This document shows positions 1 to 37,465 of a stretch of DNA of 37,465 nt, in pieces. The translations under genes were made by a program, and so were the position numbers. Where the stretch lies: the NCBI GenBank assembly GCA_003152315.1, contig PLZV01000020.1, positions 34,530-71,994 on the forward strand, read 5' to 3'. Position 1 is the first letter of the stretch. The number at the start of each line of letters is the position of its first letter. Source of the stretch: Verrucomicrobiota bacterium (lineage in GTDB: Bacteria; Verrucomicrobiota; Verrucomicrobiia; Palsa-1439). The notes under the pieces were generated by a model that did not search any database, was not told the DNA's origin, and worked only from the letters and a program-made list of their open reading frames with translations.

Positions 1-306
1 TTCCTCGACGTCGGCGGCGGGGCGACTCCCGAACAGGTCACCGAGGCCTTCAAGATTCTGGTGTCCGACAAGAGCGTGAAGGGCATCCTCGTGAATATCT
101 TCGGCGGAATCATGAAATGCGATGTGATCGCCAATGGCATCCTCACTGCCGTCAAGCAGGTGAACGTCAGCGTGCCGCTGGTCGTCCGCCTCGAAGGCAC
201 CAACGTCGAATTGGGTAAAAAGATTTTGAAAGAAAGCGGCCTCGCCATCATTCCCGCGGACTCGATGGCCGATGCCGCGCAGAAGATCGTCCAGGCCGCG
301 AAGTAA
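1..306 (+). CDS. sucC: Succinyl-CoA ligase (ADP-forming) subunit beta, C-terminal part
   Basis: Only the last 101 residues are present; the gene runs off the left edge. The visible part opens with FLDVGGGAT and continues through a [16 protein letters not shown] block, both typical of the C-terminal CoA-ligase domain of SucC. The beta subunit carries the ATP-grasp domain and the succinate site. With SucD it makes ATP from succinyl-CoA in the TCA cycle in the cytoplasm. It is followed after 6 bases by a 67-aa ORF and then sucD, so all three should be cotranscribed. Identification is firm because of the motif and the adjacent sucD. Confidence 0.95.
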
Positions 307-312
307 CCGAAC

Positions 313-516
313 ATGAAACTCTATCTTTACTACGAAAACGTCCAGCACCCGTTGGTGGTCGATATTCCCGACAGCGAAGTCGATGGATACCTGCAGGAAT
401 ACGAGGAAGCGCTGCATGATACCTCCGTCGAGACCTTCCAATGGAAGAACTCCAGCTTCCGCATCGGCGGCCTGATGGCCATCGTCCATGAGAAACACGC
501 CACGGTGCGTCCATGA
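313..516 (+). CDS. Small hypothetical protein (67 aa) between sucC and sucD
   Basis: I do not recognise the family. The 67-aa product is acidic in its middle, with no signal peptide or membrane segment. It looks like a small cytosolic alpha/beta fold with short hydrophobic strands (KLYLYY near the N-terminus, [12 protein letters not shown] near the end). It starts 6 bases after the sucC stop. Its TGA (514-516) overlaps the sucD ATG (513-515) as ATGA, so sucD translation is probably coupled to it. No strong Shine-Dalgarno precedes it. Position suggests a role in assembly or regulation of succinyl-CoA ligase, but that is inference. It is real rather than spurious because it fills the gap exactly and keeps the coupling. 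Confidence 0.75.
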
Positions 517-1394
517 GCATCCTGGTCGACCAGAACACACGGCTGATCGTCCAGGGCATCACCGGCACCGCCGGTAAATTCCACGCCGAGCAATGTCTCA
601 AATACGGGACGACGCTCGTTGGTGGCGTCACTCCAGGCCGCGGTGGGGAAGCCATTGAACTCGACTCGCAGAAAATTCCCGTGTTCAACACCGTCAGCGC
701 GGCCGTGCGCGAGACAGCCGCGAATGTCTCCTGCATCTTCGTGCCCGCCCCGTTTGCGGCCGACGCGATCCTCGAGGCGGCGGACGCGGATATCCCGTTG
801 ATCATCGCGATCACCGAAGGCATTCCCGTGCTCGACATGGTCCGCGTGAAACGCGCACTGCAAGGCACGGACGTGAGGCTCATCGGCCCGAATTGCCCGG
901 GGATCATTACCCCGGGGGCCTGCAAAATCGGCATCATGCCCGGTTATATCCATAAGACCGGCCCGGTCGGCGTGATCTCCCGCAGCGGCACGCTTACGTA
1001 CGAAGCGGTTTGGCAGCTCAGCTCGCGCGGCCTCGGCCAGTCCACCTGCATTGGCATTGGCGGCGATCCCGTCAAGGGCCTCGACTTCATCGATCTACTG
1101 GAAATGTTTGAGACCGACCCGCAGACGGAAGCCGTCATCGTCATCGGCGAAATTGGCGGCAACGCGGAGGAAGAGGCGGCGCGCTGGATCAAGGACAATT
1201 TCACCAAGCCCGTTGCGGCGTTCATTGCCGGGGCGACCGCGCCGAAAGGCCGCCGCATGGGCCACGCCGGCGCGATTATCAGCGGCGGCAGCGGTTCCGC
1301 CGCGGACAAGATCAAGGCCCTCGAATCCTGCGGCATCGCCGTCGCCAAAACGCCCGCCGAAATGGGCGAGACGCTCGTCAGGCTGATGAAGTAA
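513..1394 (+). CDS. sucD: Succinyl-CoA ligase (ADP-forming) subunit alpha
   Basis: The 293-aa product is the normal length for SucD. The N-terminal CoA-binding Rossmann domain contains [10 protein letters not shown] (residues 15-24). The [11 protein letters not shown] block (125-135) and SRSGTLTYE (157-165) are family signatures. The phosphorylated active-site histidine is H251 in the [10 protein letters not shown] motif. The protein forms the catalytic complex with SucC and converts succinyl-CoA, ADP and phosphate to succinate, CoA and ATP. The start overlaps the stop of the preceding 67-aa ORF by four bases. Nothing is missing or odd in the sequence. Confidence 0.97.
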
Positions 1395-1425
1395 GTTGGA
1401 GGTTGCCGGGTCATTCCGTCCATCC

Positions 1426-2055
1426 ATGGAACAGCACGAATCCACAACGACATCGGCCACGCGTCGCACGATCCCACACGAGGAATTGATGCAACTCCCG
1501 ATTGTGCGGTATCGCGGTGCGATCCATTTCATTGAGACCGAAGACCAGCTGCGCCGCGCCTTGCAGGAGATCCGCTGCGAGCACGTGGTGGGATTCGACA
1601 CGGAGACCCGTCCGACGTTTCGCAAAGGTCAGTTCCATGCCCCCAGCCTCGTGCAGGTCGCGACGGGACACGCCGTACACCTTTTTCAACTCGCCAGGTT
1701 GGATTGTTCGCACGCACTGGCGGAGGTGTTCGGAAACGCGCAGATCATCAAGGCGGGCGTGGCCCTGGCGCGGGATCTCTCGGAGCTGCAAAAGCTGTTT
1801 CCGTTCAAGCCGGAAAATGTGGTCGATCTTGGCGATATCGCCAAGCACCGTGGAATGGCGCAAACGGGTTTGCGCAACCTGACGGGATTGTTTCTCGGCG
1901 GCCGCATCACGAAAGGCCCGCAAACGTCGAACTGGTCGCAACCGACCCTCTCGCCAAAACAACAACTGTACGCGGCCACGGATGCCTGGGCCTGCCGCGA
2001 GCTGTACTTGCGCTTTGAGAATCTCGGTTGGCTGCCGGCCTCGCAACACCCGTAA
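1426..2055 (+). CDS. RNase D-like 3'-5' exonuclease (DEDDy family)
   Basis: The protein is a single DEDDy exonuclease domain of about 209 aa. The catalytic residues are visible: D58 and E60 in VGFDTET, D117 in ALARDLSEL, and Y182/D186 in YAATDAW. Full RNase D carries C-terminal HRDC domains, which are absent here, so this is the short single-domain type. It should trim RNA or DNA 3' ends using two metal ions. The start is uncertain. ATG 1426 is chosen; a TTG at 1396 gives ten more residues, and ATG 1489 has a GAGGA five bases upstream and would still keep the whole fold. It begins about 30 bases after sucD and may be cotranscribed. Confidence 0.85.
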   Translation: MEQHESTTTSATRRTIPHEELMQLPIVRYRGAIHFIETEDQLRRALQEIRCEHVVGFDTETRPTFRKGQFHAPSLVQVATGHAVHLFQLARLDCSHALAEVFGNAQIIKAGVALARDLSELQKLFPFKPENVVDLGDIAKHRGMAQTGLRNLTGLFLGGRITKGPQTSNWSQPTLSPKQQLYAATDAWACRELYLRFENLGWLPASQHP

Positions 2056-2132
2056 TTGAAGCCGCTAACCACACAGCCGCAATATATTACAGCGTGCTGT
2101 TTCTCTCATTCCGAGAAAGTCGCAAGTAGTAG

Positions 2133-2160
2133 TTGATATTCCTGCGCTTTGATGTATCGT
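2133..2160 (+). promoter_or_regulatory. Possible sigma-70 promoter for the RRM gene
   Basis: TTGATA (2133-2138) and TATCGT (2155-2160) are separated by 16 bases. The -10 matches only four of six consensus positions. It would place transcription start near 2167 and give a leader of about 135 bases containing the 2226-2268 hairpin. The call is weak. Confidence 0.25.
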
Positions 2161-2225
2161 GTGAACCGCTAGCAGAGAGATGCAGTCCGCAGTGAGATTG
2201 GTAGATTGTCAGTCAGGCCTCGTAG

Positions 2226-2268
2226 CTCGGTGACAGTCCGAAACCCGAAAACGGGAACAGTCACTGAG
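2226..2268 (+). promoter_or_regulatory. Two-tier stem-loop in the 5' leader of the RRM gene
   Basis: CTCGGTGAC (2226-2234) can pair with GTCACTGAG (2260-2268), nine pairs with one G-U. Inside it, CCCG (2244-2247) and CGGG (2252-2255) close an AAAA loop. The structure ends 34 bases before the start codon. The gene has no clear Shine-Dalgarno but an A-rich stretch before its ATG. A role in autoregulation or temperature control is inference. Confidence 0.4.
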
Positions 2269-2302
2269 ACCTCCTTCCGCAGCAGAAAGAATAAACAAAC
2301 TA

Positions 2303-2623
2303 ATGGCTACCAAGCTATTCGTAGGCAACCTATCGTTCAATACCACTGAGGGCGACATCCTCGACCTGTTCAAACAGGCGGGCAACGTCAGCAGCTGCGA
2401 ACTCATCATGGACAAATTCACGGGCAAGTCCCGCGGCTTTGCGTTCGTCCAGATGGGCACGCAGGAAGAGGCCACCAAGGCCATCACCGATTTCAACGGC
2501 AAGGAATTGGACGGTCGCGCGTTGACCGTGAACGAAGCCAAACCCCGTGAAGAGCGTCCTCGTGGCGACTTCGGTGGTGGTGGCGGCGGTCGCGGCGGCA
2601 AGCGCGAGTTCAGCCGTCGTTAA
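2303..2623 (+). CDS. Single-RRM RNA-binding protein with glycine/arginine-rich tail
   Basis: The 106-aa protein is one RNA recognition motif followed by a short Gly/Arg tail. RNP2 is LFVGNL (5-10) and RNP1 is RGFAFVQM (44-51), with the aromatic residues F6, F46 and F48 that stack on RNA. The tail (about 88-106) is rich in Gly and Arg and ends in basic residues. The architecture matches the small bacterial Rbp family known from cyanobacteria, where several members are cold-induced RNA chaperones; function here is by homology. The gene is monocistronic, with its own leader and a strong terminator. Confidence 0.93.
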   Translation: MATKLFVGNLSFNTTEGDILDLFKQAGNVSSCELIMDKFTGKSRGFAFVQMGTQEEATKAITDFNGKELDGRALTVNEAKPREERPRGDFGGGGGGRGGKREFSRR

Positions 2624-2648
2624 TTCGACAGCCGAACGAAAGTTTACG

Positions 2649-2681
2649 AAAAGAGCGTCCCAATTCGGGGCGCTCTTTTTC
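2649..2681 (+). terminator. Rho-independent terminator after the RRM gene
   Basis: AAGAGCG (2651-2657) pairs with CGCTCTT (2671-2677). The stem continues with a T-G wobble and CCC/GGG around the loop AATTC (2662-2666). It is followed directly by a T-run and CTTTC. This is a textbook intrinsic terminator 25 bases after the stop codon. Confidence 0.92.
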
Positions 2682-2736
2682 TTTCTGAAACCGATCGCCA
2701 TAACCACACATCCCATACGAAACAGGAGAACAACAC

Positions 2737-3195
2737 ATGAAATCCAAGACCATCTACTCTCTCGATCTCACACAACGTCCGCCGCGCAGCCCGCGTGTGC
2801 GGCTTGGTGGTTACGCCATCCTCCCCCGTTGCCTCGACAAGGGCCGGGCGCTGCTGGTCGGTAAGAACGGGGAATACAATTACGATTGTCCGCTCGACCA
2901 ACGTGTCCTGGAGTTTGCGGGCATCAAGGGCGACGACCTCAAAAAACAATTGGCGCTCGGCAAAAGCGACAGCGAAATCCTGACGTGGATCAGCGCCAAC
3001 TCCACCACCAAGCCCCAACCCTGGCAAATCGCGCAATGGAGCGCGTTTGCGGATCAACGCGGGCCGAACGACGTGGACACGCGCGAGTTCTACACCGGTG
3101 TGCTGGCAAAACTCAGCAAGGATCGGGAAGACATCCTTGGCTGGTTCGACCTGCTCGATTTGGACGATTACGTGAGCTTCGGCGGCAAGGCCTGA
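2737..3195 (+). CDS. DUF5069 domain-containing protein
   Basis: The 152-aa protein has the characteristic N-terminus of the DUF5069 family (DLTQRPPRSPRVRLGGY, then ILPRCLDKGRA). The rest is a small cytosolic helical protein with repeated acidic/aromatic stretches near the C-terminus (DILGWFDLLDLDDY). The biochemical function of the family is not known to me. AGGAG (2724-2728) lies 8 bases before the ATG and fixes the start. The RRM terminator precedes it, so it has its own promoter, and a stem-loop at 3230-3260 follows. Confidence 0.88.
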   Translation: MKSKTIYSLDLTQRPPRSPRVRLGGYAILPRCLDKGRALLVGKNGEYNYDCPLDQRVLEFAGIKGDDLKKQLALGKSDSEILTWISANSTTKPQPWQIAQWSAFADQRGPNDVDTREFYTGVLAKLSKDREDILGWFDLLDLDDYVSFGGKA

Positions 3196-3229
3196 GCCGC
3201 GCAGTCAATCAGGCAACGGAAAGCAAAAG

Positions 3230-3260
3230 GGGCGCCTCATGCTTGCGGCACGAGGCGCCC
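3230..3260 (-). terminator. Terminator-like stem-loop between convergent genes
   Basis: GGGCGCCTC (3230-3238) pairs perfectly with GAGGCGCCC (3252-3260). Read leftward, the stem is followed by CTTTTGCTTTCC, a usable U-rich tail, so it most likely terminates the leftward 168-aa gene. Rightward there is only GTGATTTGT, so termination of the DUF5069 gene would be weaker. Confidence 0.65.
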
Positions 3261-3341
3261 GTGATTTGTAGTGTTGACGATCTGGCTGCTGCCCTCGTCC
3301 ATCGGTTCACCGGCCTTCGGACGGGACTCGCTCCACGTGGC

Positions 3342-3848
3342 TTACATGCGGCCCCCGCCCCTGATTTTCCTTTTCCCGTGCCAGGCCTGCATGGCCAGCG
3401 CAAGTTTCTGGCGATGCTCTTCCGAAAATGCGCGCTTGGGTTTTCTGGACACCGAAGAGGTCACCACAACCCTCGCATTCGCAGGGTCGTCAGGACTGCC
3501 GTGCATCACATGGGTCTTCCATTCACCATAATGCCGGTCCTGCCATTCCGTCACAGCCCGTTTCCAACCAATATCATGGCCCCTCTTCTCGCTTTCGATC
3601 CACTTGTAGCTTTCGATTTCCTGTTGCTGGGACCAGAGGATTTCGAACAAGGGATGCAGGATACCTTGGTCACGAAGAGCGCGCTTCCAGGTCACGAAAT
3701 ATCTCTGTCCCCATTCCTCGCTGGCGCGCTTCCAGCCGATGTCCTGACCTGCCTTCTCGCTTTCGATCCAACGATATCTTTCAATCTCCTCTCGCTGCGA
3801 CCGAATCAATTCAGCGAGAGGGTTTCTGTTTTCTAATCTGTCCTTCAT
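3342..3848 (-). CDS. Hypothetical protein with tandem 38-residue repeats and basic NUMOD3-like tail
   Basis: I cannot name this 168-aa protein. It contains two copies of a 38-residue unit (18-55 and 74-111), spaced by 56 residues and about 63% identical. Each copy has the core WIESEK-G-DIGWKRA and a later EW...W. The units are helical and rich in W, E and K. The C-terminus (135-161) is strongly basic and contains FSEEHRQKLALAMQAW, which resembles the NUMOD3-type DNA-binding helix of homing-endonuclease and phage proteins. That resemblance is from memory only. CCTCCTT at 3858-3864 (AAGGAGG on the coding strand), 9 bases from the ATG, gives a near-ideal Shine-Dalgarno. This strand is chosen over the long open frame opposite because of the repeats and this site. 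Confidence 0.7.
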   Translation of the reverse strand: MKDRLENRNPLAELIRSQREEIERYRWIESEKAGQDIGWKRASEEWGQRYFVTWKRALRDQGILHPLFEILWSQQQEIESYKWIESEKRGHDIGWKRAVTEWQDRHYGEWKTHVMHGSPDDPANARVVVTSSVSRKPKRAFSEEHRQKLALAMQAWHGKRKIRGGGRM

Positions 3849-3865
3849 TTCGCCCCCCCTCCTTG

Positions 3866-4055
3866 AAGGGCTGCAGCAGGTTTCTGTTTAGCAAGAAATA
3901 AACCGTACTTCATGCGACCGTACGCACCACACTATGCAGGTACTTCAAGGTGAATCGGTTACAACACGGCATCTTTTCTGAAAACACCTGATGCGCCGCC
4001 CTTGACCTGTTTGCTTCTGTCCAAGGTGTGTAAAACAATCACAAGAGGAGACACG
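3866..4055. other. Intergenic region between divergent small genes
   Basis: This is the upstream half of a 500-base stretch between the 168-aa gene and mscS. No ORF with a ribosome site is seen before 4056. TTGACC at 4002-4007 could be a -35 element, but the only plausible -10 (TAAAAC, 4031) is 23 bases away, too far. Direct copies of CCGTAC occur near 3904 and 3920. Nothing else is recognised. Confidence 0.4.
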
Positions 4056-4207
4056 ATGGACCTTCTGAACGCGAAGCGTCAGTCACTTGCAAATACCCAG
4101 GACTTGGTCGATAGTAGCTCGTGAGACTGCAGGCGCAGTCACCTGTGGTTCAGCAAATTGTTGCTCTTCAGCGTGAGATCGTTCTTTTAAGACGTTATCT
4201 TGATTAG
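4056..4207 (+). CDS. Two tiny coupled ORFs (22 and 28 codons), possibly one frameshifted 50-aa gene
   Basis: ATG 4056 has AGAGGAG five bases upstream and opens a 22-aa ORF (MDLLNAKRQSLANTQDLVDSSS) ending at TGA 4122-4124. GTG 4121-4123 overlaps that stop as GTGA and opens a 28-aa ORF ending at TAG 4205-4207. Its product (VRLQAQSPVVQQIVALQREI, then VLLRRYLD) looks like an amphipathic helix. Either these are two coupled microproteins, or one 50-aa protein lost a base near 4115-4121. I do not recognise either part. A hairpin GACTGC/GCAGTC (4125-4140) lies just after the first stop. The strong ribosome site supports translation. Confidence 0.4.
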
Positions 4208-4289
4208 GGCGCAGCCGTAAGGGAAAAGGCATGAAACAAACCAAAAATGCCCCGTTCACGACTCGGTGAAATCACCTGCGGCTGCGCTC
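4207..4289 (+). ncRNA. Candidate three-way-junction structured RNA
   Basis: An outer stem pairs 4207-4217 with 4279-4289 (11 pairs, one G-U; core GCGCAGCCG/CGGCTGCGC). Inside it are GGCAT (4228-4232) with ATGCC (4247-4251), and TTCAC (4255-4259) with GTGAA (4266-4270). It begins at the stop codon of the tiny ORFs and ends 60 bases before mscS, which is read from the other strand. The strand of the RNA is not fixed by the sequence. It could be a riboregulator, a processing site or part of a repeat; I match it to no known family. Confidence 0.35.
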
Positions 4290-4349
4290 CTTCTTTGAGG
4301 TTCGTCCCTTCAGAAAGCCTGCCAGCACAGCCAGAAACAGACTCCGGGT

Positions 4350-5219
4350 CTACATCGACTTGACTTCGACGCGGACAGGCTCCTTGAGGTGGAGTTCGCG
4401 CTGGGGGAACGGAATCTCAATACCGTGGTGCTTAAACTTGTCCCAGATAGCAAAGTTTAACTGGCTTTCGAGTGAGCCCGCCCGGTGCGCCATATCTGAC
4501 GACCACACTCGCAGTTCAAAGTTGAGCGAGCTTTCGCCGAATTCCTTGAAGACCACCCCGGGGGCAGGGCTCTTGAGTACATTCGGGTTGGCATCGGCAA
4601 CTTCGAGGAGAAGTTTTTCCACCAGGTGCGGATCACTGCCGTAGCTTACCCCGACGCTGATGCGAAAGCGCACACGTGGGTCGATGTGCGTCCAATTGAC
4701 AACGCGGCCAGAAATGAACTCAGAATTTGGCACGATGACCATGATATTGTCATTGGTCAGAACATGCGTGGCGCGGGCGCCGATGCGTTCGACCTTCCCC
4801 ACGGTGTTGTTGCCAAGATCAACACGGTCGCCAACCTGGATCGGCCGTTCGGCAAGAATGATCAACCCGCTGACGAAGTTGCTGACGATGGTTTGAAGCC
4901 CGAACCCGATCCCAACGCCCAGCGCGCCCGCAATGACCGCCAGGGAACTGAGGTTCACGCCCACCGTTTCCAAGCCGATGAGCATCCCTAGCACCAGCAC
5001 GATATAACCCACAATCCGCGCGATGGCATATTGCTGGCCGACGTCGAGCTTGGTGCGTGCGAGCACACGCGTCCGCAAGACGCGGCGAACCAGCCGCGAC
5101 AAGAGGACAACAGCCAATAGAACAACCGTGAACTCCACGATCGTCGCCAGCGAGACCCATGTCTGCCCCAATTGAAACAGCGGCTTGGTGAAGATCCCGA
5201 ATATTTCACTCCAGGTCAT
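4350..5219 (-). CDS. MscS-family small-conductance mechanosensitive channel
   Basis: The 289-aa protein has the standard size and layout of MscS. Two membrane helices lie near residues 21-41 and 68-88. TM3 (about 91-122) contains the Gly/Ala-rich pore helix AGALGVGIGFGLQTIVSNF. The cytosolic beta and alpha/beta domains follow, with PNSEFISGRVVNW and the C-terminal IPFPQR signature. It releases small solutes under hypo-osmotic membrane tension at the inner membrane. It begins four bases after the stop of the upstream oxidoreductase gene, so the two are almost certainly cotranscribed. A functional link to the oxidoreductase is not obvious. Confidence 0.95.
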   Translation of the reverse strand: MTWSEIFGIFTKPLFQLGQTWVSLATIVEFTVVLLAVVLLSRLVRRVLRTRVLARTKLDVGQQYAIARIVGYIVLVLGMLIGLETVGVNLSSLAVIAGALGVGIGFGLQTIVSNFVSGLIILAERPIQVGDRVDLGNNTVGKVERIGARATHVLTNDNIMVIVPNSEFISGRVVNWTHIDPRVRFRISVGVSYGSDPHLVEKLLLEVADANPNVLKSPAPGVVFKEFGESSLNFELRVWSSDMAHRAGSLESQLNFAIWDKFKHHGIEIPFPQRELHLKEPVRVEVKSM

Positions 5220-5223
5220 TCAA

Positions 5224-6360
5224 TCACTTTCCGATGGTGACCCACTTCCGCGTTTTGGCGGATTTTTCGACGGCATCGAGCACGATCTGATCTGCGAGGC
5301 CGTCCTCGAAGGTCGGTTGAACAGAATGTTTGTCTGCCACCGCGTTGATAAAGTCGGCGATCGTGTGGACGAAGGTGTGTTCGTAGCCGATGATGTGACC
5401 CGGCGGCCACCAATTGCCGACGTAGGGATGCACCCCGCCGCCTTGCGTGACCAGGATGTCGCGAAAACCACGGCGATCATCCGGGTCGGCCTCGTTGTAA
5501 TACTTCAGCCGGTTCATGTCCTCGAAATCGAAAACGAGCGACCCCTTGCTGCCGTTCACTTCAATTTGGATGCCGTTCTTGCGGCCGAGTGCGAACCGCG
5601 TGGCTTCAAGGTTGGCGAGCGCCCCATTCTCGAAGCGACCGATGAACATAACCGCGTCATCGACAGTGACCTTGCCCTTCTTGCTCGACTCGCCTGGCAA
5701 TGGCCGTTCCTTGATAAACGTTTCCATCTGGCCGCACACCTCGCTGAACTCGCCGACAAGGTAGCGACCGAGATCAATAATGTGGGCATTGATATCGCCG
5801 TGCGTGCCCGAGCCGGCGATTTTGCTCTGTAGTCGCCAAACCAGTGGAAAGTTAGGATCAACAATCCAATCTTGTGCGTAGCGCGCCCGATAGTGGTAAA
5901 TCCTGCCGAGTTCGCCCGCGGCGATCATCTTCTTTGCCAGAACAATCGCGGGAATCCGCCGGTAGTTGTGGCAAACCATGTTGACGACCCCGGCTTTCTT
6001 CACCGCGTCGACCATCTGTCGTGCCTGCTTCACATCCATGCCGAGAGGTTTTTCGCAGAGGATCGCCTTGCGGGCTTTGGCGGCAGCAATGGCAATCTCG
6101 GCGTGCGTGTCGTTAGGGGTGTTGATGTCCACGATGTCGATGGTCGGATCATTGATGACCTCGCGCCAATCAGTCACAAACTGGTTCCATCCCCAGCGGT
6201 GGCAGGCATTCATTACCCCCGTCCTGTCACGCCCGCAGATGACCCTCATGATTGGGCGGGCCTTGAGGTCGAAGAATTTATCCGCTTTCAGCCACGCGTT
6301 GGAATGTGCGCGGCCCATGAATTTGTAGCCGATCATTCCCACATTCAGGGTCTTTGGCAT
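5224..6360 (-). CDS. Gfo/Idh/MocA-family NAD(P)-dependent oxidoreductase
   Basis: The 378-aa protein has an N-terminal Rossmann fold (VGMIGYKFMGRAHSNAW) and the CEKPLGMD motif whose lysine contacts nicotinamide in this family. A C-terminal alpha/beta substrate domain follows with GSGTHGDINAHIIDLGRYL, a placement typical of sugar or inositol dehydrogenases. Substrate cannot be told from sequence; family members oxidise sugars, cyclitols or glycosides. ATG 6360 is chosen over the upstream frame extension to 6381 because GAGAGG lies seven bases before it. It is the first gene of a two-gene leftward operon with mscS and shares a divergent promoter region with the aminotransferase gene. Confidence 0.92.
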   Translation of the reverse strand: MPKTLNVGMIGYKFMGRAHSNAWLKADKFFDLKARPIMRVICGRDRTGVMNACHRWGWNQFVTDWREVINDPTIDIVDINTPNDTHAEIAIAAAKARKAILCEKPLGMDVKQARQMVDAVKKAGVVNMVCHNYRRIPAIVLAKKMIAAGELGRIYHYRARYAQDWIVDPNFPLVWRLQSKIAGSGTHGDINAHIIDLGRYLVGEFSEVCGQMETFIKERPLPGESSKKGKVTVDDAVMFIGRFENGALANLEATRFALGRKNGIQIEVNGSKGSLVFDFEDMNRLKYYNEADPDDRRGFRDILVTQGGGVHPYVGNWWPPGHIIGYEHTFVHTIADFINAVADKHSVQPTFEDGLADQIVLDAVEKSAKTRKWVTIGK

Positions 6361-6388
6361 TGGCAGGCCTCTCGCTCGCAATAAAGGG

Positions 6389-6415
6389 TTGAGATTTGGT
6401 GCGAAACATTATACT
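6389..6415 (+). promoter_or_regulatory. Possible rightward promoter for the aminotransferase gene
   Basis: TTGAGA (6389-6394) and TATACT (6410-6415) are 15 bases apart, short of the usual 17. The -10 overlaps the TATAAT of the opposite-strand promoter, so the two would compete for polymerase. Confidence 0.35.
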
Positions 6416-6438
6416 CATTGGTTTGCCCCGTTTGTCAC
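6408..6438 (-). promoter_or_regulatory. Leftward promoter for the oxidoreductase-mscS operon
   Basis: On the minus strand a perfect TATAAT lies at 6413-6408. GTGACA (6438-6433), five of six to the -35 consensus, lies 19 bases upstream, a long spacer. Transcription would start near 6400, 40 bases before the ATG. The same bases on the plus strand give TATACT (6410-6415). Confidence 0.5.
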
Positions 6439-6460
6439 GAGAAAAGAGAGGAATATGCCC

Positions 6461-7543
6461 ATGACCAAGCCGCACATAAAGTTGTTTATCCCTGGCCCTG
6501 TGGAGGTTAGCGAGGACACCTTCCAGGCGATGAGCCAGCCCATGATCGGTCACCGGGGTAGCGGGTTCCAGGATCTGTACGCGGCCATCCAGCCGAAGCT
6601 GCGGCAGGTGCTCTACACCAAGAACCCCGTCTTCCTTTCCACTTCGTCAGCGTGGGGCGTCATGGAGGCGTCAGTGCGCAATCTTGTCGCCAAGAAAGTG
6701 CTCAACTGCTGTTGCGGCGCGTTCTCTGATAAGTGGCTCGATGTCAGCCAACGCTGTGGCAAGCAAGCCGAGGCGCTCAAGGTCGAGTGGGGTCAGCCAA
6801 TCCTGCCGGAAATGGTCGACGCCAAATTGAAGACCGGGCAGTTCGATGCCATCACGCTCGTGCACAATGAAACCTCGACCGGTCTGATGAACCCTCTCGC
6901 GGAGATTGCCCAAGTCGTGAAAAAATATCCCGACGTGATGTTCGTCGTGGACTGCGTGAGCTCGATGACCGCTCTGAAGATAGATACCGATGCGCTGGGC
7001 ATCGACGTGCTGCTCGCGGGCGTGCAGAAGGCGTGGGCGATGCCACCGGGCCTCGCCGTGTTTGCCGTGAGCGACCGCGCGTTGAAGCGGGCCGAAACGA
7101 TTCCTGCGCGGGGATACTATTTCGATTTCCTCGAATTCAAGGCGAACCATGACAAGAACATGACGCCGTCGACACCGAGCATCCCGCACATCTACGGGTT
7201 GAATTTCAAACTCGACCAGTTCGCGAAGGAAGGGCTCGATAACCGCTACGCACGCCACCGCAAGATGGCGCAGAAGACCCGCGACTGGGCCAAAGCGAAC
7301 GGCTTCGAACTGTTCCCGAAAGCGGGCTACGAATCTGTCACGCTGACCTGCGTCAAAAACAACAAGAATATCGACGTCTCCAAGTTGCAGAAGGCTCTCA
7401 AGGACAAATACAAGGTCCTCATCGACGGCGGCTACGGTCCCATCAAGGGCAAGAGCTTCCGCCTCGCGCACATGGGCGACGAGACGCCCGAGACCGTTGG
7501 GCAGTTGCACACGATGCTCGATGATTGCCTGAAGTCGTTGTGA
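6461..7543 (+). CDS. Class V pyridoxal-phosphate aminotransferase (serine/alanine-glyoxylate type)
   Basis: The 360-aa protein has the fold-type I class V pattern. FIPGPVEV is at the N-terminus, GHRGSGF binds phosphate/substrate, VVDCVSSM carries the PLP-stacking aspartate (about D164), and AGVQKAW carries the Schiff-base lysine (about K190). It is closest in pattern to serine-glyoxylate and alanine-glyoxylate transaminases, which make glycine from glyoxylate; phosphoserine aminotransferase and phosphonate aminotransferases are alternatives. ATG 6461 is preferred because AGAGGA (6447-6452) sits 8 bases before it; ATG 6455 is only 2 bases from the same site. The stop overlaps the GTG start of the next gene. 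Confidence 0.92.
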   Translation: MTKPHIKLFIPGPVEVSEDTFQAMSQPMIGHRGSGFQDLYAAIQPKLRQVLYTKNPVFLSTSSAWGVMEASVRNLVAKKVLNCCCGAFSDKWLDVSQRCGKQAEALKVEWGQPILPEMVDAKLKTGQFDAITLVHNETSTGLMNPLAEIAQVVKKYPDVMFVVDCVSSMTALKIDTDALGIDVLLAGVQKAWAMPPGLAVFAVSDRALKRAETIPARGYYFDFLEFKANHDKNMTPSTPSIPHIYGLNFKLDQFAKEGLDNRYARHRKMAQKTRDWAKANGFELFPKAGYESVTLTCVKNNKNIDVSKLQKALKDKYKVLIDGGYGPIKGKSFRLAHMGDETPETVGQLHTMLDDCLKSL

Positions 7544-8082
7544 AGATTACGAAGGACTCCGTGCTCGACGCTGTCGCATCCCTGATGCGGCAGCGTTTCA
7601 ACGTCGAAGCCGAACGCAATAAATCGTTCGTCTGGTCACTCCCAAGTGGTGTCATCCTGAGCAAAGCGAAGGATCTTCCATCAAACTATACAGTGGTCGC
7701 GGACCTATACCTACAGCCTCCGCTCCACTGCCTTGTCCAATTCGACGACACGTCGCATTGCACGCGCCAGCGCGCCGCGACGTTCGCCAATTATCCGTCC
7801 GACACTCCGCTGAACTTTGACGTGCGCCGTTATCACGCCGACCAAACGTCCGGCGAAGCTGCCATCGCCCAGGCCGATCTTCTCGCCGATCTTCTTCCGC
7901 CAAAGCACGGTCTCAACCCAACCGTCCGCATCCGCGCCGACGAGATCGAAGAATTGACCGGCCCGCTCCCCGACCGCATCGAGTCCCTGCTCTCCAAGCG
8001 CTTCGCCTACCACGCCGGCACGACGTTTCACTTGATGGTGGATAATGCCGGTGCCAAACCCCATCGCACCCACGGTAGCTAG
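7540..8082 (+). CDS. Hypothetical protein, possibly nuclease-like, with an in-frame dispersed repeat
   Basis: GTG 7540 overlaps the aminotransferase stop as GTGA, so the gene is translationally coupled. The 180-aa product is not confidently assigned. The segment ADLYLQPPLHCLVQFDDTSH recalls the hydrophobic strand plus acidic residues of PD-(D/E)xK-like proteins such as DUF2726/Vsr-type folds; this is only a weak impression. Residues encoded at about 7649-7682 (GVILSKAKDLP) are a translation of a widespread intergenic repeat, inserted without breaking the frame. There is no signal peptide or membrane segment. Codon use is like its neighbours outside the repeat. Confidence 0.65.
   Translation: MKITKDSVLDAVASLMRQRFNVEAERNKSFVWSLPSGVILSKAKDLPSNYTVVADLYLQPPLHCLVQFDDTSHCTRQRAATFANYPSDTPLNFDVRRYHADQTSGEAAIAQADLLADLLPPKHGLNPTVRIRADEIEELTGPLPDRIESLLSKRFAYHAGTTFHLMVDNAGAKPHRTHGS
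7649..7682 (+). repeat. Dispersed VILS(E/K)AKDL-type repeat inside a coding region
   Basis: The bases GTCATCCTGAGCAAAGCGAA (7651-7670), followed by GGATCTTCC, match the form of a short repeat I know from intergenic regions of many bacterial phyla. It is often mistranslated as VILSEAKDL. Here it lies in frame in the gene 7540-8082. Recognition is from memory; no second copy with this exact core is in the window. Confidence 0.6.
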
Positions 8083-8092
8083 GTAGACCGAC

Positions 8093-8619
8093 TTAACTTG
8101 GTTTCCAGCCAAATCGTTGACGCAGCCACTGCACTAACTGACGGTCGAGGGATGGCATGATGACTTCCAGCGGGGTGCGGCCATCGCGCACCGCGATCCA
8201 TAGCATCCAAACGAGGAACACGGAAGCGGTCAGGAAGTTTTGCCATAACTGGAATTCCCATGCATGCGCATTCTCCACGTACCAATCTGAGAAAGGCCAG
8301 AGGTAGTAGTAACCCCAATCCGGACCTGATCCAAAATAATCCATCACTAGATGGAGATGAAATAGTCCCAGATAAACGATGAAGGCCCTCCACCGCCGTC
8401 CCGAAAACAACGCAAGAACCGCCGATAGAAGCAGCCCGAACGAAAGATTATGGCAGAGCTTGTGGTGGTATTCCAATATACTTCCGGCCCCGCCAGCATC
8501 CCCAGTCCATCCAAATCCGCCCAGCTTGCAGCCAACATGCAACAGAATCGTTCGCGCGGCGTGAGCTTCGCGTAATTTCCCAGACACCAGCCCGACATGA
8601 TGTGCGTTTGGATATGCAT
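8093..8619 (-). pseudogene. Membrane-bound metal-dependent hydrolase (YdjM-like), frameshifted
   Basis: Two frames together make one protein of about 175 aa. The first runs from ATG 8619 (MHIQTHIMSGWCLGNYAKLT) through ADLDGLGMLAGPEVYW. The second continues from EYHHKLCHNLSFG to the stop at 8093. Restoring one G in the minus-strand GG at 8473-8474 joins them exactly. The joined product has the metal-ligand pattern of the LexA-binding, membrane-bound hydrolase family: an N-terminal THxxxG, D-DG, HHxxxH, and HLVMDYF, plus three to four hydrophobic helices. The family's substrate is unknown. Either a sequencing deletion or a genuine frameshift explains it. It diverges from the Y-family polymerase gene. 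Confidence 0.75.
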
Positions 8620-8696
8620 GGGATTGGCCGCGAGAGTTGTAATTGGGAAATCAAGATTAGCCAAGCGGGAATCGCTGGCTTGACAGTCTCCGCCTA

Positions 8697-8718
8697 ATAC
8701 CACACATTTGTGCGGTAT
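8697..8718. promoter_or_regulatory. Operator-like palindrome over the polymerase start codon
   Basis: Ten-base arms ATACCACACA (8697-8706) and TGTGCGGTAT (8709-8718) flank TT and match at nine of ten positions. The right arm includes the first two bases of ATG 8717. A TTGACA (8680-8685) lies just upstream, but there is no good -10 at normal spacing. A repressor bound here would block both expression of the polymerase and loading of its mRNA. The regulator is unknown; it does not look like an E. coli LexA box. Confidence 0.4.
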
Positions 8719-10111
8719 GCCGCTGCGACCTCAACGAATCCTTCATGTCGACGGTGATTCATTCTTCGCTTCTTGCGAGATGGCGCTCGATCCAAAGCTG
8801 AAGAAGAGGCCCGTATTCGTAGGTGGAGGACGGCGCGGCGATGGCATCGTGATTGCCGCCAACTATCTCGCAAAGGACTACGGCATCATCACGGGTATGG
8901 CGTGTTTCGAGGCGAAACACAAATGTCCCGACGGCGTGTTGGTGCGTCCGCACTACGACGAGTATCGGCGGCTGTCGGTGGAAATTTTCCGACACGTGCG
9001 CTACTACACTCCCTTGCTCGTGCCCACCTCGATCGACGAGGGGTACATGGACTTCACCGATTCGCCCAGCGTGTTTCGTTGCCGTACCCCGGCGGAATTA
9101 ATCATACGTATGAGGCGCGAATTGATCGAGGAAGTCGGCGTGCCGGTATCGATGGGACTCGGTTCCTCGCGCTGGCTGGCCAAATTGGCGACCGAAAGTT
9201 GCAAACCCGACAATTTCCGCGAAGTAACAGAGGACGAGGAGTGCGAATTTCTCCATAACATTCCCATCCAGAAACTGTCAGGCATCGCCACTCGACGGGC
9301 GCGTTCCCTGCGGGCGCTGGGCATTTGGACGCTCGGCGACGTGGCGGAACTGCCGCTGGGATTATTGGAAAAACGCTACGGATTTTTCGGCCTCGAATTG
9401 TGGCTGCTCTCCAGCGGCCAACTGCGCGAACGCTTGTCGCTGGCCCACAAGCCGCGCACCTGCATCGGCAGCGCCACCACCCTGCCCTACGACGAGCCGG
9501 ACCATGAAACCGCTCTGCTGTTCCTGCTCGACCAGACCGAGAAGGTCGTGACGACGTTTTTTCGAGAAAACCTCAAAGCCCGCGAGGTGGGCGTGTACGT
9601 GCGCTTCAAAGACCACGAAGGCAACGGCGCCAGCGTGAAATTCCCCACGGCGCAGTTCGAACCGCGTCTCATCAATCCGCAGGTGGAGCGATTATTCCGG
9701 GAACTTACTGCGCACCAGGAGCAACCGATCCGCCAGGTCTGCATCAACTTCTGGAACCTGCAGTCGTTGGGATTGGAGCCCAATTTCTTCAATCACGACG
9801 TGGAGTTCAAGCGCCGCGAACTGCACTACGCGCTGGAGGCAGTGGAACAACGCTACGGCAAGCGCTGCGTCAAGACCGGCACGCGTTTGTTGCTCGAAAA
9901 ACAGGCCGCCTATCTTGTCGGCGACAAACCCAAGTGCCCGTTTATCCCGCAGCGCGAGATGGAAATCAAAATGGACAAGATCCCCGAGCCCATGCTCGAT
10001 CTGATTTACGAGGATGAGTGGAAACCGTTGGAAGGCCAGCTTCCCGCCGCGCCACTTCCCCTGCCCCGCACGTGGGGCCGCTCCACCAGCCGTACGCAAA
10101 AATTTCTGTAG
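8717..10111 (+). CDS. Y-family translesion DNA polymerase (DinB/Pol IV-like)
   Basis: The protein (464 aa) begins with the palm motif LHVDGDSFFASCE (catalytic D12, carboxylate cluster) and has SIDEGYMDF with D107/E108. A helix-hairpin-helix thumb follows (KLSGIATRRARSLRALGIWT), then the little finger. It should copy past damaged bases with low fidelity. At 464 aa it is longer than typical DinB (about 350-400). The extra C-terminal part (about 400-464) is Pro-rich at the end and shows no clear clamp-binding QxxLF at the terminus. There is no imuA/dnaE2 cassette beside it. ATG 8717 is chosen because a TTG at 8708 only adds MCG and lacks a ribosome site. Confidence 0.9.
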   Translation: MPLRPQRILHVDGDSFFASCEMALDPKLKKRPVFVGGGRRGDGIVIAANYLAKDYGIITGMACFEAKHKCPDGVLVRPHYDEYRRLSVEIFRHVRYYTPLLVPTSIDEGYMDFTDSPSVFRCRTPAELIIRMRRELIEEVGVPVSMGLGSSRWLAKLATESCKPDNFREVTEDEECEFLHNIPIQKLSGIATRRARSLRALGIWTLGDVAELPLGLLEKRYGFFGLELWLLSSGQLRERLSLAHKPRTCIGSATTLPYDEPDHETALLFLLDQTEKVVTTFFRENLKAREVGVYVRFKDHEGNGASVKFPTAQFEPRLINPQVERLFRELTAHQEQPIRQVCINFWNLQSLGLEPNFFNHDVEFKRRELHYALEAVEQRYGKRCVKTGTRLLLEKQAAYLVGDKPKCPFIPQREMEIKMDKIPEPMLDLIYEDEWKPLEGQLPAAPLPLPRTWGRSTSRTQKFL

Positions 10112-10233
10112 CCGTAAATTCGCTTCACGATGACCGCTCCCCAAAGGCCGACAATTTTGCTTGCACCCACCCCCGGCGGACATATCCTCCACACACGCGG
10201 GACAAGCCAGCTCAACGCCCGGAAAGAATCAAC

Positions 10234-11541
10234 ATGGCCATCACTCGGAAACGCCGCATCCTCATCTTCGTTGTCAGCGGACTCATTCTCATCGTGTTAA
10301 TCTGGTTCTTCGCTTTCCGCCGTCGCGAACCACCCATCACCGTGCAGACGGAAAAAGTCACCCGGCGCAACCTCACGGAAATCGTGGTCGCCAATGGCCG
10401 CATCCAACCGGTCGTCCAGGTCAAGATCAGCCCCGAAGTCAGCGGCGAGATTACCGAATTGCCAGTCAAGGAAGGTCAGTCCGTCAACAAGGGCGACTTG
10501 ATCCTGAAAATCAAACCTGACGTCTATATCGCCGCCCGCAACCAGGCCGAGGCCAGTTACAAATCCTCCATCGCCAGCCAGGCCTCCGCTGCCGCGACCT
10601 TGCGGAAGGCCCAGGCCGACTTCAAGCGCAGTCAGGGATTGCTTGAGGCGAAACTCATCCCTCTCTCCGATTTTGATCAGGTCCAGGCTTCCTATGACAT
10701 CGCCCTGGCGCAACTCACGAACGCCGAACATCAGGTCGAAATGGCCCACGCCTTGTTGGCCAGCGCCGACGAGGAACTGGCCAAGACCACCATCGCCTCC
10801 CCGCTCACCGGCACGATCAGTAAATTGAACTCGCAGCTCGGTGAACGCGTCCTCGGCACGGTCCAAAACGTCGGCACCGAAATCATGACCATCTCGGACT
10901 TGGGCCAGATGGAGGCCCGCGTCGACGTCGGCGAAATCGATGTGGTACTGATCCACCCGGGCCAGAAAGCGCGTCTCGAAGTCGATGCCTTTCGCGACCG
11001 CAAGTTCACCGGCATGGTCACCGATATCGCCAATTCCTCCAAAGGCTCCAGTTCGGCAACCAGTGCCGCCGCATCCAGCAGCCAATCGCAGGACGCCACA
11101 AAATTCGAGGTCCGCATCAGAATTGATGAAAATGAAGCTTTTCGCCCCGGCATGTCGGTGAGCGCCGAAATCGAAACACGGTCCCGGACAAATGTACTCA
11201 CCGTTCCGCTCGCCAGCGTCACTACCCGCGCGCCAAAGTCGACCACGAAGACCATGGGCGCCACCACCAATCAAATCAACTCCAGCAGCCAGGCCGCCAC
11301 CAATTCAGCCGCAACCGACAAGAAACTCAGGGAATCTTCCAAGATGTCCGAGGTGGTGTTCGCTGTGGAAGGTGATCATGTGAAGACGCTGCCCGTAAAG
11401 ATCGGCATCTCCGACGACAATTACTGGGAGATCACCGACGGTCTTGCCGAAGGACAGGAAATCGTCTCCGGGGGCTACCGGGCCATCAACCGCGACCTGG
11501 ATGACGGCAAAAAGATTCGCAAGGGCAGCGTCGTCAATTAG
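10234..11541 (+). CDS. Efflux pump periplasmic adaptor (MacA/HlyD-like membrane fusion protein)
   Basis: The 435-aa protein has one N-terminal membrane anchor (about 8-25, ILIFVVSGLILIVLIWFFAF). It is followed by a lipoyl/barrel-sandwich half (VVANGRIQPVVQVKISPEVSGE), a long alpha-helical hairpin (about 95-185), the second lipoyl half (TTIASPLTGTISKL) and beta-barrel domains. It links an inner-membrane ABC exporter to an outer-membrane channel. GGAAAG lies 7 bases before ATG 10234 and fixes the start; the open frame upstream is not coding. Ser/Thr/Asn-rich linkers at about 267-285 and 340-370 are unusually long. The next three genes encode the matching ABC transporter. Confidence 0.93.
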   Translation: MAITRKRRILIFVVSGLILIVLIWFFAFRRREPPITVQTEKVTRRNLTEIVVANGRIQPVVQVKISPEVSGEITELPVKEGQSVNKGDLILKIKPDVYIAARNQAEASYKSSIASQASAAATLRKAQADFKRSQGLLEAKLIPLSDFDQVQASYDIALAQLTNAEHQVEMAHALLASADEELAKTTIASPLTGTISKLNSQLGERVLGTVQNVGTEIMTISDLGQMEARVDVGEIDVVLIHPGQKARLEVDAFRDRKFTGMVTDIANSSKGSSSATSAAASSSQSQDATKFEVRIRIDENEAFRPGMSVSAEIETRSRTNVLTVPLASVTTRAPKSTTKTMGATTNQINSSSQAATNSAATDKKLRESSKMSEVVFAVEGDHVKTLPVKIGISDDNYWEITDGLAEGQEIVSGGYRAINRDLDDGKKIRKGSVVN

Positions 11542-11559
11542 GAGCCAGGGAAAACCATC

Positions 11560-12267
11560 GTGGCGCTGATTCGTCTCCAGAATATCTCGCGGCGCTATCA
11601 AATGGGCGTCGAAACCGTTCACGCGTTGCGTGACGTTTCCCTGGAAATCCAGCGCGGCGAGTACGTCGCGATCATGGGACCATCCGGTTCCGGCAAATCC
11701 ACCTTAATGAACCTGATCGGCTGCCTCGATACGCCTACCTCGGGTACCTACGAGTTGAACGGCAGTCACGTCAGCCGGATGAATGACAATCAACTGGCGG
11801 AGATCCGCAACCGCGAGATTGGCTTTGTGTTCCAGACGTTCAACCTCTTGCCGCGCTCCAACGCGCTGCACAACGTCGAGTTGCCGTTGATCTACGCCGG
11901 CCTTCCTGCCGCCGAACGACGAAAAGTCGCGCTCGCAGCCATCACGCAGGTCGGCCTTGCCGACCGGATGCATCACAAACCCAACGAACTATCCGGTGGT
12001 CAACGCCAGCGCGTCGCCGTCGCCCGCGCGTTGGTCAACAAGCCTTCGATCCTCCTGGCGGACGAACCCACCGGCAATCTCGATTCGAAGACCGGCGCCG
12101 AAATCATGGCTTTGTTCGAGGAGTTGTCACGGCAGGGCAACACCATCATCGTGGTCACCCATGAAGAGGACATTGCCAAACAGGCGCGCCGCGTCATTCG
12201 CATCCGCGACGGCCTGATCGCCAGCGATGAACGTACGCCCGACGGAAACCATGAACCTGTTCACTGA
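11560..12267 (+). CDS. ABC transporter ATP-binding protein (MacB/LolD type)
   Basis: The 235-aa ATPase has every ABC motif: Walker [10 protein letters not shown] (40-48), Q-loop Q92 in [10 protein letters not shown], signature LSGGQRQ (144-150), Walker [13 protein letters not shown] (164-175) and the switch histidine H201 in VVTHEED. The sequence FQTFNLLP and DEPTGNLD are typical of the MacB/LolD/FtsE group that works with FtsX-like permeases. It starts at GTG 11560, 18 bases after the adaptor gene. AGGAG overlaps that gene's stop but is 15 bases away, so initiation may be weak or coupled. Its end overlaps the next gene by 17 bases. Confidence 0.95.
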
Positions 12268-13483
12268 AATTCGTGAGGGCCTGGGCATCTCCTGGAGCGC
12301 CATCCGCGGCAACAAGCTTCGCTCCATCCTGACCACACTGGGAATCGTGATCGGGATTGTCACCGTCACCCTCATGAGCGCGGCCATTGAAGGATTAAAC
12401 AACGCTTTCCTGAAAAGTGTCTCGGCTCTCGGCGCGGACGTGTTTTACGTGCAACGCGATAGCTGGATCAATGCGACGGAAGCGGATTGGCTCAACGCAC
12501 AAAAGCGCCGCCCGATCACTGTCAAGGAAGCTGAGGCCCTCGCCAACGAATTGAGCCTCGCCGACGCCGTTGCCCCTTGCTCAGACGTATCGGCACCCGT
12601 TCAATACAAGAACCAGAGCGCGAACAGCGTAACCATCCGTGGCACCACGGAAGCGTATTTGGTCACCAGCGGTTCCGAGATCGCGGCCGGCCGATTTCTT
12701 TCCGCGGCCGATGCCGCTGGCGGACGCCCCGTTTGCGTGCTCGGTGCACAAGTTGCCACGAATCTCTTCCAAAGTGAATCGCCGCTCGGTCAGAAGGTCA
12801 AACTCGGCGGCCAATCCTTTGAAGTCATCGGCTTGCTGGAGAAACAGGGGACGATCCTCGGCTTCATCAGCCCCGACAATCGGGTGATGATCCCGCTGAA
12901 ACAACTGATTACCACGTTCCGCCGCAATCCCGATATCGTAATCCAGGTCAAGGCCCGGGCCCTCGTCGAACTCGACGAAGCCCGCGAAGAACTACGCTCC
13001 GCAATGCATCGCGTTCGCCATCTCACCCCCAGTCAGCCCGATGATTTTGCGATCAATCAACAAGACCAGATCGTGGCGATGTTCCATCGGGAAACGGCTA
13101 CGATCGCCGTGATAGGGCTCCTGGTCACCGGCCTGTCGCTGTTCGTCGGCGGTATTGGCATCATGAATATCATGTTCGTCTCGGTGACGGAACGCACCCG
13201 GGAAATCGGCATTCGCAAGGCCATCGGCGCCAAACGGCGCACCATCCTGTTGCAGTTCCTGATCGAAGCAGCCAGCATCTGCATGCTCGGCGGGCTGATC
13301 GCCCTGGGCATTGCGTGGCCCTTGACGCTGGCCGTGCAACATTGGCTCCTGCCCGCCACGCTGTCCCTGACCATCGTCAGCATGGCGTTACTCGTATCGT
13401 TGGTGACCGGGCTGGTCTCCGGCTTTGTGCCGGCGTGGCGGGCCGCGCGCCTGGACCCGGTCGATGCGCTGCGAAGCGAATGA
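12251..13483 (+). CDS. MacB-like ABC transporter permease 1 (FtsX domain)
   Basis: The 410-aa permease has an N-terminal helix ([20 protein letters not shown]), a large periplasmic MacB core domain (about 55-270) and three C-terminal helices. The FtsX-domain signature [20 protein letters not shown] precedes [15 protein letters not shown]. The C-terminus has the usual [17 protein letters not shown] ending. ATG 12251 lies inside the end of the ATPase gene and is preferred over an upstream in-frame GTG. ATPase and permease are separate, unlike E. coli MacB where they are fused. Its stop overlaps the next start as ATGA. Confidence 0.93.
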
Positions 13484-14742
13484 AATTCCACAAACCAGAC
13501 AAATTACTCGCCGAGACCGTCGAGAGTTTCACGATGGCGATCAACGCCCTTGCGGCACACAAGCTCCGCTCGGCGCTGACGTTGCTCGGGGTGTTGATCG
13601 GCGTGTTCTCAATCATCGTCGTGATGACCGCCATGCGCGTGCTCAAGAACCGGGTGGAAACCGACATGAGCCGGCTCGGCAGTCAGACATTTGCCGTCCG
13701 CAAATGGCCCGAAATCCAATTCGGAGGCCCAATGAGCTGGGAAAAGTACCGGCGCCGCAAGGACATCTCGCTCGCGTACGGCCAACAAGTGCAGAATAAG
13801 GCCACACTCGCCGTCAATGTCGGTATCGAAGGGAACTTTTGGGGTGGCCAGGTGGAGACACGTTACAAGAAGACTCCGCCGACCGTCCAATTGCTCGGCG
13901 AAACCGTGGGTAGTTTCCCCGCCCGCAACTGGAGCCTTGCCGAAGGCCGCGGACTGGTCGATGGCGATGTGGACAACGCTCGCGACGTTTGCGTACTCGG
14001 CGACACCCTGGCGCGGACTGTCTTCCCTCTCGGTTCGCCAGTCGGGGAGCGACTCTTGCTCAATGGCATCCACTATACGGTCGTTGGCGTGCTGGAAGCC
14101 AAGGGCGGCGCGACCGAGGGTGAGCAGGACAACTTCGCCATCATTCCGATCACCACGGCCTTGAACCGCTATGGTCGACGCACGATGAGCCTGACGATTC
14201 TCGTCCAAGCCCGCGATGCGGCGAGCTACGACGACACCGTGGAGCAAGTGCGCGGTATTCTGCGTGTCGCCCGCAAAGTCCCGCCCGGCGCCGAGGATGA
14301 TTTCGAGCTTTACTCGAACGACTCGCTCATCGAGCAGTTCAACAATTTCACCCGGGCCGTGCGCATCGGTGTCGGCGTCGTCAGTTCGATCGCCTTGCTC
14401 GCCGCGGGGATCGGTATCATGAATATCATGCTGGTTTCCGTGACCGAACGCACCCGCGAGATCGGCATCCGCCGCGCCGTCGGCGCCAAGCGACGGAATA
14501 TCATGATGCAATTCATCATGGAAGCGGTGGTGCTCTGCGAAATCGGCGGTGTGATCGGTGTCGTGCTCGGCATCCTCGGCGGCAACGCCCTCGCGTGGCA
14601 CATGAAGATTCCGACTGTCGTCCCGATTGATTCAATCGTGCTTGGGCTCGGGATCTGTTCGGTCGTGGGCGTTATTTTCGGGACCTACCCGGCGCACAAG
14701 GCAGCAAACCTGGACCCCATCGAATCACTCCGTTACGAGTGA
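13480..14742 (+). CDS. MacB-like ABC transporter permease 2 (FtsX domain)
   Basis: This 420-aa protein is a paralogue of the preceding permease with the same layout: helix 1 near 32-55 (SALTLLGVLIGVFSIIVVM), a periplasmic core, and three C-terminal helices with [20 protein letters not shown]. It ends with PAHKAANLDPIESLRYE. ATG 13480 overlaps the previous TGA (ATGA), so the two are coupled and probably form a heterodimeric permease. Export of peptides, lipoproteins or small toxic compounds is known in the family; substrate here is unknown. The gene ends 6 bases from hisB, which converges from the other strand without a visible terminator. Confidence 0.93.
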   Translation: MKFHKPDKLLAETVESFTMAINALAAHKLRSALTLLGVLIGVFSIIVVMTAMRVLKNRVETDMSRLGSQTFAVRKWPEIQFGGPMSWEKYRRRKDISLAYGQQVQNKATLAVNVGIEGNFWGGQVETRYKKTPPTVQLLGETVGSFPARNWSLAEGRGLVDGDVDNARDVCVLGDTLARTVFPLGSPVGERLLLNGIHYTVVGVLEAKGGATEGEQDNFAIIPITTALNRYGRRTMSLTILVQARDAASYDDTVEQVRGILRVARKVPPGAEDDFELYSNDSLIEQFNNFTRAVRIGVGVVSSIALLAAGIGIMNIMLVSVTERTREIGIRRAVGAKRRNIMMQFIMEAVVLCEIGGVIGVVLGILGGNALAWHMKIPTVVPIDSIVLGLGICSVVGVIFGTYPAHKAANLDPIESLRYE

Positions 14743-14748
14743 TTCCAG

Positions 14749-15366
14749 TTACAACTTCCCTTTCGTACTCGGCACGCCTTTGACACGTGGGTCGCGCTGA
14801 CAAGCCATATCGAGTGCCTTTGCCAGCGCTTTGAAGATTGCTTCCACAACGTGATGCGGTTCGTCGCCGCGCAACACGTCAACGTGCAAGTTGCAGCGCG
14901 CTTCGTTGGCGAAACCCTGCAAAAACTCCTTCACCAAACCGACCCGGAATTCCTTCTTCCGTCCGAGCGAAACATTGGCGATGCGACTCCAGTTCTTCCC
15001 CTCAAACACGAGGAACGGTCGATTACTGAAATCCAGCGCGATGCGCGCCTGCGCTAGTGTCTCATCCATCGGCACCAGCGCCCAGCCGTACCGCCGAATC
15101 CCGCGCTTGTCGCCCAGCGCCTTCACGAATGCCTGCCCGAGCGCAATGCCGATATCTTCGACAGTGTGATGCGCGTCCACATCGACGTCGCCATTCGCGA
15201 TAACTGTCAAATCGCACAACGAATGTTTCGCCAGCAGCGTGAGCATGTGATCGAAGAATGGAATGCCCGTCGACACCTTCGACTTACCGCTGCCGTCAAT
15301 CGTAAGGGCCAACGAAATCTGCGTCTCCGCCGTATTGCGTACGACCTTAGCGCTTCGCTTCTTCAC
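14749..15366 (-). CDS. hisB: Imidazoleglycerol-phosphate dehydratase
   Basis: The product (205 aa from GTG 15366) is a monofunctional IGPD. It contains [10 protein letters not shown] at the N-terminus, [28 protein letters not shown] and [18 protein letters not shown], the paired His/Glu metal-binding repeats of the family. It converts imidazole-glycerol phosphate to imidazole-acetol phosphate, the substrate of HisC encoded upstream. GTG 15366 gives the normal family length. AAGGAGG lies upstream but only three bases away, closer than usual. ATG 15408 would add 14 residues inside hisC. The start overlaps the end of hisC by 20 bases. Confidence 0.93.
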
Positions 15367-16417
15367 AAACCTCCTTCGTTGCTTCCAGAAACTTGTGTAT
15401 TTCCTCATCCGTCCCGATGCTGACCCGCGCGAAATCGCGGATACGGTCGGCGTCCCACCAGCGCACGAGAATATTCTTCGCTCGCAGTCCGTCAAACCAC
15501 TGCTTTGCTGTCACGGGCACCGGCGGCTTCGTGAAAACAAAGTTCGTTTGTGAAGGATAAACAAAGAAACCGAGTTTGGCGAGTGCCGCGCTCGTCCGCT
15601 CCCGCGTGGCACAAATCTTCTTCACGTTCTGCTGGAAGTAATCCCACTCTTCCAATGTCGCCTCCGCACCGAGCTGACTCAGGCGGCTTACGTTGTAACT
15701 GTCCTTCACTTTGTTGAGCGCAGCGATCAATTCACCCGAACCGACCGCCCAACCGACACGCATGCCCGCGAACGAAAACGCCTTGGAAAACGTCCGCGCG
15801 ACGATCACGTTGTCGTATTCACTCACGAGATCGAGACAGTGTTCCGATGCAAAGTCCACATAGGCTTCGTCGATCACCACGACTCCCCTCGCCTCCTCAA
15901 TCACCCGCTGTAATTGGACACGCTGCAGCCATCCGCCGCTCGGCGCGTTCGGTTGCGTGATGAATACCAGCTTCACGCCGTCAAGCTTTGACAATAACGG
16001 CGTGTGTGCCTGAATCTGAAAGTTCTCATCGAGCGGCAGTTCGACCTGCGTTGCGCCCTGAATGTTTGCGAGCACCGGATACAGCGAATAGCTGGGCCAA
16101 AAGTACGCCAGCTTCTCGCATTCACCGCAGAAGGCGCGCACGCAAAGGTTGAGAATATCGTCACACCCGTTGCCGATGATAATTTGTTCGGGGTCAAACC
16201 CGTGAATCTTGCCGAGTTTCACGCGCAATGCGGAGGACGTCGGGTCTGGATACAACCGCAGTTTCCCATCAATCGCCCCACGCAGGATCTCCAGGACTTT
16301 TGGCGATGGCGGATACGGATTCTCATTGGTATTGAGCTTGATAAGGCCCGCAACCTTCGGCTGTTCCCCGGGCACATACCCGCTCATCCGCTCAACCTGC
16401 CGGCGGATGTAGCTCAT
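15347..16417 (-). CDS. hisC: Histidinol-phosphate aminotransferase
   Basis: The 356-aa class I/II aminotransferase has [12 protein letters not shown] near the N-terminus, [20 protein letters not shown] and the PLP lysine K212 in [16 protein letters not shown]. These are HisC signatures. It transfers the amino group from glutamate to imidazole-acetol phosphate. Its ATG overlaps the end of hisD by four bases and its end overlaps hisB, so hisD-hisC-hisB is a tight translationally coupled set. The rest of the histidine pathway is not in the window. Confidence 0.96.
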
Positions 16418-17679
16418 CGGAACCTGACCCGCGCCGACGCGGCGTGCGCGTCCAATCCTTCCACCTCACCGAACGCTTCCAACGTGGGGAGGGATTTGGC
16501 CAGCGCAGTGCGAGAAAGCTCAATCACGCTCGTCCGCCGTTGAAACTGATCTACCGTTAACCCCGCAAAGGCCGCGCCCGCGCCGTCTGTTGGCAATTCG
16601 TGGCTTGGCCCCGCAAGGTAATCGCCCACCACCGTCGGCGTCCAAGGACCGAGGAAAATGGCGCCTGCGGTTCTGATCGCGCGCAACACTTTCGGGGCGT
16701 TCTTCACCATCAGCTCGCAATGTTCGGGCGCAAACTGATTTGTGATCGCGATGGCCTGTACGAGGTCTTTTGCCAGAACGCAAACGCCGCCCCTGTCGAG
16801 TGTCCGACGCACAAACTCATCCCTCTTCAGTCTGTGGATCTGCTTCTGAATCTCCGTTTGTGTTGCTGCCAACACTTTCTCGGACGTGGTTACAAGCCAG
16901 ACCCGTTCAAAGCCGCTGCCGTGCTCCGCTTGCGCCAGCAGGTCGGCGGCGATAAACGCTGGTTCAGCGGTGTTATCGGCGAGTACCAGCAGTTCACTCG
17001 GCCCCGGAAGCAAATCGATCCCCACGCGTCCAAAGAGAAGTTTCTTCGCGACGGTGACATAGGCATTCCCCGGACCAAAAATCTTGACGACCCGCTTGAT
17101 AGACTGTGTCCCCAGCGCCAGCGCGGCGATGGCCTGTGCGCCTCCCAATTGGTAAACCTCTGTCGCACCCGCAACTCGGGCTGCATAGAGCAAGGCGGGA
17201 TTGATCGGCGGAGGCGAACAAACGACAATCTCCGGGCAACCCGCCACTTTCGCCAGCGTAGCGGTCATCAAAACGGTCGACACCAGCGGTGCCGTACCAC
17301 CCGGAACATAAATGCCCACTCGCTGCAGCGGGTCGAATTTTTCCCCGACACGCGCGCCCTGCGAATTGCGCATCGACCAGTCCTTGCGTAGCGACCGTTT
17401 GGCAAAAGCCGCGACGTTCTTGTGGGTAACGGCAATCGCCCGCGCCAAATCCGGATTGGGTTTTGATGCCTTGCCGGCGACGCGAAACTCGGACGCCATC
17501 AGCCGCACCTTGTCGAATCGCTCCGTCAGATCCACTAGCGCCTCATCGCCGCGAGCACGCACGTCGTCGATGATGGCGCGTACGCACTCTTCGATTTTCG
17601 GGTCGAAGAGACTCGACGCCGCACACGCCTCGGCAACGGCGTGGTCGAAATCAGGCTGATCGTAACGCAGGGTTTTCAT
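16414..17679 (-). CDS. hisD: Histidinol dehydrogenase
   Basis: The 421-aa protein matches HisD in length and motifs. These include VGIYVPGGTAPLVSTVLM, QLGGAQAIAALALGT, KIFGPGNAYVTVAKK, LLPGPSELLVLAD, Q250/H253 of the zinc site in AQAEHGS, and the catalytic pair E319-H320 in APEHCEL. It oxidises L-histidinol to histidine in two NAD-dependent steps. It is the first gene of the his cluster here. A short leftward ORF ends 15 bases upstream, so the promoter may lie within or beyond that ORF; no clear -35/-10 pair is seen. Confidence 0.97.
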   Translation of the reverse strand: MKTLRYDQPDFDHAVAEACAASSLFDPKIEECVRAIIDDVRARGDEALVDLTERFDKVRLMASEFRVAGKASKPNPDLARAIAVTHKNVAAFAKRSLRKDWSMRNSQGARVGEKFDPLQRVGIYVPGGTAPLVSTVLMTATLAKVAGCPEIVVCSPPPINPALLYAARVAGATEVYQLGGAQAIAALALGTQSIKRVVKIFGPGNAYVTVAKKLLFGRVGIDLLPGPSELLVLADNTAEPAFIAADLLAQAEHGSGFERVWLVTTSEKVLAATQTEIQKQIHRLKRDEFVRRTLDRGGVCVLAKDLVQAIAITNQFAPEHCELMVKNAPKVLRAIRTAGAIFLGPWTPTVVGDYLAGPSHELPTDGAGAAFAGLTVDQFQRRTSVIELSRTALAKSLPTLEAFGEVEGLDAHAASARVRFR

Positions 17680-17694
17680 GCGAATGGGATGTTA

Positions 17695-17844
17695 CTAGAC
17701 AGTCAGGTTGTAGAGCAAGCGCGCCGCTTGCCGGGTGGTGCCGTAGTTCGACAGACCTTCCAGCACGGTCCAGATGACGCTGGCGCCTTGGCGGTAACAG
17801 CAGCTCTCCTCGGCAATGCCGTTTTTGCGGAAAACGAACCGCAT
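17695..17844 (-). CDS. Short ORF or 3' gene remnant upstream of hisD (49 aa)
   Basis: ATG 17844 opens a 49-aa frame that stops at 17695-17697. The sequence (MRFVFRKNGIAEESCCYRQ, then GASVIWTVLEGLSNYGTTRQ and AARLLYNLTV) has the composition of a folded protein, with a buried helix around IWTVLEGL. It lacks a clear ribosome site and begins at the left arm of the repeat 17832-17949. It may be the tail of a longer gene cut by that repeat. I do not recognise the family. It is read in the same direction as hisD. Confidence 0.4.
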   Translation of the reverse strand: MRFVFRKNGIAEESCCYRQGASVIWTVLEGLSNYGTTRQAARLLYNLTV

Positions 17845-17949
17845 TGTAATCTTCGACTTCTTCCGCTCTATTTATTTCTGGCACAACGATTTAACCCATG
17901 TTTTGCGAGTGAAATCAATCCGGTTCGTTTCGCAGAAACACATGTTTTT
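17832..17949 (+). repeat. Dispersed paired-arm repeat, copy 1
   Basis: Inverted arms AAACGAACC (17832-17840) and GGTTCGTTT (17922-17930) lie 99 bases end to end. The right arm continues into CGCAGAAACACATGTTTTT (17931-17949), which contains a GTTTC/GAAAC mini-hairpin. Bases 17922-17949 are identical over 28 positions to 32692-32719 in copy 2. A further shared segment, TTGTCAAAGAAC (18019-18030) and ACTATAC (18038-18044), lies downstream. No transposase is linked to it. Confidence 0.75.
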
Positions 17950-18052
17950 CCGCCCCTTCCTCCCTTGACAAAAATACCCGCTCTTGGCCTTCGTATCTTT
18001 AGCGAAGTAGGCTTTCACTTGTCAAAGAACTGGTTCGACTATACCCATCCCG

Positions 18053-18685
18053 GCACACCATGTCCAGCAGAATTATCATGTACCGATAAACGAGCGAAAC
18101 CCATTCCCGGTTGTAACCGAATCATACCGTTTCGGTCAAAAACTCGCCGACCTTCTGAATCGCCACGTGTACGATAACATCGGTCTGACCGGACTGGGGG
18201 AGACGAACACCACAATCGACTGTATTCACTGTGAACCGCAGGAGAGACCCGGTCGCGAAAGACGGCAAAACGACGCGGAGGCCGATAAGATTGTCGAGTG
18301 GGTCAAGGAGTGGTGCTGCGGAGCGAAGGAGCAATAGAATCAAGGTGATCTTACCATTGCTGTGCTGACTCCATACAGAAAGCAGGCGAAATTAATCCGC
18401 AACAAGCTGAGATCTGCATCGCTCCTTGATCGGGTGGAAGTCTGGAATACCCACCAGGCACAAGGCCGCGAGTGGGACTGGGTATTGTTCAGCGCATCTG
18501 ATACTGACAGGCTGGAGGGAAATGATCCGTGGTTCAGTGACTCCAGCAACCCCATCGGTAAGGCATTGTTAAACACGACCATCAGTCGCACCAAGCAACA
18601 TCTCAGAATCTTCCTCGACGCGACCTACTGGAAGCAGCGACGCGTTCGGTCAATCTTGACAGAGTTGGCCGGCGACCACACGTGA
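18053..18685 (+). pseudogene. 3' remnant of a superfamily I (Dna2/Upf1-like) helicase gene
   Basis: One frame reads as the last two helicase motifs of a superfamily I enzyme, interrupted by TAG at 18335-18337. Before the stop are FPVVTESYRFGQKLADLLNR and DAEADKIVEWVKEW. After it come TIAVLTPYRKQAKLIRNKL, VWNTHQAQGREWDWVLFSAS (the motif V type Q-G-E element) and ALLNTTISRTKQHLRIFLD (motif VI type). Walker A and B are missing, so the product cannot hydrolyse ATP. The open part after the stop is 18362-18685. The 5' boundary is set where similarity fades beside the dispersed repeat and is approximate. Confidence 0.75.
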
Positions 18686-18728
18686 TGGCTGACCCGCATG
18701 AAACACCATCACCTCTTGCTGGTGCATC

Positions 18729-20318
18729 CTACTCCCACTCGATCGTACTGGGTGGCTTGCTGGAGATGTCGAGGCAGACGCGGTTCACACCTTTGACTTC
18801 ATTGATGATCCGGGTGGAAAGTCGCGCCAGTAAGTCGTACGGCAACCGCACCCAGTCGGCGGTCATGCCGTCCACACTTTCCACCGCGCGGATGGCGATG
18901 ACGTTGTCATAGGTACGCTCGTCGCCCATCACACCGACGGTCTTCACGGGCAGCAGTACCGCAAATGTCTGCCAGACCTTGTAGTAAAGGTCTGCCTTTT
19001 TCATCTCGTCAATGACGACCCAGTCGGCTTCCCGTAGAATCCTCAATCGCTCCGGGCTCACGGCGCCGAGGATGCGCACGGCCAAGCCAGGCCCGGGAAA
19101 TGGCTGACGCCAGACAATTTCGCGTGGCAGACCGAGTTGCGCGCCGACCTCGCGCACTTCGTCCTTGAAGAGCGCCCGTAGCGGCTCAAGTAGTTCAAAT
19201 TTCATATTCTTCGGCAGGCCGCCGACGTTGTGGTGTGATTTGATCATCGCGGCGGGATTGCCCGCAATGGAAACGCTCTCGATCACATCGGGGTACGTCG
19301 TGCCTTGCGCGAGAAAGCGCGCCGCCCCGGCTTTCTTCGTCGCCTTCTGAAACACCTCCACAAAGGCGCGACCGATAATCTTGCGCTTGCGTTCGGGATT
19401 GGTCACGCCGCGCAGCTTGCGCAGGAATACGCCCGTGGCGTCTTCATAATGCAACTTCATGTGTCGGTTTTTGCCGAATACCTCCCGCACGCCTTCCGCT
19501 TCCGACTTGCGCAAGAGGCCGTTGTTGACGAACACACAGGTGAGCTGGTCGCCGATGGCCTTGTGAATGAGAGCCGCTGCCACACTGGAGTCCACGCCGC
19601 CCGACAAACCGAGAATCACCCGGTCGGTGCCCACCACTCCGCGAATCTCCTCAATCGCATGGTCGATAAACGACTTTATTGTCCAGTTGCGACCGCAATC
19701 GCAGACGCCATGCACGAAGTTCGAAACGATCTGCTTCCCGTTCGGCGTGTGATGGACTTCGGGGTGAAACTGTATGCCGAAGAGGCGGCGGCGCGAATTG
19801 GCGATGGCGGCGTACGGAGAATTCTGGCTGTGCGCAACGGGGCGGAAACCGTCCGGCACCTTTGTCATCTTGTCGCCGTGACTCATCCAAACCTTCTGGC
19901 GGGAATCCAACTTCGCAAACAACGGTGAATCGCCCGTGATCTCCAGCTCCGCGTGGCCGTATTCACGTTTGTCGCCTTTCTCGACGCGACCGCCGAGTTG
20001 GTGCGCCATCAACTGCATCCCGTAGCAGATGCCGAGCACGGGAATGCCGAGCTTCCAAATCGCCGGGTCGCAATGTGGCGCAGCTTTGCCATAAACGCTT
20101 GCGGGTCCGCCACTCAGAATGAGCCCGTGTGGTTTCAGAGCCCGGAGTTTCGCCGCCGGGGTGTCAAAGCGCAGGATCTGCGAGAAGACCTGGCACTCGC
20201 GAATTCGCCGCGCAATCACCTGTGTATACTGCGACCCAAAGTCGAGGATGACGATGTTTTCAGGAATCGCCAGCCGGGACTGTGTTCTTTTTGGTTGGGG
20301 TTTCGGGAGACGGGACAT
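18729..20318 (-). CDS. guaA: GMP synthase (glutamine-hydrolysing)
   Basis: The 529-aa protein has the two GuaA parts. The class I glutamine amidotransferase (about 20-205) has C98 in GICYGMQ and H in [12 protein letters not shown]. The ATP-pyrophosphatase has the PP-loop [15 protein letters not shown], followed by the GMP-synthase dimerisation domain ending [13 protein letters not shown]. It aminates XMP to GMP. A basic N-terminal extension of about 18 residues precedes the catalytic domain. The gene starts 5 bases after the IMP dehydrogenase stop, so both steps from IMP to GMP are one operon. Confidence 0.97.
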
Positions 20319-20323
20319 GCGGC

Positions 20324-21487
20324 TTACTTGCTGCCCATACCAACGCCCTGCACGGTTTGAAAGATCTTGCCCTCGGTCTTGATCGCAGGCGCGATGATGA
20401 TTTCCGTCTCCTGAAACTCGCGCACGCTGCGCGCCCCAACGTTCCCCATGCAGGTCGCCAGCGCACCGACGAGATTCTGCGAACCATCGTCGAGTTCCGC
20501 CGGGCCGAAGAGGATTTGTTTGAGGGTGCCCGTCACACCGACGCGAATGCGCGTGCCACGCGGCAGGTTGGCGTGCGGCGTGGCCATTCCCCAGTGGAAT
20601 CCCCGGCCTGGCGCCTCCTTGGTGCGCGCGAAGGCGCTACCAATCATCACGGCGTCAGCTCCACAGGCAAACGCCTTGCAGATGTCGCCGCCCTTACTCA
20701 TGCCGCCGTCGGTGATGATCGGCACATATTGGCCCGTTTGTTTGAAGTGGTGATCGCGCGCCGCTGCGCAATCGACGGTTGCTGTCACCTGCGGGACGCC
20801 GAGGCCGAGTACGCCCCGCGTCGTGCACGCCGAACCGGGACCAATGCCGATGAGAACGGCTGCCATCCCGCATTGCATCAACTCCAGCGTCACGCTGTAG
20901 GTCACGCAATTGCCAATGACGACGGGGATGCGCAGCGTTTTGCAGAAGGCCGCGAGGTCGAGCGTCTTGTACTCACTGGAAAGATGCCGCAGGGTGGAGA
21001 CCGTGGATTGCACCACAAAAATGTCCGCACCTGCCTCCTGGGCAATGGCCCCGAAACGCTCGGCGCGTTGCGGAATCGAGCTGACGGCACAGGTTACGCC
21101 GGCATCCTTGATTTCTTTGACGCGTGCGGCAATAAGGTCTTCCTGAATCGGCTCGGTGTAAATGCGCTGCAGAAGATGCGTCGCCTCTTCCTTGCTGACA
21201 TTGACGATCTTGTCGAGAACCTCGTCCGGATTTTTGTAGCGCGTCTGCACGCCTTCCAGGTTGAGCACGGCAACCCCGCCGAGCTTGCCCATTTCGACGG
21301 CAAAACGCACATCCACGACCCCATCCATCGCGCTTGCCAGAATCGGCACGCGAATCTTATGCGAACCGAGTTGAAAACTCGTATCGACTTCGTTGGGGTT
21401 GATGGTGACAGTGCCTGGCACCAGCGCGATGTCATCGAATCCGTATGTTACGCGGGCTTTACGATTCCGACCAATCCACATGCCCAT
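20324..21487 (-). CDS. IMP dehydrogenase, CBS-less (GuaB3-like)
   Basis: At 387 aa this lacks the CBS (Bateman) domain present in standard IMPDH of about 480-500 aa. The barrel retains ASAMDGVVD, the catalytic loop [20 protein letters not shown] with C221, and the phosphate site [26 protein letters not shown]. The pattern resembles the GuaB3 subfamily of actinobacteria and cyanobacteria. It should oxidise IMP to XMP with NAD, the substrate of GuaA next door. GGAGG lies 9 bases before ATG 21487 and fixes the start. Loss of CBS implies that it is not controlled by adenine/guanine nucleotides through that domain. Confidence 0.93.
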
Positions 21488-21675
21488 GGTGGAGAACCTC
21501 CGTGTTTTCCAAACGACTTCCCAATTGTCTCTGTATTAGATGGACGCACACCCTGGCTCCGACGATACCCGGAGCTGCATCCGCTCGCTGCCACATTCAT
21601 ACCGACTGGTGAGAGCCAAGACAATCTCCAAGTGTGTGAATGACAGGAAAAAAAACTGGCCGCGGTGCGGGCACT

Positions 21676-22485
21676 TCAATGTTGCGCCACTGTGCTCTCG
21701 CCATTCGTACTCGTAGCCCCCTGCGTGGCCCACAAAAACCGCAGGACACCCCAAGTCACTGAGGTCGAGCTGCTGTCACGTTCCGCTTCGAAGCGAATCT
21801 GCTGCACCAGAGCCAGCGCCTGGGCGTCCACGGCTTCGTCACCACACGAGCGGTCAAGCACCGCGTAGAGGACCAGCCCGTCTGCGCCCACCCCGACACG
21901 AACTTGTGTGGGGCGAATCGGTCCAGAACTGGTGATGACCGGCAACGGCGGTAGGTAGGTGACGCCACGGTCCTCAAGCGCGCTAAGGACGCGGAGGACG
22001 GATTGATTGATCGATATCGGCGGCTCGATTGCTTCGTTGTCATTCGACTCTTCGGAAAGCGCAGGCGTTTTCTCGGCTGCGGAAAGCACGGCCGCATCCA
22101 CCGGTGTCGGCTCCAACAACGAACGTAGCGCATCCATCGGCCTGTCAGCGAGAAAGGCCGGCTGTTCGTTCCAGCCAAGATTACGCTGCGTGGGTACTAT
22201 TTTTTGGCGCCACATCCCCCGGGAAAACCCGTGCGCGCTGGGCAGGGTCATCAGGCTCGGGTCGAACACATCGGCGATAACGTACCGCGGGTCACTGGAG
22301 GAAAAGGGGTTCTGGTTTGCCTTGGGCATCACCAGCACGCGTGATGTTTCACGGGGAGCCGTGGCCAGCGAGACACCGGAAACACGGAAAAAAACAAACA
22401 TCGCGCCGAAGGCCACCAGGGAGCCGGCCAAAATCCAGAGCAGCAGTTGCCCCTGTGCGAAGGACAGCTTGGGGCCACGCTTCAT
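21676..22485 (-). CDS. TonB-like protein with N-terminal membrane anchor
   Basis: The 269-aa protein has a short basic N-terminus, one membrane helix (about 13-34, LLLWILAGSLVAFGAMFVFF) and a long variable linker. A small C-terminal domain (about 185-255) contains PTQVRVGVGADGLVLYAVLD and ALALVQQIRFEA, close in form to the TonB C-terminal domain. It follows exbB and exbD in the same operon, 6 bases after exbD. By analogy it would carry proton-motive energy to an outer-membrane partner. Sequence similarity to classic TonB is weak and the linker is not Pro-rich, so an unusual partner is likely. Confidence 0.7.
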   Translation of the reverse strand: MKRGPKLSFAQGQLLLWILAGSLVAFGAMFVFFRVSGVSLATAPRETSRVLVMPKANQNPFSSSDPRYVIADVFDPSLMTLPSAHGFSRGMWRQKIVPTQRNLGWNEQPAFLADRPMDALRSLLEPTPVDAAVLSAAEKTPALSEESNDNEAIEPPISINQSVLRVLSALEDRGVTYLPPLPVITSSGPIRPTQVRVGVGADGLVLYAVLDRSCGDEAVDAQALALVQQIRFEAERDSSSTSVTWGVLRFLWATQGATSTNGESTVAQH

Positions 22486-22491
22486 GGCAAC

Positions 22492-22917
22492 TCAGTTTGG
22501 AGCGCCCGTCGCCGCTGCCTCGGGCCGGGCGGCCATATTAACCGTCGTGATACCGGCCCGCGTTGCCGCCCCCATGATTTGCATTTCGGTCCCGTGGGAA
22601 ACCTGCTGGTCGGTCTTGATGATCAATTCATGACCGTGCCCCTGTTGCACCGCATCCCGAAGCGTTTGCTCCAGCTTGTCCATGGTGATGGGCTGATCGT
22701 TGAAAAACAGCAGGTCATCACGCGCCGCGGTGACAACCAGTGATGGGAACATGGCAGTCAACCCCATGGCGGAGGGAGATAGGTCAACTTTGACGCCCGG
22801 CACCATAACGGACGGAGAATTGAGAACAAAGAAAAGGAGCAGCAGGAACACGACGTTCACCAGCGGAGCGGCGTCCACCAATCCCTTTGAAATCTGGCAA
22901 TGTGTCCGGAACGTCAT
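22492..22917 (-). CDS. ExbD/TolR-family biopolymer transport protein
   Basis: The 141-aa protein has one membrane helix near the N-terminus (about 18-36, PLVNVVFLLLLFFVL) and a periplasmic domain with LIIKTDQQVSHG, typical of ExbD/TolR. The usual aspartate at the start of the membrane helix is represented by VDAAPLVNVV (D15), in the place where the proton-relay Asp of ExbD normally sits. It forms the proton channel with the ExbB-like protein encoded immediately upstream; the two genes overlap by four bases (22914-22917). Confidence 0.88.
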   Translation of the reverse strand: MTFRTHCQISKGLVDAAPLVNVVFLLLLFFVLNSPSVMVPGVKVDLSPSAMGLTAMFPSLVVTAARDDLLFFNDQPITMDKLEQTLRDAVQQGHGHELIIKTDQQVSHGTEMQIMGAATRAGITTVNMAARPEAAATGAPN

Positions 22918-23558
22918 CGCAGCGCCACCACTTTGCTCGATTGTTCGCCACCTTCTTCTTTCCGTGCCAGATACTGTACGGTCTCGTTGGCGGCCTTTTC
23001 CATGTCGAGCACCAGGTTTTGAACGCGGCTAACGAGATAGTTGTAGGCGATATAACTGGGAATTGCGACGACGAGCCCGCCCGCCGTGGTCAGCAGCGCC
23101 TGCCACACGCCCCCGGCCAATTGCCCCGCCGTGGTTGACTGTGTGTTCTCGATAACTTTGAACACCTGGATCATTCCCCAGACCGTTCCGAGAAAACCAA
23201 GCAACGGCGTGATTTGCGCGATGGTCACGAGGATTGGCAAATTATGCTCCAGCCGCGTCACCTCCGTGCGCGCCGTGTCCTGAACCGCTTCGCGAATCTC
23301 TTCGCGGGAACGATCGTGATTCACCACTGCGGCCATGACGACCTGGGCGACCGGGCCCGCAGTTTCCTTGCAGGTACTGATGGCCTCACTGACATTCCCA
23401 CGCTTGAGGGAATTGAGGACGCCATTTACAAAATCGTTCGTGTGGATTTGCGCGCGGTGATAGTGAAAGAGGCGCTCAAAAAATACCGCGATGGCCAAAA
23501 TCGCGCTGATGAGGATGAACCACATCAGCGGACCGCCTTTTGTCATGAGTTCCAGCAT
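22914..23558 (-). CDS. MotA/TolQ/ExbB-family proton channel protein
   Basis: The 214-aa protein has three membrane helices (about 10-28, 108-133 and 148-172). The family signature is TIAQITPLLGFLGTVWGMIQVF, with TTAGGLVVAIPSYIAYNYL in the last helix. Its second and third helices line the proton path with ExbD. It is preceded by 67 bases after the TPR gene and overlaps exbD. Together with exbD and the TonB-like gene it forms an energised envelope module whose partner is probably the TPR protein upstream. Confidence 0.93.
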   Translation of the reverse strand: MLELMTKGGPLMWFILISAILAIAVFFERLFHYHRAQIHTNDFVNGVLNSLKRGNVSEAISTCKETAGPVAQVVMAAVVNHDRSREEIREAVQDTARTEVTRLEHNLPILVTIAQITPLLGFLGTVWGMIQVFKVIENTQSTTAGQLAGGVWQALLTTAGGLVVAIPSYIAYNYLVSRVQNLVLDMEKAANETVQYLARKEEGGEQSSKVVALR

Positions 23559-23625
23559 ATGCTACCTCCTCTTGCTTACCTTAGAAACGACCCTTTTTCA
23601 ACGATAAACCAAGCATTTTCCGTAC

Positions 23626-26148
23626 TCAGTACAAGATCACGTGGTCCACGCGCAGCTTCCGAATCTTCTGTTCCAATAAGGTTTTCATGTCGGGACACAG
23701 ATCCGCAAGTCTTTGATAGAGAATAATCGCATCGCGCCACTGTTCGCGGCGCTCTTTGATCGTACCGGCGGCATACCCGGCCTTGCACATCCAGAAACGT
23801 TCCGGGGGCGTGTTCGGATCCGGGACGGCGGCTTGTTCGTACACCGGCTTGCTGTACCACTCGAACGCTTCGTCAAGCTTGTTCGCCTTTTCGTACGAGA
23901 GACCAATCCCGTAATAGAGCTGGTCACGCAAGGCGGGATCCCCTTCCCGCGCGGCATCCAACGCCTTGCGATAACTCGTAATCGCGTCCTCAAAACGACC
24001 CAGAGTGAACTGCATATCGCCTTTGCGGCCGATCGCTTCCGGTGCCAGATAGCAATCGGGAAAATCCTTCGTGAGCGAATCGAACACGAGCAATGCATCG
24101 CCAAATTGGTTCTTTTCGCTTAAGGCGTCCCCTTCCCCAAAGCGCGCATCGCAGCGCCATCCCGAGTCGGGGAAATTCTTCAAGAGTGCTTCGTAAAGCT
24201 CGATGGCCGGCGTGTAATCCTGCCGCAGGTAAGCCGCGCGCGCGGCCATGTACTGGGCGGTGTCCGCCAGCTTGCTGGTCGCATGATTCTTCACAAGCAA
24301 CTGAAACTGCTCCTGGGCTTTGATGTAATCCTTCTGCTTCAGGTAGTAGTCGGCAATCCAAAACCGCGCGTCGGGAGCGAGTAACGACTCGGGAAACTTT
24401 TTCACAAACTCGCCAAAATCGGCGAGCGTCTTGTCGGCCTGCCCTTTCTGTGCGTAACACCAGCCGCGATTGTAAAACGCGCGCTGGCCAAGTTCCGTAT
24501 TCGGCGCGGTGGCCATCAGCTTCTCGAACTCCGCCGCCGCCTCGTCGTACTTGCCCTCGCGATAGAACGATTCGCCGATGGCGAGGCTGGCTTTCGTGGC
24601 CCATTCGTTCTGCGAATACTTCTTCTCCACCGCTGCGTAAGCCACGCGCGCATCTGCTTCCTTCCCCGTCCCGCTCAGAATGACGCCGATGTTGAACTGC
24701 GATTCCGCCGCGTGCTCGCTCTGCGAGTACTGCTGGACGAGCGACTCGAACACGTGTACCGCCGCTTCGGCGTTATGCGTGCGCTGATATGCCTGGCCGA
24801 GTTGGAACATGGCGAGGTCGATCAGCTTCGTGTCGGGATACGTGCTGATGAGCCGCTGATAATCGGTGATGGCGTCCACAAACTGGCCGAGCGCGAACTC
24901 GGCGTCGCCCACCTTGAAGAGCGCTTCCGCCGCCACGGTGGGATCTTTCGCGAGAGTCGCAGCCTGGCGAAAATACGGGAGAGCCTCGGCGATCTTGTTG
25001 AGCTTCCACGCGCACCAGCCCGCGCTGAAGTTCGCCTTGGCCAGCAGCGCGCTCTGCGGATACTTCTCGATCAGGTTCACATACTCGGGCAGCGCATTTG
25101 TGAAATCGTTGCTAACGAAAAACAGGTCGCCGATGGTCATCTGGATCTCGTCGGCGAGCGGGTCACTCGGAGTTGACTGCAAATAGCCCTTCAACTTCCC
25201 CACGCCCTCGGCCAACTTGCCACTGCGGACATACGCTTCGCCCAGCTTGAGCATCGCCTCGCGCTTCAAGGGCGGCTCCTGCGCGAGCGCGAGCGCCTGC
25301 GCAAAGGCCTCCGCCGCATTGTCGAATTTCTCCTCTCGCCAATAGGCCCAGCCCTGGCCGCGCCACGCCTCCGCAGCCAGTTGGCCGGTGACGGGTTTGT
25401 TTGGACTGGATTTGTAGGCGTCGATCACTACCGCGTACCGCTTCACCGCCTCGTCGAACTTGCTACGGCCCAGGAGCGAATCACCCAGCCAAATACTGGC
25501 GCGGAACGCAACACGCGTGTTGGGATATTTGGCAACGACGTTGCCGAGGACAATGTCAGCTTGTTCAAATTTCTGAATGGCCAGAAGCGTCTGGCCGCGG
25601 AGGAGTTCCGCCTCTTGCGCCAAATCCGCCTTCGGACCGAGCTTGTCGAGCTGATCCAGCGCCTCCATCGCGGTGCCGAACCGGCCCAGCTTGAACCGCG
25701 CAAACGCAAGCCCGTACAGCGCTTGTGGTCGATACGCACTGTGCGGGTATTTCTCGATGACCTCCGCGTAGCGCTGCTCCGCCTCGCCGTATCGTTCACC
25801 GTGCACCAGCGCTTCCGCAAGCCAGAACCGAAAACTGTCCGGTCGCTTTTCGGTCGGCCATTTTGCCAGTGCTTCCTGCAGCGTCTTCGCCGCGTCCGAC
25901 CACTTGCCCTGATTCAATTGCGCCTGCGCCAAATCGAGCACGACCTCATCCGCGCGCTCCGAGTCAGGGAATTGCTTCAGATACTCCGCAAACTGCCGCT
26001 CAGCGAGATCGTTCAGCCCGTCTTTAAATGCCGCCTCCGCGACGCGGTAAAGTCTGTTCTCATCCGGTGTCGCCGCCGCGACACGGTTCACCGCGCCGCC
26101 AACAAACAACAACGCCACTATAAGCCGCAGTCTTTTCATCCACCCCAT
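23626..26148 (-). CDS. Large periplasmic tetratricopeptide-repeat protein
   Basis: The 840-aa protein has a signal peptide (about 1-26, RLIVALLFVGGAVNRVAAA) followed by some twenty TPR-like helix pairs along its whole length. Recurrent elements are A-x-F-x-L/Y-G-x-A-Y and YP-S. This repeat style is like YbgF/BamD/CpoB proteins, which hold envelope complexes. ATG 26148 is chosen because it overlaps the upstream stop as TGATG; TTG 26157 and ATG 26139 are alternatives. Linkage to exbB-exbD-tonB suggests a scaffold for an energised outer-membrane system, which is inference. No enzymatic motif is seen. Confidence 0.88.
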   Translation of the reverse strand: MGWMKRLRLIVALLFVGGAVNRVAAATPDENRLYRVAEAAFKDGLNDLAERQFAEYLKQFPDSERADEVVLDLAQAQLNQGKWSDAAKTLQEALAKWPTEKRPDSFRFWLAEALVHGERYGEAEQRYAEVIEKYPHSAYRPQALYGLAFARFKLGRFGTAMEALDQLDKLGPKADLAQEAELLRGQTLLAIQKFEQADIVLGNVVAKYPNTRVAFRASIWLGDSLLGRSKFDEAVKRYAVVIDAYKSSPNKPVTGQLAAEAWRGQGWAYWREEKFDNAAEAFAQALALAQEPPLKREAMLKLGEAYVRSGKLAEGVGKLKGYLQSTPSDPLADEIQMTIGDLFFVSNDFTNALPEYVNLIEKYPQSALLAKANFSAGWCAWKLNKIAEALPYFRQAATLAKDPTVAAEALFKVGDAEFALGQFVDAITDYQRLISTYPDTKLIDLAMFQLGQAYQRTHNAEAAVHVFESLVQQYSQSEHAAESQFNIGVILSGTGKEADARVAYAAVEKKYSQNEWATKASLAIGESFYREGKYDEAAAEFEKLMATAPNTELGQRAFYNRGWCYAQKGQADKTLADFGEFVKKFPESLLAPDARFWIADYYLKQKDYIKAQEQFQLLVKNHATSKLADTAQYMAARAAYLRQDYTPAIELYEALLKNFPDSGWRCDARFGEGDALSEKNQFGDALLVFDSLTKDFPDCYLAPEAIGRKGDMQFTLGRFEDAITSYRKALDAAREGDPALRDQLYYGIGLSYEKANKLDEAFEWYSKPVYEQAAVPDPNTPPERFWMCKAGYAAGTIKERREQWRDAIILYQRLADLCPDMKTLLEQKIRKLRVDHVILY

Positions 26149-26738
26149 CAGACGCAATTATTGGCAGATTGTTCACCGCGCGGCAAGGTTTGACTCTTTT
26201 TACATTTAAGGTAACCGAGCGCCGCAATCAAACCCACAAGAGCACCGAGATAACCCGCATTGTGAATGTAGGCCACGTTGACAAACGCCGGCAAATCGCG
26301 CACTCCGTTCATGACAGCATAATCCTGCCATCCGCTAAAATCAGGATTGGAACGGCGATAGTATCCGAGCTCGCCCCCAATAATCCCTGCGACCATTGCA
26401 CTCCCAAAAATGATGCCAAATCCAGCTAGAGTATATTGAAACGCCTGCCTTATTGGCCACTTGGGAACAGAAAGCCTGGCAAGAAACCAAGCGGCAAAGA
26501 ATCCCACCCACCACGTGGCCAGGAAACCGACCTCTCCAACAAACACTCGTCTCGGGAATCCGAAATTGGCGTAATGGAACTGCGCGAATTTCAACTTGGT
26601 AAAGTACTCCGGCGAAATAGTGTACGTAATCTGATCGTGGAGCATGCCGTACAGTCCAGCCACCAAAGCTCCAATAACGGCGAAGCCAAACATCACAGGT
26701 AAACTCCGCAGGGCGATCTTGGGGTAGAGTATATTCAC
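26148..26738 (-). CDS. Conserved membrane protein of unknown function
   Basis: The 196-aa product has four predicted membrane helices (about 13-32, 70-90, 102-122 and 160-180). An aromatic, charged loop containing HDQITYTISPEYFTKLKFAQ lies between the first two. I recall this type of protein from several phyla but know no function for it. It starts 19 bases after the uvrA stop and its TGA overlaps the TPR gene's ATG by one base, so it belongs to the same leftward transcript. Confidence 0.75.
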   Translation of the reverse strand: MNILYPKIALRSLPVMFGFAVIGALVAGLYGMLHDQITYTISPEYFTKLKFAQFHYANFGFPRRVFVGEVGFLATWWVGFFAAWFLARLSVPKWPIRQAFQYTLAGFGIIFGSAMVAGIIGGELGYYRRSNPDFSGWQDYAVMNGVRDLPAFVNVAYIHNAGYLGALVGLIAALGYLKCKKSQTLPRGEQSANNCV

Positions 26739-26757
26739 GTTACGTCCAAACTCGGCC

Positions 26758-29625
26758 TCAGTTTTCCGCCACCTCCCTCGCCAGGACGTGTTTCAGAAAC
26801 TGGCCGGTGTACGACTTCTTATTCTGGGCAACCTCTTCGGGCGGGCCTTCGGCGATGATCCGACCGCCGGCGTCGCCGCCTTCGGGGCCAAGGTCGATAA
26901 CCCAATCCGCGGACTTGATGACGTCGAGGTTGTGTTCGATGACAAGCACCGTGTTGCCGGCGTCGCGGAGCTTGTTGAGCACTTCCAGCAGCTTGGCGAT
27001 GTCGGCGAAATGCAGGCCAGTGGTCGGTTCATCCAGGATATACAGCGTCCGTCCCGTGGCCCGCTTGGCCAATTCAGTGGAGAGCTTTACGCGCTGGGCT
27101 TCACCGCCGCTCAGCGTGGTGGCTTGCTGGCCGATCTTGAGATAGCCGAGCCCGACTTCCTGCAGCGTCTGGAGAATGTCACGAATCTTCGGCACCGGCC
27201 GAAAGAAGACCTCCGCTTCGTCCACGGTCATGTCGAGGACATCGGCAATGTTCCGTCCCTTGTAGGTGATCTCCAGCGTCTCGCGGCTGTAACGTTTGCC
27301 GCCGCACTGTTCACAAGTCACATACACGTCCGGTAGAAAATGCATTTCGATCTTGATGATCCCATCCCCCTGACACGCCTCGCAGCGCCCACCTTTGACG
27401 TTGAAGCTGAACCGACCGGGACCGTACCCGCGCACCTTCGCATTCGGCAATTGAGCGAACAACGTGCGGATGTGGTTGAACGAGCCCGTGTAGGTCGCGG
27501 GATTCGACCGCGGCGTGCGACCGATGGGCGATTGATCAATGACGATCACCTTGTCGAGTTCTTCCAGGCCCAGGATCGCTTCGTGCGCGCCGGGCCGGTC
27601 CTTCGCTCGATAGAATTTTCGGAAAAGCGCCTTGCGCAAGATGTCGTCCACCAGCGTGCTCTTACCCGACCCGCTCACCCCGGTTACGCACGTAAGCAAA
27701 CCCAGCGGGAATCGCGCATCGATTTTCTTGAGGTTGTTTTCATTCGCGCCCTTCACAATGAGCCAGCCCTTTTTCGGAGCGTGGCGCGTTTTCGGTATGG
27801 GAATCTGCAATTCACCGCGGAGATACCGCCCCGTTAGCGATTTCGGGCTGTCGAGAATCGTCTGGATTGGACCGGCCGCGACCAGATAGCCACCGTGCAA
27901 TCCTGCGCCGGGACCAAGATCGACGATGTAGTCCGCCGCGCGAATCGTGTCCTCGTCGTGTTCGACGACAATCACAGTGTTGCCGAGATCGCGCAACCCC
28001 TTGAGTGTCTCCAGCAGGCGATGATTGTCGCGCTGGTGCAAGCCGATGCTCGGTTCGTCGAGCACGTACAACACACCGACGAGGCCAGCGCCCACTTGCG
28101 TCGCCAACCGAATCCGTTGCGCTTCGCCGCCTGAAAGCGTGTCGCTCTGGCGGTCGAGCGTGAGATACGCCAGGCCGACGTTCTTGAGAAAGGTCAGCCG
28201 CGCGCGCACTTCCTTGACGATCTCACCAGCCACCTGCTCTTCAAATTCCGTTAGCGCCAACCCCGCCAGGAAATCGAGCGCGTCCTCGATGCTCAGGCGT
28301 GTGAAGTCGATGATGGATTTGTCACCGACCGTGACCGCCAGGCTTTCGGGCCGCAACCGCGCGCCCTTGCAATCGGGACACTGCATCGCGACCATGAAAT
28401 GCTGCAGGCGCACCTTCGTGAACTCGCTGTCCGTCTCCTCGTAGAGCCGTTCCAAGTTCGGGATGACACCCTCGAAGACCTTGCTCATCTTGCGCCACGC
28501 GCCCTTGCGCCAATGGGTAAATTCAATCTCCGTGTCGCCGGAGCCATGCAACAATTCCTTCTGCACCTTCTCCGGTAAATCCTTGAACGGCTGTTCGAGA
28601 TCGATGCTGTAATGCTTGGAGAGACCACGCAGCAGCATCTTGTAATAGATCATCAACCGCCGTCCGCCGCGACGCCACGCCGCGATGGCACCATTCGCGA
28701 CCGATTTGGTGCGGTCGGGAACGATCAGGTCGGGATCGAAGAACAGTTTCGTGCCAAGGCCGTGGCAGGTTTTGCACGCGCCGTCCGGCGAATTGAACGA
28801 GAAATGCCGCGGCGTGAACTCACCGTAGCTGATGCCGCATTCGGGACAGGCGTTCTGGCTGCTAAAGAGGCGTTCGGACCACGGCACGGTCACGGGCGTC
28901 GTGGCGGTGCGGTAGAGTACCTGCAACAAGCCCGTGCCCCACTTCAGCGTGGTCTCGACGGAATCTGCGAGACGCGCCCGTGTTTTCACGGAGGCTATCA
29001 GCCGGTCCACGACCAGCTCGATACTGTGATTGCGCCGCTTGTCGAGTTTAACGGCTTCCGTGACGTCAAGAATGGCGCCATCGACACGCGCGCGCACGAA
29101 CCCCTCGCGCTTGATGCGGGCGAACACGTCGCGAAACTCACCTTTGCGACTGCGCACCAGCGGCGCCAGGAGCATGAGTTGCGCCCCCTCGCCCAAATTG
29201 AGAATCTGCTCGACGATCTGGCTGGTGGTCTGCGTCGTGATCGGGCGCCCGCAACGGTAGCAATGCGGCTTGCCGATGTTCGCAAAGAACAGGCGCAAGT
29301 ACTCGTAAATCTCCGTCGTCGTGGCGATGGTCGAGCGCGGATTGTTGCCGCCAAATCGCTGTTCAATGGCGATGGCCGGTGACAACCCTTCGATGTAATC
29401 GACGTCCGGTTTCTGGAGTTGCTCGAGAAAATTCCGGGCATAGGCCGAGAGGCTTTCCACGTACTTGCGCTGCCCTTCTGCGTAAATCGTGTCAAAAGCG
29501 AGACTGGACTTGCCCGAGCCACTCAACCCTGTGACAACGATTAACTTCTCACGGGGGAGAGTCAGGTGTATATTCTTGAGGTTGTGCTCGCGTGCACCAG
29601 CTATAATGATAGAGTCTTTGGACAT
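26758..29625 (-). CDS. uvrA: Excinuclease ABC subunit A
   Basis: The 955-aa protein has the duplicated UvrA ATPase: N-terminal Walker [11 protein letters not shown]-terminal GVSGSGKST, and two LSGGEAQR signatures. Three Cys clusters bind zinc: CYRCG, CPECG/CKTCHG with CPDCKGARL, and CEACQGDG with CEQCGGKRY. It finds bulky lesions in nucleotide-excision repair and loads UvrB. ATG 29625 gives the normal N-terminus ([20 protein letters not shown]). The open frame continues upstream to 30840 but that part is antisense to the kinase gene. No good Shine-Dalgarno is seen. Confidence 0.97.
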
Positions 29626-29664
29626 GGCCAAAACCGCCGAATTCCGAACAATCCCAAAGTTTCT

Positions 29665-29670
29665 ATTATA
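29665..29670 (-). promoter_or_regulatory. -10 element of a uvrA promoter
   Basis: On the minus strand a perfect TATAAT (29670-29665) lies 39 bases before the uvrA ATG. The -35 is poor: AGGACA (29691-29686) with a 15-base spacer. A perfect palindrome TTCCGCGGAA (29699-29708) lies just upstream and could bind a regulator. Confidence 0.5.
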
Positions 29671-29796
29671 GCACTGGAATTTGCTTGTCCTAGCGAAATT
29701 CCGCGGAAATGCGTGGCATATCACCTGCTTAAAAGAAGCTTGCCGTGGCACCAGGCCAGACGAAGCAAACAATGAAACTAGGGGAAAAAGGGAAAT

Positions 29797-30123
29797 ATGG
29801 AAACGACCGCAACAGAATTTGACCAGGGCGTCGCCAAACACAGCGACAAGCAGTTGGAACAATTGCACACCCAGATGGAAGCGCTGTACCAAAACCTGCG
29901 CACCGTCCGTCATGCCATCAACAACAACGTCGCCGTCATCATGGCCATGGCCGAGCTGACCCAGCGCAACCCGGCCCAATGCGCCAAACTCAGCCAGCTC
30001 TGCCTCGAGAAGTCGCCCCAGATCGCCGCCGCCATCGGCGGGTTCACGGAACTCTTTGAAGGCGCTGTCAGCTTGCAGGAAGAACTGGATCGCCCGGTCA
30101 CCAGCAGCACAACCACGACGTAG
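29797..30123 (+). CDS. Small helical protein resembling a histidine-kinase dimerisation helix
   Basis: The 108-aa product has an N-terminal coiled-coil-like helix (about 15-36). It is followed by [20 protein letters not shown] (34-53), which looks like a kinase H-box with H39 and N42-N44, then a second helix (about 60-95). No ATPase domain follows. It could be a phosphotransfer or kinase-binding protein for the hybrid kinase encoded 87 bases downstream. An AAGGGAAAT just before the ATG is a modest ribosome site. Function is inference; the family has no name I know. Confidence 0.7.
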
Positions 30124-30210
30124 TCGCGCGCCGCGGACGACCGCCTTGGTGTCTGCCCTCCCCTGCAGACGCAATCGCGTCCCCGCAACCGCGCGTGGAA
30201 CGGCAGCCCT

Positions 30211-31799
30211 GTGAGTACCGCCAAACGTAAATCGGAAGATGTCACCGGGGAGCAGGTCCGCTCTCTGGAAAACATCAATCGTCTCAAAGCTGAGTTCCTC
30301 GCCAACGTCAGCCACGAACTCCGCACTCCCGTTCACGCCATCATTGGCTATACCGAACTGCTCCTCGACGCCGTTTACGGACAGATGACCGATGAGCAGG
30401 AGGAGTCTGTCCGTTATATCCGCGAGAGTGCCCAGGATCTCCTTAGCCTCGTCAACAATCTCCTCGACCTCGCGCGCATCGAAAGCGGCCGCACGGATCT
30501 GATCCTCGAGTCGTTCGACTTGCGCGGCCTCGTCGGTGAATTGATCGGCCAACTCAAGCCCCTCGCCGACGGCAAGCGCCTGGAACTCAATTCCACCATC
30601 TTGATCGACAACGCCGTCATCCGCACCGACCGCGGCAAGCTCAAACAAATCCTTGTCAACCTCATCGGCAACGCCATCAAATTCACCGAACATGGGAAAG
30701 TCATAATCGCGATTTGTGCGGACCTGAACCCCGTTGCTGGCGCCGCTCCCGGTTCTCCCCGGCTCGCGATCAGCGTGCAGGACACGGGCATCGGAATCTC
30801 CGCCGACAAACTCGACCGGCTTTTCGAGAAATTTTATCAAGTGGACACAGCTCCGCCAACCGTTCCCACGAAGGCACCGGCCTCGGCCTCTACATCACGA
30901 AACAGTTGGTCGAAGTCCTCGCGGGTCGCGTGGAGATCAAGAGTGCACCCGGCAAGGGCACAACCATCACCATCTCCATTCCCCAGAACTTCGAGGAAAT
31001 CGAAGGCATCCAGCGCCTGCGCACTCGTCTCGCCGCCGCCAGCACGACCGCGCCGGACATCACGGGAGACAGCCAACGCCTCGTCCTGGTCGTCAGTGAA
31101 CGCCCCGACATCGCGCGCATCCTCGCTGCCGGCCTCGGCTCGCACGAGTACAATGTCCGCACCGCGCGCGACGGCGAAGAGGCGGTGACGCTGGCCGTCA
31201 AGCTCCACCCGCTCGTGATTCTGCTCGATGCGCACGACTCCTCTTCGGAACTCTGGTCCGTCTTCCAGGAACTGAAGACCAGGCCCGAAACCAAGGACAT
31301 CCCCACCATTTTCCTTTCCAACGATTCGACCCGCGGCGTGGGCACCCCGCTGAGCGTCGCTTCCGCACTCAACCCGCGCGACGTGTTGCGCCGCGTGCGC
31401 GCCGCCACTACCACGGGCAAGAAGAACGTGCTTATCGTGGACGACGAGGAAAGTTTTCGCGACGTGCTCAAGTGCGCCCTCAGCGAAGAAGGGTACCAGC
31501 TTTCGGAGGCCGTCACGGGCAACGAGGCCATCGCAAAACTGCAAACCTCCACACCCGACTTGCTGCTGCTCGATTTGAAACTCCCCGATACCGATGGTTG
31601 GGGGGTCATGCGCTACATTACCCAACAGCCGCGATTGAAAGACATGCAGGTGCTGATCATCTCCGGCATCATGCTCGACGAAGGCCAGTCGGAGGAAATC
31701 CAAACGCATGACTATGCCTTCATCAACAAGGGCGAGTTCAAGGTCAACAACGTCCTCGACAAGGTCGCGGATCTGTTGGAGGTGAACGGCACCCCATGA
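30211..31799 (+). pseudogene. Hybrid sensor histidine kinase with two receiver domains, frameshifted
   Basis: The N-terminal part reads from GTG 30211. It has H35 in the H-box [10 protein letters not shown]154 in the N-box [20 protein letters not shown] and FEKFYQVD. The frame then runs off into nonsense. The next motif, [12 protein letters not shown], is in another frame starting near 30849, and that frame continues to the stop at 31799 through a degenerate receiver (LVLVVSERPD) and a full receiver (VLIVDDEESF, LLLLDLKLPDTDGW). One extra A near 30846-30848 (GACACAGC to GACAACAGC) would join both into about 529 aa. No sensor domain or membrane helix precedes the kinase core. The stop overlaps the next start as ATGA. 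Confidence 0.8.
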
Positions 31800-32545
31800 A
31801 TCTGTTGCTGATTGAGGACAATCAACATCTGCAGCGGATCTTCTACGAGAAATTCCGTCGCGAAGGCTTCAACGTCACCGTTGCCAACGATGGCCGTCAA
31901 GGTCTCCAATGCGCCGCGGAAATCCGCCCGGATGTGATCCTGCTCGACATCATGATGCCCAACATGGATGGCTTCGAGGTCCTCACCCATCTCCGCGCCG
32001 ATCCCAACCTGAGCAGCATCCCGGCCTTCGTCCTTTCCAACCGCGCCACAAGCAGCGATGTCCAGCACGCGTTGGCCCTCGGTGCACGCCAATTTTTCCC
32101 CAAGGGCATATCCGCTCTCGAGGATATCGCCCGGCAGATTCGCGCCACCTGCGGCTTCAAGAAAGTCCTCGTCTGCACGAACAGCCCCACGCTGGCCGAG
32201 CCCATTGTCAACGCGCTGGCTCATCCGCACCTGCTTTGCGCGGTCGTCACCGTTCTCGCCGAGATCGTCAACGCCGCCAACCGTGACACCCCGGAGCTGA
32301 TCGTCCTCGACGCGCGCGTGCCGAACGCGGTCACCCTGCTCCAGCAACTCAAGACACATCCGGCGGCGAAATCCATCCCCGTCATCGCCGTGGGAAACCC
32401 GGGGCAACCGTTGAACCGCGCCGATGAGTTCATCGACAGCGCCCGACTCGTTTCCGATCTCCGCCCCACCGTCATGAAACGCCTGGGCCTCGAAGAGATC
32501 CCCGCCGCAACACCGAGCAACGCCACCGTCCCCGCCAACGCCTGA
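31796..32545 (+). CDS. Response regulator with two receiver domains
   Basis: The 249-aa protein has a canonical first receiver: acidic pair in LLLIEDNQ, phospho-acceptor in VILLDIMMPNMDGFEV, conserved Ser/Thr in FVLSNRA and Lys in FFPKG. The second receiver (about 122-205) starts VLVCTNSPT, losing the acidic pair, but keeps LIVLDARVP. The C-terminus has no DNA-binding domain. It likely accepts phosphate from the overlapping kinase and acts by protein contact. The ATG (31796-31798) overlaps the kinase TGA. Confidence 0.9.
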   Translation: MNLLLIEDNQHLQRIFYEKFRREGFNVTVANDGRQGLQCAAEIRPDVILLDIMMPNMDGFEVLTHLRADPNLSSIPAFVLSNRATSSDVQHALALGARQFFPKGISALEDIARQIRATCGFKKVLVCTNSPTLAEPIVNALAHPHLLCAVVTVLAEIVNAANRDTPELIVLDARVPNAVTLLQQLKTHPAAKSIPVIAVGNPGQPLNRADEFIDSARLVSDLRPTVMKRLGLEEIPAATPSNATVPANA

Positions 32546-32603
32546 CGCAAGCTGGAATGTGGGAGCAACCTCAGCGTCGCGACTGGTAACCTCGTTTTCG
32601 TCC

Positions 32604-32719
32604 AAACGAACCCGAATTAAAAAATCGCATCGTCAGTCACAACCCAATAATGCCGTGTAAGTTACAAATGAGAATACTCGGGTGCAATTCGGGTTCGTTT
32701 CGCAGAAACACATGTTTTT
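32604..32719 (+). repeat. Dispersed paired-arm repeat, copy 2
   Basis: AAACGAACCCGAATT (32604-32618) and AATTCGGGTTCGTTT (32686-32700) are a perfect 15-base inverted pair, 97 bases end to end. The right arm runs into CGCAGAAACACATGTTTTT (32701-32719), identical to copy 1 at 17931-17949. Copy 1 has the same arrangement at 99 bases but with only 9 paired bases. TTGTCAAAGAAC (32825-32836) and ACTATAC (32845-32851) recur downstream as in copy 1. Confidence 0.75.
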
Positions 32720-32760
32720 GCGTCCCCTCTCTCCCTCCGCAGCTTCAGCCAGGATTGTAG

Positions 32761-32791
32761 GGCGCGATGCCTGTCGTATAGGTATCGCGCC
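32761..32791. repeat. Strong stem-loop in the repeat island
   Basis: GGCGCGAT (32761-32768) pairs with ATCGCGCC (32784-32791), then a G-T wobble and CCT/AGG close a 7-base loop. It is not followed by a T-run, so it is not a plain terminator. In repeat copy 1 a weaker hairpin (CTTCG/CGAAG, about 17989-18007) sits in the same place between the core and TTGTCAAAGAAC. Confidence 0.55.
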
Positions 32792-32890
32792 GCGCCAAAG
32801 CGGTCTCGCAAAGGCGGGTGCCCATTGTCAAAGAACGTGCCCACACTATACAACTATCGGAATTCGATGTCAAGCAACGCCGTATAGTGG

Positions 32891-32909
32891 GGTGGGCGTC
32901 CCGCCCGCC
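32891..32909. repeat. Short GC palindromic repeat
   Basis: GGTGGGCG (32891-32898) and CGCCCGCC (32902-32909) pair around TCC. I recall this motif as a dispersed hairpin of PVC-group genomes, often mistranslated as GRDAHPT or VGWASRPP. Only this copy is in the window. Confidence 0.45.
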
Positions 32910-32940
32910 GCCATTCCCTCCACCACTCAATTCCCCCACT

Positions 32941-32962
32941 TTGTCACCCCGAGCTTGTCAAG
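32941..32962 (+). repeat. Short dispersed repeat of the TGTCACCCCGAGCTTGTC type
   Basis: TTGTCACCCCGAGCTTGTCA (32941-32960) has the form of a common intergenic repeat in many bacterial genomes, related in style to the one at 7649-7682. Recognition is from memory. Confidence 0.4.
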
Positions 32963-33053
32963 CCGAGTCAGACGAGACGCCGCTGTTGTTTGCGGCAACG
33001 GTCTCTGTCGTGCTCCGGTTGTTTTCTCCGAATCTTTCCGCTCTCCGCTTTCG

Positions 33054-33088
33054 CTCTTTCCTCCTCTTTCCTCCTCTTTCCCTCCCCT
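33054..33088. repeat. 35-base pure pyrimidine tract with 10-base tandem units
   Basis: All 35 bases are C or T. The unit CTCCTCTTTC occurs twice in tandem (33061-33080), with a partial copy before it. It abuts the end of the gene remnant at 33087. Such mirror-like pyrimidine tracts can form triplex DNA; no function is shown. Confidence 0.6.
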
Positions 33089-33302
33089 ACTTCAACCCCG
33101 CCTTCGTCAACCCCAGCATCTCATCCGCCGACCCCGGCATAACCCTGAAACTGATGCTCAGGCGATTCCACGCATTAATAATCGCCACCGCAAACGTTAA
33201 TTCCGAGATTTGTGTCTCGTTACACTGTGCGCGCACCCGCTCGTACACTTCATCCGCCACGCCATCGGTCAGGCACGCATCGCTAATCTTGGAGCGAGGC
33301 AA
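33087..33302 (-). pseudogene. C-terminal remnant of a carboxymuconolactone decarboxylase/AhpD-like gene
   Basis: The 71-codon frame (TTG at 33302) reads VADEVYERVRAQCNETQISE and LTFAVAIINAWNRLSISFRV. These match the C-terminal helices of the CMD/AhpD-like family, where the ending NAWNRL-I-FR is characteristic. Complete members are about 140-190 aa and carry a CxxC or similar site in the missing N-terminal half. An in-frame TGA lies a few codons upstream, so no full gene can be read. It is most likely a decayed copy beside the repeat island. Confidence 0.6.
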
Positions 33303-33429
33303 AGTCTCAGAATCGGCTTGTCAGCGTCGTGAATGACGATACTATGAGTGCTCGCCTGACCGAATGGTCAGCGACTGTCAGGGCCTGAGTCTTACGGGAA
33401 ATGCCGCTTGGAAAGGTGACGTTATTACT

Positions 33430-33936
33430 ATGCGAAAATCCTTACTAATCGCTTCCATTCTCGCGGCTGCCGTTGTCCCACGACAGGGCATCGCGGCAGA
33501 AAAACGACTCTGGGCCAAATCGTTCCTGAACCAAAAAGCGCCGGAGCTCGTCGTGGAACATTGGCTCTCCAAGACTCCGGATACGACCGGCAAATTCGTA
33601 TTAATCGATTTTTGGGCGACCTGGTGCGGCCCGTGCCGCATGGCCATACCGGAATTGAATGACCTCCACAAGACGTTTGGAGACAAACTGGTCGTCATCG
33701 GACTGTCTGACGAATCCGAGGACAAGATCCACGCAATGAAAAACCCGAAGATCGACTATTTCGTGGCCACGGACACGCAGGCGCGCATGAAAAAGCAGGT
33801 CGGGGTACACGGGATTCCGCATGTCATTATCATCGACCCGCACGGCATCGTTCGTTGGGAAGGCTATCCCCTCCTCCAAGGCTACGAGCTCACCCCGGCC
33901 GTAGTTAAAGACGTTCTCCAGAAGTATTCTCGGTGA
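33430..33936 (+). CDS. TlpA/ResA-like periplasmic thioredoxin
   Basis: The 168-aa protein has a signal peptide (about 1-23, KSLLIASILAAAVV) and a thioredoxin fold with the redox pair C66/C69 in FWATWCGPCR. The cis-Pro segment is VHGIPHVIIIDPHG. TlpA/ResA proteins reduce disulphides in the envelope, often during cytochrome c maturation, but no such genes are nearby. ATG 33430 is chosen because it gives the signal peptide directly; the open frame from 33364 adds residues without one. GGAAAGGTGA lies about 8-11 bases upstream. A CTGACC/GGTCAG hairpin (33356-33371) lies further upstream. Confidence 0.92.
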   Translation: MRKSLLIASILAAAVVPRQGIAAEKRLWAKSFLNQKAPELVVEHWLSKTPDTTGKFVLIDFWATWCGPCRMAIPELNDLHKTFGDKLVVIGLSDESEDKIHAMKNPKIDYFVATDTQARMKKQVGVHGIPHVIIIDPHGIVRWEGYPLLQGYELTPAVVKDVLQKYSR

Positions 33937-33965
33937 GTCGGTTGATTAAGGGGCCATCCTTCCCC

Positions 33966-35798
33966 TTACCCCGCCGCCGCGTCCACTTCCATCTCGTCCA
34001 AACGCTCTTCAATCGTCACCGCAGTTGATTGCACGCGGCAGAGATTCGCGTACAAACCATCCGCTGCCATCAATTCCTCGTGCGTCCCGCGCTCGATGAC
34101 GTGGCCCGCTTTCAACACGAGAATCTGGTCGGCATTGCGCACGGTGGAAAGTCGGTGTGCAATCACGAAGCTCGTGCGCTGCGCCATCAGCCGTTCCAGC
34201 GCTTCCTGGATCAGTTTCTCCGTCGCCGTGTCCACGCTTGCCGTGGCCTCGTCCAAAATCAAAATCGGCGGGTCTTTCAATAGCGCCCGCGCGATGCTCA
34301 CCCGCTGTTTCTCGCCCACGCTGAGTTTCACGCCGCGCTCACCAACGCGCGAGTCGTACTTCTCGGGCAGGCGCATGATGAACTCATGACAGTTCGCTGC
34401 CTTCGCCGCGTCCATCATCTCCGCCTTGCTCGCGTCCAGCCGGCCATACAGGATGTTTTCGCGGATCGTGCCGTTGAACAAAAATGCCTCCTGCGACACG
34501 ATGCCAATCTGCTCCCGCAACGATTCGAGCGTCACGTCGCGAATATCGTGTCCGTCAATCAGGATTTGCCCGTGCGTCACGTCATAAAACCGCGGCAACA
34601 GGTTCACAATCGTGCTCTTCCCCGCGCCCGTCGGCCCCACCAACGCAATCGTCTCACCGGCCCGCGCGTGAATGTTGATGCCACCCAACACCCGCAAGTC
34701 CGTGCGATACTCAAATCCAACATCCCGATACTCCACTTCCCCGCGCACGCGCCCACCGAGCACGCTGGCATTCTGCTTCTCGCCAATCTCCACCGGCGCG
34801 TCGAGAATATCGAACACGCGCTCGCCCGCCGCCCGCCCCGCCTGGAACATCTGGTTCAGTCCGTGCAGCGACCGCACCGGCTCGTAAAACATCCACAGGC
34901 AACTCAAGAACCCGACCAGTCGCCCCAGCGACATTCCGCCGCCGATCACCGCATAGCCACCCACCAAAATCACGATCACCCGTCCCAACTCCGCGGAAAA
35001 TTCCATCGTCGGGCTGTAGAACGACCACGCCCGCATCACCCGTAGCGTCGCCGTCCGCAGTTCACTCGCCCGCTGCGCAAACCGGCCCAGCTCGTGCGGC
35101 TCGCGCCCGAACCCTTTGATTTGCCGGATGCCCTGCAGATTATCGTGCAACAAGGAATTCAAGGCCGACGTGGCCCTGCGCACCAAACGATACCGGCCGT
35201 GCGCCGTCATGGTGTACGCCAGCGCCCCGACTGTCAGGATCGGAATCGGCGTGAGCGCCCACATCGCCAGCCGCACGTTAAACGAAAACAACAGCGCCCC
35301 CACGCCGATGACGCTCAGTACCGACACCGTCCCCTGCTCGATCCCGTCGATCAGCACGCGTTCCACGGCGTTCACGTCATCGATCACGCGCGTCATCAAA
35401 TCACCCGTGGCCCGCTGGTCGTAATAATTCACCGACAACCGTTGCAGTTTGTCGTACAGATCATGGCGCATGTCGTAAATCACGCGCTGCTCGAAATGGT
35501 TGTTGAGATTGATCCTCAGGATGTTGAAAACGGCCTTAAGCAAAAATGCCGTCACCACCGCTCCCGCCACGAGCGGCAGCAAATCCGACCGCCTCTTGCC
35601 AATTACGTCGTCGATCAGGATCTGCGTCAACCAGGGAAACGCGAGGCTGGCCAGCGTCGTCACAATGGCGCAGCCCATCGTGCCGACCGCAAATCCGGGA
35701 TAACGCTTCACGTAGCCAAACACGCGCACGAAGATCTCCTTCGCGCCACGTTTCCGCGCCACCATCGTCTCGTCGTTCTCGGTATCGTGATGCGCCAT
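33966..35798 (-). CDS. ABC transporter, fused permease/ATPase (MsbA-like half-transporter)
   Basis: The 610-aa protein has a six-helix exporter domain (about 35-315) and a C-terminal ATPase. The ATPase has Walker A GPTGAGKST, the VSQEAFLFNGTIRENI Q-loop region, signature LSVGEKQRV (LSGGQ variant), Walker B ILILDEATASVD and switch His in IAHRLSTVR. As a homodimer it would flip lipids or export small molecules; MsbA, lipid and drug exporters share this layout. ATG 35798 is chosen; a GTG at 35834 would add 12 residues. No good ribosome site is visible for either. Its end lies close to the TlpA-like gene, which converges on it. Confidence 0.92.
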   Translation of the reverse strand: MAHHDTENDETMVARKRGAKEIFVRVFGYVKRYPGFAVGTMGCAIVTTLASLAFPWLTQILIDDVIGKRRSDLLPLVAGAVVTAFLLKAVFNILRINLNNHFEQRVIYDMRHDLYDKLQRLSVNYYDQRATGDLMTRVIDDVNAVERVLIDGIEQGTVSVLSVIGVGALLFSFNVRLAMWALTPIPILTVGALAYTMTAHGRYRLVRRATSALNSLLHDNLQGIRQIKGFGREPHELGRFAQRASELRTATLRVMRAWSFYSPTMEFSAELGRVIVILVGGYAVIGGGMSLGRLVGFLSCLWMFYEPVRSLHGLNQMFQAGRAAGERVFDILDAPVEIGEKQNASVLGGRVRGEVEYRDVGFEYRTDLRVLGGINIHARAGETIALVGPTGAGKSTIVNLLPRFYDVTHGQILIDGHDIRDVTLESLREQIGIVSQEAFLFNGTIRENILYGRLDASKAEMMDAAKAANCHEFIMRLPEKYDSRVGERGVKLSVGEKQRVSIARALLKDPPILILDEATASVDTATEKLIQEALERLMAQRTSFVIAHRLSTVRNADQILVLKAGHVIERGTHEELMAADGLYANLCRVQSTAVTIEERLDEMEVDAAAG

Positions 35799-35921
35799 CA
35801 CAGTTAGATTAACCAATCCGCAGAAAGGTTGCACGCCGATAAAAGTATTTGCTAGCGTGGTGAACCGCAGTAGGTTTTGCCTGGCTGAGGTGCGACAAAC
35901 TGAGTTTGAGTTGGAACGCTA

Positions 35922-36413
35922 ATGCTTACTGACGATACAGAAATCACTCCGGGTCGAATACGCCTGATTCAGGTTGTGGCATCGATCCTTGTTCTAGACG
36001 GGGTCATCAGTCTCGTTCTTGTGTTCCTCAGGTTGGCCACATTCGGTTTTCACTGGCTTATGCCGTTGGGTTGGATTGGGGACATTATCATCGGCTTTGG
36101 ATTGTTGAGGTTCAATCGTGGGGCTTATATTGCCGCCCGGTGGTGGATTTGTCTGAAGCTCGTCGCGTACGTCGCTTGGCTCGTTTGGATGGTAGTGCTT
36201 GGCGTTCGCATTTCTCAGTTGCACGGCCGAGGCTCCTCGATCTTGGCCTCTTTCGAGAGAGCCATGACACCGTCCCTCCTGCTGTTCGTTGGCTTTATCG
36301 TTTTGGCGGTATGGCAGCTTTGGGTACTGAATCGGCGGTACACGCGCTCTGTCTTCGGATGCGATATTGTTAGCGCAAAACCAATTTGGCTTGTGCAGCG
36401 GCGCTTACCCTGA
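35922..36413 (+). CDS. Hypothetical four-helix membrane protein
   Basis: The 163-aa product has hydrophobic segments at about 17-38, 44-62, 72-94 and 110-133, separated by short basic loops, and a C-terminal cytosolic tail. It has no family signature that I recognise. It diverges from the ABC exporter and is followed after about 95 bases by acs with its own promoter, so it is probably transcribed alone. TTGGAACG before the ATG is a poor ribosome site. Its base composition is a little lower in GC than neighbours. Confidence 0.6.
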   Translation: MLTDDTEITPGRIRLIQVVASILVLDGVISLVLVFLRLATFGFHWLMPLGWIGDIIIGFGLLRFNRGAYIAARWWICLKLVAYVAWLVWMVVLGVRISQLHGRGSSILASFERAMTPSLLLFVGFIVLAVWQLWVLNRRYTRSVFGCDIVSAKPIWLVQRRLP

Positions 36414-36438
36414 ATCGTTGAGCGTTTTCTCACCTCTC

Positions 36439-36468
36439 TTGACCGCCAACATCCTCCACCCCTACTAT
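36439..36468 (+). promoter_or_regulatory. Sigma-70 promoter of acs
   Basis: TTGACC (36439-36444) and TACTAT (36463-36468) are 18 bases apart, each five of six to consensus. Transcription would start near 36475. AGGAG (36495-36499) lies 9 bases before the ATG at 36509. Confidence 0.65.
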
Positions 36469-36508
36469 GCGGCGCGAGGAACGGGAACGCTTTCAGGAGA
36501 TTAACTTC

Positions 36509-37465
36509 ATGGCACAGATCGACATCACGTCGCTACAAAAAGCAGGGCGCAAATTCAAACCGTCCGCCGCTTTCTCCAAGCAGGCCCACATCCAGTCGCT
36601 CGCGGAGTATCGCAAGCTCTACGCCGAGTCTATCAAGTCGCCGAAAACATTCTGGTCGCGCATGGCGAAGGAGCTGCATTGGTTCAAGCCGTGGAAAAAA
36701 CTGCTCGAATGGGACGAGCCGTTCGCGAAATGGTTTATGGGCGGACAGATCAACCTCTCCTACAACTGCCTCGACCGCCATCTCAATGGCCCGCGCCGCA
36801 ACAAAGCTGCGATCATCTGGGAAGGCGAACCCGCCACCACCGGCAAAGCGGGCGAGGAACGCGTGCTCACCTACGTCGGTTTGCACCGCGAAGTCTGCCG
36901 CTTTGCCAACGTGCTCAAACGCAACGGCATCGTCAAAGGCGACCGCATCATCATTTACATGCCGATGGTCCCCGAGGCCGCCATCGCCATGCTCGCCTGC
37001 GCCCGCATCGGCGCGACGCATTCGGTCGTCTTCGGCGGATTCAGCGCCCAAGCCCTCATCGACCGCATTCACGACTGCGGCGCGAAGATGGTCATCACCG
37101 CCGACGGCGGTTATCGCCGCGGCACCACCGTCCTGCTGAAGAAAAATGTCGATGACGCGTTGCCGCAATGCCCGTCCGTCGCCAAGGTCATCGTCCTCCG
37201 CCGCACCAATTCCGAAATCAAAATGCAGGAGGGCCGCGACCTCTGGTGGCATGACGAATTGCAGCAGGTCGACGCGAATTGCCCCGCCGAACACCTCGAT
37301 AGCGAACATCCGCTCTACATCCTCTACACCAGCGGCAGCACCGGCAAACCCAAGGGCGTGCTGCACAGCACTGCCGGTTATCTGCTCGGCGTGTACCTGA
37401 CCACAAAGTACGTCTTCGACTTGAAGGAGCAGGACACGTTTTGGTGCACCGCCGACATCGGCTGG
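36509..37465 (+). CDS. acs: Acetyl-CoA synthetase, N-terminal part
   Basis: The frame is open from ATG 36509 to the right edge (319 residues seen of about 650). The N-terminus has the ACS-type [18 protein letters not shown] and [11 protein letters not shown], then [17 protein letters not shown] and the ATP-binding loop [11 protein letters not shown]. These identify acetyl-CoA synthetase rather than other acyl-adenylating enzymes. It activates acetate with ATP and CoA. The C-terminal lysine that is acetylated in this family lies beyond the window. The start has a good Shine-Dalgarno. Confidence 0.95.

Follow-up and report, generated by a model that had tools for sequence, protein, structure and literature searches.

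Whether a gap of about 500 nucleotides between two genes of a soil verrucomicrobium specifies a protein, an RNA or both is the question raised by this locus. Within the window, as the whole stretch of 37,465 nucleotides analysed here is called (contig PLZV01000020.1, positions 34,530 to 71,994), the gap is flanked by the genes of a 168-aa DUF4032-type protein and of an MscS-type channel, both on the opposite strand. The layout reported by the first-pass annotation is borne out by the sequence in all its parts: a 22-aa ORF (ORF1, 4056–4124, plus strand, MDLLNAKRQSLANTQDLVDSSS followed by the stop) with GAGGAGA upstream, a 28-aa ORF (ORF2, 4121–4207, plus strand) that begins at the GTG of a GTGA overlap, and a stem of 11 pairs with two hairpins inside it; the region is otherwise gene-free, no other ORF of note being present between 3849 and 4349. 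The DUF4032-type neighbour (3342–3848, minus strand) contains two imperfect repeats (RSQREEIERYRWIESEKAGQDIGWKRA...), gives a weak DUF4032 match and is conserved in the sister genome G002.

The annotation had envisaged a leader-peptide regulator, a microprotein accompanied by a regulatory RNA, or a frameshifted 50-aa gene, and to these coding interpretations we attach almost no credence. They draw on the SD-like site, the GTGA coupling and the open frames themselves; however, at the orthologous site of G002 the ATG of ORF1 is GCG, 12 codons of this ORF are changed, 11 of them nonsynonymously and a single one synonymously, and ORF2 meets a TGA after 6 codons in addition to indels and a frameshift. 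With start lost and frame broken in the sister genome, neither ORF is therefore a conserved gene; the microprotein and the 50-aa gene fall on this account, and the joined ORF1+ORF2 peptide has no Pfam match. Moreover, a BLAST search of the own genome (G000) returned 13 matches, the window copy itself included, the other 12 all being confined to the RNA element, so that none of these copies carries ORF sequence. When the 501-nt intergenic region is shuffled, 25% of the sequences contain an ATG ORF of 20 aa or more with an SD-like site in front, and 3% contain such an ORF together with a coupled second one; the ORF pair alone is mildly unusual, and the tiny ORFs are probably chance open frames.

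It is the RNA element downstream of the ORFs that recurs. Its core, a three-way junction, occupies positions 4207–4289 of the plus strand (covariance-model match 4201–4294, 78–82 bits) and is closed by an outer stem of 11 bp formed by the 5′ arm GGGCGCAGCCG (4207–4217) and the 3′ arm CGGCTGCGCTC (4279–4289), G4207 being at once the final nucleotide of the ORF2 stop codon and the first base of the stem. The outer stem encloses hairpin 1 (4228–4251), in which GGCAT and ATGCC (4228–4232/4247–4251) are joined by an A-rich loop (AACAACAA), and hairpin 2 (4254–4271; GTTCAC-GACTCG-GTGAAA), paired between 4255–4259 and 4266–4270, which is the near-invariant signature of the family, its hexaloop GACTCG included. 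The isolated element folds with a z of −3.7, none of 200 shuffled sequences being as stable, and the fold lies far beyond chance because it recurs.

Covariation indicates that this fold is under selection. Over 36 distinct aligned rows, two of which are spurious antisense rows, 94.8% of the cells are paired, nine pairs display double changes and 25 cells are changed on both sides as opposed to 6.5 in shuffles; on four of five measures none of 500 shuffles attains the value of the real alignment, and on the fifth 1 of 500 does. When the antisense rows are removed and hairpin 1 is included, the double changes amount to 12 pairs (6.7 expected) and 38 cells (15.5 expected), and no shuffle out of 500 reaches the observed value on any of the five measures in this alignment, which was fitted to the structure and is hence biased towards it. 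Compensatory changes affect 8 of the 11 pairs of the outer stem, as illustrated by the variants GAGCGCAGCCG/CGGCTGCGCTC, GAGCGCGACCG/CGGTCGCGCTC, GAGCTCAGCCG/CGGCTGAGCTC and GGGTGCAGTCG/CGACTGCACCC; the stem of hairpin 1 likewise varies with compensation, aligning less well (60% of the cells paired). Since the non-canonical pairs of the sense strand comprise 40 G-U as against 19 A-C, the sense strand is most likely the one that folds.

The covariance-model search of 4207–4289 proposed in the annotation recovered a family. At E<1e-3 the model R1 yields 18 copies in the own genome, two congeners contributing 9 and 7, and at least 33 copies are strong in the three available genomes of this one genus, 16 of them in the own genome, where exact matches to the core TTCACGACTCGGTGAA are present at 13 places; each of the three genomes is divided into many contigs, and the genome-wide statistics derive from extracted loci. 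Applied to 54 further genomes from the same family and class, this model detected 0 copies, under strict filters through which weak copies in distant genomes may be missed, and a second model including hairpin 1 detected 0 in the eight other family members. The annotation had matched the layout to no known system, and this holds: no Rfam 15 family scores above its curated gathering cut-off, a permissive search yielding one irrelevant match of 8.5 bits, and a literature search of partial coverage returned no published verrucomicrobial 3′ element of this kind. A phage or plasmid origin was rejected, the phage and plasmid records being without a match to the element, the one exact core match in viral contigs ending at the hairpin borders and the matches in non-verrucomicrobial genomes being likewise limited to the hairpin. 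Judged from these searches, the element is a so far undescribed, dispersed sequence of ~85 nt restricted to a genus of soil Verrucomicrobia.

All seven strong copies of G002 are orthologous to copies of G000. The seven element pairs, for which orthology is backed by synteny at six loci plus the window site, are 81–96% identical (pooled 88%), the window copy lying at the same place in G002 with 89% identity over the element, whereas fourfold-degenerate sites, as measured in two neighbouring genes, are only 62–66% identical. Furthermore, the orthologous pair L049/L068 displays a compensatory change from T-A to C-G. The comparison thus points to purifying selection on the element at orthologous sites. 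As to conservation in relatives, then, the pairing is retained, with covariation across the copies, and the reading frame is not; of the proposed microprotein and regulatory RNA only the latter stands, upheld by conserved pairing, covariation and the many copies.

The spacer upstream of the window copy (4001–4206, plus strand) is 73–76% identical to G002, that is slightly above the neutral level, so that a longer transcript is possible; the spacer may be the 5′ portion of such a transcript, under weak constraint, or a remnant. The window copy could accordingly be regarded as a free-standing small RNA gene having its promoter at ~4000–4055 and the element as its 3′ end, and perhaps acting in trans, for instance as a decoy that would capture the factor bound by the mRNA copies. 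The mild conservation of the spacer, the orphan position between two neighbours on the other strand and the occupancy of the same site in G002 agree with this possibility, which we nevertheless consider quite improbable, no promoter-like match having been found at the window site and orphans being possibly also leftovers of deleted genes.

Out of 33 copies, 23 start no more than 40 nt past the stop of an ORF of 200 aa or longer on the same strand, compared with a background of 2.1% for strand-positions drawn at random from 158 kb of these genomes; the corresponding binomial p of ~1e-31 is too small, the copies being partly paralogous, and overstates their independence because genes and element share descent, paralogy thus accounting for part of the association with genes. 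Four further copies (L049, L051, L052 and L075) lie 85–200 nt behind a long same-strand gene, and L042, which is excluded from the 33, is separated from such a gene by 207 nt. Element and upstream gene share the strand almost throughout. Its normal place downstream of a gene makes this a 3′ element rather than a leader, and the leader-peptide regulator fails on this ground as well as on the broken ORFs.

The upstream genes almost always encode exported or surface proteins: long repeat proteins with an RYYRVR C-terminus, ending in ‘..PSRYYRVRVLVP’, PEP-CTERM proteins (recognised at L051 from the C-terminal sequence and at L052 by a score exceeding the TIGR02595 cut-off), GloVer repeat proteins and prepilin-type H-X9-DG proteins, as at L049/L068. 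An MdoH-like glucosyltransferase is one exception, and 5 or 6 copies have no obvious exported gene upstream, among them the window copy, which is an orphan. The own genome contains ~80 RYYRVR-type C-termini, about a dozen with the element and ~65 without, and degraded traces of the element are visible by eye behind some of the latter. Given these ~65 paralogues devoid of it, genes of that class do not depend on the element, which marks a subset of the RYYRVR genes and several unrelated families. As a separate observation, these ~80 genes share the C-terminal end ‘..GGATNxPARYYRVRLVP’, to which no NCBIfam entry matched in the examples scanned and which may be a domain for surface sorting or anchoring that has yet to be described.

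A GC-rich stem placed behind stop codons suggests an intrinsic terminator, and the element could be an elaborate one, inherited and copied along with a paralogous surface-protein gene family. The outer stem of 11–13 bp right after the stop codons and the runs of 5–7 U directly past it in L053, L068, L073, L075 and L078 would fit this explanation. Most copies, however, have only a loose pyrimidine tail (runs of five or more U occur in 5 of the 33), a simple terminator scan found no terminator at the window copy, and at L050/L072 the RBS and ATG of a prepilin gene follow directly behind the element in both species, so that a new promoter could not be accommodated ahead of that gene. Unlike an ordinary terminator, moreover, the element has nested hairpins and invariant sequence, and termination could do without an invariant 16-nt inner hairpin, its hexaloop and a second hairpin; the paralogue L123, which lacks the element, has an ordinary strong hairpin in its place. 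A terminator is consequently possible but rather doubtful. Two related candidates were discarded: a terminator of the MscS gene, which ends toward the element, by reason of a minus-strand tail that is not U-rich, and stop-codon readthrough into a second C-terminus downstream, striking in L044, the frame not being kept in other copies. In most copies a stop lies before or inside the element, and the frame of the gene is not open through it.

Several loci offer hints as to how the element has spread. In L041 and L042 it lies between two C-terminal coding ends that belong to one protein family; in these two and in L043, L044, L058 and L064 a second, degenerate C-terminal end (‘..TNFPARYYRVRLVP’ and stop) lies 15–75 nt 3′ of it, as if an old 3′ end had been displaced by a new one made up of codons, stop and element. 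At the L052/L070 locus the interspecies homology begins at the left edge of the element, before which G002 has one extra gene; in L140/L141 (G000:C53, G002:C24) a whole RYYRAR-type gene, absent in G000, lies in G002 between the PEP-CTERM gene and the element, and the right breakpoint coincides with the element's left edge. The flanking C-terminal ends and the L052/L070 breakpoint suggest dispersal by recombination of gene 3′ ends; no empty site was seen in the three genomes.

The element might instead be miniature mobile DNA of the MITE, REPIN or ERIC type, its fold being conserved as the recognition site of a transposase or recombinase and its position explained by target choice. The dispersed copies include a recently similar subgroup (L041–L046), L043, L044, L058 and L064 retain displaced C-terminal remnants, and Y1-type transposases are encoded in the own genome. 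The outer stem is an inverted repeat, yet it varies by compensation, and direct-repeat flanks are limited to L041, L042 and L073 (G001:C93:8909-9002), the last having an imperfect 73-nt repeat of different sequence on both sides. On the other hand, conservation well above neutral of all seven strong G002 copies at orthologous sites, compensatory changes included, is hard to fit with neutral remains of a mobile element, the strand matches that of the upstream gene nearly always, and the four Y1 transposase loci tested have no flanking copy. We regard mobile DNA as an unlikely explanation.

REPs and REPINs are 20–40 bp long, bear a terminal GTAG/CGTC tetranucleotide tag and are associated with RAYTs (PMC3733652). 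The present element shares with them the nature of an extragenic palindrome close to stop codons but is ~85 nt long and lacks the tag that marks REPs (PMC3733652); a RAYT/REPIN identity was dismissed because of the missing tag and because none of the four Y1_Tnp loci tested contains the element. NEMIS/Correia elements of Neisseria are transcribed stem-loops proposed to control neighbouring mRNAs via RNase III and are counted among the MITEs with IS-like termini (PMC2229807); neither such termini nor target-site duplications were seen in the copies analysed here. ERIC/IRU and Yersinia palindromic repeats are ~100 nt long, dispersed, highly base-paired and co-transcribed with the upstream gene, ERIC having an orientation-dependent effect on the stability of the upstream mRNA (PMC2229807). 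Like ERIC, the element is a dispersed, highly base-paired repeat; it differs in belonging to a lineage unrelated to the enterobacteria, in its conserved three-way junction and near-invariant inner hairpin, in lying nearly always directly behind exported-protein genes and in being conserved at orthologous sites. By analogy, the best reading is that of an element comparable to ERIC or NEMIS in behaviour and unrelated in sequence. Integron attC sites also fold directly behind the stop codon of an ORF, with RYYYAAC...GTTRRRY ends and in cassette arrays; the element has neither these ends nor an array and is conserved at its centre instead of its ends, so that an attC site was excluded.

Given that family, fold, strand, place after stop codons and purifying selection are established by the comparison of sequences, the role that we favour, with somewhat better than even confidence, is that of a dispersed, genus-specific, transcribed cis-acting 3′-UTR element of mRNAs for exported and surface proteins, of which the window copy is an orphan. 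The element would be transcribed with the upstream gene and act in cis at the 3′ end of the mRNA, where decay from the 3′ side would be blocked by the GC-rich outer stem, which in copies followed by a U-rich tail would also contribute to transcription termination. The near-invariance of the inner hairpin GUUCACGACUCGGUGAAC suggests a trans-acting reader, putatively an RNA-binding protein, an RNase or an sRNA, through which the surface-protein mRNAs would be controlled together. An Hfq-dependent ARN-loop RNA was ruled out, the own genome (95.8% complete) giving no PF17209 match while the controls were positive; the reader, if any, should therefore be another factor. The window copy would have lost its upstream gene, or never had one, and would persist in two species as an orphan and possible small RNA.

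Extended further, the 3′-UTR element could belong to a genus-wide post-transcriptional surface regulon comprising the hairpin, a dedicated trans factor and orphan sRNA decoys and spread by 3′-end swapping, a speculation to which we give a low probability. If true, the regulon would mark mRNAs of unrelated exported families (repeat proteins, PEP-CTERM proteins and pseudopilins), the swapped unit consisting of C-terminal codons, stop and element. To our knowledge, structured 3′-UTR elements common to unrelated bacterial genes have rarely been described, and RNA regulation in Verrucomicrobia has been little studied. An element that covaries, is retained at the same sites in different species and tags the genes of surface proteins may illustrate how a dispersed repeat can turn into the shared regulatory end of a set of genes in this phylum, and its 16-nt near-invariant hairpin offers a concrete handle for finding the factor that would read it.

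Finally, a different palindrome (CGCTCGTGGCGAGnAGCACTCGCGACGA) splits hairpin 1 in two copies, L079 (G001:C32:69419-69547) and L059 (G000:C45:26796-26882); it may be an additional repeat of REP-like type that has inserted there.

Follow-up and report, generated by a model that had tools for sequence, protein, structure and literature searches.

What is the role of a protein that carries the H-box helix of a histidine kinase and no ATPase domain? The question is raised by a small gene at positions 29797..30123 (+ strand) of the window, that is, the whole stretch of 37,465 nucleotides analysed here from a Verrucomicrobiota bacterium (assembly GCA_003152315.1, contig PLZV01000020.1). An earlier note, made from the letters alone, had placed an H-box-like helix with H39 in this gene and, together with the hybrid kinase and the double-receiver regulator encoded downstream, had proposed an unusual phosphorelay of five signalling domains. 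The 108-amino-acid (aa) product probably serves as a relay in bacterial signalling. Its significance extends beyond the window, in that the gene belongs to a conserved family of probable DHp proteins devoid of the ATPase domain.

The gene, its product and its predicted promoter

Translation of the open reading frame (ORF) confirms the H-box-like helix with H39, the putative phospho-acceptor (codon at 29911..29913, +), in a protein of 108 aa. The absence of an ATPase domain after the H-box, which had also been claimed, is borne out as well: the ORF ends after the second helix, and no HATPase match is obtained. Thus the conserved phospho-acceptor histidine of the H-box is present as in histidine kinases, the ATPase (HATPase_c) domain is absent from the chain, and a degenerate ATPase-like C-terminal domain of the Spo0B/ChpT kind is absent from the ORF. 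The description of the product as a DHp-only protein, i.e., an H-box helix hairpin without an ATPase domain, is based on translation, Pfam, alignment, a structural model and a profile-profile match.

The ORF is a real gene under purifying selection, because over the 98 first codons the closest relative (G002) differs from it by 13 synonymous changes and 1 non-synonymous change, the differences at codon positions 1, 2 and 3 being 2, 0 and 12, respectively. Nine genomes of the window's taxonomic family, its own included, carry the gene with identities of 100 to 60% (96 to 60% in the eight others). It is present in a single copy in its own genome, where one strong match was found and the runner-up (E 0.019) lies within an 896-aa frame.

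Upstream of the gene is a sigma-54-like -24/-12 element, TGGCATATCACCTGCT (29714..29729, +). The form TGGCAY-N6-TGCW is the -24/-12 consensus of sigma-54 promoters, and it recurs upstream of the gene in 12 of the 74 loci described below: in all nine members of the window's taxonomic family, with diverged spacers, and in three loci of a second family. In 200 draws of control windows the mean was 0.35 loci of 74 and the maximum 3. The genome has a gene for RpoN. Across the genome as a whole the motif shows no enrichment (29 + 25 sites versus 26 + 25 for the reversed pattern), so a sigma-54 promoter is predicted here because of the recurrence at nine of nine orthologous positions and not because of enrichment. 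Where uvrA adjoins the gene, the element falls in the intergenic region between the two.

Resemblance to DHp domains

In Pfam searches at E<=0.1, 49 of the 74 family members matched HisKA and 25 matched SPOB_a, with best E-values of 3.1e-05 and 4.6e-05, respectively, and further DHp models were matched by some of them (HisKA_2 by 12, HWE_HK by 7 and HisKA_3 by 3 members), as were generic coiled-coil models. The window protein gave nothing over a Pfam cut-off, and none of the eleven members among the matches listed passed any gathering cut-off: for HisKA (PF00512, cut-off 26.9 bits) the window protein scored 15.7 bits and the best of the ten other members listed 24.1 bits, and for SPOB_a (PF14689, cut-off 28.1 bits) the best score among the matches listed was 22.4 bits. 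The HPt profile (PF01627) did not match the window protein at E<=1.

A profile-profile comparison was made by hhalign between the family profile and 30 HisKA segments of the window's own genome (one of them, L166, being out of frame and used with X at its stops). This gave a score of 51.5 and a probability of 96%, with histidine aligned on histidine over 31 columns, all of them in helix 1; helix 2 had no sequence match to kinases in the same comparison. The decoy maxima were 14.0 for 60 column shuffles, 12.7 for the reversed profile and 42.6 for 60 block-of-7 shuffles, in which stretches of the H-box survive. Therefore, the H-box resemblance is beyond chance, since 51.5 stands against at most 14.0 for column-shuffled and 12.7 for reversed profiles. 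In addition, the top PDB sequence match was the DHp domain of a blue-light-activated kinase of the HWE type (E 0.0037).

The suggestion of a DHp- or HPt-like fold in the earlier note agrees with the AlphaFold model, in which the single chain folds into a hairpin of two helices, equivalent to one half of the four-helix bundle of a DHp domain, with long helices at residues 3-57 and 59-98 and the histidine in helix 1 (mean pLDDT 82.5, pTM 0.56, from an alignment of only four sequences). Foldseek gave none at E<=0.001 among 504 matches at E<=10, and VIA-align gave Z-scores of up to 11.5 to the unrelated hairpins IpaB, PspA/Vipp1 and PI3K iSH2, which is below about 13, the tool's level for helical bundles, with no kinase DHp among its best 50 rows; fold comparison cannot separate a DHp hairpin from other helical hairpins. 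Homology to the H-box helices of DHp domains is considered likely, and a DHp-type dimer would be plausible.

Distribution and conservation of the family

At E<=1e-4 a 14-member profile matched 81 of the 384 class genomes searched, in 7 of which the sole match was a long frame, kinase-like or other; homologues, mostly short ORFs, are thus present in 74 of the 384. The alignment comprises 74 rows, one locus and one protein per genome, the window included (the row of L039 carries a one-residue extension at the N-terminus), and the 13 weakest matches (E 3.6e-07 to 4.9e-05), which lie in frames of 244 to 1357 aa and are kinase-like by length, were left out. When 387 genomes drawn from the whole phylum were searched at E<=1e-6, five carried members, all five in the window's class, the split of the 387 by class not being given. 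A search of PHROGs yielded no match and a search of NCBIfam nothing informative.

Outside the window's taxonomic family, identity to the window protein is 16-34%. Even so, the conservation of H39 in homologues, which had been named as a check on the phospho-acceptor proposal, is complete: H39 is the only invariant column (74 of 74 rows), although the histidine was also invariant in the search profile, which favours rows that keep it. The preceding residue is R or K in 74 of 74, and asparagine occupies H+3 in 71 rows and H+4 in 68; further along the chain, F83 and P59 are each shared by 71 rows, and E53 and A50 each by 69. An acidic residue at H+1 is found in just 31 of 74 (D in 29, E in 2) and is absent from the other 43, including the window protein, which has A40. 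In one genus, g12 (six rows: L112, L122, L125, L127, L132 and L136), HDVNG replaces HxxNN, so that the asparagine at H+4 is lost and the histidine is kept. A divergent member at 4692-5801 (-) in L139 may be a fusion, for its hairpin extends into about 100 more helical-looking residues before an ECF sigma operon.

Gene neighbourhoods

Two kinds of neighbourhood are common among the 74 loci. In 31, including the window, uvrA is the divergent neighbour (26758..29625, - strand, its start set by homology with G002), and in 20 the gene is followed, in the same orientation, by one for an ECF-type sigma factor, which is within 1 kb in 18 of these and usually followed by an unknown protein of 102 aa and then by an LTXXQ-like protein; uvrA and the ECF sigma gene occur together in none of the 74. 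A branch of the tree with a support of 98 splits the rows into two halves of 37, one made up of 31 uvrA and 6 other loci and the second of 20 sigma and 17 other loci, many other forks being unresolved.

Kinase or receiver genes lie within 1 kb of the gene in 10 of the 74 loci, belonging to five families (f1, f9, f51, f36 and f6), and none were found within that distance in the other 64; adjacency was judged by gene distances, and the domain census of passing ORFs binned weak matches too. Five of the ten are in the window's family, one is in f9 (PhoB/PhoR-like), one in f51, where a 1065-aa hybrid kinase lies 42 bases downstream, one in f36 (a weak match) and two in f6, with lone receivers upstream. 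Candidate partners may be encoded immediately before the gene, in the same orientation, in L124 and L132 (lone receivers) and in L091 (a weak receiver match).

The adjoining kinase and double-receiver regulator

The hybrid kinase and the double-receiver protein announced for the region downstream of the gene are both there as ORFs, the kinase being split in this assembly. The hybrid kinase (30211..31799, +) comprises HisKA, HATPase, a degenerate receiver and a receiver, and is read in frame 1 (30211-31188) and frame 3 (30714-31799). The break is at ACACA (30845..30849, +), which has two bases more than the relatives (ACAC for AC); the extra bases shift the frame inside the ATPase domain and are absent in G001, G002 and G006. 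The break may be a real mutation or an assembly error. A programmed frameshift was rejected, since G001, G002, G006 and G008 have an intact kinase that reads through in one frame and the first three lack the extra bases. The kinase ends in a receiver, and HPt is not among its Pfam matches. The regulator (31796..32545, +), described from Pfam and translation, has a canonical receiver 1 and a receiver 2 without the acidic pair. As read from the sequence, receiver 1 of the kinase has VSER instead of the acidic pair and receiver 2 of the regulator has CTN, so two of the four receivers look degenerate and the other two look canonical and competent.

The kinase and the double receiver follow the gene in five of the nine members of the window's taxonomic family (the window, G001, G002, G006 and G008), and no such pair adjoins it in other lineages among the 74 loci. 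The small protein is present without the double receiver in G003, G004, G007 and G009 (with less certainty in G003 and G004, whose contigs stop just behind the gene, G004 being only 75% complete), and conversely G010 has the double receiver and lacks the small protein. Accordingly, the five-domain phosphorelay of the earlier note stands in part: the pair does adjoin the gene in five of nine, but the regulator is lacking in four, the kinase is split here and two of the four receivers look degenerate. A dedicated partnership with this pair as a general rule was rejected, because presence is uncoupled within the window's own taxonomic family. A split kinase with its ATPase domain in the next gene is also unsupported: where a hybrid kinase comes next it is a whole one, and at other loci the following gene is of a different kind.

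Proposed mechanism and its alternatives

The reading preferred here, to which a probability of roughly 0.6 is given, is that the small protein is a histidine phosphotransferase consisting of a DHp hairpin only and acting like Spo0B, ChpT and PhyT. Two copies would associate, each hairpin contributing two helices to a four-helix bundle of the DHp type, and H39 would be exposed on the first helix of both chains. Lacking the ATPase domain, the small protein would be unable to phosphorylate itself and would take the phosphoryl group from a phosphorylated receiver, here most simply the C-terminal receiver of the adjoining hybrid kinase, and hand it to another, for example receiver 1 of the regulator; the opposite flow, as a phosphate sink, would be equally possible. 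Because the kinase lacks an HPt and ends in a receiver, a step between kinase and regulator is vacant, and the small protein would fit there. The family predates the partnership with this pair and extends beyond it, so other receivers would have to serve its members elsewhere. In favour of a phosphotransferase count the invariance of H39, the H-box register in common with HisKA, the matches to DHp models in Pfam and PDB, and the hairpin model. Kinases need an acidic H+1 for autophosphorylation, and the relaxation of this position is in keeping with a protein that obtains its phosphate from a receiver instead of from ATP. The kinase or receiver genes beside ten of the 74 loci also speak for this reading. 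Against it count the sub-cut-off Pfam matches, the profile match confined to helix 1, the 64 loci with no kinase or receiver nearby, the four family members missing the double receiver, the inability of fold comparison to single out a DHp hairpin and the bias of the search profile towards rows with the histidine.

The same residues can be read in another way. A receiver phosphatase or phosphate sink, in which the DHp-like bundle binds receivers, the asparagines at H+3 and H+4 drain the phosphate and H39 serves for contact or as a dead-end acceptor, is an unlikely alternative. The H+4 position serves phosphatase activity in kinases, asparagine is found there in most rows (68/74; 71/74 at H+3), and the family has no fixed partner gene. 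However, the sole invariant residue is the histidine, H+4 is G in the six HDVNG rows of one genus, and a pure phosphatase would not need its histidine to be more invariant than its asparagine.

It is less probable still that the protein is a pseudo-kinase partner which forms mixed four-helix bundles with the DHp domains of kinases and inhibits them or is phosphorylated in trans by their ATPase domains. The H-box homology is clear, the genome offers 41 HisKA matches as possible partners, and in the case of EnvZ a separate ATPase domain reportedly can phosphorylate the isolated DHp in trans; yet the acid at H+1, needed for ATP-driven phosphorylation, is missing from 43 of 74 members, and helix 2 shows no kinase sequence match. 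Exchange between receiver and histidine is therefore favoured over trans-phosphorylation by kinases, because the ATPase domain is absent and the acidic H+1 is lost in most members. The remaining alternative, a helical hairpin outside two-component signalling with its invariant histidine used for metal, structure or protein contact, for example in a uvrA- or ECF sigma-linked pathway, would suit the prevalence of uvrA and ECF sigma operons over two-component genes in the neighbourhoods, the Pfam scores below cut-off among the matches listed and the coiled-coil matches of some members, but it is improbable, since HisKA, SPOB_a, HWE_HK and HisKA_2 all match in one specific register and the match is lost by column-shuffled profiles.

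Relationship to known phosphotransferases

Spo0B of Bacillus subtilis sporulation (SPOB_a) resembles the small protein in having a helical hairpin with an H-box, and in Spo0B this serves ATP-independent phosphotransfer between receivers; it differs in its C-terminal domain, which is derived from an ATPase domain, whereas the small protein is a hairpin only. In the portions of the papers drawn on here, the four-helix bundle of Spo0B is formed by two subunits (PMC3433190) and Spo0B is termed a degenerated kinase (PMC5898713). Similarly, ChpT of Caulobacter is a dimeric DHp protein that carries a phospho-histidine on its first helix and links a hybrid kinase with a regulator, but it has an atypical Bergerat-fold C-terminal domain (PMC3433190, in part), and none is encoded here. 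Spo0B and ChpT are tabulated as DHp bearers in an excerpt of a paper on DesK:DesR (PMC5231405). PhyT of Sphingomonas, whose kinase-derived DHp is of HisKA_2/HWE origin, takes phosphate over from a single-domain receiver and delivers it to a regulator, within a relay that controls a sigma factor; unlike the 108-aa protein, PhyT is predicted to be a kinase anchored in the membrane, and its ATPase domain is degenerate (PMC5898713, in part). In these excerpts Spo0B, ChpT and PhyT are all described as kinase-like proteins, and ChpT and PhyT keep an ATPase-like domain (PMC3433190, PMC5898713).

HPt domains (PF01627) would occupy the same place in a relay, but in an HPt protein the four-helix bundle is usually a monomer (PMC3433190, in part); the window's own genome has HPt domains as well (4 matches). 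With the HisKA domain (PF00512) of kinases the small protein shares the H-box helix, the hydrophobic register and the aligned histidine, and it differs from these kinases in the missing ATPase domain, the unconserved acid at H+1 and the R or K before the histidine in every row.

Parts of a review (PMC12189002) and of a domain census (PMC4558063) were also consulted for background. In the collection of papers searched, nothing relevant emerged on stand-alone DHp proteins, and for Verrucomicrobia no phosphotransferase of the DHp-only kind was found described; the domain census (PMC4558063) aside, only unrelated work came up. If the preferred reading, a DHp-only phosphotransferase, is true, the family would be the minimal natural form of histidine phosphotransferase, Spo0B, ChpT and PhyT retaining a dead ATPase domain, and it would offer a handle on phosphorelays in Verrucomicrobia.

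A broader and distinctly speculative idea is that this class-wide, vertically inherited and normally single-copy "naked DHp", having shed its ATPase domain, might be a shared phosphorelay hub in Verrucomicrobia which exchanges phosphate with the receivers of several of the many kinases (41 HisKA matches here). It might then have different outputs in the two ancient branches, beside uvrA in one (with the sigma-54 promoter predicted in the window's family) and at the head of an ECF sigma operon in the other. The link to a sigma factor known from PhyT is here one of gene neighbourhood only, and it is found in another clade of the protein family. The ECF sigma operon itself is conserved 3' of the gene in L136, L132, L127, L125, L124, L122 and L112, where the LTXXQ-like protein has a signal- or TM-like start; the 102-aa protein has no Pfam match and could be an anti-sigma factor.
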